Positions 1 to 64,000 of a stretch of 64,000 bases of DNA are shown here, one piece after another. This stretch comes from Streptomyces sp. NBC_00654 (GTDB lineage Bacteria > Actinomycetota > Actinomycetes > Streptomycetales > Streptomycetaceae): positions 1-64,000 of the forward strand of contig NZ_JAPEOB010000002.1 in assembly GCF_026341775.1 (NCBI RefSeq). The letters run 5' to 3'. The notes under the pieces are model-generated. The model did not search any database and had not been told where the DNA came from. It worked only from the letters and a program-made list of their open reading frames with translations. How positions within the stretch are numbered: position 1 is the first letter of the stretch; each line of letters opens with the position of its first letter. Position numbers and translations under genes: made by a program.

Positions 1-311
1 GGCGGGCGTTCAGGTTCGCTTGTTTGGCTGTCGCCTGCTCGGCGTAGTGCCTTTCCTCGAACTCGATCGGGCTGAGGAAGCCGAGCCGTTCCTGGATGCG
101 GCGGGAGTTGTAGAAGCCGTCGATGTACTCGAAGAGCGCGACGTTCGCCTCGGCCCGGGTGGCGAAGGTGCGGCCGCGGAGTCCCTCGGTTTTGATGAGC
201 ATCCAGAGGTTCTCCGCGAGGGCGTTGTCGTATGAATCTCCGACGGACCCCATGGACGCCTCAGCTCCCGACCGCATCAACCGGGTTGTGAGCTTGATGG
301 ATGTGTATTGG
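1..311 (-). pseudogene. IS3 transposase OrfB, C-terminal part (split by IS30, truncated by window)
   Basis: Minus-strand reading gives QYTS, then SMGSVGDSYDNALAEN, then YNSRRIQERLGFLSPIEFE: the C-terminal DDE region with the catalytic Glu (ALAEN) and the usual IS3 tail. It is the continuation of the frame that stops at 1763. The target copy TTGG at 308-311 repeats TTGG at 1763-1766. It runs off the left edge of the window. Confidence 0.8.
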
Positions 312-1762
312 GTGGATTCAACTGATCGTCGCAACACCTCGACCCTGGAGGTGTTGGATGGGTCGGCCAGCGGGATGGGCCACGCGGCTGACGGGGCGTC
401 CGGCAATGCGGTCGCCGGGACGGCCCCCAATCCGTCGGGAGGTGGAGCGGGCTTTCTGGATGAAGATCGCCGAGGGGATGACCAGCGAGGCGGCGGCGGT
501 CTCGTGCGGCGTATCCCCAGTGGTGGGGTCCCGTTGGTTCCGTGAACGTGGCGGCATGCCGTCGATCCAGCTCAGCACGCCCTCGGGCAGATACCTGTCC
601 TTCACGGAACGCGAAGAAATCGCGCTGCTCAACGCCCAGGGCCTGGGAGTCCGCGAGATTGCACGCCGCCTGGGCAGGGATCCGTCGACCATCTCGCGGG
701 AGCTGCGACGCAACGCGGCCACCCGCGGCGGGCAGCTCGGCTACCGGGCCTCGATCGCCCAGTGGAAGGCGGAACTGGCGGCACGGCGTCCGAAGACGCC
801 GAAGCTCGTGGCCGATGAACGGCTGCGTGAGTATGTGCAGGACCGGCTCGCCGGGGATGTACGTCGTCCGGACGGAACACAGGTCACCGGGCCGAAGACG
901 CCTCGGTGGAAGGGACGGAACAAGCCCCGCCGTCAGGACCGGCGGTGGGCGACGGCCTGGAGTCCCGAGCAGATCGCGGGCCGGCTCAGGACGGATTTCC
1001 CCGATGATGAGTCCATGCGCATCTCGCACGAGGCGATCTACCAGGCGCTTTACATCCAAGGACGTGGAGCCCTCAAGCGTGAGCTGGTCGGCTGTCTGCG
1101 TACCGGGCGTGCGCTGCGGGTTCCCCGCGCCCGAGCCCGACGGCGGGCGAACGGGCACGTCACCCCCGAGGTGATGATCAGCCAACGACCGGCCGAGGCC
1201 GAGGACCGGGCAGTCCCGGGACACTGGGAAGGCGACCTCATCATCGGCACCGGCAAGTCCGCGATCGGCACTCTGGTCGAGCGCACGACCCGGTTTACCA
1301 TGCTGCTGCACCTGCCCCGGATGGAAGGCTTTGGCACCGAGCCGAGGGTGAAGAACGGGCCGGCGCTGGCCGGTCTGGGTGCCGAGGCCGTCAGGGACGC
1401 GATCGCCTCCACGATCACCACGCTGCCCGAGCAGCTGCGTCGCTCGTTGACCTGGGACCGCGGCAAAGAACTGGCACAGCATGCCCGGCTCCGCGTCGAC
1501 ACCGGCCTCGAAATCTACTTCGCGGACCCGCACAGCCCGTGGCAACGCGGCACGAACGAGAATACGAATGGGTTGCTGCGGCAGTACTTTCCGAAGGGCA
1601 CGGACTTGTCCCGATGGCAGACAGACGACCTCGCAGCCGTTGCACTCGCCCTCAACAGCCGCCCCCGCAAAACCCTCGGATGGAAGACACCCGCTGAAGC
1701 CCTCAACGAACACCTACTCTTGACTCAAGAAGCCGGTGTTGCGACAACCGATTGAGTCCGGG
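312..1762 (+). mobile_element. IS30-family insertion sequence, complete
   Basis: A 1451-bp element with imperfect terminal repeats: left GTGGATTCAACTGATCGT, right (reversed) CCCGGACTCAATCGGTTG, both followed by CGCAACACC. It is flanked by a 4-bp direct duplication TTGG (308-311 and 1763-1766), consistent with the short duplications of IS30 elements. It carries one transposase gene, whose stop codon lies inside the right repeat. It sits inside the orfB of an IS3 element, so it arrived later. Confidence 0.9.
358..1755 (+). CDS. IS30-family DDE transposase
   Basis: 465 residues from the ATG at 358; an in-frame start at 301 lies outside the element and is rejected. There is an N-terminal helix-turn-helix region (IARRLGRDPSTISRELRRN) around residues 95-115. 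The catalytic core has GHWEGDLIIGTGKSAIGTLV for the first Asp, LTWDRGKELAQHARL for the second Asp, and NENTNGLLRQYFPKGTDL for the Glu. These are the diagnostic IS30 motifs. The protein cuts and joins the ends of its own element. Length and reading frame are intact, so it is probably active. Confidence 0.9.
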   Translation: MGRPAGWATRLTGRPAMRSPGRPPIRREVERAFWMKIAEGMTSEAAAVSCGVSPVVGSRWFRERGGMPSIQLSTPSGRYLSFTEREEIALLNAQGLGVREIARRLGRDPSTISRELRRNAATRGGQLGYRASIAQWKAELAARRPKTPKLVADERLREYVQDRLAGDVRRPDGTQVTGPKTPRWKGRNKPRRQDRRWATAWSPEQIAGRLRTDFPDDESMRISHEAIYQALYIQGRGALKRELVGCLRTGRALRVPRARARRRANGHVTPEVMISQRPAEAEDRAVPGHWEGDLIIGTGKSAIGTLVERTTRFTMLLHLPRMEGFGTEPRVKNGPALAGLGAEAVRDAIASTITTLPEQLRRSLTWDRGKELAQHARLRVDTGLEIYFADPHSPWQRGTNENTNGLLRQYFPKGTDLSRWQTDDLAAVALALNSRPRKTLGWKTPAEALNEHLLLTQEAGVATTD

Positions 1763-2349
1763 TTGGCAGCCGTGATCCGCATGGTGAATGAGCTTTCCGG
1801 GCTCGACCTCGCGGCTGGCGAGCGCGTACTCCAACGTGGTCAGCACCAGGTCGGCGTCCGCGCGGGCAGAGGTCTCCCAGGCCACCACCCGGCGGGAGAA
1901 GGCGTCGCGGATCGCCGAGAGCCACAGCGGCCCCTCCCCGGTGGAGATCATCGTCAGGTCGGTGACCCACAACCGGTTCGGCGCCGGTGCGGTGAAGTTC
2001 CGGTTGACCAGGTCCGGGGCGAGGGTGGCCTTGGGATCCCGGCGGGTGAAGCCCTTGCGGCGTGGGCTGACCCCGGAGATGTCGGCTTCGCGCATCAATC
2101 GCTCGACCCGTTTGCGGCCCACCCGGGCGCCCTCGCGATGAAGGACGGCGTGCACGCGCGGAGAGCCGTAGATCCCGCCGGACTCCGTATGGATTTCCTT
2201 GATCCGCTCGGTCAGCTCGACGTCGCGGCGCCGGCGTTCGCAGGGCTCCTTCTCGGCGCGGCGCCAGCGGTAGTAGGTGGAGGAGGGGATATGCAGTTCC
2301 CGAAGTACGCACTCGACTCCCAGGCGGGGATGCTCGCTGACGAGCGCCG
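1763..2349 (-). pseudogene. IS3 transposase OrfB, N-terminal part (split by IS30)
   Basis: The minus-strand frame carries the IS3 OrfB HTH_21-like segment (READISGVSPRRKGFT) followed by the DDE integrase core: first Asp in LWVTDLTMI, then the second-Asp motif HHADHG, where the IS30 joins. The C-terminal part with the catalytic Glu lies at 1-311. The reading frame runs into the IS30 inverted repeat and ends there. The start region overlaps the end of orfA, as expected for a frameshift-translated pair. Confidence 0.8.
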
Positions 2350-2658
2350 TTACCTGGGCCGGGTCGGGTCGAGTTGCGCCGCGAAAAACGCCGAGGCTGT
2401 CCGCAGGACATCGTTGGCCCGCTTGAGCTGGGCGTTCTCCTTACGCAGGGCCGTGAGCTCGGCGCGTTCGTCCGTGGTGAGACGGTCGTCGCGCTCGCCG
2501 GCGTCCGCCTCGGCCTGGCGGATCCAGCCGCGCAGAGCCTCGGGGTGCACGCCGAGGTCGACGGCCATCTTTTTGATCTGCGGCTTCGGCTCAGTAGTGC
2601 GATACATCCGTACCGCACGCTCACGCAACTCAAGCGAGTATTTCCGGGGAGCAGCCAT
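2350..2658 (-). CDS. IS3 transposase OrfA (HTH protein)
   Basis: About 102 residues from the ATG at 2658 (MAAPRKYSLELRERAVRMYR). It carries the IS3/IS911 OrfA helix-turn-helix (KKMAVDLGVHPEALRGWI) and a leucine-zipper-like tail (LTALRKENAQLKRANDVL). In this family OrfA binds the terminal repeats and is fused to OrfB by programmed -1 frameshifting. The upstream in-frame ATGs at 2712 and 2679 are less likely because the family motif begins right after 2658. OrfA is intact but its partner is broken. Confidence 0.8.
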   Translation of the reverse strand: MAAPRKYSLELRERAVRMYRTTEPKPQIKKMAVDLGVHPEALRGWIRQAEADAGERDDRLTTDERAELTALRKENAQLKRANDVLRTASAFFAAQLDPTRPR

Positions 2659-2893
2659 GGTCGATGTTCCTCTCATGAGTCCCATCTGACCTGCTGTCAA
2701 CCGACTCCGCATCTCGGGGGAACCTCACACAGCGTGGGAGCACCGGGATGGCTGTCAGGGCGGCTTCGGCCGTGCAGAGACAGGTGTGGTTGAGGGAAGG
2801 GTGAAGGCAAGAGAGCACGTTTGCTGCGGCTGTGCCCGCTCGGAGCTGTTGGGGGAGAAGGAAGCCAGATGGCCCTCCTCCCCCACGTAAGCC

Positions 2894-4231
2894 TCATGTC
2901 GCTACATTCGCACTGTCTTGCGAGGCGTCTTCCTTGGAATGCGGCTTCAGGGCGCCCCGCCCCCGCGTACGGTCTATCTCGCGCCATTCCGGCCGCAGTC
3001 CGGCCAGATTCGTGGTGAGGAAGTACGCGGCGCCGCAGGCGAGCAGCACCGGCACGAGTCCTGCAGCGGTCACCGCCGCCCCTGCGAGCAGCCCGCCGAG
3101 AGGGATGCCGGCCCAGGCCAGCGAGTCACCGAGCGCGTTGACCCGGCCCAGCATCCGGCGCGGCACCCGCTCGACGAGGACGGCCCCCAGCACTGGGTTG
3201 ACGAAGCCGGCACCGAACCCACTGATCGCGAAGACGGCCAGTACCACCCCCCACGGAGCATCGAAGGCGAGGATCAGGAACCTCGGTGCCCCGGCCAGCA
3301 GGAACCCAGTGAGAACCACCACCCGCCGCCTCAGCCGGTGGGCGACCATCGCGGCGATCAGGCTCCCGCCGACCGCCGCGGCCCCCATCACGCTGCCCAT
3401 CAGGCCGATCGCGGCCGGCCCGTTGCCGGACTCCCTGGCCCAGACGGGCACGAGCACCGAGGTAAACGCCGCGTCCAGCAGGTTGGTGATCCCCACCATG
3501 ACGATGACGGTGAGCAGCAACGGCTCGCCGCGCAGGAAGGTGAAGCCCTCGCCGAACCGCCGCCAGTAACCCGGTCCCGTCCCCTCGGCCTGCGAGGGGG
3601 CTTCCTCGGCCGCGTGCCCCATACCGCGAGGCAGCGCGACTTTGATGATCACCGATCCGAGGGCGAAGCAGCCCGCGTTGACAGCGAGTCCGGTCAGGGG
3701 GCCGAGCAGCGCCACCAGGGATCCGCCGACCGCCAGGCCGACGGTAGAGGCGAGCCGCTCGATCACACCGGCCAGACCGGTGGCCCGCTCCAGCGGCACC
3801 CGGCCGCGCTCAGCCGCCTCCGGGACCATCACTTCCTTGGCCAGGTCGCCGGGTCCCCGGGCCGCGCCGATCAGTGCAACCAGAACCAGGAGAAGGGGAA
3901 AGGAGAGCAGGTCCAGGGCGTGGAGCAGGGGAACCGCGGCGGCGGCGGTCGCGCTGGCCAGATCGGTGGTCCAGGAAACGGCTCGCGGGCCGATCCGGTC
4001 CACCAGCGGTCCGGTGAACGCCTTGACCACCACGTAGGGAGCCATCTCGCAGAAGGCGACCAGTCCGGTCTGGGTGGCGCTGCCGGTTGTGACGAGGACG
4101 AACCAGGGCAGTGCCACAACGGAGATGCGCGTGCCGGTCAGCGACACGGCCATGGCCGCCAGCACCCCGCCCAGCGGCCGTAAGGACCTCTTGGCGGGTA
4201 TGCCGCCGGCCTCCAAGGCGTCGTCGGTCAT
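2894..4231 (-). CDS. MFS transporter (DHA3-like drug exporter)
   Basis: 445 residues, highly hydrophobic with about 12 predicted membrane segments. The N-terminal half has the major-facilitator pattern: SLTGTRISVVALPWFVLVTT in the first helix and FTGPLVDRIGPRAV in the loop between helices 2 and 3, a form of the family's G-x-x-x-D-R motif. Architecture and length fit DHA3/MDR-type exporters, which use the proton gradient to expel small molecules from the cytoplasm. Its ATG overlaps the stop of the upstream ArsR-type gene (ATGA), so the two are one transcript and are translationally coupled. The pairing suggests substrate-responsive export; the substrate cannot be read from the sequence. Confidence 0.8.
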   Translation of the reverse strand: MTDDALEAGGIPAKRSLRPLGGVLAAMAVSLTGTRISVVALPWFVLVTTGSATQTGLVAFCEMAPYVVVKAFTGPLVDRIGPRAVSWTTDLASATAAAAVPLLHALDLLSFPLLLVLVALIGAARGPGDLAKEVMVPEAAERGRVPLERATGLAGVIERLASTVGLAVGGSLVALLGPLTGLAVNAGCFALGSVIIKVALPRGMGHAAEEAPSQAEGTGPGYWRRFGEGFTFLRGEPLLLTVIVMVGITNLLDAAFTSVLVPVWARESGNGPAAIGLMGSVMGAAAVGGSLIAAMVAHRLRRRVVVLTGFLLAGAPRFLILAFDAPWGVVLAVFAISGFGAGFVNPVLGAVLVERVPRRMLGRVNALGDSLAWAGIPLGGLLAGAAVTAAGLVPVLLACGAAYFLTTNLAGLRPEWREIDRTRGRGALKPHSKEDASQDSANVAT

Positions 4232-4893
4232 GATGTCGGGTTTCCTTCCTCTTCCTGAGGGCGGGAAGGGAGCGACGACGCGGCAGGCGCGTCCAGTTCG
4301 GGCAGGATCTGCGTGATCACGGCGACCCGTTCGGCTCCCTCAGGAGCACTTGCCGCCGTCTCCGGCGAGTCTCGCCGGTAGCGCGCGATGACTTCCGTCA
4401 ACTCCCTGTACAGGACGGCGGCCTCCTCCGGCGTGATCCGCAAAGCCCAATCGCTCATGTCGAAGGTGTTCCGCCATGCGCGGGGCATCGTCTGAAGCCC
4501 ATTCAGGGCCTGCTGCGTGCGCAGGGTGTAGATAGCCGCGACGGACTGCTGGTAGGCCAGTGCGGCCTCGGGCTCCCGCTCGGCCAGCTCAGGATCGTTG
4601 AACCAGGTAGTCCGGTGCACCGACCGCCACCAGCGCTCACGCGCGTTGCCGCGTTCGGTGTCCTCCTCGACGAAACCGGCCGCGCCGAGCTGCCGAAGGT
4701 GGTAGCTGGCCGTACCGGAATTCACGCCCAGCCGCTCCGCGAGGCGGGTGGCCGTCGACGGGCCGTACTTCCGCAGCAGCCCGACCAACTGCACGCGCAC
4801 CGGATGCGCCAGGGCACGCAGCCCCCTGGCATCCAGGACAACCGAGTCCTCTTCAACGTTCGGGCCATCCGGCCTCTCCACTGCATCAGTCAT
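4228..4893 (-). CDS. ArsR-family winged-helix transcriptional regulator
   Basis: 221 residues from the ATG at 4893. A start at 4914 would give MRSTVCR ahead and is less natural. The winged helix-turn-helix occupies about residues 20-85: ALAHPVRVQLVGLLRKYGP, then ATRLAERLGVNSGTASYHLR as recognition helix, then the wing GNARERWWR. No metal-binding cysteines are visible, so it belongs to the ArsR/HTH_20 class that senses other signals through the alpha-helical C-terminal half. It is coupled by 4-bp overlap to the MFS exporter and probably controls that gene and itself. A 13-bp inverted repeat lies just upstream. Confidence 0.8.
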   Translation of the reverse strand: MTDAVERPDGPNVEEDSVVLDARGLRALAHPVRVQLVGLLRKYGPSTATRLAERLGVNSGTASYHLRQLGAAGFVEEDTERGNARERWWRSVHRTTWFNDPELAEREPEAALAYQQSVAAIYTLRTQQALNGLQTMPRAWRNTFDMSDWALRITPEEAAVLYRELTEVIARYRRDSPETAASAPEGAERVAVITQILPELDAPAASSLPSRPQEEEGNPTS

Positions 4894-4907
4894 GCGACAC
4901 ACAGTAG

Positions 4908-4957
4908 ACCGCAAAGAGTTATTCGCAAAGATCCCTTCGCGCAGAACTCTTTGCGGT
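4908..4957. promoter_or_regulatory. Inverted-repeat operator candidate for the ArsR/MFS operon
   Basis: Perfect 13-bp arms ACCGCAAAGAGTT (4908-4920) and AACTCTTTGCGGT (4945-4957) are separated by 24 bp. The unit GCAAAGA recurs in the spacer at 4925-4931. It lies immediately upstream of the regulator start, where an autoregulatory ArsR-type repressor would bind. The binding role is inferred from position and symmetry. Confidence 0.5.
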
Positions 4958-5215
4958 TCAGCAGGCTTGCGAGGGGCCGCTGCTCAAATGTGCTGACCTG
5001 CCTGCCCTCTGGTCGACGGAAATTCGCGCTCTTGGGGTGCGGCGGCGCGCGGGGCCGGTAGCTCCTCAGCCCTGGCGGGCTTGCGGTGCCCCGGCGGGGC
5101 GGTTGGCCGCCGTAGGCGGCTGTGAGCAGTTCGCCGCCTACGACAGGAGAGGCGTGGTTGGGGCCGGAGAGAGGTTGCTGGAGGCACACACGCCTGCTCG
5201 GTTCCCCCCGAGAGT

Positions 5216-6187
5216 GAGATCGTCGCCCTGGAGGACAGCACCCAGGCCGTCGTCGAATCCGCACTGCTGCACATCTCCACGCCACGTGACCCAGCGACGA
5301 TCGCCGCGTTCCTCAGCACCCGGGTGTTCCGGCCGGATTCGCTGGTGTGGCTCGACGGGTACCAGGCCCTGCGACGGTGGCGCGAGGAACACGAGATTGC
5401 GGGGCTGTTCGCGGTGCCGTACGAGACGCAGACCGAGGTCGGCGTGGTGCGGTTCCCGCTGGGCCGGTGGGTGCACCAGCAGCGGCGGGCGAAGCGGGCC
5501 GGTGAGCTCGATGACCATCGCAGGGAACTCCTTGATGAGGAGGGGTTGGTGTGGGAGCCGGGGGACGAAGCGTGGGAGGCGAAGCTCGCCGCGCTGCGGT
5601 CCTTCCGGCGGGCTCATGGGCATCTGGCGCCGCGGCAGGACGCGGTGCGGGGCGAGGCGGACGACGAGCTGGTGGCGATCGGGCAGCTCATCGCGAACCT
5701 CCGTCGGAAGGACGGCCTGGACAAAGACCCGGAACGGGCCGGGACGCGGGCCGAGCAGCTGGCTGCCATTGATGAGGACTGGAACTGTCCCTGGCCGCTG
5801 GACTGGCAACGCCACTACCGGGTCCTCGCTGATCTTGCCGACACCGAGACCGGCGGGACCCTGCCCGACATCCAGGCCGGTGTCCTGTTCGAGGGTGACG
5901 ATCTGGGGAAGTGGCCGGCGCAGCAGCGGAAGGCGCACACGTGGGCGCAGCTGAGCGGTGAGCAGCAGGAGCGGCTCGGCGGGCTCGGTGTGACACCGGA
6001 CGAGCCGGAACCCGCCCCGGTGACAACACGCGTGGCGAAGGGGGCGGGTGGGTTGTCGGCGCCGTTCCGGCGGGGGGTTGCAGGCCTTGCTCAGTACCTT
6101 CAGCGCGAAGGGCACGAGCGTCCTGTCCCGAGGAAGCACGAAGAGCCGGTCGAGGTCGACGGCCAGGAGCACGTCGTGAAACTCGTG
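5216..6187 (+). pseudogene. Helicase-associated (HA) domain protein, truncated at both ends
   Basis: The + frame reads EIVALEDSTQAVVESALLHI, then FRPDSLVWLDGYQALRRW, then HA-repeat segments (WPLDWQRHYRVLADL; FRRGVAGLAQYLQREGHERP) up to EHVVKL. These match the C-terminal half of actinobacterial SF2 helicases that end in helicase-associated repeats. The helicase motor is missing at the 5' side and the usual tail (GVFISNTKSRR...) is missing at the 3' side. There the sequence passes straight into the 3' part of a convergent small gene. The paralogues at 24985-26266 and 59571-59940 keep that tail, so this copy is a deletion product. An in-frame GTG/ATG could still yield a polypeptide, but a function is unlikely. 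Confidence 0.7.
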
Positions 6188-6190
6188 TGT

Positions 6191-6532
6191 TCAGCGGATG
6201 AGGCGGGCCCGGTTCTGCACGCAGTGCAGGGTGCCCTGGTGGGGTGTGCTCAGGCGGCGTTGGGCTTCGGCGAGGATGATCTCCGCCAGGGCGCGGGGGC
6301 CGGTGTCCTCGTCCAGGATGTCGGTGTGGTGGCGGACGTCGGTGGCGACGGCGCGGGCGTGACCGGTCAGCTGCAGGGCGATCCGCTCGAAGTCATGCGA
6401 GGTGAGGACGGCCGGGTCGGTCCAGGACAGGACCGCGGCGACCAACCGCTCGTAGGGGGCGCGGTCCAGGGGTAAGCCCGCTCCGTACAGCCCGCGCGGG
6501 TCGTGGAGAACAGTGTGCGTGTTCAGTTTCAT
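6191..6532 (-). pseudogene. Small actinobacterial protein of unknown function, C-terminus lost (copy 1)
   Basis: 113 residues from ATG 6532 (MKLNTHTVLHDPRGLYGAGL), mostly helical (LQLTGHARAVATDVRHH; RALAEIILAEAQRRL). It is about 85% identical by eye to the full 131-residue copy at 60851-61246. That copy continues LIRALYERLDRLQTAPG, whereas this one stops after LIR, exactly at the junction with the HA pseudogene. The helical pattern resembles the small DUF6415-type proteins of Streptomyces, but I am not certain of the family. Confidence 0.55.
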
Positions 6533-6840
6533 CAGCCCTCACCCCAGGGGTTTCACGAAGTCTCCGGCAGCCGGCCGCCACCTGATGATCATTCGCCGCC
6601 ACCATCCCCACCGGATGACTCTCCCCGACTGCAACCCTATGCAACCCCCACCTACCGCTCCGGACCAGGACGGCCGGCCGGCCGGGGCATCCGGGCGGGA
6701 ATGCCGCGCTCGCCCGGCACAAGCCAGGAACTGCCGGAGCGGACACCGGCCCGGCCGGGTGGTACGGGACACCGGGACCAAGACCTGGCGGGACAAGCTC
6801 CCCCGAGCAGCACGACGTCATCACCGGGCTCGGTATGCGG
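6197..6840. repeat. Segmental repeat shared with 60909-61560
   Basis: The stretch covering the small gene at 6191-6532, its upstream region and a decayed HA-gene tail is closely similar (roughly 85% by eye) to 60909-61560 in the same orientation. Shared landmarks are GAGGCGGGCCCGGTTCTGCA, GAGAACAGTGTGCGTGTTC and CCCACCTACCGCTCC / CCCACCCACCGCTCC. Confidence 0.75.
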
Positions 6841-6861
6841 TGGGCGTGACACCGGCCGCTG
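6744..6861 (+). pseudogene. HA-domain protein tail, frameshifted fragment
   Basis: Reads VVRDTGTKTWRDKLPRA and, after a frame change, a GLGMRWA-like ending followed by TGA. This is the normal last block of HA-domain proteins (compare DTESKTWRDK...LTELGVEWA at 61471-61560). No upstream coding continuity remains. The stretch 6862-7254 holds no gene that I can support. Confidence 0.5.
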
Positions 6862-7254
6862 CCAGTTGTTGAAGAGGTGTTTCCATGGGTTCGTGGGAGC
6901 TCTCACTCCCCTGGCCAGGCAATCCTCACCCAGTGACCAGCTGATCCTCACTACTTGTCCAACACCAGCGCCGGGCCATCAAAACTCAACACCTCATGAA
7001 ACAAACCGAATCAGCCCGGTCCACAGCACCCAAGACCGGACACCGAACCGAGAACCACCCCAGCCAGGGAAGCGAAGACTCCCAGTCCAGGCACGCCGAC
7101 TGGCGGGGAGGCGGTTCACCGCCGATTCGCGCTCCCATGTCTCCGTCTACCGGCTCCCGCACGGGTAGCGCGTAGTGCGGCCGCGTTCGCCGGGGCGCCC
7201 CTGTCCGCACGACGCACTGCCGTGTCACGCCCCCGGCCCGTTGCGGTCCACGCG

Positions 7255-8112
7255 TCACAGCAGGACCACGCCCGCGACGGTGGCCACCGCGCAGAGCAGC
7301 AGGAGGACCACGATGAAGACGATGCCCCAAATGCCGGAGCGGCGGGCGGCGGCGCGGTCCAGGGTGAAGACGGCGGGGTCCTCGGGCGCGTAGCGGACCG
7401 GGAGCTCGCGTCCGTACCAGTCGGCAGGGCGTCGTACGCCGTTACGGAGGCGGGCGGTGACCGCCGTTCCCTCATGTGTCGTGAATGCGAGGACCGGGGT
7501 GTAGCTGGTCGAGACGGACTCGCCGTCTTCGCAAACGGACTTGAGGACGGCGACGACCCGGCCGGGAACGCGCACGGCGGCGGCCATGTGCGCGGCCTCG
7601 ACACGTATCAGACGGAGGTCGTGGCGCAGTAAGGAGACCATGGCGACAGTCAGCGGTCCGCCGACGCCCAGCAGCGCCCACGGATATCCGTACCGGATCG
7701 CGATGTCCGTGACCAGACCGGCGTACAGCAGGAACACCGCGAAGTTCGGCCAGGCCCGCCCGTCCTCGCCGTCCTGGAGACCGTAGCTGATCCAGAACCG
7801 ATCCGGGTCACCGGGCGGGTGGAGCACCGCGACCTCACGCCCCACCCAGACCGTGTTCAGTTCGATGCCGCGCTCGGCCACGTACGGCAGGACGTGTTCC
7901 TGCCCGGTGACGGCGTCGGCGAAGGCGATCATCACGGGTATTCCGGCCGTGCCGGGGCTGCCGTGCGGAGGGGTCCGCACCTCGACGATCCGCCCGGTCA
8001 CCCGTACCGTCCGCTGCGACCGGGTGGCCCCGGCCAGCGCGCGCCCGTATCCGACCAGAGCCCATACGCCGCACGCCCCGCACCACAGCAGCAGTGTTCC
8101 GTGCCAGTTCAC
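7255..8112 (-). CDS. DUF3592-type integral membrane protein
   Basis: About 285 residues from the GTG at 8112 (VNWHGTLLLWCGACGVWALV), which puts a membrane helix at the N-terminus; a longer frame to 8349 gives a non-natural Arg/Ser-rich extension. The order is helix 1, a soluble segment with two DUF3592-like strands (VRVTGRIVEVRTPP...VLPYVAERGIELNTVWVGREVAVLHPPGDPDRF), two central helices (FLLYAGLVTDIAI; WALLGVGGPLTVAMVSLL), a second soluble copy (VRVPGRVVAVLKS...PVRYAPEDPAVFTLD) and a final helix. Two DUF3592 modules in one protein are common in actinobacteria. The function is unknown; the protein is in the cell membrane with the soluble domains on one side. Confidence 0.65.
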   Translation of the reverse strand: MNWHGTLLLWCGACGVWALVGYGRALAGATRSQRTVRVTGRIVEVRTPPHGSPGTAGIPVMIAFADAVTGQEHVLPYVAERGIELNTVWVGREVAVLHPPGDPDRFWISYGLQDGEDGRAWPNFAVFLLYAGLVTDIAIRYGYPWALLGVGGPLTVAMVSLLRHDLRLIRVEAAHMAAAVRVPGRVVAVLKSVCEDGESVSTSYTPVLAFTTHEGTAVTARLRNGVRRPADWYGRELPVRYAPEDPAVFTLDRAAARRSGIWGIVFIVVLLLLCAVATVAGVVLL

Positions 8113-8396
8113 GCCCGCCCCCCTGTCCGTCGTTCGTGCGCAAGGTCTACCATGGCCGGACCGGCCGGCCGAGAAGAACTCCGACTTCGCCGAACCGTGG
8201 ATGGCACCGGAGTTCGGTCCGGCGCAGCATCGGTCCGCACAGCGTGACCTGCTGTGCGGGACTACGTCGTTGCCGGTGGAGCAGGCCGAGGCAGCCGGGC
8301 GGCGTGCTGTGCCGCTCCGTACACCACTCGCACGACGCCGGGCCGGCACATGGCGTCATCGCGGACCAAAGCGTGCGGGCGCAGGGGACACTGAAG

Positions 8397-8552
8397 GTGG
8401 ACCAGCTGTCGCTGCTGGACGCCATCGAGGACAAACCACACCTGCCCGAGGCGTTCAAGGAACTGAGAGAGCTCCCGAGGCCGGCGGAGAAGCCGCTGCG
8501 GGAAGACAAAGCGCGCGCCCAGGCCCGCGCCACGAAGGATGGGACGTCATGA
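8397..8552 (+). CDS. Small charged hypothetical protein
   Basis: 51 residues from the GTG at 8397 (VDQLSLLDAIEDKPHLPEAF), rich in Lys/Glu/Arg at its C-terminus. Its stop overlaps the ATG of the next frame (ATGA at 8549-8552), suggesting coupled translation. I do not recognise a family. The ribosome-binding site is weak. It may be a real small gene of an accessory element or the 3' remnant of a longer one. Confidence 0.4.
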   Translation: MDQLSLLDAIEDKPHLPEAFKELRELPRPAEKPLREDKARAQARATKDGTS

Positions 8553-8866
8553 CGATCGCTGTGGAGCCCGTCGCTCCCGAGTACGTCTGGACGGCCAACA
8601 ACGCCCTCGTATTCGCCCCGCGCGGCATACCGCCGGCCGCCTACCCCGTACTGCTCCACCTCCTGGGCCGTCAGGAGCCCGGCGGGCGCTGCCTGGTCCG
8701 TCGGCGGTCCCTTGAGGAGCTCGAGCGTGATCGTTGGCAGGCGCCCGCGTGTGACGCCACCCGTCTCATTGCGACGGCGCATGCTCTGCGGAGTTCGGCA
8801 GGATGCCGTCCTGCGGTGCGCCGTCCAGGCCCCGGCCCGCGATCTGGTTGCGCTCGTAGAAGGTGA
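8549..8866 (+). pseudogene. Hypothetical protein, probably truncated
   Basis: From ATG 8549 the first 65 residues look like true coding sequence (MTIAVEPVAPEYVWTANNAL; YPVLLHLLGRQEPGGRCLV; RRSLEELERDRWQ). After about 8770 the frame becomes Arg/Pro-rich and loses coding character, suggesting that the 3' part was replaced. Coupled to the small frame just before it. No family recognised. The remainder to 9067 holds no gene I can support. Confidence 0.35.
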
Positions 8867-9067
8867 CCATGTGCGTCAGAAGGGCGGGGCTGGCGCGGCC
8901 CGAGAACACCGTTGATGGCCTCATTCGCCGCGCCAAGGCCTTCATCAGCCCGCCCACAAGCCCTGCATCCGCATCCGTGTTCACCAGCTCTCCAGAAAAT
9001 CAGCGTGACCCGCGACGAGACGGGCCGGCCTGCGAAGCGCCGCTGTCCTGGCCTCGCCTGTCGGCGG

Positions 9068-9658
9068 TCAGGGGGAGGTTGCGGCGTCGGGTGCGGCGGT
9101 GTGCTGTTCGAGGCCGCCGAGGATGAGCGCCAGGCCCGCCTCGAACGCCTCCCCGTGATCGAGCGCGGGTACGTCGTCCGGCAGGTCCCCGGTGTCCGGC
9201 GCGTCCACCTCTGCCTGCTGCTCCAGTACGCAGCCGACGGTGAAGCGGCTGGCGGCCAGCATCGCCATCTGCGCCTGCCGCTCGGAAACGCCAGAGGAGA
9301 CCAGGAAGGCCATCTTGCGGCGGATCCGGTGCAGATCACCGGTCGGAGTGCTGCCGGCGTGCAGGCGGGCGCCGTCGCGGCGCATCAGCAGGGTGCGGCG
9401 GAAGCTGCGGGAGTTGTCCAGGAACCAGCTCCGCCAGTCGTCCTCGTCTTCCGGCAGGGCGGCGTGGGCGTGTGGGGCCATGGCCGCCTCCGCCATCGCG
9501 GCCAGCAGGTCCTTCTTGGTCTTGAAGTGGTAGTAGAGCGACGGCTGCTCGACGCCCAGGCGTTTGGCCAGCCGCCGGGTGCTGACGGTTTCCAGGCCCA
9601 CGTCGTCCAGCAGGTCCAGCGCCTCTGTGACGACGGTCTCACGGTTCATCTTGGTCAC
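9068..9658 (-). CDS. tetR: TetR-class tetracycline-type repressor
   Basis: 196 residues from GTG 9658 (ATG 9649 is an alternative). With the GTG start the numbering matches classical TetR. The DNA-reading helix is Q38 P39 S40 L41 Y42 Y43 H44 (VEQPSLYYHF), nearly the same as in Tn10-type TetR. Ligand-pocket positions known from TetR class B/D are kept as N82, F86, H100 and P105 (DNSRSF; RRDGARLHAGSTPT), while position 64 is Ala next to His and position 104 is Thr. GCVLEQQ near residue 150 also matches. The family is a dimeric repressor released by tetracycline-Mg. The gene is divergent from a TetX-like monooxygenase, and the shared intergenic region has two tetO-like palindromes, so it most likely represses both genes. 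Confidence 0.9.
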   Translation of the reverse strand: MTKMNRETVVTEALDLLDDVGLETVSTRRLAKRLGVEQPSLYYHFKTKKDLLAAMAEAAMAPHAHAALPEDEDDWRSWFLDNSRSFRRTLLMRRDGARLHAGSTPTGDLHRIRRKMAFLVSSGVSERQAQMAMLAASRFTVGCVLEQQAEVDAPDTGDLPDDVPALDHGEAFEAGLALILGGLEQHTAAPDAATSP

Positions 9659-9666
9659 GTTGACAA

Positions 9667-9681
9667 TCTATCGCTGATAGA
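9667..9681. promoter_or_regulatory. tetO-like operator 1
   Basis: TCTATCGCTGATAGA: perfect 6-bp arms TCTATC/GATAGA around GCT. The Tn10 tetO core has the same hexamers around a 3-bp centre. It lies about 10-20 bp upstream of the tetR start, inside the divergent promoter region. Confidence 0.85.
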
Positions 9682-9697
9682 AGAACCTGGAAAGGAA

Positions 9698-9712
9698 TCA
9701 ATCACCGATAGA
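9698..9712. promoter_or_regulatory. tetO-like operator 2
   Basis: TCAATCACCGATAGA: same layout as operator 1 with one mismatch in the left arm, 31 bp away centre to centre and about 16 bp before the monooxygenase ATG. Paired operators spaced this way are classical for divergent tetR/tetA-type control. Confidence 0.8.
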
Positions 9713-9727
9713 TTCTGGGGTGGCGTC

Positions 9728-10969
9728 ATGGCGAACAAGATCGCGAAGCGCCTGCGGATCCTGGTGGCCGGCGGCGGTGTCGCAGGGCAGGCGCTGGCCT
9801 TCTGGCTCACCCGCGGCGGCCACGCCGTGACGGTCGTCGAGCGGTTTCCGGCGCTGCGCGCCTCGGGGGCGCAGGTGGACCTGCGCGGGCAAGGCATCGA
9901 CGCGGTGACGCGGATGGGGCTGCTGGAGGAGGTGCGCAGTCAGCTGGTGGACGAGGCCGGAGTGGCGTTCATCGACTCCCGCGGGAAGCCGAAGGCGACG
10001 ATCATGGCCAACACCTCCGGCAAGGGCCGTCAGACCCTGACCTCGGAGTACGAGATCATGCGCGGTGACCTGGTGCGCATCCTGTACAAGGCGACGAAGG
10101 ACGACGCCGAGTACGTCTTCGGCAAGAGACTCGACGGCTTCGACCAGCACTTCGACAAGGTCACCACGCACTTCTCGGATGGGACCTCGGGCGAGTACGA
10201 CCTCCTGATCGGCGCCGACGGGCAGGGCTCGCGCACCCGCCGGGCGCTGCTGCCCGAGGGCTTCGATCCGTACCGGCACGTGGGCATCCACACGGCGTAC
10301 TGGTTCGTGCCGCGCATCGCCTCCGACACCAACATCCGCGACACCTACATGATCCCAGGCGGCCGGCAGATCATGCGGCGCAGCCACAACGCGACCGAGA
10401 CGCAGGTCTACTTCGTGATGCGTGAGGACTCGGCGGAAGCCTCCGCGATCCACCGCGCTCCGATCGAGCAGCAGCAGAAATTCTGGGCCGAGCGGTTCAA
10501 TGACGCCGGCTGGCAGACCGAGCGGTTCGTCAAGGGCATGAAGGACAGCCCGTTCTTCTACTCCCAGGAGATCGCCCAGGTACGCATCGGCAGCTGGTCC
10601 AAGGGCCGGGTGGCGCTGGCCGGGGACGCCGCGCACTGCGCCTCCCCCTACAGCGGCATGGGGATCTCCGGCGGACTGATCGGCGCCTACGTCCTGGCCG
10701 GGGAGATCAACCGAAGCCCGGGCGACCTGCCGACCGCGCTGGCGAACTACGAGCGCGTCCTGCGCCCGTTCGTCGACGAGATCCAGGGCGAGGTCAACCC
10801 GCGCATCCTGCGCGTCGGCATGCCCCTGAACAAGCACGCCATCACCGCGTTCCAGAACGCCACCGCGCTGGCCTGCTTCCTGCACATCCCCGACCTGGTC
10901 GCGCGCATGTCGAAAGAGGAGCGCGGCGGTGACTGGCAGCTTCCCGCCTACGCCTACGCCGACGCCTGA
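9728..10969 (+). CDS. TetX-like FAD-dependent monooxygenase
   Basis: 413 residues from ATG 9728; the long in-frame extension upstream has no coding character. The Rossmann FAD-binding motif is at residues 11-30 (ILVAGGGVAGQALAFWL), the DG motif at LLIGADGQGSRTR, and the GD motif at GRVALAGDAAHCASPYSGMG near residue 298, followed by a long C-terminal helix. This is the group A flavoprotein hydroxylase fold shared by TetX, which inactivates tetracyclines by hydroxylation using NADPH and O2 in the cytoplasm. The strongest support for a tetracycline-like substrate is its partner: a true TetR-class repressor and tetO-like sites. Sequence alone cannot exclude hydroxylation of another polyketide. 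The stretch 10970-11299 holds no gene. Confidence 0.8.
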   Translation: MANKIAKRLRILVAGGGVAGQALAFWLTRGGHAVTVVERFPALRASGAQVDLRGQGIDAVTRMGLLEEVRSQLVDEAGVAFIDSRGKPKATIMANTSGKGRQTLTSEYEIMRGDLVRILYKATKDDAEYVFGKRLDGFDQHFDKVTTHFSDGTSGEYDLLIGADGQGSRTRRALLPEGFDPYRHVGIHTAYWFVPRIASDTNIRDTYMIPGGRQIMRRSHNATETQVYFVMREDSAEASAIHRAPIEQQQKFWAERFNDAGWQTERFVKGMKDSPFFYSQEIAQVRIGSWSKGRVALAGDAAHCASPYSGMGISGGLIGAYVLAGEINRSPGDLPTALANYERVLRPFVDEIQGEVNPRILRVGMPLNKHAITAFQNATALACFLHIPDLVARMSKEERGGDWQLPAYAYADA

Positions 10970-11299
10970 GCGCCCGAGGCAGGCCCTGTGCCCACGAGCC
11001 TGCCCGTCGCCAAGGCCCGCCCGCAACGGCTACACCGTCCACGCCCCCGGCCAAACCATCTCCCTGGACCGCGCCGCCCCGCCCCTCGGCCTCCGCGCCG
11101 GCAACAACGAGTGCGTCTCCGCCCGCTGGCGCCCCCGCCGCTGAGCAAGACCCGAACTACTGGGGCCCCGCCGTCACGCTGAGGCTGGGGCCCTCCGCCC
11201 ACCGTTCCTCCGCCTCCGCTGGCCCCCGCACCGTCAACGACCCGGCCCCGCGGCGGTTCGCGGTGCTCGCCCGATCGGCCGGGGCGCCCGAGGGGCCGG

Positions 11300-11441
11300 T
11301 TAGCGCCGGGCGTTGCCGGGGGCCAGCAGGCTGGTCACGTCCGCGATGGCCTGCGCCGCGGGCTTGAAGTACCGGCGAACATTCTCCACCTTCTTGTGCC
11401 GGGACTTCGCCATCAGCATCAGCTCCGAGGCCCCTGCTCCC
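11300..11441 (-). pseudogene. Tyrosine recombinase (integrase), C-terminal remnant
   Basis: The minus-strand frame [20 protein letters not shown], then [19 protein letters not shown], then stop at 11300-11302. The RHKKxENVRRYF pattern is the C-terminal end of actinobacterial phage/ICE integrases, with the catalytic Tyr in RRYF. The rest of the gene is cut off by the IS5 insertion at 11446. It marks a former integrated element. Confidence 0.65.
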
Positions 11442-11445
11442 CTAA

Positions 11446-12330
11446 CTGATCGTTTCAGAATGCGGTTCGGAGTCGTCTCAAGCAGATGATGCTGCAGGCG
11501 AGTTGGAGCAGACCGAGATGGAGGTCGGCGCGTATCTCGTAGCGGATCCGAAGGCGTTTGAACTGGTGCAGCCAGGCGAAGGTCCGCTCGACGACCCAGC
11601 GGGTCCTGCCCAGGCCGGAGCCGTGCGGTGTGCCGCGACGGGCGATCTTCGGTGTGATCCCACGAGCCCGGACGAGGCGGCGGTACTTGTCGTATTCGTA
11701 GCCACGGTCGGCGAACAGTCGCCGGGGCCGGTGGCGGGGCCGGCCGCGCAGGCCGCGGATGTGCGGTATGGCGTCCAGAAGTGGCATGAGCTGGGTGACG
11801 TCGTGGCGGTTGCCGCTGGTCAGAGCAACGGCGAGCGGGGTTCCGTGCCGGTCGACGATGATGTGGTGTTTGCTGCCGGGGCGTGCGCGGTCGACCGGCG
11901 AAGGTCCGGTGTGAGCCCCCTTGAGGGCCCTGACGTGCGAGCCGTCGATCGCAGCGTCGTCCATCTCCAGCAGGCCCTCTTTACGCAGTTCTGCCAGCAG
12001 GACTTCGTGGAGGCGGGGCCAGACTCCGGCTTCGGTCCAGTCCCGCAGACGCCGCCAGGCCGTCACCCCACTGCAGCCCACCTGCTCCGCAGGGACGTCC
12101 CGCCAGCTCACACTTTTGCGCAGCACGTAAACGATGCCCCGCAGAGCAGCACGGTCATCGGCCGGCAGCCGCCCGGGATACCGGTGCCGCCGAGGCGGAC
12201 GAGGAGGCAGCAGCGGGGCTATGCGTTCCCACAGGTCATCGGGCACGAGATCAGCAGACACCCGGCAGATCCTGCCGACACAACACCCAACTGCCAAGCC
12301 AACACACCGATCTCATTCTGAAATGATCAG
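11446..12330 (-). mobile_element. IS5-family insertion sequence, complete
   Basis: An 885-bp element bounded by 17-bp inverted repeats CTGATCRTTTCAGAATG (left 11446-11462, right 12314-12330) with one mismatch. A TAA direct duplication flanks it at 11443-11445 and 12331-12333, typical of IS5 target duplication. It carries one intact transposase and sits next to the integrase remnant it truncated. Confidence 0.85.
11455..12261 (-). CDS. IS5-family transposase
   Basis: About 268 residues from GTG 12261 ([20 protein letters not shown]). It has the N-terminal DUF4096-type segment, then the DDE core with [16 protein letters not shown] (first Asp), [14 protein letters not shown] (second Asp) and [20 protein letters not shown] (Glu), the usual IS5 R-x-x-x-E spacing. 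The frame is complete and the ends are intact, so the element may still move. Confidence 0.9.
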
Positions 12331-12333
12331 TAA

Positions 12334-13199
12334 GACCTGTCCCGTAACTGCTGGTCAGGGTGAGATGATCTTGTTGTGTCTGGTGTGATCGCGGCGTCGA
12401 AGCCCTCCTGGATAGCCCCGTTCAGCGGGCTGAGCCCGCGCCAGTTCGGCAAACTGATCACCGCCCTCCGGCGGGAAGGTGCGGATCCGGTGCGTAAGGG
12501 CCGACCGTGGAGCCTGCCGCTGGAGGACCGCGTCCTGCTGGCCGCCGCCTACTGGCGCACAGACCTGACCCTGCGGCAGCTGACGCCGCTCTTCGGGGCG
12601 CCGAAGTCCGCGGCCGACCGCATCATCGACCACCTCGCGCCATCGCTCGCCCTCCAGCAGCGCAAGCGATTCCGTAAGGACACCGTGCTGATCGTGGACG
12701 GCACCCTGGTCCCCACCCGCGACCACAACATCGCCGAACAGTCGAAGAACTACCGGTACTCCACCAACCACCAGGTCGTCATCGACGCGGACACTCGGCT
12801 GGTCGTCGCGGTCGCCGTCCGCCGCCCGGCAACCGCAACGACTGCAAGGCGTGGGAGCTGTCCGGCGCGAAGGCCGCCGTCGGCAGGACCACGGTCATCG
12901 CGGACGGCGGCTACCGGGGCACCGGCCTGGTCATCCCGCACCGCCGCGAACCCGGCCAGAGCGAACTCGAACCATGGAAAGAGAAACACAACGCCTCGCA
13001 CCGCAAGGTCCGCGCCCGCGTCGAGCACGCCTTTGCCCGGATGAAGACCCGGAAGATCCACCGCGACTGCCGCCTCAGAGGTGACGGCGTCCACCACGCC
13101 ATGCTCGGCATCGCTCGCCTGCACAACCTCACCCTCGCCGGGTGACGAAGGAACAAGCAGGCCAGCGAGCACGTCGCAGATCATTTACGGGACAACGCT
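12334..13199 (+). mobile_element. Second IS5-type element, transposase frameshifted
   Basis: Starts directly after the previous element. The ends share TGTCCCGTAA (left 12338-12347; right, inverted, 13185-13194), with weaker similarity outside these. It carries a transposase gene broken by one frameshift. Exact outer limits are uncertain by a few bases. Confidence 0.7.
12376..13145 (+). pseudogene. IS5-type transposase (IS5 subgroup with THAP-like N-terminus), frameshifted
   Basis: GTG start at 12376; the first frame reads SGLSPRQFGKLITALRREGA, VLLAAAYWRTDLTLRQL and the catalytic VLIVDGTLVPTRD. Near 12830 a base is lost: the protein continues in another frame as GNRNDCKAWELSGAKAA, VIADGGYRGTGLVIPHRRE and ARVEHAFARMKTRKI before the stop. 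All three DDE motifs are present but in two frames, so no full-length protein can be made without frameshifting. Confidence 0.8.
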
Positions 13200-13202
13200 T
13201 AG

Positions 13203-13310
13203 CCGTACGCCTCATCAATAGTGACCCACCGGAACGGCGTCCTGACTCCCTGTGCATCGGTTGACGGCGGCCCAACCGGGGCCAGGGCTTCACGACGTCG
13301 TGCACGGAAG
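13203..13310 (-). pseudogene. IS701-like transposase fragment
   Basis: The minus-strand frame ends TPFRWVTIDEAYG at the border of the preceding IS5 element. A (V/T)PxRWVTxDExYG motif is characteristic of the IS701 transposase core. Only about 35 residues remain; the rest is missing on both sides. Identification rests on one motif. Confidence 0.3.
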
Positions 13311-13405
13311 ATACCTGGCCGGCTGCCGGTACCTGCCCGCCAGGTGCGCCTGGGCCGGGCAGAAATCGAATGCCGGTCCCAGCGCTCGTGGCATAGCCTC
13401 GAACT

Positions 13406-13927
13406 GTGATTCGTACTGCTATCCCAAAAGATGCCCCGGTACTCGGGGAACTGAAGGTTCGCGCGTGGCGGTCGGCCTATGCGGGATTCATGAGCACGGC
13501 GTATCTGGAGCGGCTCGACCCCGTGCAGGAGGCCGTGGACTGGGCCGAGTACCTGGTGGACATCCCTGCCGCATACCGGTTGTGGGTGGCGGAGGAAGCG
13601 GGCACCGTCGTCGGGTTCTGCCGCACCGGCCCCGCTGACGGGGATCCGGATCTCGGTGATTCCGCGGGCGAGGTCTACGGGCTCTACATCGAGCCCGCCC
13701 GAATCGGCACCGGACTGGGCAGGGGCCTGTTCGGGCACGCCGTAGCCGATCTGAAAGGGCGTGGCTTCGGTCAGCTCTGCGTGTACGCGTACGTTCCCAA
13801 CACCGATGCCATCCGCTTCTACGAGCGTGCCGGATTCACCCGGGACGGAATCGAACGGCTCGATGACGAGGACGGCATCGGTGTTGCCGAGGCCCGGTTG
13901 GTCTGTCGCGACAGCCCGGCTATGTAG
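13406..13927 (+). CDS. GNAT-family N-acetyltransferase
   Basis: 173 residues from GTG 13406. The full GNAT fold is visible: N-terminal strand and helices (AIPKDAPVLGELKVRAWRSA), central strand LYIEPARIGTGLGRGLFGHA, whose R-x-G-x-G-x-G/A-like loop binds acetyl-CoA, and C-terminal NTDAIRFYERAGFTRDGIER. It transfers an acetyl group from acetyl-CoA to an amine, in the cytoplasm. The acceptor is unknown; small GNATs next to resistance genes often act on drugs or on protein N-termini, but nothing here decides this. A perfect hairpin follows 24 bp after the stop. Confidence 0.85.
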   Translation: MIRTAIPKDAPVLGELKVRAWRSAYAGFMSTAYLERLDPVQEAVDWAEYLVDIPAAYRLWVAEEAGTVVGFCRTGPADGDPDLGDSAGEVYGLYIEPARIGTGLGRGLFGHAVADLKGRGFGQLCVYAYVPNTDAIRFYERAGFTRDGIERLDDEDGIGVAEARLVCRDSPAM

Positions 13928-13950
13928 GCCACAGCATCCTCAACCTCCAA

Positions 13951-13979
13951 GCCGCCAGCACTTGGTGAGTGCTGGCGGC
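13951..13979 (+). terminator. Hairpin terminator after the GNAT gene
   Basis: Perfect 11-bp stem GCCGCCAGCAC/GTGCTGGCGGC with loop TTGGTGA, 24 bp after the stop. There is no U tract, as is common in Streptomyces. The rest of 13980-14371 holds no gene I can support. Confidence 0.65.
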
Positions 13980-14371
13980 GCCCATGTTCGACACCCCGCT
14001 GATTCTGTGAACGGTCAGTCAGCCGGTAGGGCTGTGGATGTGCCAGTTGTTCAATTACAAGCCCCCAGCCTGCCGGAACGCAGACGCCAGCCTGGCAGCA
14101 ACCCAACCCGGGCCGCAGGTCGACTATCACAGTTACCTTTTTCGTGGCTCCGCAATGGGGCCTCCGGCCTTCGGGTCCGGCATGACTTTCCCCCCCTTGT
14201 TGCGGTTGATGATCCGGGGGGTGGTGTCACCGGGCCCGGAAGCATCGACGGACCGCTGATGAGGGGCTTGAGCACCGGATTCACCCGAGCCGGAAGAGTT
14301 CTCCGTAACGTGGGTGTGGCAGCTCGATGCCGAGGCAAGGCCGGACGAAAGCGCCATGGAGAGGCCTGCAC

Positions 14372-15192
14372 GTGATCGACATCGGTAATATCGACGTCTT
14401 CCTCGGCCTGGACGTCGGCAAGAGTGAACACCACGCCACCGCCGTCACCCCGGCCGGAAAGAAGGCATTCGACAAGCGTCTGCCCAACACCGAACCCAAG
14501 CTCCGCGAACTGTTCGCAGAACTCCAGGCCAAGCACGGAACAGTGCCGATCGTGGTCGACCAGCCCGCCATACGCAAGGCGGGCCGTCGGCGGCTGGTCA
14601 CGCTGCTGCGGCCGAAGGCGCCGAGGATGGCCGAGCGGCTGATCGAGGAGATCTTCGCCGCACTGGACGAACAGACCGTGACCGTTCCGGAGACCGAAGC
14701 GGCCTCGCTCATCGTCCCGAGCCTGGCCGGATCGCTGACGGCCGTCCTGGACCAGCGGAAACTGCTGGCCGGACGGATCAAGGAACTCCTGGAGGCCCAC
14801 CCTCTTTCCAAAGCCCTGACGTCGATGCCGGGGGTCGGTGTCAGGACCGGTGCCCGCATCCTGATCGAGGTCGGCGACGGCAGCACCTTCCCGACCGCCG
14901 GCCACCTTGCCGCATACGCGGGACTCGCCCCGGCAACCCGGAACTCGGGCTCCTCGATCCGCGGTGAACAGCCGTCCAGGAGAGGAAACAAGCAGCTCAA
15001 ACGGGCCTTCTTCCTCTCCGCGTTCGCGGCCCTTGGTGACCGGCATCGCGGGCCTACTACGACAAGAAGATCGCCCAGGGAAAGCACCACACACAGGCCC
15101 TGCTCTGCCTCGCCAGGCGCCGGGCCGACGTCCTCTTCGCGATGCTCCGCGACGGAGCCTTCTACGAACCCCAACCCGTCGCAGGCAGGTGA
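14372..15192 (+). pseudogene. IS110-family transposase with internal deletion and frameshift
   Basis: GTG start at 14372. It opens with the IS110 DEDD motif (DVFLGLDVGKSEHHATAVT) and runs to PIVVDQPA. There the normal middle, which carries the other acidic residues and coiled region, is absent, and the sequence jumps to RKAGRRRLVTLLRPKAPRMA. The transposase_20 domain follows (LTSMPGVGVRTGARILIEVG; LAAYAGLAPATRNSGSSIRG). After about 15045 the end continues in another frame (YYDKKIAQGKHHTQALLCLA...FYEPQPVAGR) to the stop at 15190-15192. Deletion plus frameshift make it inactive. Confidence 0.8.
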
Positions 15193-15210
15193 GCAGTTCA
15201 GACCGCTCGG

Positions 15211-15454
15211 TCAGTCCTCCGGCCGAAGCCTCTGACGAGCCGCCTCAAGGCGCTCGTCAAAGTCGGATGCGAACAGCTCAGGAAGCGTCTTGTCGAGGGT
15301 TCCGGCGATCCTATGGATCGGCGCCCAGACCGCCGGATCGTCGACAACCTGGCTGAGCGGCGGGCGGGTCCGTCATCTGGAGCTTCTCCAGCCAGTGCGA
15401 CAGCACCAGTGCCTCGTCACTCGTGAGCTTGATCGTGACCTGGCTATCGCTCAT
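15211..15454 (-). pseudogene. Small hypothetical protein, one frameshift
   Basis: From ATG 15454: MSDSQVTIKLTSDEALVLSH, WLEKLQMTD. Near 15350 the coherent protein changes frame and continues VVDDPAVWAPIHRIAGTLDK, TLPELFASDFDERLEAARQR to the stop at 15211-15213. A one-base loss would explain it. Both halves look like genuine acidic coding sequence of an approximately 80-residue protein. I know no function. Confidence 0.5.
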
Positions 15455-15633
15455 GCATACCCCTACGGCTCGGCCCGCCCTCGACCACACGAACCTACTG
15501 GCCTTCGACCTTGACCAACCACATAGGGGCACCCCCGTCGGCCTCGGCATCCCAACCTCCGTCCCCGAACAGATGACGACCAGAGGTCGAGTGCCGGTGG
15601 TGATACTCCCGAAAGACGAAGACCACGGCGTGA

Positions 15634-17298
<1,665 letters not shown>

Positions 17299-17348
17299 CC
17301 GACCATGGACCACTCGTCTGACACCGGCCCGAGGACACGTGCGCATCG

Positions 17349-18023
17349 GCCGCCGCGGTGCTCGTTCATGGCCTGTATCACCCTCCCGAACACTTCGCCC
17401 TGGTGGCAGAACCCCTGCGGACCGCAGGAACCGCGGTCGTCGTTCCCGAGCTCCACAAGAGCTCATTGTCAGCTGACACAGCCGCGGTCCAAGCCGTCAC
17501 CGACTCGCCACCGGAGCCTCCGATCGTGCTCGGACACTCCTACGGCGGGTCAGCGATCACTGGGATGCGCGAGGCGGGACACCTGGTCTATCCAGCAGCC
17601 TTCGTACCAGATGCCGGCCAGAGCCCCAGCCACTCCGGGTGGCGCGTTCCCGCAGCTCCAGGCCGCGATCAACCCTGAGCCCGACCGGTCGACCAGCCTG
17701 TAACCCAACCGGGCTGCGGGCACATTCCACGGCGACTGTCCCGAACCTCTCGCCGTCTGGGCGGTTGGCCTGCTGCGTGCCCAAGCTCCGGCTGCGGGCG
17801 AGGCATCCCAGAGCGCCGCAGCTGGAAGCACGCTCCCTCCACCTACATCGTCTGCACGCAGGACCGGGCCATCAACCCGGTCCTGCAGCGGAAGGTGGCC
17901 TCGCGCTGCACCTACGTGCGCGAGTGGCAGACGGGCCACTCCTCGTTCGCAGGACAGCCCGATCTCATCGTCGAACTCCTGCAGGAACTGCTCGCCGCCA
18001 ACACCCTCGCCTGCAGGATGAAG
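17349..18023 (+). pseudogene. Alpha/beta-hydrolase, frameshifted
   Basis: Coherent pieces of one hydrolase in changing frames: VLVHGLYHPPEHFALVAEPL and PPIVLGHSYGGSAITGM (nucleophile elbow GHSYGG), HLVYPAAFVPDAGQSP; then FHGDCPEPLAVWAVGLL; then STYIVCTQDRAINPVLQRKV, REWQTGHSSFAGQPDLIVEL with the catalytic His (TGHS). At least two indels separate the pieces. The start is unclear. The intact family members are esterase-like proteins of about 230 residues. The gene no longer encodes a whole enzyme. Confidence 0.7.
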
Positions 18024-18069
18024 GATTCACGACCGCTCATGGAAATCCCAGGTGCGGACAGCTGCGCGA

Positions 18070-18166
18070 TCAGCCGGTGAACTTGGCCGCGATCTTGGTG
18101 AGCAGCCTGTCGCGCACGGCAGGCCACTCATCCACCAACACGCTGTAGTACAGGAGTCACGACGAG
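18070..18166 (-). pseudogene. GNAT acetyltransferase, C-terminal fragment (left of IS3 copy 1)
   Basis: The minus-strand frame YYSVLVDEWPAVRDRLLTKI, AAKFTG, then stop at 18070-18072: the typical C-terminal end of RimJ/RimL-like GNATs (YSVLxxEWPxVxxRL). It is the other end of the gene at 19475-19790, separated by the IS3 insertion. Confidence 0.65.
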
Positions 18167-18235
18167 GGGCCCTGACCCCGGAGTTTGGACACCGGAGAGA
18201 CTTGGATCTTGATGGTCCAGGAGAACGGAGTCCCT

Positions 18236-18547
18236 GTGGGGATGAAGCACTATCCCACCGAGTTCAAGGCGGACGCGGTGGCGCTCTACCAGTCGCGTCC
18301 GGGAGCGACGATCAAGTCGGTTGCCACCGATCTCGGGGTGAACACCGAGACGCTGCGGAACTGGATCCGGGCCGCCGACGGACGCCGTGCCGGTGCCCAC
18401 TCCGCGCCTGCGGCTGCGCCGCAGCCTGGCGGCGAGCTGGTTCAGGCGGAGCTGGCCGCCGCGCGCAAGAGGATCCGCGAGCTGGAGGAAGAACGCGACA
18501 TCCTCCGCAAGGCGGCCCGGTATTTCGCGACGGAGACGCGCTGGTGA
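18236..18547 (+). CDS. IS3 transposase OrfA (copy 1)
   Basis: About 103 residues from GTG 18236 (VGMKHYPTEFKADAVALYQS); ATG 18242 or 18212 are alternatives. HTH of the IS3 OrfA type (IKSVATDLGVNTETLRNWI), followed by a leucine-rich coiled segment (AAARKRIRELEEERDILRK) that in this family mediates multimerisation. Its stop overlaps the orfB GTG (GTGA), the usual place for -1 frameshifting or coupled translation. Confidence 0.88.
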   Translation: MGMKHYPTEFKADAVALYQSRPGATIKSVATDLGVNTETLRNWIRAADGRRAGAHSAPAAAPQPGGELVQAELAAARKRIRELEEERDILRKAARYFATETRW

Positions 18548-19446
18548 CCCGCTGCCAGTTCGTTGAAGATCATCAGCGCCGGTTCGGCGTCAAGCGGCTC
18601 TGTGACATTCTCGGGATCTCCCGCTCGAGCTTCTACTACTGGCGCCGGACCGCCCCTGCCAGGGTGGCCCGGCAGGCCGCTGACGCCCAGCTCGCCGCCC
18701 GGATACGCAAGGTCCACGAGGACTCCGACGGCACCTACGGCGCCCCGAGAATCACCGCTGAGCTCCGCGACGACGGCGGCCAGGCGGTCAACCACAAGCG
18801 GGTTGCGAGGATCATGCGGACGATCGGGCTCGAGGGCGTCCGGCTGCGGCGCCGGCAGCGCACCACCGTCGCGGACCCGGCCGCGCCGAAGGCGCCGGAC
18901 CTGATCGGGCGTGACTTCACCGCCACGGCCCCGAACACGAAGTACGTCGGCGACATCACCTACCTGAGGATCGGTGGCGGGAAGTTCTGCTATCTCGCGA
19001 CCGTCATCGACCTCTGCTCGAGACGCCTGGCGGGGTGGGCAGTCGCCGATCACATGCGGACCGAACTCGTTACCGACGCCCTGGCCGCCGCCGAGCGGAC
19101 CCGCGGGAGCCTGGCCGGGGCGGTGATGCACACCGACCACGGCTCGCAATACACGAGCCGAGAATTCGCCGAAGCCTGCAGGTCAGCAGGGGTCCGTCAG
19201 AGCATGAGCGCGGTCGGGTCCAGCGCGGACAACGCACTGGCGGAGTCGTTCAACGCGACCTTCAAAAGAGAGACGCTGAAGGGGCAAAGGGGCTGGCCAA
19301 GCGAGCGTGAGGCCCGGCTCGACGCCTTCCGATGGCTGACCCGATACAACACCCGACGCCGGCATTCCCACCTCGGACAACGCTCCCCGATCGCCTACGA
19401 GACCACCTTCCACCCACTATCAACTACCCTGACCCGAGCCGCATAG
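18544..19446 (+). CDS. IS3 transposase OrfB (copy 1)
   Basis: 300 residues from GTG 18544. HTH_21 region (YGAPRITAELRDDGGQAVNH; RVARIMRTIGLEGV), then the rve integrase core: first Asp in YVGDITYL, second in HTDHGSQYTS, Glu in NALAESFNATFKRETL, then the C-terminal YNTRRRHSHLGQRSPIAYE. All catalytic residues are present in one frame. The second copy in this window has lost one A of the AAAA run at 19264-19267 and so its frame. Confidence 0.92.
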   Translation: MTRCQFVEDHQRRFGVKRLCDILGISRSSFYYWRRTAPARVARQAADAQLAARIRKVHEDSDGTYGAPRITAELRDDGGQAVNHKRVARIMRTIGLEGVRLRRRQRTTVADPAAPKAPDLIGRDFTATAPNTKYVGDITYLRIGGGKFCYLATVIDLCSRRLAGWAVADHMRTELVTDALAAAERTRGSLAGAVMHTDHGSQYTSREFAEACRSAGVRQSMSAVGSSADNALAESFNATFKRETLKGQRGWPSEREARLDAFRWLTRYNTRRRHSHLGQRSPIAYETTFHPLSTTLTRAA

Positions 19447-19474
19447 ATGTGTTCAAGCTCCGGGGTCAAGGCCC

Positions 19475-19790
19475 GAGTGCCGTCCTGGCGCATCATGTGA
19501 CTGCGCAACGTCCCTTCATACGCGAGTCCCAGCTGTGTCAGGGCCTGTTGGGAACGCACGTTGAGGTTGTCGGTGCGCAAGGCCATCCTGGCCAGGCCCA
19601 GATCATCGAAGGCATGCCCGAACAGCAGCAACTTGGATTCAGCGTTGTAGGGGCGGACACCAGCACGAACAATCGAACCAGGTCGCGCCAATCTCAGCCC
19701 GCCCCTCGGCAAGATCAAGCGCGTACAGGCTGGTCGAGCCGACCACCGCCTCGTCCGCCAGAAGTTGGCGATCAGGCAGATGTGCTCACG
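19475..19790 (-). pseudogene. GNAT acetyltransferase, N-terminal/central fragment (right of IS3 copy 1)
   Basis: Minus strand: DEAVVGSTSLYALDLAEGRA, EIGATW, then after a frame change VRPYNAESKLLLFGHAFDDL, GLARMALRTDNLNVRSQQAL, EGTLRSHMMRQDGT up to the IS3 border. This is the RimJ/RimL-type GNAT core with the NxxSxxAL-like motif. At least one earlier frameshift exists besides the IS insertion, so the gene may have been dead before the IS arrived. Confidence 0.65.
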
Positions 19791-19823
19791 TACCTGGCTG
19801 CTGATCGTCCATACGGTGAATCC

Positions 19824-20639
19824 ATGCCGACCAGACCGATCCCGGGCCAGCCCGTGCGCTCCTTCCTCACCACCGACGAGCGACGCCTCTCCTACCTCGA
19901 CTTCGGGCCGGCAGAGGGGCGGCCCCTACTCGGATTACACGGACACCTTGGCGAAGCGGCTGACTTCGCCGAACTCGCCCGCGCCCTGGGCCCCGACGGA
20001 TGGCGGGTGATCGCGCTGGACCAGCGAGGGCACGGGGACTCCGACCGGGCCGAGCAGTACGACCGGGACGGATACCTCGACGATCTGCGCCTCCTGCTCA
20101 CCTGCCTGGGCCTTGATCACCGGCCCCTCCCCGTCCTCGGGCACTCCCTCGGCGCCATCAACGGCTACCACCTGGCCGCGGCCCGGCCCGACGCCGTAAG
20201 CGCCCTGATCAACATCGACGGGCCTGCCTGTCTCCCTGTCGTGGAACCCGCCCCGCTGTCCTTTCTGCTCGACCTGCCGTACTCCACCCCCACGCGCGAG
20301 GAACTCCTCGCCGCCTGCGGCCCCCTGGCACCCCTGCTGGAAAACGGACTGCGACCACACCACGACGGGTGGCGGCTCGGCTCTCACCCCGCGGACACGG
20401 TCGACTCCGACACCCGCCTGCTCGGCGACCACTGGCGCCAATGGCTGGGCTCCCACTGCCCCGCACTGCTCCTCCACGGCACAGCCAGCACCGTGCTGCC
20501 CACCGCGCAAGCCCGCGACATGACCACTCGACGCCCCGGCACCACCCTGGTCGAACTGGACGCCGATCACTGGGTTCACCTTCAAAGGCCGAAGGAGTCA
20601 GCGGTCGCGATCCGCCGATTCCTCGACACCTGCTCCTGA
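19824..20639 (+). CDS. Alpha/beta-hydrolase
   Basis: 271 residues from ATG 19824. Classic order: oxyanion loop LLGLHGHLGEAADF, strand VIALDQRGHGDSD, nucleophile elbow VLGHSLGAINGYHLA (Ser in GHSLG), lid region, and catalytic His in ELDADHWVHLQRP near residue 250. Length and layout are those of monomeric esterases, epoxide-hydrolase-like enzymes or C-C hydrolases; the substrate cannot be told. No signal peptide, so cytoplasmic. It stands alone, followed by about 500 bp without a gene. Confidence 0.85.
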   Translation: MPTRPIPGQPVRSFLTTDERRLSYLDFGPAEGRPLLGLHGHLGEAADFAELARALGPDGWRVIALDQRGHGDSDRAEQYDRDGYLDDLRLLLTCLGLDHRPLPVLGHSLGAINGYHLAAARPDAVSALINIDGPACLPVVEPAPLSFLLDLPYSTPTREELLAACGPLAPLLENGLRPHHDGWRLGSHPADTVDSDTRLLGDHWRQWLGSHCPALLLHGTASTVLPTAQARDMTTRRPGTTLVELDADHWVHLQRPKESAVAIRRFLDTCS

Positions 20640-20855
20640 ACAGAACGGGCCGCTGACGCCGCCGCGCAGAAGGGCAGAGTGAAGGCGAGCCGGCGGCGCA
20701 GCGGTTTCGCTGACGGTCCTACGGCAGTGACGGGCGGTACGGCGGCCACCACGTCCACCGACCACGGCAGCACCAGCCGAATCGAGGACCTCATCACCGC
20801 CTTCGGCAAAGGAGGACGGAGTCATCTGACGGGCGCTCGCGACCTCGCGACGACT

Positions 20856-20885
20856 GGGTGGGCCCACAAAACCCCGGGCCCACCC
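20856..20885 (+). terminator. Strong GC hairpin
   Basis: Perfect 10-bp stem GGGTGGGCCC/GGGCCCACCC with a 10-nt loop. It lies in the gene-free stretch 20640-21142 between two convergent genes and is a likely bidirectional terminator. Confidence 0.5.
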
Positions 20886-20923
20886 GGTCGTCCGCGGCGG
20901 CCCGCCCGCGGGTCGCCCCACTT

Positions 20924-20945
20924 GGAGGTGTTCGCGAACACCTCC
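20924..20945. promoter_or_regulatory. 22-bp perfect palindrome
   Basis: Arms GGAGGTGTTCG / CGAACACCTCC meet without a spacer. Zero-loop palindromes suit a dimeric DNA-binding protein better than a terminator. No nearby promoter is evident. Confidence 0.4.
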
Positions 20946-21142
20946 CTGGCGCCGAGCGATTCGTTTCCTGCCGGAGCTGCGGACGCATATAGATGACGGC
21001 TGCCGGCCGCAGAACACGGCCGGCGCCCCGCCACTCCTCCTGCTGCTCGCCTCCGCAACAGCCCTCGGCCCGGATCAGCCCCACGCGCCGACCCGCAGCC
21101 CGGGTCAGCCCTGCGCGGCGGACTCGTTCCCTGCCATGTCCA

Positions 21143-22489
21143 TCACTCTACCGCTCCGCGTTCTCGCGGGGCCGCGCTGCCCGTGCGGGTCGGCGGTCTC
21201 ACGTCCCCTGCCCCGACGAAGTCGGCCGGGCTGTCCTCCCGCAGGCGCCCGGCACCGTGATCGCGGCCGGGGCCTGCCGTGAGCAGAGGGATCACGAGGA
21301 TCGGCAGGAACCAGACCAGCACGATGAGCCGGTAGTCGTTCACCATGGCGAGGTTGGGGTGTCCGGCTTGGTTGAGCAGGCCGGACAGTGCCGTTGCGGA
21401 GGCGAGCAGCCCGAGGATCGCGGGCCGTCGCAGCAGGGCCCAGGCGGCGAGGGCCAGTGCGATGAGGAGAGCGGGGTGGGTCAGCTGATGCTGCAACCAG
21501 GCCGGCCAGAAGGCCAGTTCACGCTCGATGAAGTGTGTCCAGGGGGCGGCGACGTCCGGACGCTGGTAGTGGTGGGTCAGGAGGTCTTGGGCACTGTCCT
21601 GTCCGGTGGGCCACCCCAGCATGTGCGTCGTGATCTGCATGACGATGGTCAGGACGCCGCAGAGGGCGAACAGGCCGAGCGCGGGGCGAGTTGGCCGACT
21701 ATGCCGCCTTCGGTACCAGGCGAGTCCCGCAAAGGCCCCGGTAAGGACGGCTGCCAGGAGCAGCGCCTGAGAGTAGCGCGCGAGGAAGGCCGACAAGAGC
21801 CCGCCGACGACCATCGCTGTCCCGGCCCGCCGCTTCCCGTTCAGGGTCAGTGCGCAGCCGAGCACCACCCCGGCCGCGCAGGCCATGGTGAGCCCGTCGG
21901 TCATGGGACGCATCGCGGTGGAGCCGGTGGGCAGGGCGAGATACAGGGCCTGCCCGGACAACGCGGCAGGCCGGGCGGCACCGCTCGTACGGAGCGCGGC
22001 CAGAATACAGAGACTTCCCGCCAACGCGACGGTCACGCCGGCCAGCCAGATGCCCCAGGCAAGGCCGAACGCGGCGATGAACGGCACGAGCAGCAGCGGG
22101 TACCCGGGACGTGCCTCGTAGATCGCCATGAAGCGGGGGTTGAGGAACGGCCCGGTCATGCCGGAGGTATTGCCCTGCCGGGTCCAGTACGCGGCCGATG
22201 CGGTCAGGCGCTGCACACATTCCCGCGGGGTCTCCGTCGGGAGACCGTTCCCGGACCAGGGAATCCAGGTCAGCGGCCTCTCGGCCCGGTCGGCGCATAC
22301 GTAGTCGATCGCGTGAGCGGTGGCCGAGGTCCGGCTCTCCCCGCTCAGGCTGAGGGCGTAGGAGATGTAGTTCTTGGAGTCCGGGGAGTCCCGGCCGGTC
22401 ACCGCCGTCAGCTGCACCCCGACGAAAACGACCGCGATCAGCACGGCGCACATGATTCCAGCGCGGAACGGGGTGGTGCGTCGGCGCAT
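21143..22489 (-). CDS. Polytopic membrane protein (glycosyltransferase-39/ArnT-like topology)
   Basis: 448 residues, about 10 hydrophobic segments (e.g. FRAGIMCAVLIAVVFVGVQL; PLLLVPFIAAFGLAWGIWLA; ALFALCGVLTIVMQI). The first external loop has acidic residues (GRDSPDSKNY), a layout similar to GT39/GT87-type lipid-linked glycosyltransferases, whose catalytic Asp sits in that loop. A conserved family motif is not strong enough to name an activity. Cell-membrane location is clear. It is monocistronic, convergent with the hydrolase to the left. The sequence ends in a charged cytoplasmic tail. Confidence 0.6.
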   Translation of the reverse strand: MRRRTTPFRAGIMCAVLIAVVFVGVQLTAVTGRDSPDSKNYISYALSLSGESRTSATAHAIDYVCADRAERPLTWIPWSGNGLPTETPRECVQRLTASAAYWTRQGNTSGMTGPFLNPRFMAIYEARPGYPLLLVPFIAAFGLAWGIWLAGVTVALAGSLCILAALRTSGAARPAALSGQALYLALPTGSTAMRPMTDGLTMACAAGVVLGCALTLNGKRRAGTAMVVGGLLSAFLARYSQALLLAAVLTGAFAGLAWYRRRHSRPTRPALGLFALCGVLTIVMQITTHMLGWPTGQDSAQDLLTHHYQRPDVAAPWTHFIERELAFWPAWLQHQLTHPALLIALALAAWALLRRPAILGLLASATALSGLLNQAGHPNLAMVNDYRLIVLVWFLPILVIPLLTAGPGRDHGAGRLREDSPADFVGAGDVRPPTRTGSAAPRERGAVE

Positions 22490-22836
22490 GTCGCGTCCTC
22501 AGGGAGAGACGATCGGTCGACAGGCCAACGAGAGAGGCCGGGACGGGTTCCGTCCTCGCTCACACCATCAGGCGACCACAGCACCACCCAAAGATTCACG
22601 AACCACCCTTTTAGAGGGTGTTTACGTATGTCTGTTCAGAAAAGCGAGTTCCGTCGCTGACCTGCTTTGCGATTGTTTGAGCGACATACGAGTTTCGCAA
22701 CCTCTCACCGCTCGGAGTCTGCCACCCGTTTCGCTCACTTCTACCACTGGATGTCCGTCTGGTTTGAGGATGCCGCAGAATCTCCCGATGATCAGCGGAA
22801 CGACATCTTCTGGCTTTCCCGTGCCAACGCTACGGC

Positions 22837-23268
22837 GTGAGCCAGCGGAAGCCGTACCTCAGCGACCTGTCCGACGACCGATGGGCCCTGATCGAGCCGA
22901 CGCTGACGGCCTGGCGGAAAGCCCGGCTCGCCCGCAGACCACCGGTCAGCCGGCCAAGGTCGAACTCCGCGACGCGTCCAACGCGATTCTCTACGTGAAC
23001 CGCACAGGAATCCCCTGGAAATACCTCCCGCACGACTTCCCGAACCACGGCACCACCTACGCCTACTACGCCGCCTGGCGCGACGAAGGAAACCTCGCCC
23101 AGCTCAATTACGACCTGACCGCCCTGGCCCGCGTCAAGGAGGGACGCAAGCCCGAGCCGACCGCCTCCGTCATCGACACCCAGAGCGTGAAGACCTCCAC
23201 CAACGTGCCCGTGACCAGCCAGGGAACGGACGCCGCCAAGAAGATCGTGGGCCGGAAGCGAGGCATCC
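22837..23268 (+). pseudogene. IS5-type transposase, 5' part, frameshifted and truncated
   Basis: GTG 22837: SQRKPYLSDLSDDRWALIEP, TLTAWRKARLARRPPVS; after a frame change near 22940: VELRDASNAILYVNRTGIPW, KYLPHDFPNHGTTYAYYAAW, TASVIDTQSVKTSTNVP (first catalytic Asp), ending KIVGRKRG at the border with the next fragment. A probable left end lies near 22617-22635 (GAGGGTGTTTACG). The C-terminal half is missing. Confidence 0.7.
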
Positions 23269-23284
23269 TCACTGAACCTCTTTC

Positions 23285-23560
23285 ATCCTGAATAGTTGCA
23301 GGTCAGCAGGGTGTGGACGGCTCGGACGATGCGGCTGATGCGTCGGGTCGAGCAATGCGCTCTGTGCATGATGCGCCAGGACTTGAGCTGTGCGAAGGCC
23401 CGTTCGCCGGGGGCTCTGAGTCGGGCGTGGTCTCGGTTGAACTGCTGGTAGTGGGCGGGCTGTTCGCTGTGTCGGTAATACAGGGTGCAGACAATGGCGC
23501 CGGCGCCCCGGTAGGCGCGGTCGGCCAGGATGAGGATCTGCCGGGTCAGGCAGGCCTGGA
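23285..23560 (-). pseudogene. IS5-type transposase, C-terminal fragment
   Basis: The minus strand reads LILADRAYRGAGAIVCTLYY, RDHARLRAPGERAFAQLKSW, RIMHRAHCSTRRISRIVRAV, HTLLTCNYSG and stop. It carries the second Asp (ADRAY) and the Glu (GERAF) of a different IS5 subgroup from its left neighbour, in the opposite orientation. The 5' half is missing. Confidence 0.7.
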
Positions 23561-23582
23561 CGATGCCGTGGGCACGGGCCGC

Positions 23583-23650
23583 GGTCTCTCACTCCCAGGA
23601 CAGCGAACCCACATCCCGAAACCGCCGCTGACCAGTGCCAACACACCACT
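23583..23650. repeat. IS-end-like segment repeated at 63640-63707
   Basis: CACTCCCAGGACAGCGAACC ... CATCCCGAAACCGCCGCTGA recurs with few changes at the right end of the window. Probably the leftover end of the same kind of IS. Confidence 0.55.
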
Positions 23651-23754
23651 GCCGATGAAGGTGGCACTGCCGCACGGGGCCGGGGCCGGGTATCGCGTCG
23701 GCCCGGCCGTCGACAGCGCAGTACCGGGTGTCCATCTCTGATCCTGCCGGTACT

Positions 23755-24050
23755 TACGGCTGTCTGCGGACTACGAACCGGGTCCCGACGAGGAGTGGGC
23801 GCCGTTCCAGATGCTCTGCCTGATCCTCGGCCCGCTCCTGCTGGAGCAGGTCATGCAGTCCAGCCTCGACAAGCCGATGTTCGCCCCCGGTTCCGGGCAC
23901 GCGCCGCAGCGCGGCCAGCCAACGGCTCCTGCTGCGGGGTGGAGGCTGCGGAGCCAGGTGCCTGCGCCACATGAGTGGAGGGCCGGCCAGACCCGGTGTA
24001 CGACTCTCCCCCGGATACCCGGGCGTCGCGGGTTGCATGCCGTGATGGGC
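23755..24050 (+). other. Unassigned stretch with a short coding-like piece
   Basis: The + frame shows SADYEPGPDEEWAPFQMLCL, ILGPLLLEQVMQSSLDKPMF over about 45 residues, then loses coding character. It could be the remnant of a gene; I recognise no family. Confidence 0.2.
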
Positions 24051-24051
24051 C

Positions 24052-24411
24052 TCATCTGCGCCGGCGCGAGGTCATCCAAGAGACCAGGAGGAACAGCGGC
24101 AGGACGACCCCGATCAGCAGCGCGGTGCCGGTGACCGCGCTCAAGAGGAAACGGCCTCCCAACTGCGCGATGCCCTGGTACCAGCCGGCCACGACAGCCA
24201 TCAGCACGAGGTATCCGCCGATCGCGGTGCCCACGACCTGACGGACCAGTGCGGGCCAGCCCCGCCCGGCCGGGGCAGGAGTCAGCCGTTGCGCGGGCTT
24301 CCAGGACTTGGCCGGGCGGCGTCGGAGGATGAGCAGGCCGAGGCCGAGATAGCCCATGACCAGGAGGTAGCCGGTCAGCATGACCGTGACGTTGAGGCGT
24401 ACGGGAAGCAC
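24052..24411 (-). CDS. Small membrane protein, DUF6256-like
   Basis: 119 residues from ATG 24411. Three membrane segments: VTVMLTGYLLVMGYLGLGLL, IGGYLVLMAVVAGWYQGI and SAVTGTALLIGVVLPLFLLV, with a basic loop (RRRPAKSWKPAQRL) and a basic C-terminus (SRRRR), so the C-terminus is probably inside. It looks like the actinobacterial family annotated DUF6256, from memory. It follows the 78-residue membrane gene by 16 bp and is probably co-transcribed. Function unknown. Confidence 0.65.
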   Translation of the reverse strand: MLPVRLNVTVMLTGYLLVMGYLGLGLLILRRRPAKSWKPAQRLTPAPAGRGWPALVRQVVGTAIGGYLVLMAVVAGWYQGIAQLGGRFLLSAVTGTALLIGVVLPLFLLVSWMTSRRRR

Positions 24412-24427
24412 GGCAGGCGTCCGATGG

Positions 24428-24664
24428 TCAGGTGGGATCCTGAAGCAGGAAGTGCCAGCCGCGCACGAAGGTGTGCCAGCCGAACCACAGCCACAGGGCG
24501 AACAGGGCCCAGCGCCCTGCGGGGTAGCGCATGACGGCGTTGGTCGCGTCGCTGAGGGTGGGGAAGCCGTCCTCGGGCCGCAACAGACCGACGCCCTCCC
24601 AGGCGAAGATGGCGCCGAACAGCGCGGCCCAGACGAGGTAGCCGATCACCGGATGCTCTGCCAA
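24428..24664 (-). CDS. Small membrane protein, DUF6186-like
   Basis: 78 residues from ATG 24664. Two hydrophobic segments (VIGYLVWAALFGAIFAWEGV; WALFALWLWFGWHTFVRGWH) around a soluble loop. It matches what I remember of the family DUF6186, often next to DUF6256 in Streptomyces. First gene of the pair. Upstream TCTCCTGCTCT (reverse AGAGCAGGAGA) gives a good ribosome-binding site. Function unknown. Confidence 0.65.
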   Translation of the reverse strand: MAEHPVIGYLVWAALFGAIFAWEGVGLLRPEDGFPTLSDATNAVMRYPAGRWALFALWLWFGWHTFVRGWHFLLQDPT

Positions 24665-24783
24665 GGGATCTCTCCTGCTCTGATGGGGTTATCGGTGGCT
24701 GTCAGGTCGATGATCGGTCACAGCGGGCTCGGCGCTGCGGACCCGGCGCGCGCGTCAAGCCGCAGGGGAGGAACCGCCCGTCC

Positions 24784-24981
24784 ATGACACGGCCCGACGG
24801 CCAAGGGCCACCGCTGGCGGCCGATGGGCCGAAACCGTCCCCGTCGTCCGCCGACGGGCCGACCTCTGCAACGCAGGAGTCCGGAGTGTCGGTGCGGCGG
24901 CTGGTGGAGCGGCTGCCCCCGGACAGTTACCTCGCGCTCAGCCACTCCACCGAAACGCCCTTCACACTTCACCACCTATAG
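24784..24981 (+). pseudogene. Remnant resembling the middle of an S-adenosyl methyltransferase (Methyltransf_19)
   Basis: The + frame contains RLVERLPPDSYLALSHSTET, a pattern seen in the DUF574/Methyltransf_19 family (LxxLPPGSYLALSH). Nothing else of the family is left. Weak call. Confidence 0.25.
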
Positions 24982-24984
24982 ATA

Positions 24985-26266
24985 ATCGACATCGTCGGCG
25001 AGCGCGGCGTGGAAGCCGTGTGCTTCGCGGACACGCGTGGGTCGCAGGTCGAGATCGTGCAGAACATCGGGCGTGCGCCGCGCCCGAATCCGGACGGGAC
25101 CATGAAGGTCACCAGGATCATCGTGCCGGTGTTCCTGGAGCCGGGTGAGGACCCCGGTGACATGGTTGCCTCCGCCTCGTTCGCACCGCTTGTGGCCCTC
25201 CTCCAGGGCCTCCGCTCACACGACGCCCACCTGTCGAGCAACTGGCTTCGCGTGCCCTGACACGGAGCAGCCGGGAGCGGCCGGTGCACGTTCGGCGGGA
25301 TGGGGACGGGCGGATCGTCCGGGCCGCGGGTGAGGGTGAGGTCGTCGCCATGGAGGACGGGACCGAAGCGGTGGTCGAATCGGCGCTGCTGCACTTCTCG
25401 ACACCACGTGACCCGGCGACGATCGCCGTGTTCCTGCGCACCCGGGTGTTCCGGCCGGAGTCGCTGGTGTGGCTCGAGGGATACCAAGCCTACGACGATG
25501 TAGGGGGAGCACGAGATCGCAGGGCTGTACGCGGTGCCGTACGACGCTGCGACCAAGGTCGGGGTCACCCGGTTCCCGCTGGGACGGTGGGTCCACCAAC
25601 AGCGGCGTGCAGCGGGCCGGTGAGCTCGACACCCATCGCAAGGAACTCCTCGACGAGGAGGGGATGGTGTGGGAACCGGGGAGAGACGAGGCATGGGAGG
25701 CGAAACTTGGGCAAAGACCAGGAACGGGCCTGGACACACGGCGAGCAGCTCGCCGCCATCGACAAGGACTGGAACTGCCCATGGCCACTCGACTGGCAAC
25801 GCCACTACCGAGTCCTCGCCGCACTCACCGACGCCGAGGCCGGCGGAACCTCCCCGACATCCAGGCCGGTGTGCTCTTCGAGGGTGACGATCTGGGGAAG
25901 TGGCCGGCGCAGCAGCGGAAGGCATACACCTGGGCGCAGCTGAGCGGTGAGCAACAGGAACGCCTCGGCGGGCTCGGTGTGACACCCGACGAAGCTGCCC
26001 CCGCTCCAGTGACAGCACGCACAGCGAAGGGGACGGGCGGGCTGTCGGCGCCCTTCCGGCGAGGGGTTGCGGCGCTCGCGCAGTACCTCCAGAGGGATGG
26101 GCACGAGCGGCCGGTCCCGGGGAAGCACGCGGAGCCCGTCGAGGTCGACGGCCAGGAGCACGTGGTGAAGCTCGGTGTGTTCATCAGCAACACCAAAACC
26201 CGACGCCACCGACTCACCCAGGAGCAGCGCGAGCTCCTCGCCGGGCTCGGCACGGAATGGGCGTGA
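24985..26266 (+). pseudogene. SF2 helicase C-terminal domain plus HA repeats, several frameshifts
   Basis: It starts inside the helicase motor: DIVGERGVEAVCFADTRGSQ and motif VI QNIGRAPRPN, then VARIIVPVFLEPGED-like sequence. A frame change near 25230 leads to PVHVRRDGDGRIVRAAGEGE, VVESALLHFSTPRDPATIAV, FRPESLVWLEGYQA. More shifts follow near 25500 and 25740. The last block in one frame is NLPDIQAGVLFEGDDLGKWP, FRRGVAALAQYLQRDGHERP, VFISNTKTRRHRLTQEQREL, LAGLGTEWA, stop. The N-terminal ATPase half is absent. Intact homologues are large ATP-dependent helicases with helicase-associated repeats of unclear role. Confidence 0.8.
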
Positions 26267-26424
26267 CACCGGCCGTAGCCCGCCGCTGAACCGGAGGAAC
26301 GGCACTCACCTCATAAGAACTCTCGAATCTGAGACGACGTCATCCACCATGAGATAACGCCTCATGCCAGCGAAACCAGACGATCAGTACCGCTCCGACA
26401 AGCAACACCAACCCGAGAGATCGC

Positions 26425-26640
26425 CCCGGGCGGGCGGATTCTGGTGATGGTGCCCACGTTGGACCTGATCGTGCAGAGTGCCCAGTCCTGGCGGCGGGTC
26501 GGGCACCGCGCGCCGATAGTCCCGGTCTGCTCGGTGGACAAGGACGAGGTCTGGAGCAGTTCGGAGTGCGCACCACCGCCAACCCGATACAGCTCGCCCT
26601 GTGGGCCGGGACCGGGTTGGCCACCCGACGGCCTGTGGAA
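26425..26640 (+). pseudogene. SF2 helicase N-terminal fragment
   Basis: Reads RILVMVPTLDLIVQSAQSWR (motif Ia region), RVGHRAPIVPVCSVDKDEV, then after a one-base shift LEQFGVRTTANPIQLALWAG. This belongs to the first RecA domain of the same HA-helicase family, but lies downstream of the C-terminal remnant, so it comes from another copy or a rearrangement. The stretch 26641-26822 has no supported gene. Confidence 0.65.
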
Positions 26641-26822
26641 CGACGAGGAGCCCGACTGCGACCCGCGCGACGGTCGCCCGGCTCTCTCACCTGCCCAGTT
26701 GGCCACGGTCTGGGTGCTGAGGTTCCCACTGGGCCGTGGTGGCGACGCCTGCCGGCTGCTGGAGCATCTCCACCGGCACGGGCCCGGGCGGGCCGGTGGT
26801 TCAGCGATCGCCGGTCCGCCGG

Positions 26823-27482
26823 TTACTCGTACCGGTACTTCAGTGAATCCGCTTCCGCCTGCTCGATGTCGGCGATCGTCAGCTCCGGTATTCGCAGCTG
26901 GGCCAGGGTCACCTCGGACGAGGTCGGCTGGGCGTCCGCCGGCAGCCACTGCTCCGGCTTCCAGGCCCCGCTGCGCAGGAGCGATTTGGGGCAGTGCGGG
27001 TAGACCTCCTCGATCCCCAGCACGAGCGCACTGGCCGGCGGCTTGCCCACGGCGGTCAGCTGCGACAGCAGCTCCGGGCGGGTGGAGACGCAGGCCCGGC
27101 CGTTCACCCTGAGCGTCGTGGTGCGCCCCGGGATGATGAACAGCAGCCCGGCCCGTCCGGTGGCGATGACGTTCTGCAGGGTGTCCAGGCGCTTGTTCCC
27201 GGTCGCGTCCGGTATCGCCACCGTCCGTGCGTCCAGGACGGCAACGAAACCGGCGGGGCCGCCGCGCGGGGAGACGTCGCAGTTGCCCTCGGCGTCCGCG
27301 CTGGCGACCAGGACCAGTGAAGAGCAGCCGATCAACCGCTGGGTCTGTGCGGTGAGTTCGGTCATCTGCTTGCGAACGGCCGCGTCGCTGGGGAGTGCGT
27401 AGGCCCGGCGCAGCGTCTCCTTGTCGGGCACGGCGTCGAGGCGGAGTGAGTCGAAGGCGCTGAGGGCGAGGGGTGTTTTCAT
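26823..27482 (-). CDS. FMN-dependent PPOX-type flavoprotein (MSMEG_1061-like)
   Basis: 219 residues from ATG 27482; the in-frame extension to 27830 is not coding-like. Split-barrel pyridoxamine-oxidase fold: LVLVASADAEGNCDVSPRGG, FVAVLDARTVAIPDATGNKR, LDTLQNVIATGRAGLLFIIP, TLRVNGRACVSTRPELLSQL, then EEVYPHCPKSLLRSGAWKPE. The RGGP/N-K-R-x-D-T-x-x-N pattern is typical of the MSMEG_1061 group. The family binds FMN or F420-like cofactors in the cytoplasm and probably carries out redox chemistry on small compounds. It follows the nitroreductase gene on the same strand by about 107 bp. Confidence 0.75.
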   Translation of the reverse strand: MKTPLALSAFDSLRLDAVPDKETLRRAYALPSDAAVRKQMTELTAQTQRLIGCSSLVLVASADAEGNCDVSPRGGPAGFVAVLDARTVAIPDATGNKRLDTLQNVIATGRAGLLFIIPGRTTTLRVNGRACVSTRPELLSQLTAVGKPPASALVLGIEEVYPHCPKSLLRSGAWKPEQWLPADAQPTSSEVTLAQLRIPELTIADIEQAEADSLKYRYE

Positions 27483-27589
27483 TGCTCCGGACCTTGATAG
27501 GGCCGACCTGCGATTGATCTTGGTCGGCGAGTACGGGGACATGGTGACGTTCGCGCCTGCTGATCCTGCGGAACTTGACCGCCTGATGG

Positions 27590-28255
27590 TCACACGCCGA
27601 TGAAGCTCACTGTTTCCGGCATGTCCGCCCGCCCGGTGCGCAGCCGTGGCGCGCCTTCCTTCTCGAATCCCACCGAGACACCGCAGAACAGCACGAGCCC
27701 GTCTTCGGCTCCGACCATCCGGCTGACAGTCCTGCGATACATCGTCCACATCACCTGGGGGCAGCTGTGCAACCCTTCCGCCCTCAGCAACAGCATGACC
27801 GTCTGCAGATACATCCCCGCGTCCGCCCACTGCCCGGGGCCCATCGTCCGGTCGAGGTAGCAGAACAGCACGACCGGTGCCCCGAACGCGTCCGAGTTCA
27901 AGGCGGCGATCTTCATTGGCCTGTCAGGGTCGTCGCGCTCGATGCCCAATGCTTCGTACCGCTGGGCGGCCGCGGCGGCGAAGCGGTCCGTATACGGTGA
28001 GGCCAGTTCGGCCGGGTACATCGGATACTCCCGCTCGTCGCCCGGGTCGCCCGCCAGTGCCCTGGCCGTCGCGCGCCTCTTCAGTTCGGCCAGGGGCTCG
28101 CCGGCCACGACATAGACATGCCACGGCTGGAGGTTCCCGCTCGACGGGGCCCGCGCCGCTGCGGTCAGCACACGTTCGAGAACCTCTTGGGGCACCGGCT
28201 CATCGCTGAACGCCCGCACGGCCCGGCGGCCGTCCACGGCTTCATACACATCCAC
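27590..28255 (-). CDS. Nitroreductase-family FMN oxidoreductase
   Basis: 221 residues from ATG 28255. N-terminal FMN-binding RRAVRAFSDEPVPQEVLERV and ARAPSSGNLQPWHVYVV (S-S/G-N-x-Q-P-W), the mid-region DAGMYLQTVMLLLRAEGLHS, and C-terminal VLFCGVSVGFEKEGAP. These are the classic motifs of the nitroreductase fold, a dimer that transfers hydride from NAD(P)H to nitro groups, quinones or flavins. Next to a PPOX-type flavoprotein, suggesting a small redox pair. The upstream gene on the same strand is the histidine kinase at 28335; co-regulation is possible but not shown. Confidence 0.85.
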   Translation of the reverse strand: MDVYEAVDGRRAVRAFSDEPVPQEVLERVLTAAARAPSSGNLQPWHVYVVAGEPLAELKRRATARALAGDPGDEREYPMYPAELASPYTDRFAAAAAQRYEALGIERDDPDRPMKIAALNSDAFGAPVVLFCYLDRTMGPGQWADAGMYLQTVMLLLRAEGLHSCPQVMWTMYRRTVSRMVGAEDGLVLFCGVSVGFEKEGAPRLRTGRADMPETVSFIGV

Positions 28256-28334
28256 GTGCTTCTCGTCCTCCCACTCGACGTAGCTCGACCTGCCGGTCGG
28301 TAAATGATCTTCGCCGGTCCCGGATCGTTGCGGT

Positions 28335-30032
28335 TCAGCCCCTCCTCGACGGTACGGAAGGTGACCACGGGGCTGTCGGCCGGGTTGCGGGCACAGTGTC
28401 CTTCGTCGCCAGCGTGTCGCCGGACCAGCAGAGCCGGTAGAGGTCGACCTCCGTCAACAGGTCGCGGCCGGATCGGTAGAACTCGCAACGGACGCCGGGT
28501 GGCCGGGGTGCGGAACGGGCGTGGTCGGGCGGGTAGGGGTAGGCGTGGGCCGGCAGCGAGGAAGCGAGTTCGGCGCGGGACCGGCCGGTGGTCAGTTCGT
28601 CGAACCGGGACGGCGGCAGCACGCTGGTTGTCAACTGCCAGGCCAGGTAGACGGCTGAGGGTACGAAGAAGGCGGCTGCGACGGCAGGAGCCGCGAAGGC
28701 GGCGGCGGAGCGGCGACGGGCGGCGTTCCGTACGGAAGCGAGCCGCTTGACGGATTCCGGTACGACGGCATGCGGGGCCGGGCGAGCGGATCCTGCGTGC
28801 GGCCCGCGGGGTGCGGGCGCCGTCTCCGGTTGCGGCGTCGGCGTTCCCGGGCGGGCCGCGACCTGGTGCGGGAGGACGGCGGTGACGCGGAATCCACCCT
28901 GGTACGGGCCGGTCCACAGGGAGCCGCCGAGTACCGTCACCCGCTCCCTGAGCCCCGTCAGGCCCCGGCCACCGGCGCCGGTCATCGGGCCTTCGGCCGC
29001 GAACGCCGGCCGGTCGGCCGGCGGAGCGGCGTTCACGACGTTCACGCGGGTACGGTCGGCCTCGTGCGAGATCCGCACCCGGATCTCGCCGTCCGGCGCG
29101 TGCTTCACCGCGTTGGTGAGTGCCTCCTGCACCGCCCGGTAGATACCCCCTTGGACCAGGGCGGACAGCATGGGCATCGCTCCGTGCTGCTCCCAGCGCA
29201 CCGGCACTCCGGAGGCGGCCGCCCGCCCGAGGAGGTCCTCGACGGTGTCGGTGACGGGCAGGCCCCTTCCGGGCTCCGTTCCGGCCGGGTCGTGCAGAAC
29301 CGCGACAGTCTCGCGCAGTTGCTCCACGGCGTCCGCGATGGTCCCGCGCAGCTCGGCGAGGTCGGTGCGGTCGCGGTCGGTGAGGTCGGGAGAGAGTTCC
29401 AGGGCGCCCGCGCGCAGGGCGACCAGACTCAGCACATGCCCGAGAGAGTCGTGCATGTCGGCCGCGATGTCCGCGCGTTCGGTCAGCCGCGCCCGCTCCG
29501 CGACCAGGTGCTGGCGCTCCTCCAGGCTCCGGGCCAGCCGCCAGCCCTCCCGTACGAGTTCGCGTCGGCCGCGCCAGTGCCGTCCGGCCAGCCACGGCAG
29601 CAGGAGAGCGGCGGGCAGCACGGTCAGCGCGTAGAACCACCACACGGCCTGCGTCCGCAGCACCGCGCACGTCGCGAGATCGGCGGCGAGGCAGCCGGCC
29701 AGCACCAGGAGCGGGCGCCGAGCCGCGGTGACCCGGGCCCCCAGCAGACAGCTCAGGGCGGCCAGCGAGAGGACATGGGCGTTGGCGGGGGTCGCGGGGT
29801 CGGCCATGCCCAGCGCGCACAGTCCGTTGACCAGGACGACCGCTGTGCCCGGCCGGCGGCGGGACAGCGGGACGGCCACCGCCAGTACGGCCAAGGGGAG
29901 GAGCAGGTCCTGGACCGGCGAGGCTGCCACGCCCGCGTCCCTGAACCCGTAGCCGGTGGCAGCGGCGAGCACGCTCCACAGGGCCACGTCACCGCACACG
30001 AGTCCGGCCGGGGGCATGTGTATGTACGGCAT
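28335..30032 (-). CDS. Sensor histidine kinase (NarL-type, HisKA_3) with C-terminal membrane-anchored domain
   Basis: 565 residues from ATG 30032. Five or so N-terminal membrane helices (residues 1-150), a coiled linker (GWRLARSLEERQHLVAERAR), dimerisation and phosphoacceptor motif DIAADMHDSLGHVLSLVALR with His 194, then HATPase motifs GIYRAVQEALTNAVKHAPDG and GAGGRGLTGLRERVTVLGGS. Unusually, about 180 further residues follow: a Pro-rich linker, one membrane helix (AAFAAPAVAAAFFVPSAVYL) and a domain ending near CEFYRSGRDLLTEVDLYRLC. It probably phosphorylates the response regulator at 32204. It lies downstream of the ABC genes on the same strand, as in stress-sensing kinase/exporter modules. 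Confidence 0.85.
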   Translation of the reverse strand: MPYIHMPPAGLVCGDVALWSVLAAATGYGFRDAGVAASPVQDLLLPLAVLAVAVPLSRRRPGTAVVLVNGLCALGMADPATPANAHVLSLAALSCLLGARVTAARRPLLVLAGCLAADLATCAVLRTQAVWWFYALTVLPAALLLPWLAGRHWRGRRELVREGWRLARSLEERQHLVAERARLTERADIAADMHDSLGHVLSLVALRAGALELSPDLTDRDRTDLAELRGTIADAVEQLRETVAVLHDPAGTEPGRGLPVTDTVEDLLGRAAASGVPVRWEQHGAMPMLSALVQGGIYRAVQEALTNAVKHAPDGEIRVRISHEADRTRVNVVNAAPPADRPAFAAEGPMTGAGGRGLTGLRERVTVLGGSLWTGPYQGGFRVTAVLPHQVAARPGTPTPQPETAPAPRGPHAGSARPAPHAVVPESVKRLASVRNAARRRSAAAFAAPAVAAAFFVPSAVYLAWQLTTSVLPPSRFDELTTGRSRAELASSLPAHAYPYPPDHARSAPRPPGVRCEFYRSGRDLLTEVDLYRLCWSGDTLATKDTVPATRPTAPWSPSVPSRRG

Positions 30033-30154
30033 GGTGCGTCGACCGTCCTTCTGGTGGATGTCCTCACCTTCCCGGGTCGATTCTGCGGGACGGGCCGGAC
30101 GCGCGGTGCGAGAGTAGGCCCGGCGAGGGCTTCGGTCCGCCACCGGCGTCGGAG

Positions 30155-30973
30155 TCAGGCGTCCCGTCGACGCAGCACGTACAGACCGGTCAGGTGCGCG
30201 GTCGCGGCCCACGCCGCCACGATCAGAACCGCCGTCACCGGCGGGTACGGCGCCTCGGCCCCGAGGCGCATGAATCGGTCCCCGGCGCCGTACGGCAGAA
30301 GGTCGTTGATGTCTGCGAGCGTCGGGCCTCCCAGTCCCAGGAGGATGCTCGGCAGTGCCCACAGGAGTGTGACGAGGATCGAGAGGGCGCCTGCAGGATG
30401 GCGCGTGGCGGACGCCACTCCGACGGCGAGCACGGCGACCAGCGCCTGGTAGAGACCGATCGCGAGGACCTGCAGGAGGCTCGGGCCGGCCGCGAAGGAG
30501 GCCCGTCCGTCGAACCCCGCCCAGGCCACCGCCGTACCCAGGATGACGAACGTGGTGCCGGCGACGAACGCGACCACGGCCACCACCAGGGCCTTCGCGC
30601 CCTGGACCAGATGCCGGCGGGGCACCGACAGCAGGGAGGCCCGCACGCTGCCCGTCGAGTACTCGGAGGTGACCGCGACCGTGGCCAGGACGACGACGGT
30701 GAACTGGACGAGGACGGCGGAGGAGGCTGCCGCGTTCCCGACAGGCTGGACGGGATGCTCGTTGATGCGGGCGATCGAGGCGTAGTAGTAGGTGAAGACA
30801 CCGGTGATCGCGAGGCCCGCCAGAAGACAGAGATAGGGACCTCGGACGGACGACAGTTTGGTCCACTCGGCGGCGACGGCGCCGGCGAAGCCTCCGGGCG
30901 CGCCCCGGCCAGGAGTGTCAGGGACGGGCCGCGGCGGGTCCGTGCGCCTGACGGGCGTCGTGGGGAGGGTCAC
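30155..30973 (-). CDS. ABC-2 type exporter permease
   Basis: 272 residues; start overlaps the end of the ATPase gene (ATGA at 30970-30973). A soluble Pro/Arg-rich head, then six membrane segments: GPYLCLLAGLAITGVFTYYY, VLVQFTVVVLATVAVTSEYS, KALVVAVVAFVAGTTFVILG, LLQVLAIGLYQALVAVLAVG, SILVTLLWALPSILLGLGGP and TAVLIVAAWAATAHLTGLYV. The TSEYSTGSVRASLL motif is typical of the ABC-2/NatB-like permeases of Streptomyces. Forms a membrane exporter with the ATPase next door. Probable substrates are drugs or peptides; not decidable here. Confidence 0.85.
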   Translation of the reverse strand: MTLPTTPVRRTDPPRPVPDTPGRGAPGGFAGAVAAEWTKLSSVRGPYLCLLAGLAITGVFTYYYASIARINEHPVQPVGNAAASSAVLVQFTVVVLATVAVTSEYSTGSVRASLLSVPRRHLVQGAKALVVAVVAFVAGTTFVILGTAVAWAGFDGRASFAAGPSLLQVLAIGLYQALVAVLAVGVASATRHPAGALSILVTLLWALPSILLGLGGPTLADINDLLPYGAGDRFMRLGAEAPYPPVTAVLIVAAWAATAHLTGLYVLRRRDA

Positions 30974-31941
30974 GGTCGTTCTCCTTCGTTCGGCGCCGCG
31001 GACGCGGCGGTCGTGTCCGCGGCGCTGCCGCCCGTCGTGTACTCGACGCTGCGTGCGGTCAGGTCCATGTACGCCTGCTCCAGCGAGACCCTGACGTCGC
31101 TCAGCTGGTGCAACCGGACTCGGCAGTGGTGGGCGAGGTCGCCGATCTCGGCGGCGGTACGGCCCTCGACGGCGAGTTCGCCGGACTCGGACGTCTCGGC
31201 GGTCACCCCGTCAGAGGTCATGAGGCGGCGGACCAGCGTCGCCCTTTCCTCGGGGTCGGGCACCACGGCGCGCGCCGACGCGGGAGAGGCGGCAGCCAGG
31301 AACTCGGTCATGGAGGTATCGCTCAGCAGCCGCCCGCGTCCGATGACAACGAGGTGGTCGGCCGTCAGCTGCATCTCGCTCATCAGATGGCTGGAGAGGA
31401 ACACGGTGCGTCCTTCCGCCGCCTGGTCACGGACGAGCCGGCGAATCCACCGCACGCCGTCCGGGTCGAGGCCGTTGACCGGCTCGTCCAGAACGAGCAC
31501 CGGCGGATCACCGAGCAGCGCGCCCGCCACCCCGAGCCGCCCGCTCATGCCGAGCGAATACGTGCCCGCCGGCCGACGGGCCGCCTTGGTCAGGCCCACC
31601 CGTTCCAGCACCTCGTCCACGCGGCGCAGCGGGATGCCGTTCGACCGGGCCTGGGCGACCAGGTGCGTGCGGCCGGAACGGGCCGGGTGGACGGCCCGGG
31701 CATCCAGCATCGCGCCGACCGCGCACAGTGGCCTGCGCAGGTCCGCGTAGGGCCGGCCGGCGATCAGGGCCTGCCCGCGGGTGGGATGGTCCAGGCCCAG
31801 GATCATGCGCATCGTGGTGGACTTCCCGGCCCCGTTGGGGCCGAGGAAGCCGGTCACGCGGCCGGCCCGGACATCGAATGTCAGCTCGTCCACGGCGAGG
31901 GTGCCGCCGTAGCGTTTGGTCAGTCCTCGGAGAGTGATCAC
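30970..31941 (-). CDS. ABC exporter ATP-binding protein
   Basis: 323 residues from ATG 31941. Walker A GPNGAGKSTTMRMILGLDHP, Q-loop area, signature YSLGMSGRLGVAGALL, Walker B PVLVLDEPVNGLDPDGVRWI and H-loop FLSSHLMSEMQ: all in order and intact, of the DRI/NatA-type ATPases paired with ABC-2 permeases. The C-terminal 90 residues match the regulatory tail of this type. First gene of an operon ATPase-permease-kinase, divergent from the response regulator. A 262-bp intergenic region presumably holds both promoters. Confidence 0.92.
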   Translation of the reverse strand: MITLRGLTKRYGGTLAVDELTFDVRAGRVTGFLGPNGAGKSTTMRMILGLDHPTRGQALIAGRPYADLRRPLCAVGAMLDARAVHPARSGRTHLVAQARSNGIPLRRVDEVLERVGLTKAARRPAGTYSLGMSGRLGVAGALLGDPPVLVLDEPVNGLDPDGVRWIRRLVRDQAAEGRTVFLSSHLMSEMQLTADHLVVIGRGRLLSDTSMTEFLAAASPASARAVVPDPEERATLVRRLMTSDGVTAETSESGELAVEGRTAAEIGDLAHHCRVRLHQLSDVRVSLEQAYMDLTARSVEYTTGGSAADTTAASAAPNEGERP

Positions 31942-32203
31942 GGAATTCCTTCGTGTCGGTCACGGCGGAGTACAGCTCGCGAAAGGTGACGGCGGCGGTG
32001 ACGGGGGCGCGCATCGACGTGCGGTCGGCCCGGATCGACTGCTTCGTTTCCCGTACGGAAGCGACGCTAGGAGTCCGCAGTACTCACTCCCATCGGTCGA
32101 ACGGCAGCGGCGTCCTGCCTTTCGTCAGGGGTGCCCTCCGCCCCCGGGCGGATCTGCGGCACTCGACGTCCGCACGGCGGCGCACCGGCCGTAGGCTCGC
32201 CGC

Positions 32204-32884
32204 GTGGAAGAGACGACACCCAGCAGCCGCCAGGTCCGTGTCCTGGTGGCCGACGACGAGGCGATGGTCCGAGCCGGAGTGCTGGCCGTCCTGGCCAGGG
32301 ACCCGCACGTCGAAGTGGTGGCCGAGGCGAGCAACGGGCACGAGGCCATCGCGCTCACCCGCCAGCACCGGCCGGACGTGGTCCTGTTGGACATCCAGAT
32401 GCCCGGCATGGACGGGCTGGCGGCGGTCGCGCGGCTCCACCAGGAGTCGGCCACGGTGGGCGTGATCATGCTGACCACCTTCGGCCAGGACGAGTACATC
32501 ACCCGCGCCCTGGAGGAGGGCGCCGACGGCTTCCTGCTGAAGGCCGACGACCCGAGGGAACTGCTCAACGGTGTACGGGCGGTGGGCGCCGGGGGCGCCT
32601 ACCTGTCCCCCAGAGTCGCCGGCCGCGTCATCACCGGGATGCGCGCCCACCGGGCGGCACACCCCCGCCGCCCGTTGGAGCGGCTCACGGAACGGGAGCG
32701 CCAGGTACTGGCCGGACTCGGGGCCGGACAGTCCAACGCGGAGATCGCGAGCAGTCTGCATCTGGTCGAAGGCACGGTGAAGGCCCACGTCAGCGCGGTG
32801 CTCTCGAAACTGGGCGCCCGCAACCGAGTGGAGGCGGCCATCGTCGCGTACGAGGCCGGCCTGGCGCCGTCACGCCGCGCCTGA
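32204..32884 (+). CDS. NarL/LuxR-family response regulator
   Basis: 226 residues from GTG 32204. Receiver domain (residues 11-130): acidic pocket VADDEA, phosphorylation site D63 in VLLDIQMPG, conserved T in MLTTFG, K in LLKADD. C-terminal LuxR helix-turn-helix (about 160-215): LTERERQVLAGLGAGQSNAE, IASSLHLVEGTVKAHVSAVL. Likely phosphorylated by the kinase at 28335 and binding DNA in the divergent promoter region to control the exporter. No target site could be read. The stretch 32885-33290 has no gene; an inverted repeat at 33048-33080 may end the transcript. Confidence 0.92.
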   Translation: MEETTPSSRQVRVLVADDEAMVRAGVLAVLARDPHVEVVAEASNGHEAIALTRQHRPDVVLLDIQMPGMDGLAAVARLHQESATVGVIMLTTFGQDEYITRALEEGADGFLLKADDPRELLNGVRAVGAGGAYLSPRVAGRVITGMRAHRAAHPRRPLERLTERERQVLAGLGAGQSNAEIASSLHLVEGTVKAHVSAVLSKLGARNRVEAAIVAYEAGLAPSRRA

Positions 32885-33360
32885 CCCGGTGTCAGCGTGC
32901 CCACTGCCGATCCGTCTGAGATGTTCAGTGCTTCCTGCGACCGCTCTGACCGGACTGACGACGGAACAGGTTGAGCTGAGAACGGCGCGGGAGACAGCGA
33001 CGCAGAAACGGACCCCGTGATCACCACGTCACGCTGTTCCCTCGACCGCTCCCGCGGTATGGGGAGAGGGCCGCGGGAGCCATCGGATGGACGCGGCGTT
33101 CTCCGCCTGGGTGCCGAGGCGGCGGGCCCGGGGGGATGCCGAGCGTGGTCCTTTGCAAGACCTGCGAGAGGGACACGAGGCGTCACTGTGCGCGCAGGCG
33201 AGGGGGTGGGTCACTGGTCGCCGTATTCCATGACCTTCCAGCCCGCAGGCCTGTCGGCAACGGGTGAAATGGATACCACGGACGGCGGATGAAAAGTGAG
33301 CCACTCTGCGATCTCTTGATCATTCTGGCTTCAGGGTCTCTGGAGCGGGAGGAAGAGAGG

Positions 33361-34659
33361 GTGATCCTTGTGGAGGACTGGGCTGAGATCCGCCGGTTGC
33401 ACCGGGCTCAAGGACTGTCCGCGCGGGCTGTTGCCCGACAGCTGGGGATTTCACGGAACACGGTGCTACGGGCTCTTGCTTCGGACCGGCCCCCGCAGTA
33501 CCGGCGGGCGGCGAAGGGGTCTGCGGTGGACGCGGTGGAACCTGCGGTCCGGGAGCTGCTGCGGCAGACCCCGACCATGCCCGTGACTGTGATCGCGGAG
33601 CGAATCGGCTGGGAACGCGGGCTGACGATCCTGCGGGACCGGGTGCGTGAGCTGCGGCCGGTGTATCTGCCGGTGGATCCGGTATCGCGGACGGTCTATC
33701 AGCCCGGTGAGCTCGCGCAGTGCGACTTGTGGTTTCCGCCGGTGGATATCCCCCTCGGCTACGGCCAGAGTGGACGCCCGCCGGTCCTGGTCATCGTCTC
33801 GGGCTACTCACGGATGATCACCGCCCGGATGCTGCCCTCCCGGCAGACCGGCGACCTGATCGACGGTCACTGGCGGCTGCTGGCCGACGGCTGGCAAGCA
33901 GTCCCCAGGACGCTTGTCTGGGACAATGAGGCAGGCATCGGCAGAGGAAAGCTGACTTCCGAGTTCGCGGCGTTCGCGGGGCTGCTCGCGGTGAAGGTCC
34001 ACTTGTGCCGGCCCCGTGACCCGGAGGCCAAGGGCCTGGTGGAACGCGCGAATGGTTACCTGGAGACGAGTTTCCTGCCCGGGCGGACGTTCAGTGGCCC
34101 CGACGATTTCAACACCCAGCTCACCGGCTGGCTGCAGATCGCCAACCGCAGGACCCATCGTGCAATCGCCGCTCGGCCGACGGACCGCTGGGAGTCCGAC
34201 CGGGCCCAGATGCTCCCGGTCCCGCCGGTCGCCCCGCCCCACTGGTGGCGCTTTCAGACCCGCATCGGCCGTGACCACTACATCCGGGTCGATACCTGCG
34301 ACTATTCCGTCCACCCCCGGGCGATCGGTCACCGCGTCCTGGTCCGTGCGGACAACGAGGACATCACGGTCACCCTCACCGATACCCCCAGCGCCGGTGC
34401 CGGGACGGAGACGGTGGCGCGGCACCCGCGCTGCTGGGCCCGCCACCAGACGCTCACCGACCCCGAGCACGCCGAGGCGGCCCGCCTCCTGCGCGGAGAG
34501 GTCTGGCATCAGCAGGCCGCCCGAGCGGCCACCGCCCATACTGCCGCCCTGGCACCGAACAACCTCGGCGTCGAAGTCGAACAGCGCGAACTGGACACCT
34601 ACGACCGGATGTTCACCCTCATTGAGGGCGGCGGCGGGAAAGAGGAGGCGGACACCTGA
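33361..34659 (+). CDS. istA: IS21-family transposase IstA
   Basis: 432 residues from GTG 33361 with a good ribosome-binding site (GGGAGGAAGAGAG). N-terminal HTH (SARAVARQLGISRNTVLRAL), then the rve catalytic core: first Asp in GELAQCDLWFPPVDI, second in RTLVWDNEAGIGRG, Glu in AKGLVERANGYLETSF; the C-terminal Mu-type beta-barrel region follows (RDHYIRVDTCDYSVHPRAIG). All catalytic residues are present. It carries out cut-and-paste transposition with the help of IstB. Its stop overlaps the istB start (TGATG). Confidence 0.92.
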   Translation: MILVEDWAEIRRLHRAQGLSARAVARQLGISRNTVLRALASDRPPQYRRAAKGSAVDAVEPAVRELLRQTPTMPVTVIAERIGWERGLTILRDRVRELRPVYLPVDPVSRTVYQPGELAQCDLWFPPVDIPLGYGQSGRPPVLVIVSGYSRMITARMLPSRQTGDLIDGHWRLLADGWQAVPRTLVWDNEAGIGRGKLTSEFAAFAGLLAVKVHLCRPRDPEAKGLVERANGYLETSFLPGRTFSGPDDFNTQLTGWLQIANRRTHRAIAARPTDRWESDRAQMLPVPPVAPPHWWRFQTRIGRDHYIRVDTCDYSVHPRAIGHRVLVRADNEDITVTLTDTPSAGAGTETVARHPRCWARHQTLTDPEHAEAARLLRGEVWHQQAARAATAHTAALAPNNLGVEVEQRELDTYDRMFTLIEGGGGKEEADT

Positions 34660-35240
34660 TGCCCCGCACCCCAGCGGCCGGCTCCCGGCCAGGCCCGGCG
34701 AAAACCGCGGACAAAACAGCGCCCACCGGCCATCAGACTGCCTCGGACCTGGCATTTCTCGCCCGCGCGATGAAGGCACCCACCCTGCTGGACGCCGCCG
34801 AACGTCTGGCCGAACGCGCCCGCGCCGAGTCCTGGACCCACACCGAATACCTGGTCGCCTGCCTGCAACGCGAGGTGTCCGCCCGCGACAGCCACGGCGG
34901 CGAGGGCCGCACCCGGGCTGCCCACTTCCCCGCGATCAAGACCATCGAGGAACTCGATGTCGCCCATCTGCGCGGTCTGACGCGACAACAGCTCGCGCAT
35001 CTGGGCACACTGGACTTCATAACGGGCAAAGAGAATGTGGTCTTCCTCGGCCCGCCCGGAACCGGCAAGACCCACATCGCCACCGGCCTCGCCGTCCGCG
35101 CCTGCCAGAGCGGACACCGCGTGGCCTTCGCCACCGCTTCCCAATGGGTGGACCGCCTCGCCGCAGCCCGCCGCTCCGGGCAACTCCAGGAAGAACTGGT
35201 CAAACTCGGCCGCGTCCCCACCCCCACCGACAACGACTGA
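34659..35240 (+). pseudogene. istB: IS21 helper ATPase IstB, C-terminally deleted
   Basis: 193 residues from ATG 34659. N-terminal domain (ASDLAFLARAMKAPTLLDAA) and the AAA+ Walker A FLGPPGTGKTHIATGLAV followed by FATASQWVDRLAAARR. It ends soon after with EELVKLGRVPTPTDND. Normal IstB proteins are about 250-270 residues and continue directly with the Walker B (LLIVDEVGY) and sensor motifs, which are missing. The deletion removed the ATPase second half, so the element is probably immobile without help. Confidence 0.85.
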
Positions 35241-35635
35241 CAACCAACCAAGACCGCAAAACGGCCCACAATTCAACCGCCCAAACTGGCCTCAAATTCG
35301 GCCGTTGCCGACAAGGCACCTCCCGGACTTCGAATCCCGGGGCCAGAACCTGGTGCGCGTAGACACCAGTGTTGCTCTCCAGGTACTGCCGGCCAGTGCC
35401 AATGCTCGGGTACTTCGTTTGTCCCAGAGGACCACCGGCTCCAGCAGGCAGTCATCGGGGCAGGATGGTGCAGCGTCCAAACGAGTCCGCCACCCCACGA
35501 TGGGACCCGACGCATGAACGGCGAGCCCCCGTGCACAGGGCTGTGAAACCTCACCTGAGCCCCGTGGGTGAGGCATCACGTGCTCGGGGCGTGGCGTCTG
35601 GCGGTGGGAGTTCCCTGGGCCCGCCCGTCCCGGTT

Positions 35636-35830
35636 CAGCGCCGGATACGAACGGTCACCCGGATCGTGCCGGTCGTGCTCACTCCGCCCCCGATGGCACC
35701 GGCCAGGGCGGCGGCGGTGTCGTGACCGGTCAGGGCGAGGACGACCACGGCGACGATGGAGGCGAGCCCCGTCACGGTCGTCAGCCAACCGAGGAGCTCG
35801 CCGGCCCCGGTCGGGAAAGCTGTCCCTGGG
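35636..35830 (-). CDS. Possible small membrane protein (start unclear)
   Basis: The minus-strand frame contains GAGELLGWLTTVTGLASIVA, VVVLALTGHDTAAALAGAIG, GGVSTTGTIRVTVRIRR, stop: one hydrophobic helix with a basic C-terminus, as in small actinobacterial membrane proteins. No convincing start codon or ribosome-binding site in frame, so it may be a remnant. Confidence 0.3.
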
Positions 35831-36129
35831 ACGGGCCTTCCAGGCAGAGTCGAACTTCGCGGCTGCCAGTGCCGCCGCAGGCGTCACAGGCGTCAATCCG
35901 GAGCAGCTCAAGCCAGTCTCCGTTGCCGACCGGGTCATCGCTTGTCTTGAGATAGGCGTAGAGGGTCGACCCGCTTCCCTTCTTCAAAGGAAAGTTGGGC
36001 CTTCATGCTGGCGAGGGCAGGGCTTCTCCCGCGAAGAGGTGGAAGCTGGGCCCGATGTGGGTCCGGTATGCAGGGGCCCGCCTCGAAGAGTCCAGTCCTG
36101 GCGGCGGGCCCCGGACCCAAGGGGCCACC

Positions 36130-36363
36130 TTGAACCTATCCCCCGTCGGCGACGACATCACCGCGGCGACCGCCGATCCCAGCACTGTGCCCATGCCTGC
36201 CGTAACGTTCGACTTGCTCACCGGCTTCGTCTTCGTGGCAGCGCTGGTCGAACTGACCGAGCAAGAGACGAACCCGGAGCAGCACGAGCAGCTCGCCACA
36301 CTCGGCATCGACCGGGCCACAGCAACCCAACTCCGGTCCCCGGGGCAGGTCCGGTGCCAGTGA
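36130..36363 (+). CDS. Possible small acidic protein
   Basis: 77 residues from TTG 36130: NLSPVGDDITAATADPSTVP, AVTFDLLTGFVFVAALVELT, EQETNPEQHEQLATLGIDRA. Acidic composition in a GC-rich frame argues for coding, but a clear ribosome-binding site is absent and no family is recognised. The rest of 35241-36555 holds nothing I can support. Confidence 0.25.
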   Translation: MNLSPVGDDITAATADPSTVPMPAVTFDLLTGFVFVAALVELTEQETNPEQHEQLATLGIDRATATQLRSPGQVRCQ

Positions 36364-36559
36364 CGGAACGCCAGCGAGTGCCCGGTAGGTGTCGTGCCAC
36401 TGCTTTCGGGCGGCTCTCCTTCCCCATCCGGCCACTGGTGGGCCGTACCCCTGAGCGTTTCCGTGACAGCAGGCACCTCCGAGGACCACAACCAGGACGT
36501 GGACGATGTCGGGGCGAAACCGTAGGTGAAGTTTCCCCGAGATCTTGGACACGGTGTCG

Positions 36560-36961
36560 TTATGCCGCGAGGGCCTGGTCTTGCCGGTAGCGCATGCGGG
36601 TTTCGTGGGGCGTGAGGTAGCCCCAGTGGATGTGCTTGCGCGGGCGGCGTCTGTTGTAGAAGGTCTCGATGAAGTCGAAGACGGCCGCACGGGCGGCGGC
36701 CCGACTGGGCCAGAAGCGGGTGCCGATCTCCTTTTTGAGGACGGCCCAGAAGCTTTCCGCGGCGGCGTTGTCAAAGCGGCTTCCGGTCCGGCCCATGCTC
36801 TGTCGGTGACCCAACTCGCGAATTTTGTGCCGGAGTTGACCGGAGGTGTACTCCGATCCGCGACCACTGTGGATCACGCAGCCGGGTTCCAGACCGCCCA
36901 GTGCGTCGGCCATGTCCAGGGCGTCGACGACCAGCTCGGCGCGATGGTGATCGGCCATCGA
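36560..36961 (-). pseudogene. IS3-type transposase OrfB (type B), C-terminal part
   Basis: Minus strand: MADHHRAELVVDALDMADAL, GCVIHSGRGSEYTSGQLRHK (second catalytic position; Ser-Gly-Arg replaces the usual S-D-H), RFDNAAAESFWAVLKKEIGT (Glu), YNRRRPRKHIHWGYLTPHE and stop. The upstream part of the gene lies at 39945-40125; the IS5-like element at 36962-39940 separates them (VIG | Y/S MADHH). Confidence 0.8.
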
Positions 36962-37070
36962 CTAGGACTTGTCCGGGCGATCAAGGTGCTGGCGGTTGAG
37001 GCATGGCGGGATTGCGGACGGGGCCTCGGTTTAAGGACATGACTGGCACACGTGTGCCAGGGTTGCGGGT

Positions 37071-37655
37071 ATGGATTGGCAATCTGGTAGCCCGGAGCTT
37101 TGGGCGTTCCTGAAGTCCCTGCACCCCGGCGACATCCTGTCCGGCACCGTCGCGGTGATCGAAGAATTCGGGGTCTTCGTGGCCTTGGACGACGGGCCTG
37201 GTCATCCCACCCTGCCCGGTGTCGGGTTCCTCGGTATCCCCGAACTGTCCTGGCGGCGCTTCGATGATCCCGCCGATGTTGTTCAGGTAGGGCAGCGTGT
37301 CGCGTGCGAGTTCATGGGGTTCGATACCCACAACGCTGAGGCCAGACTGTCTTTGAAGGCACTGGAGCCCGACCCCCTGGAGGCTTTCGCCGACCGCACA
37401 GTGGTGGGCCAGGAATTCCGCGGGACGGTTGAGAAGGTGCTTCCCATCGGCGTCCTCGTCGGCCTCGGGGATGGGATCTTCGGGCTGGTCTCCTTCAGAG
37501 AGATCGACGACCGCCCTGCGGCGAGTCCGGCAGGGCACTTCGAGGTCGGAGAGGACATTGCCGTCGTCGTCGCAGAGATCGAACTGTCAACCCGCCGGGT
37601 GTTCCTCTCCAGGCCGGAGAGCGGCCAGTACGCAGGTGTCGTGCTGCCTGCGTGA
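37071..37655 (+). CDS. S1 RNA-binding domain protein (IS passenger)
   Basis: 194 residues from ATG 37071. Two S1-like OB-fold repeats: the first at about 18-100 (GDILSGTVAVIEEFGVFVAL; VGQRVACEFMGFDTHNAEAR), the second at about 108-185 (GQEFRGTVEKVLPIGVLVGL; DGIFGLVSFREI; VGEDIAVVVAEIELSTRRVF). S1 repeats bind single-stranded RNA. Proteins of this kind are found alone in Streptomyces genomes; here the gene lies between the left inverted repeat and the transposase of an IS5-like element, in the same orientation. The frame is intact. Whether it helps the element or is a captured host gene is open. Confidence 0.85.
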   Translation: MDWQSGSPELWAFLKSLHPGDILSGTVAVIEEFGVFVALDDGPGHPTLPGVGFLGIPELSWRRFDDPADVVQVGQRVACEFMGFDTHNAEARLSLKALEPDPLEAFADRTVVGQEFRGTVEKVLPIGVLVGLGDGIFGLVSFREIDDRPAASPAGHFEVGEDIAVVVAEIELSTRRVFLSRPESGQYAGVVLPA

Positions 37656-38380
37656 CGGCCGCGGTGCCCAATCGTTTAGGTGAGCATGGGGCGGGGCGAT
37701 CTCACGGATGCCGAGTGGGCACGGCTGCGGCCGTTTCTGCCGGTCAGTAACGGGCGTTGTGGCAGGTGGCGGGATCATCGGCAGGTGATCGACGGGATTC
37801 TGCACTGGGTGCGGACCGGGGTGCAGTGGCGTGATCTGCCCGAGAGGTTCGGGCCGTGGAAGACCGTCTATGAACGCCACCGTCTGTGGTCGGCCGACGG
37901 GACTTGGGAGCGTCTGCTCCAGCAGGTCCAGGCCGACGCGGTTGAGGGGATCGACTGGGACATCTCTGTCGAATCCACCGTCGTGCGTGCGCATCAGCAT
38001 GCGGCCGGCGCCCGCACCGGCCCGCCGCCGGCCCCCGCTTCAAAGGGGGCCGCGAAGGCAGAACACCAGGACGAGACGCCGTGGCAGAGTTTTCACGGCC
38101 GCTTGGTGGAGGTGGCGCGGGAGGCGAGGGCTTGGGCCGCTCGCGGGGCGGTTTCACCAGCAAAATCCACCTGAACGCGGATGGCCTCTGCCGTCCGCTG
38201 TCCCTGGTCGTCACGCCAGGGCAGCGGGCGGACTGCACCCAGTTCAAATTGGTGCTGGAGAAGATCCGGGTCCCCCGTCTCGGGCCGGGCAGGCCCCGCA
38301 AGAAGCCGGACGGGCCCTGACCCCGGAGTTTGGACACCGGAGAGACTTGGATCTTGATGGTCCAGGAGAACGGAGTCCCT

Positions 38381-38692
38381 GTGGGGATGAAGCACTATCC
38401 CACCGAGTTCAAGGCGGACGCGGTGGCGCTCTACCAGTCGCGTCCGGGAGCGACGATCAAGTCGGTTGCCACCGATCTCGGGGTGAACACCGAGACGCTG
38501 CGGAACTGGATCCGGGCCGCCGACGGACGCCGTGCCGGTGCCCACTCCGCGCCTGCGGCTGCGCCGCAGCCTGGCGGCGAGCTGGTTCAGGCGGAGCTGG
38601 CCGCCGCGCGCAAGAGGATCCGCGAGCTGGAGGAAGAACGCGACATCCTCCGCAAGGCGGCCCGGTATTTCGCGACGGAGACGCGCTGGTGA
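38381..38692 (+). CDS. IS3 transposase OrfA (copy 2)
   Basis: Identical in translation to the copy 1 OrfA, from GTG 38381: OrfA-type HTH and leucine-rich coiled segment. Overlaps the orfB start by GTGA. It can still be made and could in principle act on copies of the element, but its own orfB is broken. Confidence 0.85.
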   Translation: MGMKHYPTEFKADAVALYQSRPGATIKSVATDLGVNTETLRNWIRAADGRRAGAHSAPAAAPQPGGELVQAELAAARKRIRELEEERDILRKAARYFATETRW

Positions 38693-39590
38693 CCCGCTGC
38701 CAGTTCGTTGAAGATCATCAGCGCCGGTTCGGCGTCAAGCGGCTCTGTGACATTCTCGGGATCTCCCGCTCGAGCTTCTACTACTGGCGCCGGACCGCCC
38801 CTGCCAGGGTGGCCCGGCAGGCCGCTGACGCCCAGCTCGCCGCCCGGATACGCAAGGTCCACGAGGACTCCGACGGCACCTACGGCGCCCCGAGAATCAC
38901 CGCTGAGCTCCGCGACGACGGCGGCCAGGCGGTCAACCACAAGCGGGTTGCGAGGATCATGCGGACGATCGGGCTCGAGGGCGTCCGGCTGCGGCGCCGG
39001 CAGCGCACCACCGTCGCGGACCCGGCCGCGCCGAAGGCGCCGGACCTGATCGGGCGTGACTTCACCGCCACGGCCCCGAACACGAAGTACGTCGGCGACA
39101 TCACCTACCTGAGGATCGGTGGCGGGAAGTTCTGCTATCTCGCGACCGTCATCGACCTCTGCTCGAGACGCCTGGCGGGGTGGGCAGTCGCCGATCACAT
39201 GCGGACCGAACTCGTTACCGACGCCCTGGCCGCCGCCGAGCGGACCCGCGGGAGCCTGGCCGGGGCGGTGATGCACACCGACCACGGCTCGCAATACACG
39301 AGCCGAGAATTCGCCGAAGCCTGCAGGTCAGCAGGGGTCCGTCAGAGCATGAGCGCGGTCGGGTCCAGCGCGGACAACGCACTGGCGGAGTCGTTCAACG
39401 CGACCTTCAAAGAGAGACGCTGAAGGGGCAAAGGGGCTGGCCAAGCGAGCGTGAGGCCCGGCTCGACGCCTTCCGATGGCTGACCCGATACAACACCCGA
39501 CGCCGGCATTCCCGCCTCGGACAACGCTCCCCGATCGCCTACGAGACCACCTTCCACCCACTATCAACTACCCTGACCCGAGCCGCATAG
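38689..39590 (+). pseudogene. IS3 transposase OrfB (copy 2), one-base frameshift
   Basis: Same protein as copy 1 up to the catalytic Glu region (NALAESFNATFK); then loss of one A (AAA instead of AAAA at 39409-39411) gives ERR and a stop at 39421-39423. The lost tail (RETLKGQRGWPSEREARL...YNTRRRHSRLGQRSPIAYE) is readable in the next frame to 39590. All three acidic residues precede the break, but the C-terminal part is missing, so activity is doubtful. Confidence 0.9.
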
Positions 39591-39944
39591 ATGTGTTCAA
39601 GCTCCGGGGTCAAGGCCCGACAGCCTTGCTGCGGACAAGGCTTACAGCAACGGCCTCGTCCGCGACTACTTGCGGCGCCGAGGCGTCCGGCACACGATCC
39701 CGGAGAAGACTGACAGCCAGGCCGCCCGCCTACGCAAAGGCTCAGGCGGCGGGCGACCGCCCGCGTTCAACGAAGAGCGGTACAAGAAACGCAACACCGT
39801 CGAGCGGGCCATCAACAAGCTCAAGCACGCCAGAGCCGTCGCCACTCGATACGACAAGCGCGGCTACGTCTTCCTCGGCACCGCCACCGCAGCAGCCCTC
39901 GTCATCTGGCTCCGCACGTGATCGCCCGGACAAGTCCTAGCCGA

Positions 39945-40125
39945 TCACCTCGCGGGTGGCCAGGTCCAGCCACGAGGCGAGGTAGAGCCGGCCCTCGGCG
40001 GTGGGGATGTAGGTGATATCTCCGACGATCTACGTGCCGGGGCGGGCGGCGGTGAAGTCCCGGCCGATCAGGTCGGGCGAGGGGGCGGCCTTGGTGTCGG
40101 TCCTGGTCGGGCTCACGTCCCAGTC
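39945..40125 (-). pseudogene. IS3-type transposase OrfB (type B), N-terminal/core part
   Basis: Minus strand: SPTRTDTKAAPSPDLIGRDF, TAARPGT, an in-frame TAG, then [30 protein letters not shown] (first catalytic Asp in GDITY). It joins MADHHRA at 36961 once the IS5-like element is removed. The 5' part of the gene is gone. Doubly inactivated by the stop codon and the insertion. Confidence 0.75.
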
Positions 40126-40309
40126 TCCAGGTGCCCACGATCAAGGGGAAGCTTCAAGGTGTTCTTGGCCCCGGTGGACGGATACCGGCCCAGATGGGGG
40201 GCCGAACGGTCCACACAGACGCACCGGAGCGGCTCCGCCGCCGGTGGGCGTGGCATCGTGGGAACAGTCAAGACCGGACCGGTTGGCCGACGTGCGGGCA
40301 GGTGGATTC

Positions 40310-41539
40310 GTGAACAGACCCGTTATCGACTACCAGGCCGTGTTCCAGGCCCTGCCCGGTCCGGTCGCGCTGCTGACCCCCGAGCTGGTGTACGCAGACG
40401 CCAACGCGGAGTTCCTGTCGATGTCCGGGCGCACCCGCGGCCAGGTCGTCGGCCGCTACCTGTTCGATGTCTTTCCCGACAACCCTAACGACCGTGGGGC
40501 GACCGGTATGCGCAACCTGTACGCCTCCCTGCGGCGGGTCGTGGACACCGGAGAGCGCGACAGCATGGCTCTGCAGCGCTACGACGTGGAGGACCCCGAG
40601 CGGCTCGGGGTGTGGCAGGAGCGGTACTGGAGCCCGGTCAACGTCCCCGTCCTCGCCCCGGATGGCAGCGTGGCACTGCTGCTGCACCGGGTCGAAGAGG
40701 TCACCGAACTCATCCGCGCCCGCGGTGCTCGGGGCGGGGAGCGCGCCCCGGTCCTGGAGACCGAGCTCTACACCCGGGCCCGGGAACTGCAGGAAGTCAA
40801 CGAGCGCCTGCGCCAGGCTCATGCCCGCGAGCGCGAGGTCGCCCTCCATCTCCAGCGGGCGATGCTGCCCGCGCCCCGCCCCCTCGGTCATCATCGTGCG
40901 GCCGTCCGCTACCGCCCCGCCGTGGGGGCTCTGAACGTGTGCGGCGACTGGTACGACCTCGCCGACCTGCCCGACGGCAATCGCACCGTCGTCGCGGTCG
41001 GCGATGTCGTCGGCCACGGGCTGCGTGCCGCCGGAGTCATGGGCCAGCTCCGCAGCGCGCTGTCCGCCGCCTCACGCGTCGCCGACGGCCCCGCACAGGC
41101 TCTGGAGGTCCTTGGCCTGTACGCGCGCTCCGTCGACGGAGCAGAATCGGCCACCGCCGTGTCGGTCTTCATCGACTGGACCGGCCGCACCCTCACCTAC
41201 AGCAGCGCGGGCCATCCCCCGCCCGCGCTGCGCCACCCCGATGGCACCGTCACCTTCCTCGACCAGGCCACCGACCCCCCGCTCGGCGCCCGCCCCGAGC
41301 ACGTCCCCGGGCCTCAGGCCCAAACCGCGTTCGCTGACGGCTCCGCCCTTGTCCTCTATACCGACGGACTTATCGAACGCCGCCGAGAAGACATCGACAC
41401 CGGGCTCTTGCGCCTCGCCGACTCTCTCGCCCGTCACGGCACGACCGATCCCGACACGCTCGGCGACGCTCTCCTGACCGACCTGATCCCTCCATCCGGC
41501 CTCACCGACGACACCGCCTTGATCGTCGTGCGCCTGTGA
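40310..41539 (+). CDS. PAS-domain PP2C-type (SpoIIE) phosphatase
   Basis: 409 residues from GTG 40310; the longer frame upstream is part of the IS remnant. An N-terminal PAS domain (residues 5-130: YQAVFQALPGPVALLTPELV, YADANAEFLSMSGRTRGQVV, ERYWSPVNVPVLAPDGSVAL), a coiled linker (RARELQEVNERLRQAHARER), then the SpoIIE PP2C domain from about 185: AVRYRPAVGALNVCGDWYDL, VVAVGDVVGHGLRAAGVMGQ (metal-binding Asp), LTYSSAGHPPPALRHPDG, LVLYTDGLIERR, LTDDTALIVVRL. The motifs are complete. Such proteins dephosphorylate anti-anti-sigma factors in stress signalling; the partner is not in this window. Followed by a hairpin. Confidence 0.92.
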   Translation: MNRPVIDYQAVFQALPGPVALLTPELVYADANAEFLSMSGRTRGQVVGRYLFDVFPDNPNDRGATGMRNLYASLRRVVDTGERDSMALQRYDVEDPERLGVWQERYWSPVNVPVLAPDGSVALLLHRVEEVTELIRARGARGGERAPVLETELYTRARELQEVNERLRQAHAREREVALHLQRAMLPAPRPLGHHRAAVRYRPAVGALNVCGDWYDLADLPDGNRTVVAVGDVVGHGLRAAGVMGQLRSALSAASRVADGPAQALEVLGLYARSVDGAESATAVSVFIDWTGRTLTYSSAGHPPPALRHPDGTVTFLDQATDPPLGARPEHVPGPQAQTAFADGSALVLYTDGLIERRREDIDTGLLRLADSLARHGTTDPDTLGDALLTDLIPPSGLTDDTALIVVRL

Positions 41540-41553
41540 CGACCGGGAAGCAG

Positions 41554-41576
41554 CCGGTCCGCTTCCTTCGGACCGG
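41554..41576 (+). terminator. Hairpin after the SpoIIE-type gene
   Basis: Stem CCGGTCCG/CGGACCGG with a 7-nt loop, 14 bp after the stop. Confidence 0.55.
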
Positions 41577-42036
41577 GCTTCGCACCGCCCAGGTCCCCCG
41601 TCGACGTCAGAGGAAACCCGGTGGCACAGGAGGCAACGGCCCCGATCACGGAGGGCCGATCCTGCGGTCGCCCGGCGCGACTGGCATCTACGGGCCCGAA
41701 TCAGGGGCATCAGCGACTACACCCAGGGCGAGAAATACCCGCTCGTCCAGTGGGGCCGGGCAGCCAGTCCGCAATTACTGGTGGACATCCCAGATCACCA
41801 ACATGCCCACCTTGTTCCCAACGACCACGTCGCAGTCCTGAGGATCATCGAAGACGCGACCTACCGGTGGGCCCGGCGATGCCGCGACAGGGCGGACCGG
41901 AGGCCGGAGACTACCAGGGGTCTCACAGGATCCGATGGGCCTCTCCCCTCTTTTGCACCCTCAGCTACTCCCTCCCGGCCAGGACCGGGGTCAGGTCCGT
42001 CGACAGGCGGTCCAGGCCGTCTCGCGTGGATCTCGC

Positions 42037-42292
42037 GTTGGCCGAAGCGAGCGGTCAGTTGTGGAGGGACACGGTTCGCGTACGTCCGACAGCTGAGCAG
42101 GATCGGAACGCGTCGTCACGGCTTGTCGAGGCGGATGCAGCCCCATTCAAGGTCGAGCTGTACGAGCGAGCGGCGGATCCCCAGGTGCTGTGGATCGATC
42201 GGGCTCAGAGGTCACAGGCCGGGCAGTACGCCAGGCATGTGAGGCGATTTCGAGCGCGGCAGCGGCAGCGGCACGGGGCGGGTGAGCAGTAG
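42037..42292 (+). CDS. Hypothetical protein or 3' remnant
   Basis: The + frame reads LALAEASGQLWRDTVRVRPT, EADAAPFKVELYERAADPQV, LWIDRAQRSQAGQYARHVRR and stops at 42292. The composition looks coding; the start is not fixed and the region before it (41577-42036) holds only short coding-like pieces (ISDYTQGEKYPLVQWGRAAS). No family recognised. Confidence 0.3.
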
Positions 42293-42380
42293 CTTTCGGA
42301 TCATCTGATCGTTGGCCGGGGTCTGTCGTTGATTGACGCCCAATGGACACACATCGACACCGCTCCGGTTGGGGGTCTGA

Positions 42381-42464
42381 GTCTCCAACACCAAGAGCCG
42401 CCGGAACCGGCTCACCCGGGAACAGCGCGAGGCCTTGGCCGGGCTGGGTGTGGAGTGGGTGTGA
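42381..42464 (+). pseudogene. HA-domain protein tail fragment
   Basis: VSNTKSRRNRLTREQREALA, GLGVEWV, stop: the last 28 residues of the HA-helicase family, preceded by an in-frame stop. Only this tail remains, followed by the family's usual downstream segment and hairpin. Confidence 0.65.
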
Positions 42465-42506
42465 CGCCGGCCGTGGCCGGTCGTTGAACCAGCCGGAACG
42501 GCACAG

Positions 42507-42542
42507 CACGAGACCCCGGGCGATAGCACCCGGGGTCTCGTG
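42507..42542 (+). terminator. Hairpin tail of the HA-gene family (copy A)
   Basis: Perfect 14-bp stem CACGAGACCCCGGG/CCCGGGGTCTCGTG, loop CGATAGCA. Similar hairpins follow the same GTTGAACC...GGAACGGCAC segment near 45034 and 60795. Confidence 0.75.
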
Positions 42543-42763
42543 CCATCCAGCAAACAGGAGTCGGGGACAGCGCACGTCTCGGGAGCGCGTGCCCGGCAGT
42601 GCCGTCTGCGTGGCAGCCAACAGACTGGCCGCCGGCCTTCCGGCCGTCACCAACACGCGGAGCGAGGGCACTGAGCCCGGCCTGGACCAAGGGCGAACCC
42701 GAAGCGCTCACCGCGCCTTCGCCAGCACGGTCCGGAACCAGCATTCCTCATCCCGGCTGCAGA

Positions 42764-43129
42764 TCACCCCCAGCCGATGCCCACACACTCCTCAGCGACC
42801 CATCCGTCCCTGCCGTTGACCTTCACCGTCATCCAACCGTTCCCACCGCCACAGGAGGAGTAGCTCTGACCGCTCGTCACCGTGTCCTTGTCGACGCCGC
42901 AGGGCAACTTTCCGCCCTTCGCCATCGTCCCGATGGTGGTGTACCGAGTTCCAGGACCGCTACGCACGTTGAGAGCATCACCTGACACATTCTTGATGTA
43001 GCAGCTGGCAGCTGCGACAGCAGGAGCACCGGCTCCTGCCTCAGCAGCGTTCACCGGAGAAACAGCTGCCATCAGGAGTGCGGCCACGGCCGTACCACCA
43101 ACCGCTACGGCCTGCATGGACAAACGCAT
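42764..43129 (-). CDS. Secreted SH3-domain protein
   Basis: 121 residues from ATG 43129. Sec signal peptide at residues 1-29 (MRLSMQAVAVGGTAVAALLM ... VNAAEA), then a bacterial SH3 fold: SCYIKNVSGDALNVRSGPGT, RYTTIGTMAKGGKLPCGVDK, NGWMTVKVNGRDGWVAEECV, with the LNVRSGPGT and GW(V)A signatures and four Cys that may pair outside the cell. Such small exported SH3 proteins bind peptidoglycan or proteins. Monocistronic. Confidence 0.85.
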   Translation of the reverse strand: MRLSMQAVAVGGTAVAALLMAAVSPVNAAEAGAGAPAVAAASCYIKNVSGDALNVRSGPGTRYTTIGTMAKGGKLPCGVDKDTVTSGQSYSSCGGGNGWMTVKVNGRDGWVAEECVGIGWG

Positions 43130-43415
43130 CTAAATCTCTCCTCATCAAGATCCATTACAGCGTGCTGAGGCTACGTCCGCCGACATAGATCCAAAAGATC
43201 ATTTCTGGCCACAACCAGGGGAAACAGCCACGATGACCACCTCTCTCCGTCAACGGTGGAGGCACCGCCGCCGCGACCGCAGCGAGCAGACAAGTGCGTC
43301 CCGCCCCGGCCGTATGGATGCTTCTCGACCAACCCCCGAACCGGGCGGTCAGCCGAGTCGCCGGTGCGGTGGGGGCGCATCGATGACCAGCACATCGCCG
43401 GGCCCGGGCTGGGGT

Positions 43416-43718
43416 TCACCCCGGGTCCGTCATCGAGGGCCGCCCGTCCCAGGCCAGTACCGCGGCATGCGCCGCATCGGTCCCGGCCCGGGGCGGGGGC
43501 GGGCTGATGGCCCACTTCCTGGCCAGGTCGAGGAACTCGTCGCCCAGATCAACAAACAGCGAAGGAGTCACCTCCCGCCGCAGGGACCCGGCCGGGTCCA
43601 CCGCGGCCGGACGCAGGGTTCCCAGCACGGGTGGCTGTCCGCCGTCGGCAGGTTCAGAGGCACCGATTCCGTGACCGCGAGCGAGCCAGTGGTGTACCGG
43701 CCCCGCATACCGGCTCAT
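43416..43718 (-). CDS. Weak candidate ORF
   Basis: From ATG 43718: MSRYAGPVHHWLARGHGIGA, PSLFVDLGDEFLDLARKWAI. The middle looks coding (acidic helix) but no family or ribosome-binding site supports it. The rest of 43130-43799 has nothing I can name. Confidence 0.2.
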   Translation of the reverse strand: MSRYAGPVHHWLARGHGIGASEPADGGQPPVLGTLRPAAVDPAGSLRREVTPSLFVDLGDEFLDLARKWAISPPPPRAGTDAAHAAVLAWDGRPSMTDPG

Positions 43719-43799
43719 GACAGTGAAACCCACCCGCGCAAACACCCAGCCAGCACAAACACCGAAAACTGACGCCACATCACTGACAAAACCCCACTA

Positions 43800-43949
43800 A
43801 CGCCAGACCAGCACATCGCATTCGGCAAGGACCAGGAGGAGCGGGAGTACAAGTTGGGGGCTTGGAACGGCAACCAACGGAGCAGGGCCGCGACGCTGAC
43901 GCCGGAGCGGATGGAGCAGTTGTCCGCGATCGGGATGCGGTGGCCGTGA
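43800..43949 (+). pseudogene. HA-domain protein tail fragment (second type)
   Basis: TPDQHIAFGKDQEEREYKLG, AWNGNQRSRAATLTPERMEQ, LSAIGMRWP, stop. The LGxWxxNQRSRAATL...LxxIGMRW pattern is the last HA repeat of another subfamily of these helicases. Its TGA overlaps the next ATG (43949). Confidence 0.6.
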
Positions 43950-44100
43950 TGGCCATCGTCGTCACTTCGGTCGCCGCCCTCGCGGCCGGCTGTATGCTCG
44001 GGCGGCTGCGGTGGCAGCGGGCGGGTGACTGGGAAACCGATCAGGTCCGCTTCACCGGGCCGTGGGTCTGCGGCGGCTTTGGGGGCGGCGTCGGCACGAA
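43949..44100 (+). pseudogene. Small membrane-anchored protein, 5' part
   Basis: MAIVVTSVAALAAGCMLGRL, RWQRAGDWETDQVRFTGPWV: one membrane helix followed by a conserved-looking GDWxxDQVRFTGxWV segment that I remember from small Streptomyces phage or ICE proteins. After about 44090 the frame loses sense, so the 3' part is probably shifted. Confidence 0.4.
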
Positions 44101-44237
44101 AGCCGCCCCGGCACCAGCTGATCCGCCTCATCGACGGCCGGATGGCCGAGATGTCGGCCTACCGCCGGAGCGCTCCTTGACACTTCCGGTCCATACGTCT
44201 TGGCGATTGCCCGCGGGCCGTGGTTGGGCTTGCCATG

Positions 44238-44828
44238 ATGTGGACCATGCCTTCCCTGGTCACTCCTGTCATATCGCCTGGCAGCTTCAACTCCTCTTCC
44301 CAGCCGTCGCTGTCGATCGACGACGACTTACTGCTGCGGCCGTGGCTGTCTTCCGATGCGGCCGCCGTCGCGCGAGTGTTCCAGGACCGGGCGATCCAGC
44401 GCTGGCATCTGCGCAAGGCGGACTCCGAAGACGAAGCCCAGGAGTGGATCGAACAGTGGCGCAGCGGTTGGGAGAGCGAGGCCGCCTGCCATTGGGCCGT
44501 CGTCGCTGCCGACGGTGACCGGGTTCTCGGACGGGTCTCCCTCCAGTCCATCGTCTTGGTCGGTGGCCAAGCAGAGATCTCGTACTGGACGGCACCGGAG
44601 GCCCGTGGCAAGGGCGTCTGCTCCCGCGCTGTGGCCCGAGCGTCGAGCTGGGCACTGGAAGAGGCCGGGTTCAACCGACTCGAACTCGGCCACTCATCGG
44701 CCAATGCCGCATCCTGCCGCATCGCCGGGAAGACGGGCTTCGCTCTGGAAGGCGTACGGCGTCAGGCCTTGCTCCACGCCGACGGTTGGCACGACATGCA
44801 TCTGCACGCCCGAGTCCACGAAGCCTGA
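44238..44828 (+). CDS. RimJ/RimL-type GNAT acetyltransferase
   Basis: About 196 residues from ATG 44238 (44220 and 44247 are alternatives). GNAT core: LSIDDDLLLRPWLSSDAAAV, CHWAVVAADGDRVLGRVSLQ, AEISYWTAPEARGKGVCSRA (acetyl-CoA loop ARGKGV), VARASSWALEEAGFNRLELG, SANAASCRIAGKTGFALEGV. The pattern N/S-x-x-S-x-x-x-A-x-K-x-G-F-x-x-E-G is typical of the RimJ/RimL group, which acetylates protein N-termini or drugs. Intact. It is followed by an HA-family fragment. Confidence 0.85.
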   Translation: MWTMPSLVTPVISPGSFNSSSQPSLSIDDDLLLRPWLSSDAAAVARVFQDRAIQRWHLRKADSEDEAQEWIEQWRSGWESEAACHWAVVAADGDRVLGRVSLQSIVLVGGQAEISYWTAPEARGKGVCSRAVARASSWALEEAGFNRLELGHSSANAASCRIAGKTGFALEGVRRQALLHADGWHDMHLHARVHEA

Positions 44829-44856
44829 CCAACGTCCGGTCTCGCCAGCAGCCGAC

Positions 44857-44986
44857 CGTGCTCCGACGGGGCGTCGCCGCGCTCACCCAGTACAAGCAGC
44901 GGGAGAGGAAGACGGTCGTGTCCCGGTCGTGGAGCGAGGAGCTGCCGAACGGGACACCGGTCCGGCTCGGGGTGGAGTGGTCGTGA
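44857..44986 (+). pseudogene. HA-domain protein fragment with internal deletion
   Basis: VLRRGVAALTQYKQRERKTV, SRSWSEELPNGTPVRLGVEW, S, stop. The start of the last HA repeat is joined directly to the final LGVEW(S/A), missing the SNTKSRR block. Confidence 0.6.
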
Positions 44987-45033
44987 CACCGAACATGGCC
45001 GGTCGTTGAACCGGTGGAACGGCACTGCACAGA

Positions 45034-45062
45034 GAGAACCCGGGCATCATCGCCCGGGGTCT
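45034..45062 (+). terminator. Hairpin tail of the HA-gene family (copy B)
   Basis: Stem GAGAACCCGGGC/GCCCGGGGTCTC with one mismatch and loop ATCATC, preceded by the same GTTGAACCGGTGGAACGGCA segment as at 60764. Confidence 0.65.
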
Positions 45063-45244
45063 CATACTGTCGGCGGCGTCGGCATCACGGGGCACCGTCC
45101 GGGGTGTCCGGGAGGTTCAGGCGGCCGAGTGCTTCCAGCAGGTGGGCAACGCTGCCGGATCTCCGGCGGTGCCTCTCGCCAGTGGGCCGCCAGCTGATCG
45201 AGGCGGGCGGTATCGCCCGGCTCCGCGACGGGCTGTTCTCCCAT
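45062..45244 (-). CDS. Small hypothetical protein
   Basis: 60 residues from ATG 45244 (MGEQPVAEPGDTARLDQLAA, HWREAPPEIRQRCPPAGSTR). The second half is Pro-rich and may be frameshifted. Translation is coupled to the upstream gene by a 1-bp overlap (TGATG). This pair resembles small genes of Streptomyces mobile elements; no function is known to me. Confidence 0.5.
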   Translation of the reverse strand: MGEQPVAEPGDTARLDQLAAHWREAPPEIRQRCPPAGSTRPPEPPGHPGRCPVMPTPPTV

Positions 45245-45498
45245 CAGATCTCCTCCGGCCGCAGGTCCCGGACCCAGCGCCACCGGCCTGTTGTATCGGG
45301 TGCGCACAGGGACCGGCCACCGGGGTGCTGACCGTGGTCGCTGACGATCGCGGTCCAGGGATCCGGATCACCGGTGTCCACCTGCACCACCCACCCAACG
45401 AGCGGACCGCCGTGCAGCTCGACCCCGGTCATCGTGTCGTCCACCACCTCACCGTACGAGGCAGACACAGCAAGCTGCCCAGAATGTTTGGGGCTCAT
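45244..45498 (-). CDS. Small hypothetical protein
   Basis: 84 residues from ATG 45498; an internal GTG near 45465 is an alternative that fits the similarity better (SASYGEVVDDTMTGVELHGG, PLVGWVVQVDTGDPDPWTAI, GRWRWVRDLRPEEI). Mostly beta-strand, as in small DNA- or protein-binding folds. Coupled to the next gene. Unrecognised. Confidence 0.5.
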   Translation of the reverse strand: MSPKHSGQLAVSASYGEVVDDTMTGVELHGGPLVGWVVQVDTGDPDPWTAIVSDHGQHPGGRSLCAPDTTGRWRWVRDLRPEEI

Positions 45499-45604
45499 CG
45501 TCGACCGCCTTACCTGCAACGGCACCATCTTCGAAACCGGCACCGACTCCTGCCGCCTCGCCAGCACCCGAGCCCGGGCAGAAGAACCGGCCGCGGCCAG
45601 CTGA
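45465..45604 (+). pseudogene. Zinc-ribbon-like C-terminal fragment
   Basis: CPECLGLIVDRLTCNGTIFE, TGTDSCRLASTRARAEEPAA, stop near 45604: a CxxC followed by two more Cys, looking like the end of a small zinc-ribbon protein. It overlaps the start of the opposite gene, so only one can be functional. Directly before a strong hairpin. Confidence 0.3.
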
Positions 45605-45623
45605 CTTCTGCGGCTTCAGTCTC

Positions 45624-45657
45624 GACGGCCCGCCGCCCTCACGGGCGGCGGGCCGTC
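45624..45657. terminator. Very strong hairpin terminator
   Basis: Perfect 15-bp stem GACGGCCCGCCGCCC/GGGCGGCGGGCCGTC with loop TCAC, between the + strand fragment ending at 45604 and the APH-like gene ending at 45756 on the other strand. It can serve both directions. Confidence 0.8.
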
Positions 45658-45755
45658 CCATGTGCTGATGTCATTCCGGAGGATCCCATCTGGCTTCTTG
45701 TGGCCGACTACCTCGGAGATCACCCAGCCCTGGCACAAACACGCAGGTCGCGTCT

Positions 45756-46760
45756 TCAACTCGCCGGGACCAGCGCCAGCGCCTCGTTCAGGTGATGCTC
45801 GGCGACCCTTCGCATGAACTCCCGGTCGGGGAAGTCCCCGTCGAGCAGGCGCAGAGGGCCGGCTGTCAGCGACAGATGCTGGGTGAGTTTGTAGAGCGCG
45901 AGGCGGTCCTCGTCGAGGCCGTCCACCGCCAGTTGCTGGTACTGGCTGTGGGAATGGCGGAGGCGTAGGAACACGTGCTCCCACTCGACGTCGAAGTACA
46001 GCAGGTTCTCGATGTCGATCACGACGGGATGGCCGTCCCGGTCGACCATGACGTGGTCCAGGCCCAGCTCGCCGTGGACGACGGAGTACTCGGCGCGCGG
46101 CCGCACCGTCGCGGTCAGCTGACGCAGCTGCTCCTCCAGCTGATCGCGGGCGTCGGCGATCCTGTGGTCGCGCGCGGTCGCCTCGGCGAGGCAGCGCAGC
46201 GCGAAGGCGAGCGCTGCCTGCTCGCACGAGGCCGACCGTGATGTGCCGCCCGCGTCGATCAGGGCGACCTTGCCGAAGGACGGTGCCCGGTGGCCGCGCA
46301 TCATCGCCAGGCTCTCAGTAAGGCGCGTCATCGTCGGCTCCGCGGCGCGCGGGTCGCGGTTGCGCAGGTCCATCAGCTTCTCGCCGGGCACGTCCTCGAC
46401 GATCGCGAGGTCGGCCGGGTAGTGGATGCGGTCACGATCGGCCAGGTGGATCCTTAGAACCCGAAGGCCCAGCGCCCCCAGCCGCGCGTGCGCGGCCTCG
46501 AACAGGTCGAGCCCGATGCCGGGCGAGAACGGGTCGGCGAGGTCGCCGTCGTGCTCGGTGGCCGGCCAGTAGTTCTCGGAGTCCTCCCACAGATAGGCGA
46601 TCGCCGTCATGGCGTCGTCCATCGTCAGCCGATAGACGCCCTTCGTGGTGCCGCCCGCCAGTCGCTCGACCGCCTCCAGCCGTCGCCCGCCGCCCAGCGC
46701 GGCCCGCGCCGCACCCGCCAACTGATCCCGCGTCACTTTCTTCGGTGCCACGCCCGCGAC
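45756..46760 (-). CDS. APH/choline-kinase-fold phosphotransferase with altered catalytic motif
   Basis: About 334 residues from GTG 46760 (46751 also possible). N-lobe: VERLAGGTTKGVYRLTMDDA, TAIAYLWEDSENYWPATEHD; a central lysine-poor region; C-lobe: EYSVVHGELGLDHVMVDRDG and PVVIDIENLLYFDVEWEHVF. Typical APHs have H-G-D-x-x-x-x-N and D-F-E; here the presumed catalytic Asp is Glu, the Asn is His, and D-x-E is kept as DIE. The same HGEL...DHV form occurs in other actinobacterial family members as I recall, so it is a subgroup trait and not damage. The substrate is unknown; antibiotic phosphorylation should not be assumed. Confidence 0.8.
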   Translation of the reverse strand, partial: VAGVAPKKVTRDQLAGAARAALGGGRRLEAVERLAGGTTKGVYRLTMDDAMTAIAYLWEDSENYWPATEHDGDLADPFSPGIGLDLFEAAHARLGALGLRVLRIHLADRDRIHYPADLAIVEDVPGEKLMDLRNRDPRAAEPTMTRLTESLAMMRGHRAPSFGKVALIDAGGTSRSASCEQAALAFALRCLAEATARDHRIADARDQLEEQLRQLTATVRPRAEYSVVHGELGLDHVMVDRDGHPVVIDIENLLYFDVEWEHVFLRLRHSHSQYQQLAVDGLDEDRLALYKLTQHLSLTAGPLRLLDGDFPDREFMRRVAEHHLNEALALVPAS

Positions 46761-47028
46761 CCGCCTTCCGCCCTGATAACTGGGGCAGCCTACGCGAGTC
46801 ATCGTTCATCGCCGAACGAATTGATCCGAAGGTGTCCATGCATGATTCAAGAACGGGCACCAGGTGGCAAGCCATCCCATGCGCTGACGTCATTTCTCGG
46901 GTTCTGGCTCAGGTTGTGAGGTTGCGTGGTCCGTGCACTGTGAGTAACGACTGAACTCCCTGGGGCGGCCAGGTACGTTGCCTCAAAACGAACAGTGGCA
47001 TGCGTGGTTGGACCGATGGTTCGTGGCT

Positions 47029-47999
47029 GTGAATAAGATCTCGTTCCGGCTGGAGGAGCTGTTGTTCCCGTCGATCGCGGACGTCGCGGTGCTGTCGGTA
47101 GACGTGACCATCGCGATAGTGCGTGTTGATGTGCGGTGTACCGCAACTGGTGCCTCATGTCCGGGTTGTGGGGCATGGTCAGCCAAGGTGCACGGCTCCT
47201 ACCTGCGATTTCCCGATGATGTTCCGAGCGCGGGAAGAAGCGTGATTCTCCAGTTGCGGGTCCGCCGGTTCACCTGCGGGAACGTTGAGTGCGAACGTCG
47301 CACGTTCGTCGAGCAGATACCCGGCCTGACCCGGAGAAACGGTCAGCGGACCGAGCGGCTCCGCTCGACCCTGACCTCGATCGGTCTTGCCCTGGCTGGC
47401 CAGGCCGGTGCGCGCCTGGCTGCCATCGTGGGCGGGGCGGTCAGCCGCAGCACAGTCCTGCGACTGGTCGACGCGCTTCCCGAACCGGAGGTGCCCGCTC
47501 CGCGGGTGGTCGGCGTCGACGAGTGCGCCACCCGCAAGGGCCGCCACTACGGGACCGTTCTTGTGGACGTCGAGACCCGCCGGCCCATCGACCTGTTGCC
47601 TGCCCTGGAGTCGTCGACCCTGGCTGCGTGGCTGGCCCAGCGGCCCGGAATCGAGGTGGTCTGCCGGGACCGCGCGCCGTTCTTCGCCGAAGGCGCCGCC
47701 GTCGGCGCCCCGCAGGCCGTGCAGGTCGCAGACCGGTGGCACCTCTGGCACAACCTCAGTGAGGCACCGAGCGGAGCATCGCCCAGCACCGCCGATGCCT
47801 GCGTGTCCTGGTGCCCGAGACACCTGAAACACCCGAGACGGAGCCAAGGCCTGTGCATGAGTCCTCCGACTCGCCCTGGCCGACCGGCCATCGGTTCGCC
47901 GGCCGAACCCTGACCGTTCACGCCACGGTCCACGCCCTGGCGGAGGCGGGGCACAGCCGTCGCGCGATCCATCGGCAGCTCGGCATGACCAGCCGATGA
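47029..47999 (+). pseudogene. ISL3-family transposase, frameshifted and truncated
   Basis: GTG 47029 ([20 protein letters not shown]). Zinc-finger region with [17 protein letters not shown] and [20 protein letters not shown], then the catalytic domain [20 protein letters not shown] (first Asp), [15 protein letters not shown] (second Asp motif D-R-(W/F)-H). A base is lost near 47765; the next frame gives [12 protein letters not shown] and [31 protein letters not shown], stop. The C-terminal part with the Glu is missing. Confidence 0.8.
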
Positions 48000-48229
48000 A
48001 CCTCGGCGGCCACGAAACACCCCTGGACTTCATCGACCGCTGCGCCGGCAAGGGAACACTGATCGCCGATGACCTCGACGCAACCCTGCGCCGGGAAGTC
48101 CAGTCCCTGGCGATCTGGTGGAACGGACAGGATCCCCCACCGACCGGTATTCGCTTCGTCGCGCGCGAGGTCTACCGCCACCTCATCAGCGCATTCACCG
48201 GCGCACCCCCGCCGTCACCTACAGCTTGA
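47996..48229 (+). CDS. Hypothetical protein or fragment
   Basis: 77 residues from ATG 47996: ETPLDFIDRCAGKGTLIADD, LDATLRREVQSLAIWWNGQD, PPPTGIRFVAREVYRHLISA. It looks like genuine coding sequence. It starts within the stop of the ISL3 remnant, so the real N-terminus was probably cut off by the IS. Unrecognised. The stretch 48230-48590 holds no gene. Confidence 0.35.
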   Translation: MNLGGHETPLDFIDRCAGKGTLIADDLDATLRREVQSLAIWWNGQDPPPTGIRFVAREVYRHLISAFTGAPPPSPTA

Positions 48230-48590
48230 CCTGATGGAAAGCGTGCCGACGTGCTCCCGGGCCCCGCCGGAATCGGACGGCACGCTCTGCCTCCGCGTGA
48301 CGCGGGGCAGCGACACCCCCGGGAGCGCATTGGCCCTGCCTGACGGTGTCAGTTACATGCCCAGTCGGTGTACTGAATCCGGTACCGGATCAGCACGCCC
48401 GCTCCTGAGGTGCCTCGCGGACATCGAGAAATCCGATCCCGGCACACCGGGCGTCAGCCGTTCGGACTTCCGGCCATGTCCGGCGCAGTCGCGGCCGCGT
48501 GGACAGGTCCGGAGCGGAGCGGGGCTGTCACCGGTCTGTGGTCGTGGCGGAATCTTGCAGCGGGTCCGGGCAGGGCGGGATGTGTTCCGA

Positions 48591-48800
48591 TCAGGATGAG
48601 TCGGAGTGCGCAAGCAAGCTGCGAGCGGCGGCCAGAGCGTTCAGCTCGTCGCGGGTGCCGGTCAGGACACAGAGGGTGTAGACGACGCCCTCGATCCCGG
48701 GGTTGGTTGAGGATCCCGGGCAGGGTGCATCGAGACTCTGAAGCTTGTCGTAGCGGTGGACCAGCTCACGCACGACTTCGGGGTCGGCTTTCAGTGCCAT
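48591..48800 (-). CDS. DUF5133 domain protein
   Basis: 69 residues from ATG 48800: MALKADPEVVRELVHRYDKL, GIEGVVYTLCVLTGTRDELN, ALAAARSLLAHSDSS. The VxxLVxxYxxL and DVAYTLCVxTGTRD pattern is that of the Streptomyces family DUF5133. Function unknown. The upstream 48801-49325 has no gene and includes an unusually AT-rich stretch. Confidence 0.85.
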   Translation of the reverse strand: MALKADPEVVRELVHRYDKLQSLDAPCPGSSTNPGIEGVVYTLCVLTGTRDELNALAAARSLLAHSDSS

Positions 48801-49039
48801 GTGCCCTCCTCGGGTCCGGTGGCGTCGGGCGTCTCTCCGATGGTGCGGTGTCGGCCCGGACCTCGCCACCGTAGACGGACATCGTTCAGGGAAAGGCGAT
48901 GCGCCGACCGGGTGACCGGTTGCGCGACCTCGCGGTTGCCCCGGACCTCCTGCTTGTCCGCGAAAGACGGAGATGGGATTGCATCGAGGTTTAGGAACAT
49001 GCGGAGGGTGAACGTTCTTACCGGGGCACATGGTTGCTA

Positions 49040-49215
49040 AATTTTGCCCGAGGCTGCTCCTGTTCGATACATACCCTTCCTTTTCGTGTCCGTTTTCGCG
49101 ATGTAAATTAAATTCCATGAGTGGAATTCTTTATTTTCTTCTCATTTCACTTCCGACCACCCTCTTCCTTTCTCGCGTTTCCGTGAATATCTTTCCTTGC
49201 AAATTCCGTGCAGCA
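49040..49215. other. AT-rich non-coding stretch
   Basis: Around 55-60% A+T (for example GTAAATTAAATTCCATGAG, TTCTTTATTTTCTTCTCATT) in a window otherwise near 30% A+T. It lies 110-285 bp upstream of the HAD gene. No gene is seen; a promoter region or foreign insert is possible. Confidence 0.7.
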
Positions 49216-49325
49216 GTGGCGGGAATTCTCCTGCCTGCAGGCAGTCCGAAGACGGCAGCGTTCTGAGCCCTCCGTCTCACTGTTCGGGTTCACCGGGCTG
49301 CACGAATTCGCGAAGGAGGCAGGAA

Positions 49326-50024
49326 GTGCTGGAATCCAGAGGAAAAACATGGTCCCCCAGAGCAGTCGTGTTCGACTGCGATGGAACCCTGATGGACAGT
49401 GAGAAGCACTGGGTGGACGCCCGCAAGCAGGTTCTCAATGAATACGGAGTTGTCCCGGACAGGAAGTTCTGGGAACTGTCGCAGGGAATCCACTACACCG
49501 AGTGCGGGAGGCTCATGGCGCAGGTGGCCAGGCGTAAAGAACTGGCGTCGCAGATGACGGATCAGCTGCTGGGCGCGTTCCGGATGCTGGCTTCCGCCGA
49601 GCCGGTGACGTGTCTCGGCGCGTCGGCGGTGGTGGAGGCCGCAGCCGGAAAGCTGCCGCTCGCGGTGGCCAGCAACTGCCCCGGGGACGTGGTGGAGGCC
49701 TGCCTGAGTTCGGCGGGGCTCCTCGGGCACTTCCGCCACGTTGTGGTGCCGGTCGGCCGGATGCGGCCCAAGCCCCATCCCGACGTGTACACCCGCGCGG
49801 CGGACCTGCTGGGTGTGGAACCCGCCCAGTGCCTGGCCATCGAGGACTCGCTGTGCGGGATCCAGTCCGCTGTGCACGCAGGGATGCCTGTCGTCGGTGT
49901 CGGCGCGGGTTCTTCTCCTGAGTGCGCCGCCCTCGCCGACGCCTGGGTCGAGTCCCTGGAGGACGAGGTACTGGCCGCCTGGATCGCAAGCTGGGGCAAC
50001 CGGGACCAGGCGACCACGGGCTGA
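49326..50024 (+). CDS. HAD-superfamily phosphatase/phosphomutase (beta-phosphoglucomutase-like)
   Basis: 232 residues from GTG 49326, preceded by an excellent ribosome-binding site (GAAGGAGGCAGGAA). Motif I VVFDCDGTLMDSEKHW (nucleophile and acid Asp), cap domain with GIHYTECGRLMAQVARRKEL, motif II VASNCP, motif III RMRPKPHPDVYTRAADLLG (Lys), motif IV AIEDSLCGIQSAVHAGMPVV. Complete HAD-IA (GS) enzyme, acting on small phosphorylated metabolites in the cytoplasm. It converges with the dihydroxyacetone kinase gene, 37 bp apart. Confidence 0.9.
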   Translation: MLESRGKTWSPRAVVFDCDGTLMDSEKHWVDARKQVLNEYGVVPDRKFWELSQGIHYTECGRLMAQVARRKELASQMTDQLLGAFRMLASAEPVTCLGASAVVEAAAGKLPLAVASNCPGDVVEACLSSAGLLGHFRHVVVPVGRMRPKPHPDVYTRAADLLGVEPAQCLAIEDSLCGIQSAVHAGMPVVGVGAGSSPECAALADAWVESLEDEVLAAWIASWGNRDQATTG

Positions 50025-50061
50025 GGGCACCAGTATTCCCGCACCCGGGGCACCGGAAGGC

Positions 50062-51813
50062 TCACCCTGGTGCGGGAGTTCGCGATTCCCCGAGGTCTTC
50101 GGCGCGGGTGACCTCGGCGGGGTCGGGCAGATCGGCGGCCGGGCCCGGTTCGTGGACACGCGCCAGCGCGATGAGGACGAGGGCGATCGCGACCGCGCCA
50201 GGATCGGGCTGCCCGGTGCCGTGGGCCCCGGTGTAACTGGCCCTGCCTCGGCGGGCGGGAAGTGCCGCGCTGGCGAGGGCGCCGTCGATGGCTGCCCGCG
50301 CCGCACTGGTCACCGGCTGGTGGTGGCTGCCCGGTGACGCGGCCGTGAGGGATATGGCCGCGGGGGCGAGCGCGTCGAGCAAAGTACGGTCACCGGGCAC
50401 CGCACCGCCAATGGCGCTGATGCGGGTGAGCGCCTGCTGAAGGGCGGCGGCAAGATGGGGGATATCGGGCGGGGTGTGGTCGGCAGCAGGCTCCAGAGCG
50501 GTGAACAGGAGGCCGAACAGAGGGCCGCTGGAGCCGCCGACACGGTCACGGAACGTTGCGGCGAGCGCGGCTGTGCCCGCGAGCCGGTTCTCGCAGGCAC
50601 ACTGCACGGCGGCAGTGACGCCACCGCAGAAGTTGTCGCCGAAATCACCGTCCCCCGCCGCCTGGTCGAGGGCGGTGAGGTCTGCGTGCGCCGCCAGACA
50701 TATCCGGTGCAGTTCGTCCAGGAAGGCGCCTCCGGCTCGGGACCCGGCGGGCGTGGCGTGAAGGGGAGCTCGGCCGAACCCCTCCGGAGGTTCGAGGAAC
50801 ACGCCGCCGGAGTTCGCCGGGCCGGGGAGGCACAGCGGTGTGTCTGCGGGTGCCGTCCACAGCTCCAGCCATCCCGGGGCCAGACGGGTGAGGGTGATGC
50901 TGAACCCTGCCATGTCCAGTGCGGTGGCGTAGACGCCCGTAGCCAGGGAGCGTACCGGTACCCCGCGTGCGGTCAGGTTCAGGTGGACCAGCGCACTGAT
51001 CGCCCTCAGCTCCAGCTCTCCCGTCCCTCCCAGCCCCGATATCACGGCGATGACCCCGTCCCCGGCCCGCGGAAGATCGGCCAGCAGCTCGTCGAGCATG
51101 CAGCCGACGGTGTCTTCGACCGGACGGGAGGCAGTGACGGTGCGGGCAGCCCGTTCGCCATGGATCCCGACGCCGTAGTCCAGAGCGCCCGGCGGCAGAG
51201 CGAACGCGGGCGACCTGAGCGCCGGGGACGTGTGGGCGCGTGCGCAGACGGCGAGGCTCCGCGTGGCGGCCACCACCTGGGTACCCAGCCCGGTCAGATC
51301 CTCCAGGTCCGCGCCCCGGTCGGCCATCGCCCCCAGCATCTTCTCCACCACCAGCACGCCGCCCGTCCCGCGCCGCCCCGCCGCCGTGCACGCGGTGGCG
51401 AGATCGTCGTCGACCACCACCTCGTCCACCCTGATCCCGGCGGCTCGGACCCGCTCCGCCGCGAGAGCGAAGTTGATCCGGTCCCCGGTGTAATTCTTCA
51501 CGATCAGCAGAACACCGCCACGCGAGCCAACCGCGGCGGCGGCCAGGGCTCCCGCTTCCACCTGAGCTCCTGTCGGAGAGGTGAACACCGGGCCCGGCAC
51601 CACGGCGTCCACGCCACCGCGCCCCAGCAGTCCGCCGTCGAGTGGCTCGTGTCCGGCGCCGCCCCCGGCCACCAGCGCCACCTTCCGTCCCGGGGCGGGC
51701 CGGGTCGCCAGCATGTACAGCGGGTCCGGACACACCCCGATCCCCGGATGGGAAAGCGCCAGCCCCTGGCATCCCGTCAGGACCGCCTCGCGATCAGGAA
51801 GGAAGAAGCTCAT
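50062..51813 (-). CDS. Fused dihydroxyacetone kinase (DhaK-DhaL)
   Basis: 583 residues from ATG 51813; the upstream in-frame extension is not coding-like. DhaK half (1-330): ALVAGGGAGHEPLDGGLLGR, LIVKNYTGDRINFALAAERV and the substrate-linking His in DYGVGIHGERA. DhaL half (about 380-570): ALDQAAGDGDFGDNFCGGVT (Mg/ATP-binding Asp cluster), GGSSGPLFGLLFTALEPAAD, GDRTLLDALAPA, GAHGTGQPDPGAVAIALVLI. This is the ATP-dependent single-chain type that phosphorylates dihydroxyacetone (some members also act on triose analogues). DGDFGDN has Phe where many have His or Thr. The stretch 51814-52206 upstream is gene-free. Confidence 0.9.
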   Translation of the reverse strand: MSFFLPDREAVLTGCQGLALSHPGIGVCPDPLYMLATRPAPGRKVALVAGGGAGHEPLDGGLLGRGGVDAVVPGPVFTSPTGAQVEAGALAAAAVGSRGGVLLIVKNYTGDRINFALAAERVRAAGIRVDEVVVDDDLATACTAAGRRGTGGVLVVEKMLGAMADRGADLEDLTGLGTQVVAATRSLAVCARAHTSPALRSPAFALPPGALDYGVGIHGERAARTVTASRPVEDTVGCMLDELLADLPRAGDGVIAVISGLGGTGELELRAISALVHLNLTARGVPVRSLATGVYATALDMAGFSITLTRLAPGWLELWTAPADTPLCLPGPANSGGVFLEPPEGFGRAPLHATPAGSRAGGAFLDELHRICLAAHADLTALDQAAGDGDFGDNFCGGVTAAVQCACENRLAGTAALAATFRDRVGGSSGPLFGLLFTALEPAADHTPPDIPHLAAALQQALTRISAIGGAVPGDRTLLDALAPAAISLTAASPGSHHQPVTSAARAAIDGALASAALPARRGRASYTGAHGTGQPDPGAVAIALVLIALARVHEPGPAADLPDPAEVTRAEDLGESRTPAPG

Positions 51814-52206
51814 CTGGACCTCCAGGGGCGAGCGCCTCACAGGAACGGTCCCCACGGGCCACTTCCCGACAACCAGTTGCCGGGCCTGCAGAACCAGCCG
51901 CCCAGGGGGACATCGCGGAACCCCATTGTCGCCTCCGGCAGGCCTGCCGCAACACGAACGGGTCTCAACGAGAACCCCGCTCGTCGCGCACTGTCCGCGC
52001 GTGACAGTCTGCGCGGCCCCACAGGAGTGGCCGCGGGGAGAGCCCTCGGCCGGCCCGCCTCGCTGCGCCTCTCGACCTGCGCACCCGGGTGATTCAGCAG
52101 GACGACCCGTGCCAGGCGGCGAACGGAACGTCAACGCCACGACCCGTCGACTCAAAGAGCATTTTGTCCTGGCAGGGCTGTTTGATGACTCGGGCGACGA
52201 AGTAGC

Positions 52207-52490
52207 GTGGACCAGGCGATCGCGCGTGTGACGATCGCGGCACTGCTCACACTGGCACGCGGCGAGAGCGGGCAGCTGAGCCCCATCCCGTCGGCCTTGG
52301 ACACGCCGCCAGGGACGCCCTGGCAGACCTGGCCGATGAGACCCGGACGGAGGGCATCAGGATCGCCGCCACCCAGGGATCCGCCCCGGTCGCGGGCGAC
52401 CCCTCACTGCTCTGGCAGATTGCACTACCCCTATCCGCGTGGTTGGGCGAGGGCGTCGCGGAAGTAGCTCATGGGCACAGCAACCGCTAA
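52207..52490 (+). pseudogene. Hypothetical protein, frameshifted
   Basis: DQAIARVTIAALLTLARGES, GQLSPIPSALDT, then one frame over AARDALADLADETRTEGIRI, AATQGSAPVAGDPSLLWQIA, LPLSAWLGEGVAEVAHGHSN, stop at 52488-52490. The joined protein of about 95 residues looks natural. Its stop overlaps the ATG of the next gene (TAATG). Unrecognised; could be the rest of the carrier protein of the possible toxin that follows. Confidence 0.4.
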
Positions 52491-52783
52491 TGAGTGTCGG
52501 AACGAACTTGATGTCGCCGTTTGTCCGGCAACGCGAACAAGCTGGAAACATAGAGGATCCGGTAGGGCAACGGATCGGTAAGGGCATCAGCTTCGACCCG
52601 AGAATGGACTTGTTGACGATCAGCGTGCCCGTCGCGGGATTTGGCGGCTCCCTCGGGCGGAAGTGGGTGAAGGACGGTCCGCAAGGTGTCGCTGTCGGCA
52701 ACGTCGTGCACATCCGGCTGAAGTTCACCAAGGGGCACGCCAAGCCCAGGACCTGGGTCGTCTACACCGCCTATCCGGAGTAA
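52490..52783 (+). CDS. Possible RNase A-like toxin domain (CdiA-CT type), orphan
   Basis: 97 residues from ATG 52490: SVGTNLMSPFVRQREQAGNI, then RMDLLTISVPVAGFGGSLGR, VGNVVHIRLKFTKGHAKPRT, WVVYTAYPE, stop. The strand pattern and the (V/L)xTAYP ending resemble C-terminal RNase A-like toxin domains of polymorphic toxins; this rests on motif memory only. No signal or delivery domain is present. A small gene follows 2 bp later, as an immunity gene would. Alternatively just a hypothetical beta-rich protein. Confidence 0.35.
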   Translation: MSVGTNLMSPFVRQREQAGNIEDPVGQRIGKGISFDPRMDLLTISVPVAGFGGSLGRKWVKDGPQGVAVGNVVHIRLKFTKGHAKPRTWVVYTAYPE

Positions 52784-52785
52784 AC

Positions 52786-52921
52786 ATGACATACGAAACC
52801 GGTCTCGCCTGGCTGGTACGACGTGGCGGTCGACACGAGCAGCCTCGACGCGTTCGTGGCGCTCGGCAAAAGGTTCGGATACCCCGACCCGCTGGTAGAG
52901 GAAGGCCTCAACCAGCGCTGA
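52786..52921 (+). pseudogene. Small gene after the toxin-like ORF, frameshifted
   Basis: MTYETGLAWLV from ATG 52786, then one frame over WYDVAVDTSSLDAFVALGKR, FGYPDPLVEEGLNQR, stop at 52919-52921. Two bases after the toxin-like stop codon. Acidic and short, as immunity proteins often are, but truncated. Inferred role only. Confidence 0.35.
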
Positions 52922-52986
52922 GGAGGTTGGGGCGGGCGGGGCAGAAGAGCCGGGTACCCGCCTCGCCCGGGCCAGCACACGTATAC

Positions 52987-53028
52987 CTCTGGGGCGTCCC
53001 CCGCAGTAGTGCGGGGAACGCCCCAGAG
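52987..53028 (+). terminator. Long hairpin terminator
   Basis: Arms CTCTGGGGCGT/ACGCCCCAGAG outside and CCCCGCA/TGCGGGG inside, loop GTAG. It is followed by the GAGACCCCGGGCACCCGGG segment that resembles the HA-family hairpins. Confidence 0.75.
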
Positions 53029-53182
53029 AGACCCCGGGCACCCGGGTTTCGTGCTGTCGGCGCCGTGTGTACGGGCGTCATCGGACAGCGGCAAGGCCGG
53101 CAGGCCCGCCCGGCCGGGGCAGGGCTGGCCGTGTGCGCGGAGCAGGCGGGCTGGAGGGCGAGGCGGACGGCGCACCGTCTGC

Positions 53183-53563
53183 TCAGCCTGTGGGCGCCCG
53201 GGGGTGCAGGTGTTGGTGGGCGGCGTGTTCCTGTTCCATGGCGCGGTGCAGGTGCCACAACGTTACGGCGGGAAGCAGGCCGCCGAGCCGGGCGGCCGCC
53301 CTCAAATCCTCGACCGCACCGGTCAGAAGGGTCCTGGCCGTGTGCCCGGTCTCGCCGGCCCGGGCGGGAACATCAGCAGCGGCCGCTTCGAGGAGATCGG
53401 CCAGCTCGGCGATACCCGGATCCTCCGGCACCTCCCCACCCCACCCCGCCGTCGCGTCACCGAGCTGGGCAATGCGACGGCCACGCCTCGCCGCCAGACG
53501 TAAGGAAACAACCCCGTTGATCACAGAGACATCGTCCCCCACCACCCGAACACGAGAACACAA
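53183..53563 (-). CDS. Hypothetical helical protein
   Basis: 126 residues from ATG 53563: MCSRVRVVGDDVSVINGVVS, GIAELADLLEAAAADVPARA, LTGAVEDLRAAARLGGLLPA. Mainly helical and acidic-basic mixed; codon pattern looks real. No family recognised. Antisense frames across it are Arg-rich shadows. Confidence 0.45.
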   Translation of the reverse strand: MCSRVRVVGDDVSVINGVVSLRLAARRGRRIAQLGDATAGWGGEVPEDPGIAELADLLEAAAADVPARAGETGHTARTLLTGAVEDLRAAARLGGLLPAVTLWHLHRAMEQEHAAHQHLHPRAPTG

Positions 53564-53984
53564 AACCGTCAGCAGACGATGGTCCGGTCCAGAGCGGCCG
53601 CTGAACCCCGGCTGAGAACTCTCGCTTTCGCGACAACGACCGGCCCGTGGCCGTTGCCCACGTCAGGCACGTCGGCCCGGGAGCCTGAATCGTCCAATCG
53701 GATGGCTCCCTTCGCGTCCCTTGGACGATCCCTGCCCGCTGACGGATCGCTGAGGCCGACATGGACCGCTGAACCGCGTGACACCGGGTGGCGCGGTTCG
53801 GTACTGCGGCCAGCAGGGGGGATCGCGGCACCGGCCGAACAGCTCGCGGACCGCCCCTGGCGCGGGCGCGGGCGCGCCGGGCTGGGTGCGGCAGGCGGGT
53901 TGGGCGCTGTCCAACGACCGTGTCAGGGCTGTCTCTTCGGTCGCGGGCGGAGCCAGGGGTGATGGCTGCGGGCAGAGCCCGGTT

Positions 53985-54420
53985 GTGTGCGGGAGCGGGG
54001 TCTCGGCCGGGTCGGGGCATGTCCGGAGAGCCTTCATGTAGTACCGCTGTGCGAGGCCGTCTTCACGCTCGTCCATCGCCATGTACCCGGTGAGGCAGAG
54101 GTGGTCCGCGGCCGCCGCCGGCATCGCCTGCCGTACCGGCTCCGACGCCCGCGCTTTGAGGTGCGGGACGGATTGTGTTGACGAGGAATGCGGCCGCCAT
54201 CGGCCGGGCCATGCGGCCGCCGTACTCGTCATCCAGGGTGCTGATGCGCTCCGTCATCGCGACCACCGTCTCGAACTTCGGCCATGCCGATGCGGGCGTG
54301 CGGGTCGACATCCAGCCGGGACAGGCGCGCGTCGGTCTCCTGCCATCCGGGCACCGCGAGCGCCGCCGAGTACACGACGCCCCTGATCACGGTCCGCCTC
54401 GACGGGTCCATATCCGTCCT
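53985..54420 (-). pseudogene. XRE-type regulator (TPR-like C-terminal region), frameshifted
   Basis: Minus strand, three frames in order: MDPSRRTVIRGVVYSAALAV, RLSRLDVDPHARIGMAEVRD; then AMTERISTLDDEYGGRMARP, MAAAFLVNTIRP; then KARASEPVRQAMPAAAADHL, CLTGYMAMDEREDGLAQRYY, MKALR. These segments line up with the C-terminal repeat region of the large Streptomyces XRE-family regulators, which lack only the N-terminal HTH here. At least two indels. Non-functional. Confidence 0.6.
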
Positions 54421-54539
54421 CCCCAGATCCGTCAGCCCTGCCACCGTATCCGCTGGCTCGGCCGTCAGGTCAGGGCCAGCGGTGAACCCGGCTTCGTGTG
54501 AGTGCCTGACGGTGAGTCGGGGCGTGGCGCTGGTTGGGC

Positions 54540-54740
54540 TTCGGGCCGGTGCTCAGGCTGCGGCGGGCTGGTCGGCGGCGCCGGTGACCTCGCGCCGGTC
54601 TACCGCCGCCGCGATCTGCGGGCCAACGGCGTGTTGTACCTGCGCGGGTTACTGATGCCGGGCGTTGCGGGCAACTGCTGGTCGATCGCGGAGGCAGTCG
54701 GCCTGCCCTGCACAGTGACGCCTACGATCACCTCGTCCCC
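54540..54740 (+). pseudogene. IS701-like transposase, N-terminal fragment
   Basis: DLAPVYRRRDLRANGVLYLR, GLLMPGVAGNCWSIAEAVG: similar to the IS701 start (F...R...YLRGLLxP...NxWxxAExxG). Then the frame degrades. Weak, single-region evidence. Confidence 0.35.
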
Positions 54741-54955
54741 CTCCTGGATGTCGGGACGGGCGACAGGTCGCGCACATGGGTGGGGCGGCGTCGCGTGCCG
54801 ATGGGCGGCACCTGGCGGCGTTGTCACCGGTCGTTACCCCTCGCCTCGCTCCTTCCTCCACCCCACCCATGCGCGCGCCCTTTCAATCGGACGGAAAGCA
54901 ACCTTCCGGACCTGCCGTAGGGAGGCCCGGGGCACGGTGCGATGATGACCCCGCC

Positions 54956-55759
54956 ATGTCTATGCCCGTCGCACGCGCCGGGGCCGGTCTGCGGCTCCTG
55001 AGGGCCGCGGTGTTCACCGCGGTCTGCGTCGTGCTGTCCGCGGCAGGTCACTCCCTGGCGTCCTGCGCGGCCGTCCCCTGGTGGAGCCTGCTCGCCGGGT
55101 TCCTGGGGGTCTTCGCCGTGGCGGCACCGCTCGCCGGACGCGAGCGGTCACTGCCGTCCATCGTCGCCGTGCTGGCCGGCGGACAGCTCGCTCTGCACGC
55201 CCTCTTCGGCATGGGTACGCACACCGCCACGGCGGACACCGCCACGGGCGACGACCCACTGATCCGGTTCGCGGCAAGCCTCGTCTGCGGCATGGAACCG
55301 GCGCAGTTGAACACCGCCGAAGCGCAACGCATCATCAGTGCCGCGGGCATCGACCCGGCGTCGGTGACAGCCCTCGAACACCAGCACATGGCCTCCGTGG
55401 CCGGTTCGGACCCGGCGGGCCTCGCCGGTCTGCTGCCCAGCCTGCCCATGCTGCTCGGCCACCTGCTGGCCGCCATGGTCACCGGCTGGCTGCTTCGGCG
55501 GGGCGAGATCGCCCTGTTCCGGCTGGCCCGTCTGTCCGCACACGGCGCCCAGCAGATCGCGGCCGGGGCCCGGCTGCGAGCTCTGCGCGCCGCGCTCTCG
55601 CTCGTGAACGCTCTGCGCGTCGAACTTCCCGAGGGCCCGGCGACCGGTCCGCGCACCCCTCGTACCGCGGGCGACTCCCCGGCACCCGCCACCGGAGACC
55701 CGCTGCAGCACATGGTGATCAGGCGGGGTCCGCCCCCCGCATACGCGCTCGCAGTCTGA
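54956..55759 (+). CDS. Integral membrane protein of the copper operon
   Basis: 267 residues from ATG 54956. Four or so membrane segments (LLRAAVFTAVCVVLSAAGHS; WWSLLAGFLGVFAVAAPLAG; SIVAVLAGGQLALHALFGMG; LLGHLLAAMVTGWLLRRGEI). A long loop with His and Met (LEHQHMASVAG) faces the outside, fitting metal handling. In other Streptomyces a protein of this kind precedes the PCuAC chaperone gene, as here. Role in copper supply is inferred from the neighbours. Confidence 0.7.
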   Translation: MSMPVARAGAGLRLLRAAVFTAVCVVLSAAGHSLASCAAVPWWSLLAGFLGVFAVAAPLAGRERSLPSIVAVLAGGQLALHALFGMGTHTATADTATGDDPLIRFAASLVCGMEPAQLNTAEAQRIISAAGIDPASVTALEHQHMASVAGSDPAGLAGLLPSLPMLLGHLLAAMVTGWLLRRGEIALFRLARLSAHGAQQIAAGARLRALRAALSLVNALRVELPEGPATGPRTPRTAGDSPAPATGDPLQHMVIRRGPPPAYALAV

Positions 55760-55923
55760 CGCGACACCCTTCACCCGATACACGCACCACTCGACGCACG
55801 GACCACCCGGCGCGGACGAGTCGGTGCCGTACGAGCCGTGCACACACGTGGGGAAGAGGTCTCGCGATGCCGTCGCGCACCCGCGCGCCGGACACCCTTC
55901 GTGCTTCAGTGGAGTGCCCCTTC

Positions 55924-56376
55924 ATGAATGTTTCCCGTATCGCCCTCACCGGCGCCATCGCCCTCACCACCGCACTGACGCTGGCGGGGTGCTCGACCTC
56001 GGACAGCAAGCCCGAGCTGAAGGTGAGCGGCGCGTTCATGCCGCAGCCCGTCAGCGACATGGCAGGCGGTTTCCTCGCCGTGAAGAACAGCGGCGACATA
56101 TCCGACCGGCTCACCTCGGTCACCAGCCCCATCTCGGACGACGTCACGATCCACGAGACGAAGAACGGAAAGATGCGCAAGGTGACGTCCTTCGAGGTGC
56201 CCGCAGGCGGTCAGCTGGATCTGGAACGCGGTGGAAACCACATCATGTTCATGAAGCTCAAGAAGCAGCCCAAGGTGGGCGAGAAGGTGCCCGTGGAGCT
56301 GCACTTCGAGAAGGCCGACACGATCAAGGTCGACCTTCCCGTGAAGGAGACCACCCACGCTCCGAAGAAACACTGA
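55924..56376 (+). CDS. PCu(A)C copper chaperone lipoprotein
   Basis: 150 residues from ATG 55924. Lipoprotein signal with lipobox LTLAGCSTSDSKPEL (Cys near residue 23). PCu(A)C fold with the copper-binding set His in VTIHETKNG, Met in KMRKVTSF and the H-x-M of GGNHIMFMKL, i.e. the H-M-(X)n-H-x-M pattern that binds Cu(I). Sits on the outer face of the membrane and passes copper to partners such as cytochrome c oxidase or Sco proteins (known for this family; ECuC in S. lividans). Followed after 12 bp by the copC/copD-type gene. No sco gene lies between them. Confidence 0.9.
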   Translation: MNVSRIALTGAIALTTALTLAGCSTSDSKPELKVSGAFMPQPVSDMAGGFLAVKNSGDISDRLTSVTSPISDDVTIHETKNGKMRKVTSFEVPAGGQLDLERGGNHIMFMKLKKQPKVGEKVPVELHFEKADTIKVDLPVKETTHAPKKH

Positions 56377-56388
56377 GGTACTGACTCG

Positions 56389-58336
56389 ATGACAGCCACC
56401 GCCCCGCACTTCGGATCGGCCCCGTCCATTCCCGCGCTACGTCGGCCACTCGCCGCGGCCGCACTCCTCGCCGCCCTTGTCGGCACGGTGTTCGGCCTGC
56501 TGCTGGGCGGCGCGGGCCCCGCGTCCGCGCATGCCGCACTCACCGGGAGCGATCCGAAGGACGGGGCGGTGGTCGCTGCCGCTCCCCAGGCGATCAGCCT
56601 CACCTTCTCCGAGAACGTCGCCCTCAGCGACGACTCCGTCCGGATCCTGGACCCCAGTGGCGAACGCGCCGACACCGGCGCCGCGCCGCGTAATCTGCAG
56701 TGCGGCTCCACCATGAACTACAGCGTCCCGCTCCGCACCGGGCTGCCCGACGGCACGTACACCGTCGCCTGGCAGGCTGTCTCGGCGGGCAGCCACCCCA
56801 TCTCGGGCGCCTTCACCTTCTCCGTAGGAGCCCCCTCCGGGACCACCGTCGCCCTCCCGGCCGACGCGGCGGGGGGCGGCCTCGTCGGCGCCCTCTACTG
56901 CATCGCACGCTATGCCGCGTACGCCGGTTTCATCCTGCTGGCCGGAGGCGCGGCCTTTATACTCGTGTGCTGGCAGCGAGGGGCGGGATCCCGCCCGCTG
57001 CAACGCCTGGTCGTACGCGGCTGGATGACCCTCACCGTGGCCACCCTGGCCATGCTCCTTCTCCGCTACCCGTACACCGGCTCCGGGGACCTCCCGGACG
57101 CCTTCGACCTCGACGGCCTGAAGGCCGTGCTCGACACCAAGCCCGGGGCGGCGCTCGTCTTCCGGCTGCTGCTGCTCGGCGCTTCCGCACTGTTCATCGC
57201 CGTGCTGTTCGGGGCGTTCGCGGAGCACGAGGACGGACGCGAGAAGAAAAACCTCACCGTCGGACTGGCCATCGGCGGCACCGTGATCGCTGCGGGGATC
57301 GCCGGGACCTGGGCGCTCGCCGAACACGCCTCGGCCGGGATCCAGCCGGGCATCGCCATCCCGGTCGACATACTGCACCTGCTGACCGTCGCGGCCTGGC
57401 TGGGCGGGCTGACAGCCCTGCTGGTCGCGCTGTACCGGACGCCGGGCATCGAGGTATCGGCGGTACGGTGCTTCTCCCGTGTCGCGTTCGGCAGCGTGCT
57501 CGTGCTCACCGCCACCGGGATCTACCAGTCCTGGCGCCAAGTCGGCACCTGGTCCGCGCTGACCGGCACCAGGTACGGGCAACTGCTGCTCGTGAAGGTG
57601 GGTCTCGTCGCCGTCCTGGTCGGGATCGCCTGGATATCGCGCCGCTGGACCGCACGACTGGTCACGAACGGAGCCGACGCGGAGAGAGAGGAGGCCGGGG
57701 CAGAGGTCGAGGAGGCCGCCTCGGTCCCACCGCCGCCTGCCACCGAGGACCCCGTGCGGGCGGCCCAGCTCGCCCGGCAGAGGGCAGCCATGGCCACCGT
57801 CGAGAAGAAGCGGATCCGCGACGCCGACCCCGACCGGTCCGGGCTGCGCCGTTCGGTGCTGGCGGAAGTCGGAGTCGCCGTGGCGCTGTTGGCCGTGACG
57901 ACCGCACTGACCTCGACCGAGCCGGCACGTACCGAGGAGGAAGCGGCCCGCAGCTCCACGGCAGCAACCGCTCCCGCAGCCGCACGCCTGGTCAATCTGA
58001 CGCCGCCCTTCGACACGGGCGCCAGGGACGGCAAGGGACGGCAAGGGAACGGTGCGGATGGAGATCGACTCCGCCTGTACCGGCACCAATGAGCTCCACA
58101 TTTGGATCGACAGCACCGACGGCAAGGCCATGGATGTCCCCGAAGTGAAGCTCGCCTTCACTCTGGAGTCCAAGGACATCGGCCCGCTTCCCGTCATCCC
58201 TGCCCAGGTCACCAAGGGCCACTGGACCGCGAGCGACGTCCAGATCCCGATGGCGGGCGACTGGAAGGTAGCGGTGACCGTACGCACGTCGGACATCGGT
58301 CAGACGACCATCGACAGAAACGTGAAGATCGGCTGA
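56389..58336 (+). pseudogene. CopC-CopD (YcnJ-type) copper protein, frameshifted by a 10-bp duplication
   Basis: ATG 56389. Signal peptide ending PASA, so the mature protein starts with the CopC copper-site His 48 (HAALTGSDPKDGAVV). CopC domain to about residue 150, then eight membrane helices of CopD (YCIARYAAYAGFILLAGGAA; LLTVAAWLGGLTALLVALYR). At 58025-58044 the 10-bp unit GGGACGGCAA is duplicated, shifting the frame to a stop at 58090-58092. The lost domain (RMEIDSACTGTNELHIWIDS ... TTIDRNVKIG) is readable in the next frame to 58336. Membrane copper transporter; the C-terminal extracellular domain is lost. Confidence 0.85.
58025..58044 (+). repeat. 10-bp tandem duplication in copCD
   Basis: GGGACGGCAA occurs twice in a row. 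Removing one copy restores the frame GARDGKGTVRMEIDSACTG. Confidence 0.9.
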
Positions 58337-58344
58337 GCAGGATC

Positions 58345-58680
58345 GTGAGCGGAGGCAGCAACAGGAACTCACCGGCTAACAGGAAGACCTCCGCAGGCAG
58401 CGGTAACTTCACCGGCAGCGAAGAACCCTCCGCGGGCAGCGGGGACTCCACCGACAGGAATGAACCCTCCGCGGGCGGCGCGGACAGAGGAGCCCGGGGC
58501 GGCGGCGCCATCTCCCGGCGGCTGCTCGGCAGCGTTGGCGTGGCCGGCGCGACCGGGCTGGCGTGGCCAGCGCGACCGGGCTGGTCCTGGGCGCGGCAGG
58601 CGGTGCGACCGGCTATGCAGCGACCCGGCCCGACGGGCCGGCCTCGCTGACCGCGGTCGGCGCGCCCTTCCATGATCCCT
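58345..58680 (+). pseudogene. Dyp-type peroxidase (DtpA-like), Tat leader only
   Basis: GTG 58345, eight bases after the copCD stop. Ser/Asn/Gly-rich start, then the Tat signal GGAISRRLLGSVGV (S-R-R-L-L). A 23-bp duplication at 58538-58583 breaks the frame. In the restored frame the leader continues ATGLVLGAAGGATGYAATRP, DGPASLTAVGAPFH and then loses all similarity: the catalytic domain is gone. In other Streptomyces the dye-decolourising peroxidase gene follows the same copper genes. Confidence 0.7.
58538..58583 (+). repeat. 23-bp tandem duplication in the peroxidase leader
   Basis: Two copies of GCGTGGCC(G/A)GCGCGACCGG (first 20 bases shown), 58538-58560 and 58561-58583, with one mismatch. 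23 bp shifts the frame. Confidence 0.85.
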
Positions 58681-58961
58681 CAGATCGGGGGGGTCCTCGA
58701 TCAGCGCGAGCAGCTCGTCCAGTTCGGCGTCGGTGACGGCGGTCGGGTCGGGGGCGGGTCCTGCACCCTCCTGACGAGCGGGCCGCACAGGGCCGCCCTG
58801 TGGCAGCGAAGTTCGAGTGCGTGCGACCGAATCCCGAGCGCGTCACGTCGGGAAATCTTGCAACTCCCAGTCGGCCGTTGGGGGAACACTGTGCACGTCA
58901 CCTGCACCGGCAGCTGGTTCAGGATGGAAGCTCTCCGAGCGTGCCGGACGAATTCTTCGCT

Positions 58962-59565
58962 ACGGAGCCTGGCCGGCAGAGAGTTCCGCAGCGAGCCGTT
59001 CAACGCGGGCGGTGAGGGCGTCGCGCACCGAGCGGGCGCTTTCGATGTCCAGACCCTTGAGGTCGGGCAGGTTCCACTCGTAGAGCGGCGGCCGGGCAGG
59101 ACGGGGCAGGCGTCGCCGCAGCCGAGGGTGATCACGATGTCGGCGCCACGGACCATCTCGTGGGTCAGCGGCTTGGGAAACTCGATGCCCGGGGGTCAGT
59201 CCGATCTCGTCGAGCAGGCGCCTGGCCGTGGGGTCGATGCGCTGGCTGGGCAGGGTGCCCGCGCTGTGGGTGCGCACCGACGGGGCGACGACTCGGCGCA
59301 GCAGCGCGGCCGCGAGTTGGGAGCGGGCCCACATTTTCGGTGCAGACGAACAGCACGTGGGGGCTCCGCGGCGGGGGAGAGTGCGTCGGCGCGCGCCAGG
59401 GCGTCCAGACGCCCGGTGGCGAAGCGTCCGGCGAGCAGGGGCAGGTGCCTGGTGACGGTCGCCCGCGCGGCGAGGAGGGCGTGGCAGTCCTCGACGTACG
59501 ACACGACGGTCTCCGGGGCGGAGCCGCCCGCGTACCGGACGGCGATGCGGTGGAGCACGGGGGAC
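58962..59565 (-). pseudogene. Arsenate reductase / arsenate-mycothiol transferase with N-terminal three-helix domain, frameshifted
   Basis: Minus strand, pieces in changing frames: VLHRIAVRYAGGSAPETVVS, YVEDCHALLAARATVTRHLP, LDALARADALSPAAEPP (three-helix domain); HVLFVCTENVG, then SQLAAALLRRVVAPSVRTHS, DEIGL (low-molecular-weight phosphatase P-loop with Cys in VCTENVGRSQ; the Arg/Ser frame is shifted); GIEFPKPLTHEM, VRGADIVITLGCGDACPVLP; YEWNLPDLKGLDIESARSVR, stop near 58960. At least three indels. Intact relatives reduce arsenate with mycothiol in actinobacteria. The stretch 58681-58960 holds no supported gene. Confidence 0.75.
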
Positions 59566-59570
59566 CTCGG

Positions 59571-59940
59571 GAGGTGGCTTGCGCAGCAACGGAAGGCGCA
59601 GACCTGGGCGCAGCTGAGCGGTGAGCAGCAGGAGTGGCTCGGCGGGCTCGGTGTGACACCCGCCGAGCCGGAACCCGCCCCGGTGACAGCACGCGCGGCG
59701 AAGGGGGCGGGCGGGCTGTCGGCACCCTTCCGGCGGGGAGTCGCCGCGCTCGCCCAGTACCTCCAACGCGAAGGACACGAACGGCCGGTCCCGAGGAAGC
59801 ACGAGGAGCCCGTCGACATCGACGGCCAGAAGCACGTCGTGAAACTCGGTGTGTTCATCAGCAACACCAAAAGCCGACGCGACAAGCTCACTCAGGAACC
59901 GCACCAGGCCCTCGCCGGGCTCGGGGTGGAGTGGGCGTGA
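59571..59940 (+). pseudogene. HA-domain protein, C-terminal fragment
   Basis: One open frame LAQQRKAQTWAQLSGEQQEW, GLSAPFRRGVAALAQYLQRE, EPVDIDGQKHVVKLGVFISN, TKSRRDKLTQEPHQALAGLG, VEWA, stop. The best-kept copy of the HA-family tail in the window, showing what the copy at 5216-6187 has lost. It begins abruptly at the border with the arsenate reductase remnant. Confidence 0.75.
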
Positions 59941-60033
59941 CAGCGGCAGCCGATCTCGGGGAAGTCGTATCTCTGCGGGCGGAGTTCGATACTTTTTCAT
60001 GCTCGTTCAAGCGTGATCGCGGAGTGTCAGGCT

Positions 60034-60504
60034 CTACCAGGCCGGGCGCGGATCGCGGAGTTCCTCCGGGATCGGCTCGGGCACAGGGTGGTCCAGGTCG
60101 GTGCGCATCAGGTATCCCGGGTCGGGTGCAAAGTCCTGATTGGGTGGGGCCGACTGGTGGATCCGCTGGGTCCGCGGAAGGTCGACCTCCACCAGCTTGC
60201 CGTCATGGAGCATCCACAGGCCGAAGCAGTCGTCGTCCTGATCATGGATCAGTACCTGCACGCTTCCGGGACAAGGCCAGGCGAGGGACTCCAGGTGCTT
60301 CAGCAGGCCGGTGCGGTTCCGCACCTTCTCGAACTCCGCGGCCCATCCGAAGCCGAAGCCTCCCCACTGACCCTGGATCGGCGCGAAATGTCCCCACCAG
60401 GTGCGCTCTGTGTCCTGTCGCGTCAGTGGTTCCATGACCTCGTCCGCCCACAGCGCCAGCACGATGACCTCCGCGTCTCTGCCCATGGGCGGATAACACC
60501 GCAT
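60034..60504 (-). CDS. Hypothetical protein
   Basis: 156 residues from ATG 60504 (MRCYPPMGRDAEVIVLALWA; 60522 is an alternative). Trp- and Phe-rich, acidic: DTERTWWGHFAPIQGQWGGF, VQVLIHDQDDDCFGLWMLHD, GKLVEVDLPRTQRIHQSAPP. It looks like a folded soluble beta/alpha protein; no family recognised. It sits between an HA fragment and the small-gene copy 2. The stretch 60505-60850 holds a hairpin segment but no gene I can support. Confidence 0.6.
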   Translation of the reverse strand: MRCYPPMGRDAEVIVLALWADEVMEPLTRQDTERTWWGHFAPIQGQWGGFGFGWAAEFEKVRNRTGLLKHLESLAWPCPGSVQVLIHDQDDDCFGLWMLHDGKLVEVDLPRTQRIHQSAPPNQDFAPDPGYLMRTDLDHPVPEPIPEELRDPRPAW

Positions 60505-60741
60505 ACCCAGGCTCCTCGGCAACTGATTTCGTTGTGCGACCTGTGCGCGGACACCGTGAAGGACGACGGGAAATAATCTTCAGTAGCGTGGGAAGTAAGA
60601 CCTTCATCACCCCCTTGAGGAAGCCCCCCAGACTTTCCCAGTCATCGGCAGCCCGCATAACGGCATTGGCCACGAACGCGCCGGCCGATCTCACCGGACA
60701 CCTGACTACAGATAATGTGCATCGCCCCCGATGGAGAGGGC

Positions 60742-60835
60742 GTAACACCAGCCGTGGCCGGTCATTGAACCGGCGGAACGGCACCGCACAGAGAGCACCT
60801 GGGCGAAGCGCCGGGGTCTCGTGCTGTCGGCTGCG
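60742..60835 (+). repeat. HA-family downstream segment (copy C) with imperfect hairpin
   Basis: TAACACCAGCCGTGGCCGGT, TTGAACCGGCGGAACGGCAC, then AGAGCACCTGGGCGAAGCGC, GGGGTCTCGTGCTGTCGGC: the same tail that follows the HA fragments ending at 42464 and 44986, though no HA tail precedes it here. Confidence 0.65.
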
Positions 60836-60850
60836 GTGGCCGGTGGCGGT

Positions 60851-61246
60851 TCAGGTGGTCGCGTTGCCCGGGGCGGTCTGGAGGCGGTCGAGGCGTTCGT
60901 AGAGGGCGCGGATGAGGCGGGCCCGGTTCTGCACGCAGTGCAGGGTGCCCTGGTGAGGTGTGCTCAGGCGGCGTTGGGCTTCGGCGAGGATGATCTCGGC
61001 CAGGGCGCGGGGGCCGGTGTCCTCGTCCAGGAGATCGGTGTGGTGGCGGACGTCGGTGGCGACGGCGCGGGCGTGACCGGTCAGCTGCAGGGCGATCTGC
61101 TCGAAGTCGTGCGGGGTGAGGGCAACCCGGTCGGCCCAGGACAGGACCGCGGCGACCAAACACTCGTAGGGGGCGCGATCCAGGGGCAACCGGGCACCGA
61201 ACAACCCGCGCGGGTCATGGAGAACAGTGTGCGTGTTCGGTTTCAT
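60851..61246 (-). CDS. Small actinobacterial protein of unknown function (copy 2, complete)
   Basis: 131 residues from ATG 61246: MKPNTHTVLHDPRGLFGARL, LTPHDFEQIALQLTGHARAV, ATDVRHHTDLLDEDTGPRAL, AEIILAEAQRRLSTPHQGTL, LIRALYERLDRLQTAPGNAT. Three to four helices with an acidic middle. It is the full form of the truncated gene at 6191-6532. It resembles the small DUF6415-type proteins of Streptomyces in its helix pattern and end; I would not insist on this. Confidence 0.65.
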   Translation of the reverse strand: MKPNTHTVLHDPRGLFGARLPLDRAPYECLVAAVLSWADRVALTPHDFEQIALQLTGHARAVATDVRHHTDLLDEDTGPRALAEIILAEAQRRLSTPHQGTLHCVQNRARLIRALYERLDRLQTAPGNATT

Positions 61247-61560
61247 CAGCCCTCACCCCAGGGATCTCACGAAATCGCAGGCGGCCAGCCACCACCTGAT
61301 GCTCAATCGCCGCCGCCACCCCCACCGGATGGGTCTCCCCCGACTGCAAACCCTGCGCAACCCCCACCCACCGCTCCAGACCAGGACGGCCAGCCGGGCG
61401 TTCGGGCGGGGATGCCACACTCGCCCAGCACAAGCGAGCAACTGCCGGAGCGGACACCAGGCCCGGCCGGGTGGTACGGGACACCGAGTCCAAGACCTGG
61501 CGGGACAAGCCGCCCGAGCAGCGCGACGCCCTCACCGAACTCGGGGTGGAATGGGCCTGG
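60909..61560. repeat. Segmental repeat shared with 6197-6840
   Basis: Same orientation and order as the left copy: the 3' part of the small gene, its upstream region, then an HA-type tail. Confidence 0.75.
61471..61560 (+). pseudogene. HA-domain protein tail fragment
   Basis: VVRDTESKTWRDKPPEQRDA, LTELGVEWA, followed by WKPL instead of a stop. Matches the tail at 6744-6861, which has an extra frameshift. No further part of the gene is present. Confidence 0.55.
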
Positions 61561-61736
61561 AAGCCGCTGTGTCTGACCGCGGTATCGGCCAGACACGCCA
61601 GAACTCTCGAACCTGGGACAGCATCACCTGTAGTGAGATAAAGCCCCACGACAGCGATCCCCCACCCAGATCTCCCGCCCTATGACAATGACAACCCCAG
61701 CACCGACACCAAACCGGGAGATCGGACCCTGATGTC

Positions 61737-63479
61737 TCACGCCTCGTCAAAGGCCTCGATCAGGCGCTCGTACGCCAGCTTCGGCCGCAGGGCCGCGTCC
61801 CACGGCAGAGAATCGGCCGTGCGCGGGGGATAGATCTTGGTGTCGGCGGTGGAACCGTACCGGTCGGTGAATCCCCATGTGGAGAACGATGTGCAGTTCG
61901 GCTCCTCCAGGCAGACCCGCAGCTTGCCCACCATCTCGTCAGCCTGGATCTCCTGCCCGTCCTCCTCATCCTCGCCTATGGGGACGTCCATCTCCGACAC
62001 CCGCGCCTGGACCCCGAGCTCCGCCAGATCCCGCACATGGCTGCGGAAGGTCTCCGGGGCGATGCGGTCGCCGGGTGCGTACTCATGGTTCTGGAAACCT
62101 ACGCCGTCGATCGGTACGCCGCGTTCCTTGAGCCGCTTGACCAGATCGTAAAGGGCGTCCCACCGCTCGCCTTCCTCCTCGACCCCGTACTCGTTGACGA
62201 ACAGCCGTGCCTTCGGATCGGCCCGGTGGGCGGCCCTGAAAGCCTCGTCGATGTACTTCTCGCCCATGGCCTCGAACCACGGGCTCTGCTCGGAGCGCAG
62301 ACCGAGATCCCCGTTGGTGTAGCTTTTCTCGTCGTCGGACATGGGCTCATTGACCACGTCCCATTCCGCAACCTTCCCCTTGAAGTGACCGGCGACCACG
62401 GCGATGTGCCGGAGCATGGTCCGGCGCACCTCCCCGGGATCGTCGTTCTCCCGCATCCAGTTGGGCAGAGCCTCGTGCCAGACGAGAGTGTGCGCATGCA
62501 CCTTCATGTCGTTTGCGCGGGCGAAGCGTACGAGTAGGTCCGCGTCGCGGAAGTCATAGACGCCCCGGCGCGGGTGGAGGAACTGTGGCTTGAACGCGTT
62601 CTCCGGAGTGAGCATGGAGAACTGGCTCCCCGCGAGCGCCCGGTAGCGGGAGTCGGTGAGCAGCGGGTTCTCGGCCAGGGCGGCGCCGACGTCGAACGGC
62701 CGCCCCACGTCTGCGGCCCGCGCACGCAGCGAGTCGTCGGACTGCTCCTGGCGCAGCTGCGGCGCGTTGACCACGCGTAGCGAGTCACCGCTCTCGGCCC
62801 GCGCGATCAGTTGCGTCAGACGCCATCCCTCGCGGCGCTCGTCTTCGCCCGCGTCCGCCTCCAGGCCGAACCAGACAGTGCCCTCGGCGAACACCCCCGG
62901 GTCCTGCACGGTTCCCAGCCGCCGCCCGTCGGCTTTCACGCGGAAGGTGTCACCGATGCTCGATACGGCGAGCCTCACCGTCCCGGAGCAGCCGCAGTCG
63001 AAAACCTTGGAGGTGGCAGGCTCGTCGCCCTCGCCGTCCCATATCTGTACCTTCACTTGTCCGTCGGCGGTCACGCCGACGCGGAGTGAGGGCAGCTCCT
63101 GCCGCCACTCGTCGTAGATGACCGGTACCCGTCCGTACAGCCGCAGCCATGAGTCGCCGGCGTCGTCACCCACACCGGACATGCGCGCGGTGACGGTGAA
63201 GTCGCCATCGGACCTCAGATGCGGGCCGGCCAGGTTCAGCGGGGGATTGGGCTGGCCACCGGAGGAGTCCTGCTCCACGATGTGCCGATCCGATGCGCTG
63301 ACCCGCAGGACGTCGTTCCGCGCAGTGGTGCCCGGCATCTGCGTCCAGTCATGGTTCCGCAGCAGGTCTGTGTCGTTCCCGCCCTCCGGCCCTTCGCTCT
63401 GCCCCGTACACCCGGCCGCCACCGCCATGACGAGCACCACGGCGGTAAGCCGCTGCCACGTCCCCCCGCCAAGGTTCAC
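61737..63479 (-). CDS. GH10 endo-beta-1,4-xylanase, lipoprotein
   Basis: 580 residues from GTG 63479 (ribosome-binding GGGAGGGATC). Lipoprotein signal with lipobox VAAGC (Cys near residue 24). Residues about 45-240 form a jelly-roll-like domain (FTVTARMSGVGDDAGDSWLR; GLEADAGEDERREGWRLTQL) as in DUF1349/concanavalin-type modules. The GH10 barrel follows: TPENAFKPQFLHPRRGVYDF, VHAHTLVWHEALPNWMREND, acid/base Glu in EWDVVNEPMSDD, VGFQNHEYAPG, nucleophile Glu in ARVSEMDVPIGED, STWGFTDRYGST. All catalytic features are present. Cuts xylan outside the cell, anchored to the membrane. Monocistronic. Confidence 0.92.
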   Translation of the reverse strand: MNLGGGTWQRLTAVVLVMAVAAGCTGQSEGPEGGNDTDLLRNHDWTQMPGTTARNDVLRVSASDRHIVEQDSSGGQPNPPLNLAGPHLRSDGDFTVTARMSGVGDDAGDSWLRLYGRVPVIYDEWRQELPSLRVGVTADGQVKVQIWDGEGDEPATSKVFDCGCSGTVRLAVSSIGDTFRVKADGRRLGTVQDPGVFAEGTVWFGLEADAGEDERREGWRLTQLIARAESGDSLRVVNAPQLRQEQSDDSLRARAADVGRPFDVGAALAENPLLTDSRYRALAGSQFSMLTPENAFKPQFLHPRRGVYDFRDADLLVRFARANDMKVHAHTLVWHEALPNWMRENDDPGEVRRTMLRHIAVVAGHFKGKVAEWDVVNEPMSDDEKSYTNGDLGLRSEQSPWFEAMGEKYIDEAFRAAHRADPKARLFVNEYGVEEEGERWDALYDLVKRLKERGVPIDGVGFQNHEYAPGDRIAPETFRSHVRDLAELGVQARVSEMDVPIGEDEEDGQEIQADEMVGKLRVCLEEPNCTSFSTWGFTDRYGSTADTKIYPPRTADSLPWDAALRPKLAYERLIEAFDEA

Positions 63480-63554
63480 GATCCCTCCCGCTTTCTTGCC
63501 GAGACGTGATCAACGTCTCGAAACCGGACCATAGTTCATCACACATGAGGTACG

Positions 63555-63640
63555 GCGGCCTTGTGTGGCACGTCCCAGCTCGTGTGGCGGAGCGGGCCCG
63601 GGTCGTTCTGGCCTGCGCGGAAGGCGCGTCAAACACGCGT
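63555..63640 (+). pseudogene. IS630-like transposase, N-terminal fragment
   Basis: YGGLVWHVPARVAERARVVL, ACAEGASNTRVA: similar to the start of IS630-type transposases (…R…VxRARIVLxxAEGxSN…A). The frame then passes into the repeat shared with 23583-23650. Confidence 0.4.
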
Positions 63641-63707
63641 GTTGCTTCTCACTCCCAAGACAGCGAACCGCATCCCGAAACCGCCGCTGTCCGTGACAAC
63701 ACACCAC
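63640..63707. repeat. IS-end-like segment repeated from 23583-23650
   Basis: CACTCCCAAGACAGCGAACC ... CATCCCGAAACCGCCGCTGT, near-copy of the segment at 23583-23650. Confidence 0.55.
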
Positions 63708-63835
63708 TGTCGACCGTCTCTCACCACCACTGTCCCGAAACCGAGAAATCGCATCTGGTGCGACGGCAGTCGGGCGGCGGGCTGGGGGCGAAAAGAAATG
63801 TCAGAATCTGAGCAGTCTTGCCAAAATGTGGCGCT

Positions 63836-64000
63836 ATGGAGAACCCCTTGCGCCACAAGTACCCCCATCATGAGTGGACCCCTGTGACCGAAGGGGACTC
63901 GGGTGCCTTCGTCTTCCGCCTCACCGGACAGCAGAGCGACCTGTACGCGAAGATCGCGCCGCGCGCCCCGGAACACCCGGCTTTCGACCTGGCCGGCGAA
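63836..64000 (+). CDS. Aminoglycoside 3'-phosphotransferase, APH(3')-V-like (5' part, runs off window)
   Basis: 55 residues from ATG 63836: MENPLRHKYPHHEWTPVTEG, DSGAFVFRLTGQQSDLYAKI, APRAPEHPAFDLAGE. It lines up almost residue for residue with the N-terminus of APH(3')-V enzymes of aminoglycoside producers as I recall them (LRRKYPHHEWxxVNEGDSGAFVYxLTG...LYAKIAPRAPENSAFDLxGE). The ATP-loop (EGDSGAFVF) and the Lys of LYAKIAP are visible. The enzyme phosphorylates the 3'-OH of neomycin/kanamycin-type drugs. The catalytic half lies outside the window, so integrity is unknown. Confidence 0.85.
   Translation, partial: MENPLRHKYPHHEWTPVTEGDSGAFVFRLTGQQSDLYAKIAPRAPEHPAFDLAGE

Follow-up and report, generated by a model that had tools for sequence, protein, structure and literature searches.

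A probable TetR/tetO-like switch between divergent repressor and flavin monooxygenase genes in Streptomyces

The locus and its operators

The window analysed here spans 64 kb at the start of contig C2 in the 9.6 Mb genome of Streptomyces sp. NBC_00654. It contains a tetR-type repressor gene and a gene for a class A flavin monooxygenase (FMO) in divergent orientation, with two tetO-like palindromes, O1 and O2, in the gap between them (Table 1). Sequence searches identified Streptomyces proteins as the closest relatives of both the repressor and the FMO. The centres of O1 and O2 lie 31 bp apart. The window contains three tetO-like matches with at most two mismatches, compared to 0.32 expected, a number reached in none of 100 shuffles. 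An earlier note on this DNA, made from the sequence alone, had ascribed the arms of Tn10 tetO to O1 and had pointed to a second near-perfect site; the O1 arms are indeed equal to those of the tet(B) operon, and the second site is O2. The TTGACA hexamer preceding O1 likely acts as an element of the FMO promoter; a consensus scan recovered no full sigma-70 promoter. Within the whole genome, CTATCNNNGATAG occurs at two places, the second of which (C1:107630) has no TetR match nearby and was taken as chance.

Table 1. Genes, operators and promoter element of the tetR/FMO locus, with positions in the window
Feature	Position	Strand	Basis or remark
tetR-type repressor, 196 aa, GTG start	9068-9658	-	TetR_N + TetR_C_1, Pfam 1.2e-12 and 1.3e-16
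TTGACA, likely -35 box of the FMO promoter	9660-9665	+	starts 7 nt before the O1 15-mer
O1, tetO-like palindrome TCTATCGCTGATAGA	9667-9681		pattern scan and conservation in orthologues
O2, tetO-like site TCAATCACCGATAGA, 11/12 arm bases	9698-9712		pattern scan and conservation in orthologues
Class A flavin monooxygenase (FMO), 413 aa, ATG at 9728	9728-10969	+	Pfam FAD_binding_3 1.2e-22

Downstream of the pair, transposases of the IS4/5 and IS110 types are encoded at window positions 11458-15232 and further right, together with more genes that, by eye, resemble transposases. An ORF of 120 aa is found at both 18185 and 38330 with the same first 70 residues. The stretch from 11458-15232 rightward is an unstable accessory region. 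On the other side of the pair, an MFS transporter with an ArsR/HTH_20-type regulator immediately upstream (2897-4914) is possibly another export unit.

Conservation of the operators and of the gene pair

We examined 66 loci, consisting of the window, five plasmid loci picked from 16 plasmid records (FMO identity 60-80%), 20 loci from the genome search and 40 from the repressor search (named genomes). Both genes are present at 55 of these loci, which are not independent (S. goshikiensis, for instance, is counted twice, as L004 and L050), and all 55 have the divergent arrangement and two sites. At the other 11 loci (L073-L083), the TetR match is distant or incomplete and an FMO is lacking. O1 retains all 12 arm bases at 41 of the 55 loci, 11 at ten and 10 at four, and O2 retains 9-11 of 12. 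Ten of the 19 O1 positions are invariant, including -5 to -2 and +2 to +6, position -6 is kept in 54/55, and the central three positions are variable. The distance between the two operators is 31 bp at 39 loci and 29-36 bp at the remainder, and TTGACA precedes O1 in 52/55 orthologous intergenic regions. By comparison, only 8 of 11,000 base-shuffled intergenic regions contained at least two sites with at least nine arm bases. On this comparative evidence, the FMO is very probably under TetR/tetO control through O1 and O2, and the control of a flavoenzyme proposed in the earlier note is supported by sites conserved at every locus with both genes.

A sixth of the 16 plasmid records, that of Embleya (L115), has sites with 10/12 and 11/12 arm bases. 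Some loci deviate in their gene content. At L058, counted among the 55, and at L105, the FMO is reduced to its first 74 residues, and the repressor and both operators are retained. The same two elements are retained on a Frondihabitans plasmid (L007:3929-5170), where the FMO frame seems to be interrupted close to the start codon end and the annotation has no CDS.

The specificity of the site was assessed in 394 genomes of the family and 394 of the class, each sampled out of a larger group. The exact O1 pattern TCTATCNNNGATAGA is present in 16/394 family genomes and adjoins a TetR gene in all 16; the reversed pattern occurs in 3/394. An FMO orthologue is encoded in 20 family genomes, 12 with the exact pattern and eight with an O1 of 10-11 of 12 arm bases. 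Four further family genomes have the exact site without a full FMO; all four sites adjoin TetR genes and face an FMO cut to 74 residues (n = 1), an MMPL transporter (n = 1) or a small ORF of unknown function (n = 2). A longer pattern including the -35 box yielded two matches among the class genomes, the window genome and G549, which are also the two class genomes with an FMO at E 1e-100.

Two kinds of loci have such sites without the enzyme. At L102:1512-4760, a repressor belonging to the window clade is accompanied by both operators but by no FMO; the first gene called in the place of the FMO, at a distance of about 0.4 kb, encodes an MMPL transporter. L103:3181-4134 and L104:2964-3794 encode TetR proteins of a second subfamily (34-40% identity to the window repressor) that have lost N82 and H100; here, an exact tetO-like site and a second site of 10-11/12 face a small ORF of 81-86 aa that is 65% identical between the genomes and has no Pfam match.

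Other FMO genes served for comparison. No tetO-like site above chance was found at another FMO of the window genome, on contig C3 (L100:1904-4261, ~32% identical), which lies next to a regulator whose first part looks GntR-like and whose second part looks TetR-like by eye; L106 and L112 were likewise checked and have no tetO-like sites. Five other FMOs adjoin a regulator of the TetR or MarR type, and the best sites in the gaps between the genes match only 6-8 of 12 arm bases. These five (L106, L108, L111, L112, and L113) belong to the nine annotated plasmid FMO loci L106-L114 of the wider family, where the regulators comprise TetR types, MarR and CGNR, with none listed for L107 and L110. Because these plasmid relatives have different neighbours, the regulator type varies around the FMO family.

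Repressor and enzyme have diverged together. Their distances are correlated across 54 loci (r 0.859, compared to 0.357 for the largest of 999 permutations). On the repressor side (33 loci), 1/528 locus pairs have flanking DNA in common, and on the enzyme side (51 loci), 19/1275, in a comparison of the same 54 loci, excluding L058 with its truncated FMO, in which too-short DNA removed 21/54 loci on the TetR side and 3/54 on the FMO side. This co-divergence with rarely shared flanks therefore identifies a two-gene cassette. The pair is found in 20/394 family genomes and on plasmids, one of them from Frondihabitans, a member of another order. Its distribution is that of an accessory element of two genes, which fits resistance or detoxification functions.

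Repressor pocket and placement of the monooxygenase

On TetR(B) numbering, the window repressor has Q38-P39-S40-L41-Y42-Y43-H44 together with N82, F86, H100, and P105, in agreement with the classical numbering given in the earlier note. Its best solved relative is 3fiw_A (E 2e-89), followed by TetR(A) 5mru. The curated TetR model NF010319 is the best of 18 models with 198.3 bits, below its cut-off of 265, the next reaching 35.6. All 55 repressors share the DNA-reading residues R28, Q38, P39, L41, Y42, and K48. At position 40, T is replaced by S in all of them; position 43 is W in 36 and Y in 19, and position 44 is H in 34 and Y in 21.

In the ligand pocket, N82, H100, P105, and E147 are kept in 55/55 repressors and F86 in 54/55, and the T103 column has S in 45 and T in seven. 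H64 and Q116 are retained in none: position 64 is A in 50, and the Q116 column is K throughout. R104 is retained in 2/55, and L134 is replaced by M in all 55. Compared to TetR of the tet(A)/(B)/(G) type, the protein also lacks one residue in the segment from 105 to 118. The window repressor itself carries A64, S103, T104, and K in the Q116 column, four changes absent from the earlier note. Thus, the Mg half of the pocket and the DNA-reading residues are kept. The switch is therefore classical in its DNA half and carries a constant set of changes in its ligand half.

The weight of these positions has been measured in Acinetobacter baumannii TetR. In that study, the melting point with tetracycline fell from 63.0 to 44.8 °C in H64A, to 45.6 °C in F86A and to 54.9 °C in Q116A, with no ligand-free values given for these three variants, and the shift was nearly unchanged in R104A (PMC8326586). 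The same study reports that N82A, F86A, H100A, T103A, and E147A each reduced stabilisation by tetracycline (PMC8326586).

Among family models, the FMO scores 236 bits on PRK07588 and 210 bits on tet_destruct (NF033476; cut-off 550), and far lower on the Tet(X) model NF033111 (48 bits, cut-off 750) and the DnrF and RdmE models NF046068 and NF046069 (43.5 and 39.4 bits, cut-offs 650 and 700). The earlier note was right to call the regulated protein a flavin monooxygenase rather than an efflux pump, but its assignment to the TetX type does not hold at this Tet(X) score. That note had also named two findings that would speak against it, a grouping with biosynthetic hydroxylases and operators not conserved in orthologues; the operators proved conserved, and the enzyme lies far from DnrF and RdmE, but the outcome is split, as tetracycline activity and the suggested link to the source of tet(X)-like genes stay conjectural. 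Six unrelated FMOs (L106, L107, L109, L112, L114, and L009) score 206-282 bits on tet_destruct, and since five of them outscore the window FMO on this destructase model, the substrate cannot be read from sequence.

The best solved relatives by sequence are type 2 tetracycline destructases (E 1e-55 to 2e-51); Tet(51), Tet(55), and Tet(56) are each identical to the FMO at about 33% of positions. In a free tree calculated with 12 of the tetO-linked FMOs, from which the divergent own-genome FMOs L012, L013, and L014 were dropped and in which L011 forms a long branch, the FMO forms its own clade apart from three type 2 destructases, although the AU test does not reject a grouping with them (p 0.146). 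The predicted fold of residues 5-413, based on 52 sequences (pLDDT 83.7; a version with 22 sequences of 81-100% identity reached 50.4 and was set aside), is also closest to type 2 destructases among solved structures. This match is non-discriminating because destructases are the only members of the same FMO branch among the solved structures listed.

Of the positions reported, in the part of the source available, as conserved in 114 verified destructases, 21 of 23 mapped ones are kept in the window FMO, the exceptions being E147 (G) and Q300 (M). This count refers to 27 named positions, of which L198, F274, L328, and Y343 were left out and six were mapped by an inferred offset, with residue numbers assigned manually from the alignment with solved structures. 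Q300 is M in 54/54 FMOs. D47 and E102 are invariant in the 52-sequence alignment, including a second FMO clade (P0122 and relatives; query L106, no tetO-like site), and were dropped as a destructase diagnostic since this clade has both.

Proposed mechanism, alternatives and known systems

In the mechanism we propose, a TetR dimer would occupy O1 and O2 and cover the FMO promoter, with O1 just behind TTGACA, and probably also the promoter of tetR itself. A Mg-chelating tetracycline-like polyketide may then enter the pocket, where N82, F86, H100, S103, P105, and E147 are present. The ligand-bound TetR would leave the operators and allow production of the FMO, a putative FAD monooxygenase of the inducing compound. 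On balance, we slightly favour a tetracycline-like polyketide as the inducer, a group taken here to comprise the classical tetracyclines.

We lean modestly towards reading the pair as a mobile two-gene detoxification cassette, switched by TetR/tetO and directed against such a polyketide. This reading is based on gene order, operator conservation, the genome-wide association of the exact site with TetR genes, the DNA-reading and Mg-site residues, and the co-divergence of both genes; counted against it are the replacement of H64, Q116, and, in 53 repressors, R104, the tet_destruct score, Q300 replaced by M in all FMOs, and the L103/L104 TetR proteins with exact tetO-like sites and without N82 and H100. 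Its sub-case, in which the FMO truly inactivates tetracycline, appears doubtful. The tetracycline-inducible cassette of the earlier note is supported with respect to TetR/tetO control of a flavoenzyme, whereas the loss of H64 and Q116 in 55/55 repressors speaks against tetracycline as the ligand. A less probable alternative accepts the TetR/tetO control and assigns inducer and substrate to another aromatic polyketide or quinone, for example of the anthracycline or angucycline type, with no role in tetracycline resistance. The fixed changes at positions 64, 116, and 134 and the separate FMO clade in the free tree agree with it, as do the L103/L104 TetR proteins: because these have lost N82 and H100, tetO-like sites are no proof of a tetracycline ligand. 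However, N82, H100, P105, and E147 are kept in all repressors, F86 in 54 and S or T at position 103 in 52, and alanine replacements at N82, F86, H100, T103, and E147 are those reported to weaken stabilisation of the A. baumannii protein by tetracycline (PMC8326586).

It is rather unlikely that the FMO represents a new type of true tetracycline-inducible destructase, homologous to Tn10 tet in its control and to Tet(50)/Tet(56) in its action. Operator, -35 offset and spacing match those of the tet operons, the predicted fold is type 2 destructase-like over residues 5-413, and 21/23 mapped destructase positions are kept, but D47 and E102, reported as setting destructases apart, are also invariant in the second FMO clade, H64 and Q116 are lost, and the tet_destruct cut-off is missed. 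The broad FMO family includes biosynthetic enzymes, so a biosynthetic hydroxylase with a pathway-specific regulator was also considered; it is very improbable, since flanks differ between loci, most loci have no gene cluster around the pair, polyketide-hydroxylase models give only 39-44 bits, and no polyketide synthase was recognised by eye among the starts of the window ORFs (four of which were run against Pfam). TetR- or MarR-type neighbours at 5/9 annotated plasmid FMO loci indicate that such pairs are ordinary, which would suit chance palindromes beside one of them. This reading was rejected and has a negligible probability given the window shuffles, the conservation at 55/55 loci, the tie of exact sites to TetR genes, the 6-8/12 arm bases at the five other FMOs with such neighbours, and the C3 FMO with no site above chance.

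TetR/tetO is among the best-known gene switches and is familiar from Gram-negative efflux operons. Here, a nearly Tn10-type switch, including promoter offset and operator spacing, is found on an oxidising enzyme in soil actinomycetes. Identifying the ligand would reveal whether tetracyclines of natural origin undergo oxidation in soil by an enzyme that is inducible in its native host, or else the other compound for whose detection TetR-type pockets evolved. A natural set of TetR variants with an unchanged operator and possibly new specificity would be useful as sensors, and a destructase that belongs to neither type 1 nor type 2 and is inducible in its own host, if true, would enlarge the enzyme family. 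More speculative, and in our view unlikely, is the idea that the complete Tn10-type module (repressor, O1, O2, and spacing to -35) is an old portable actinobacterial part driving a flavoenzyme that destroys compounds of the tetracycline class; if so, it would add a further natively regulated destructase type and show what TetR sensed before efflux-pump operons.

Among enzymes with solved structures, the type 2 destructases Tet(50), Tet(51), Tet(55), and Tet(56) are closest by sequence and predicted fold, but differ from the window FMO by an identity of only ~33% for Tet(51), Tet(55), and Tet(56), by Q300 in place of M, and by its score far under the tet_destruct cut-off. Tet(X), a type 1 destructase, is likewise a class A flavin monooxygenase, but the sequences are far apart. 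On the repressor side, 3fiw belongs to the same clade as the window repressor and likewise has A at position 64 and K in place of Q116. Its record says only putative; the gene name is presumably SCO0253, a word found in no paper in our literature search, and we know of no ligand or partner. The nearest described system known to us is MabTetRx/MabTetX (MAB_1497c/MAB_1496c) of Mycobacteroides abscessus. In its description, a TetR-family repressor and tetO control an FAD monooxygenase that oxidises tetracycline, and repression is lifted by tetracycline and doxycycline (PMC6143652). By description, this pair forms one operon with a 35 bp operator, in contrast to the divergent genes of the window. 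MabTetX is reported as less than 25% identical to types 1 and 2 (PMC10944477), and a letter states that it gave no resistance increase on its own in M. smegmatis, the HA-tagged enzyme being 53.2 kDa (PMC9430549). Hence, the control of an FMO by TetR is not novel in principle. A literature search covering few subscription papers found none on the Streptomyces tetR/FMO pair, including in the available parts of PMC9137676, PMC5988894, and PMC5522880; the Tn10-like layout, divergent cassette, Streptomyces spread and fixed pocket change were not found in the literature searched.

The closest match in layout is provided by the tet(A), tet(B), and tet(G) regions, which were fetched for direct comparison. 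They share with the window the divergent genes, two operators and a TTGACA starting 7 nt before the O1 15-mer, and, in the Tn10-type tet(B), also identical O1 arms. Their operator distances are 32, 30, and 30 bp, respectively, vs. 31 bp. With these regions' TetR(A), (B), and (G) proteins, the window repressor shares 38-44% identity, and it has their DNA-reading residues except for S at T40 and Y at W43. In contrast to the efflux pumps regulated in these operons, the gene controlled in the window encodes a flavoenzyme, and H64 and Q116 are replaced in its repressor.
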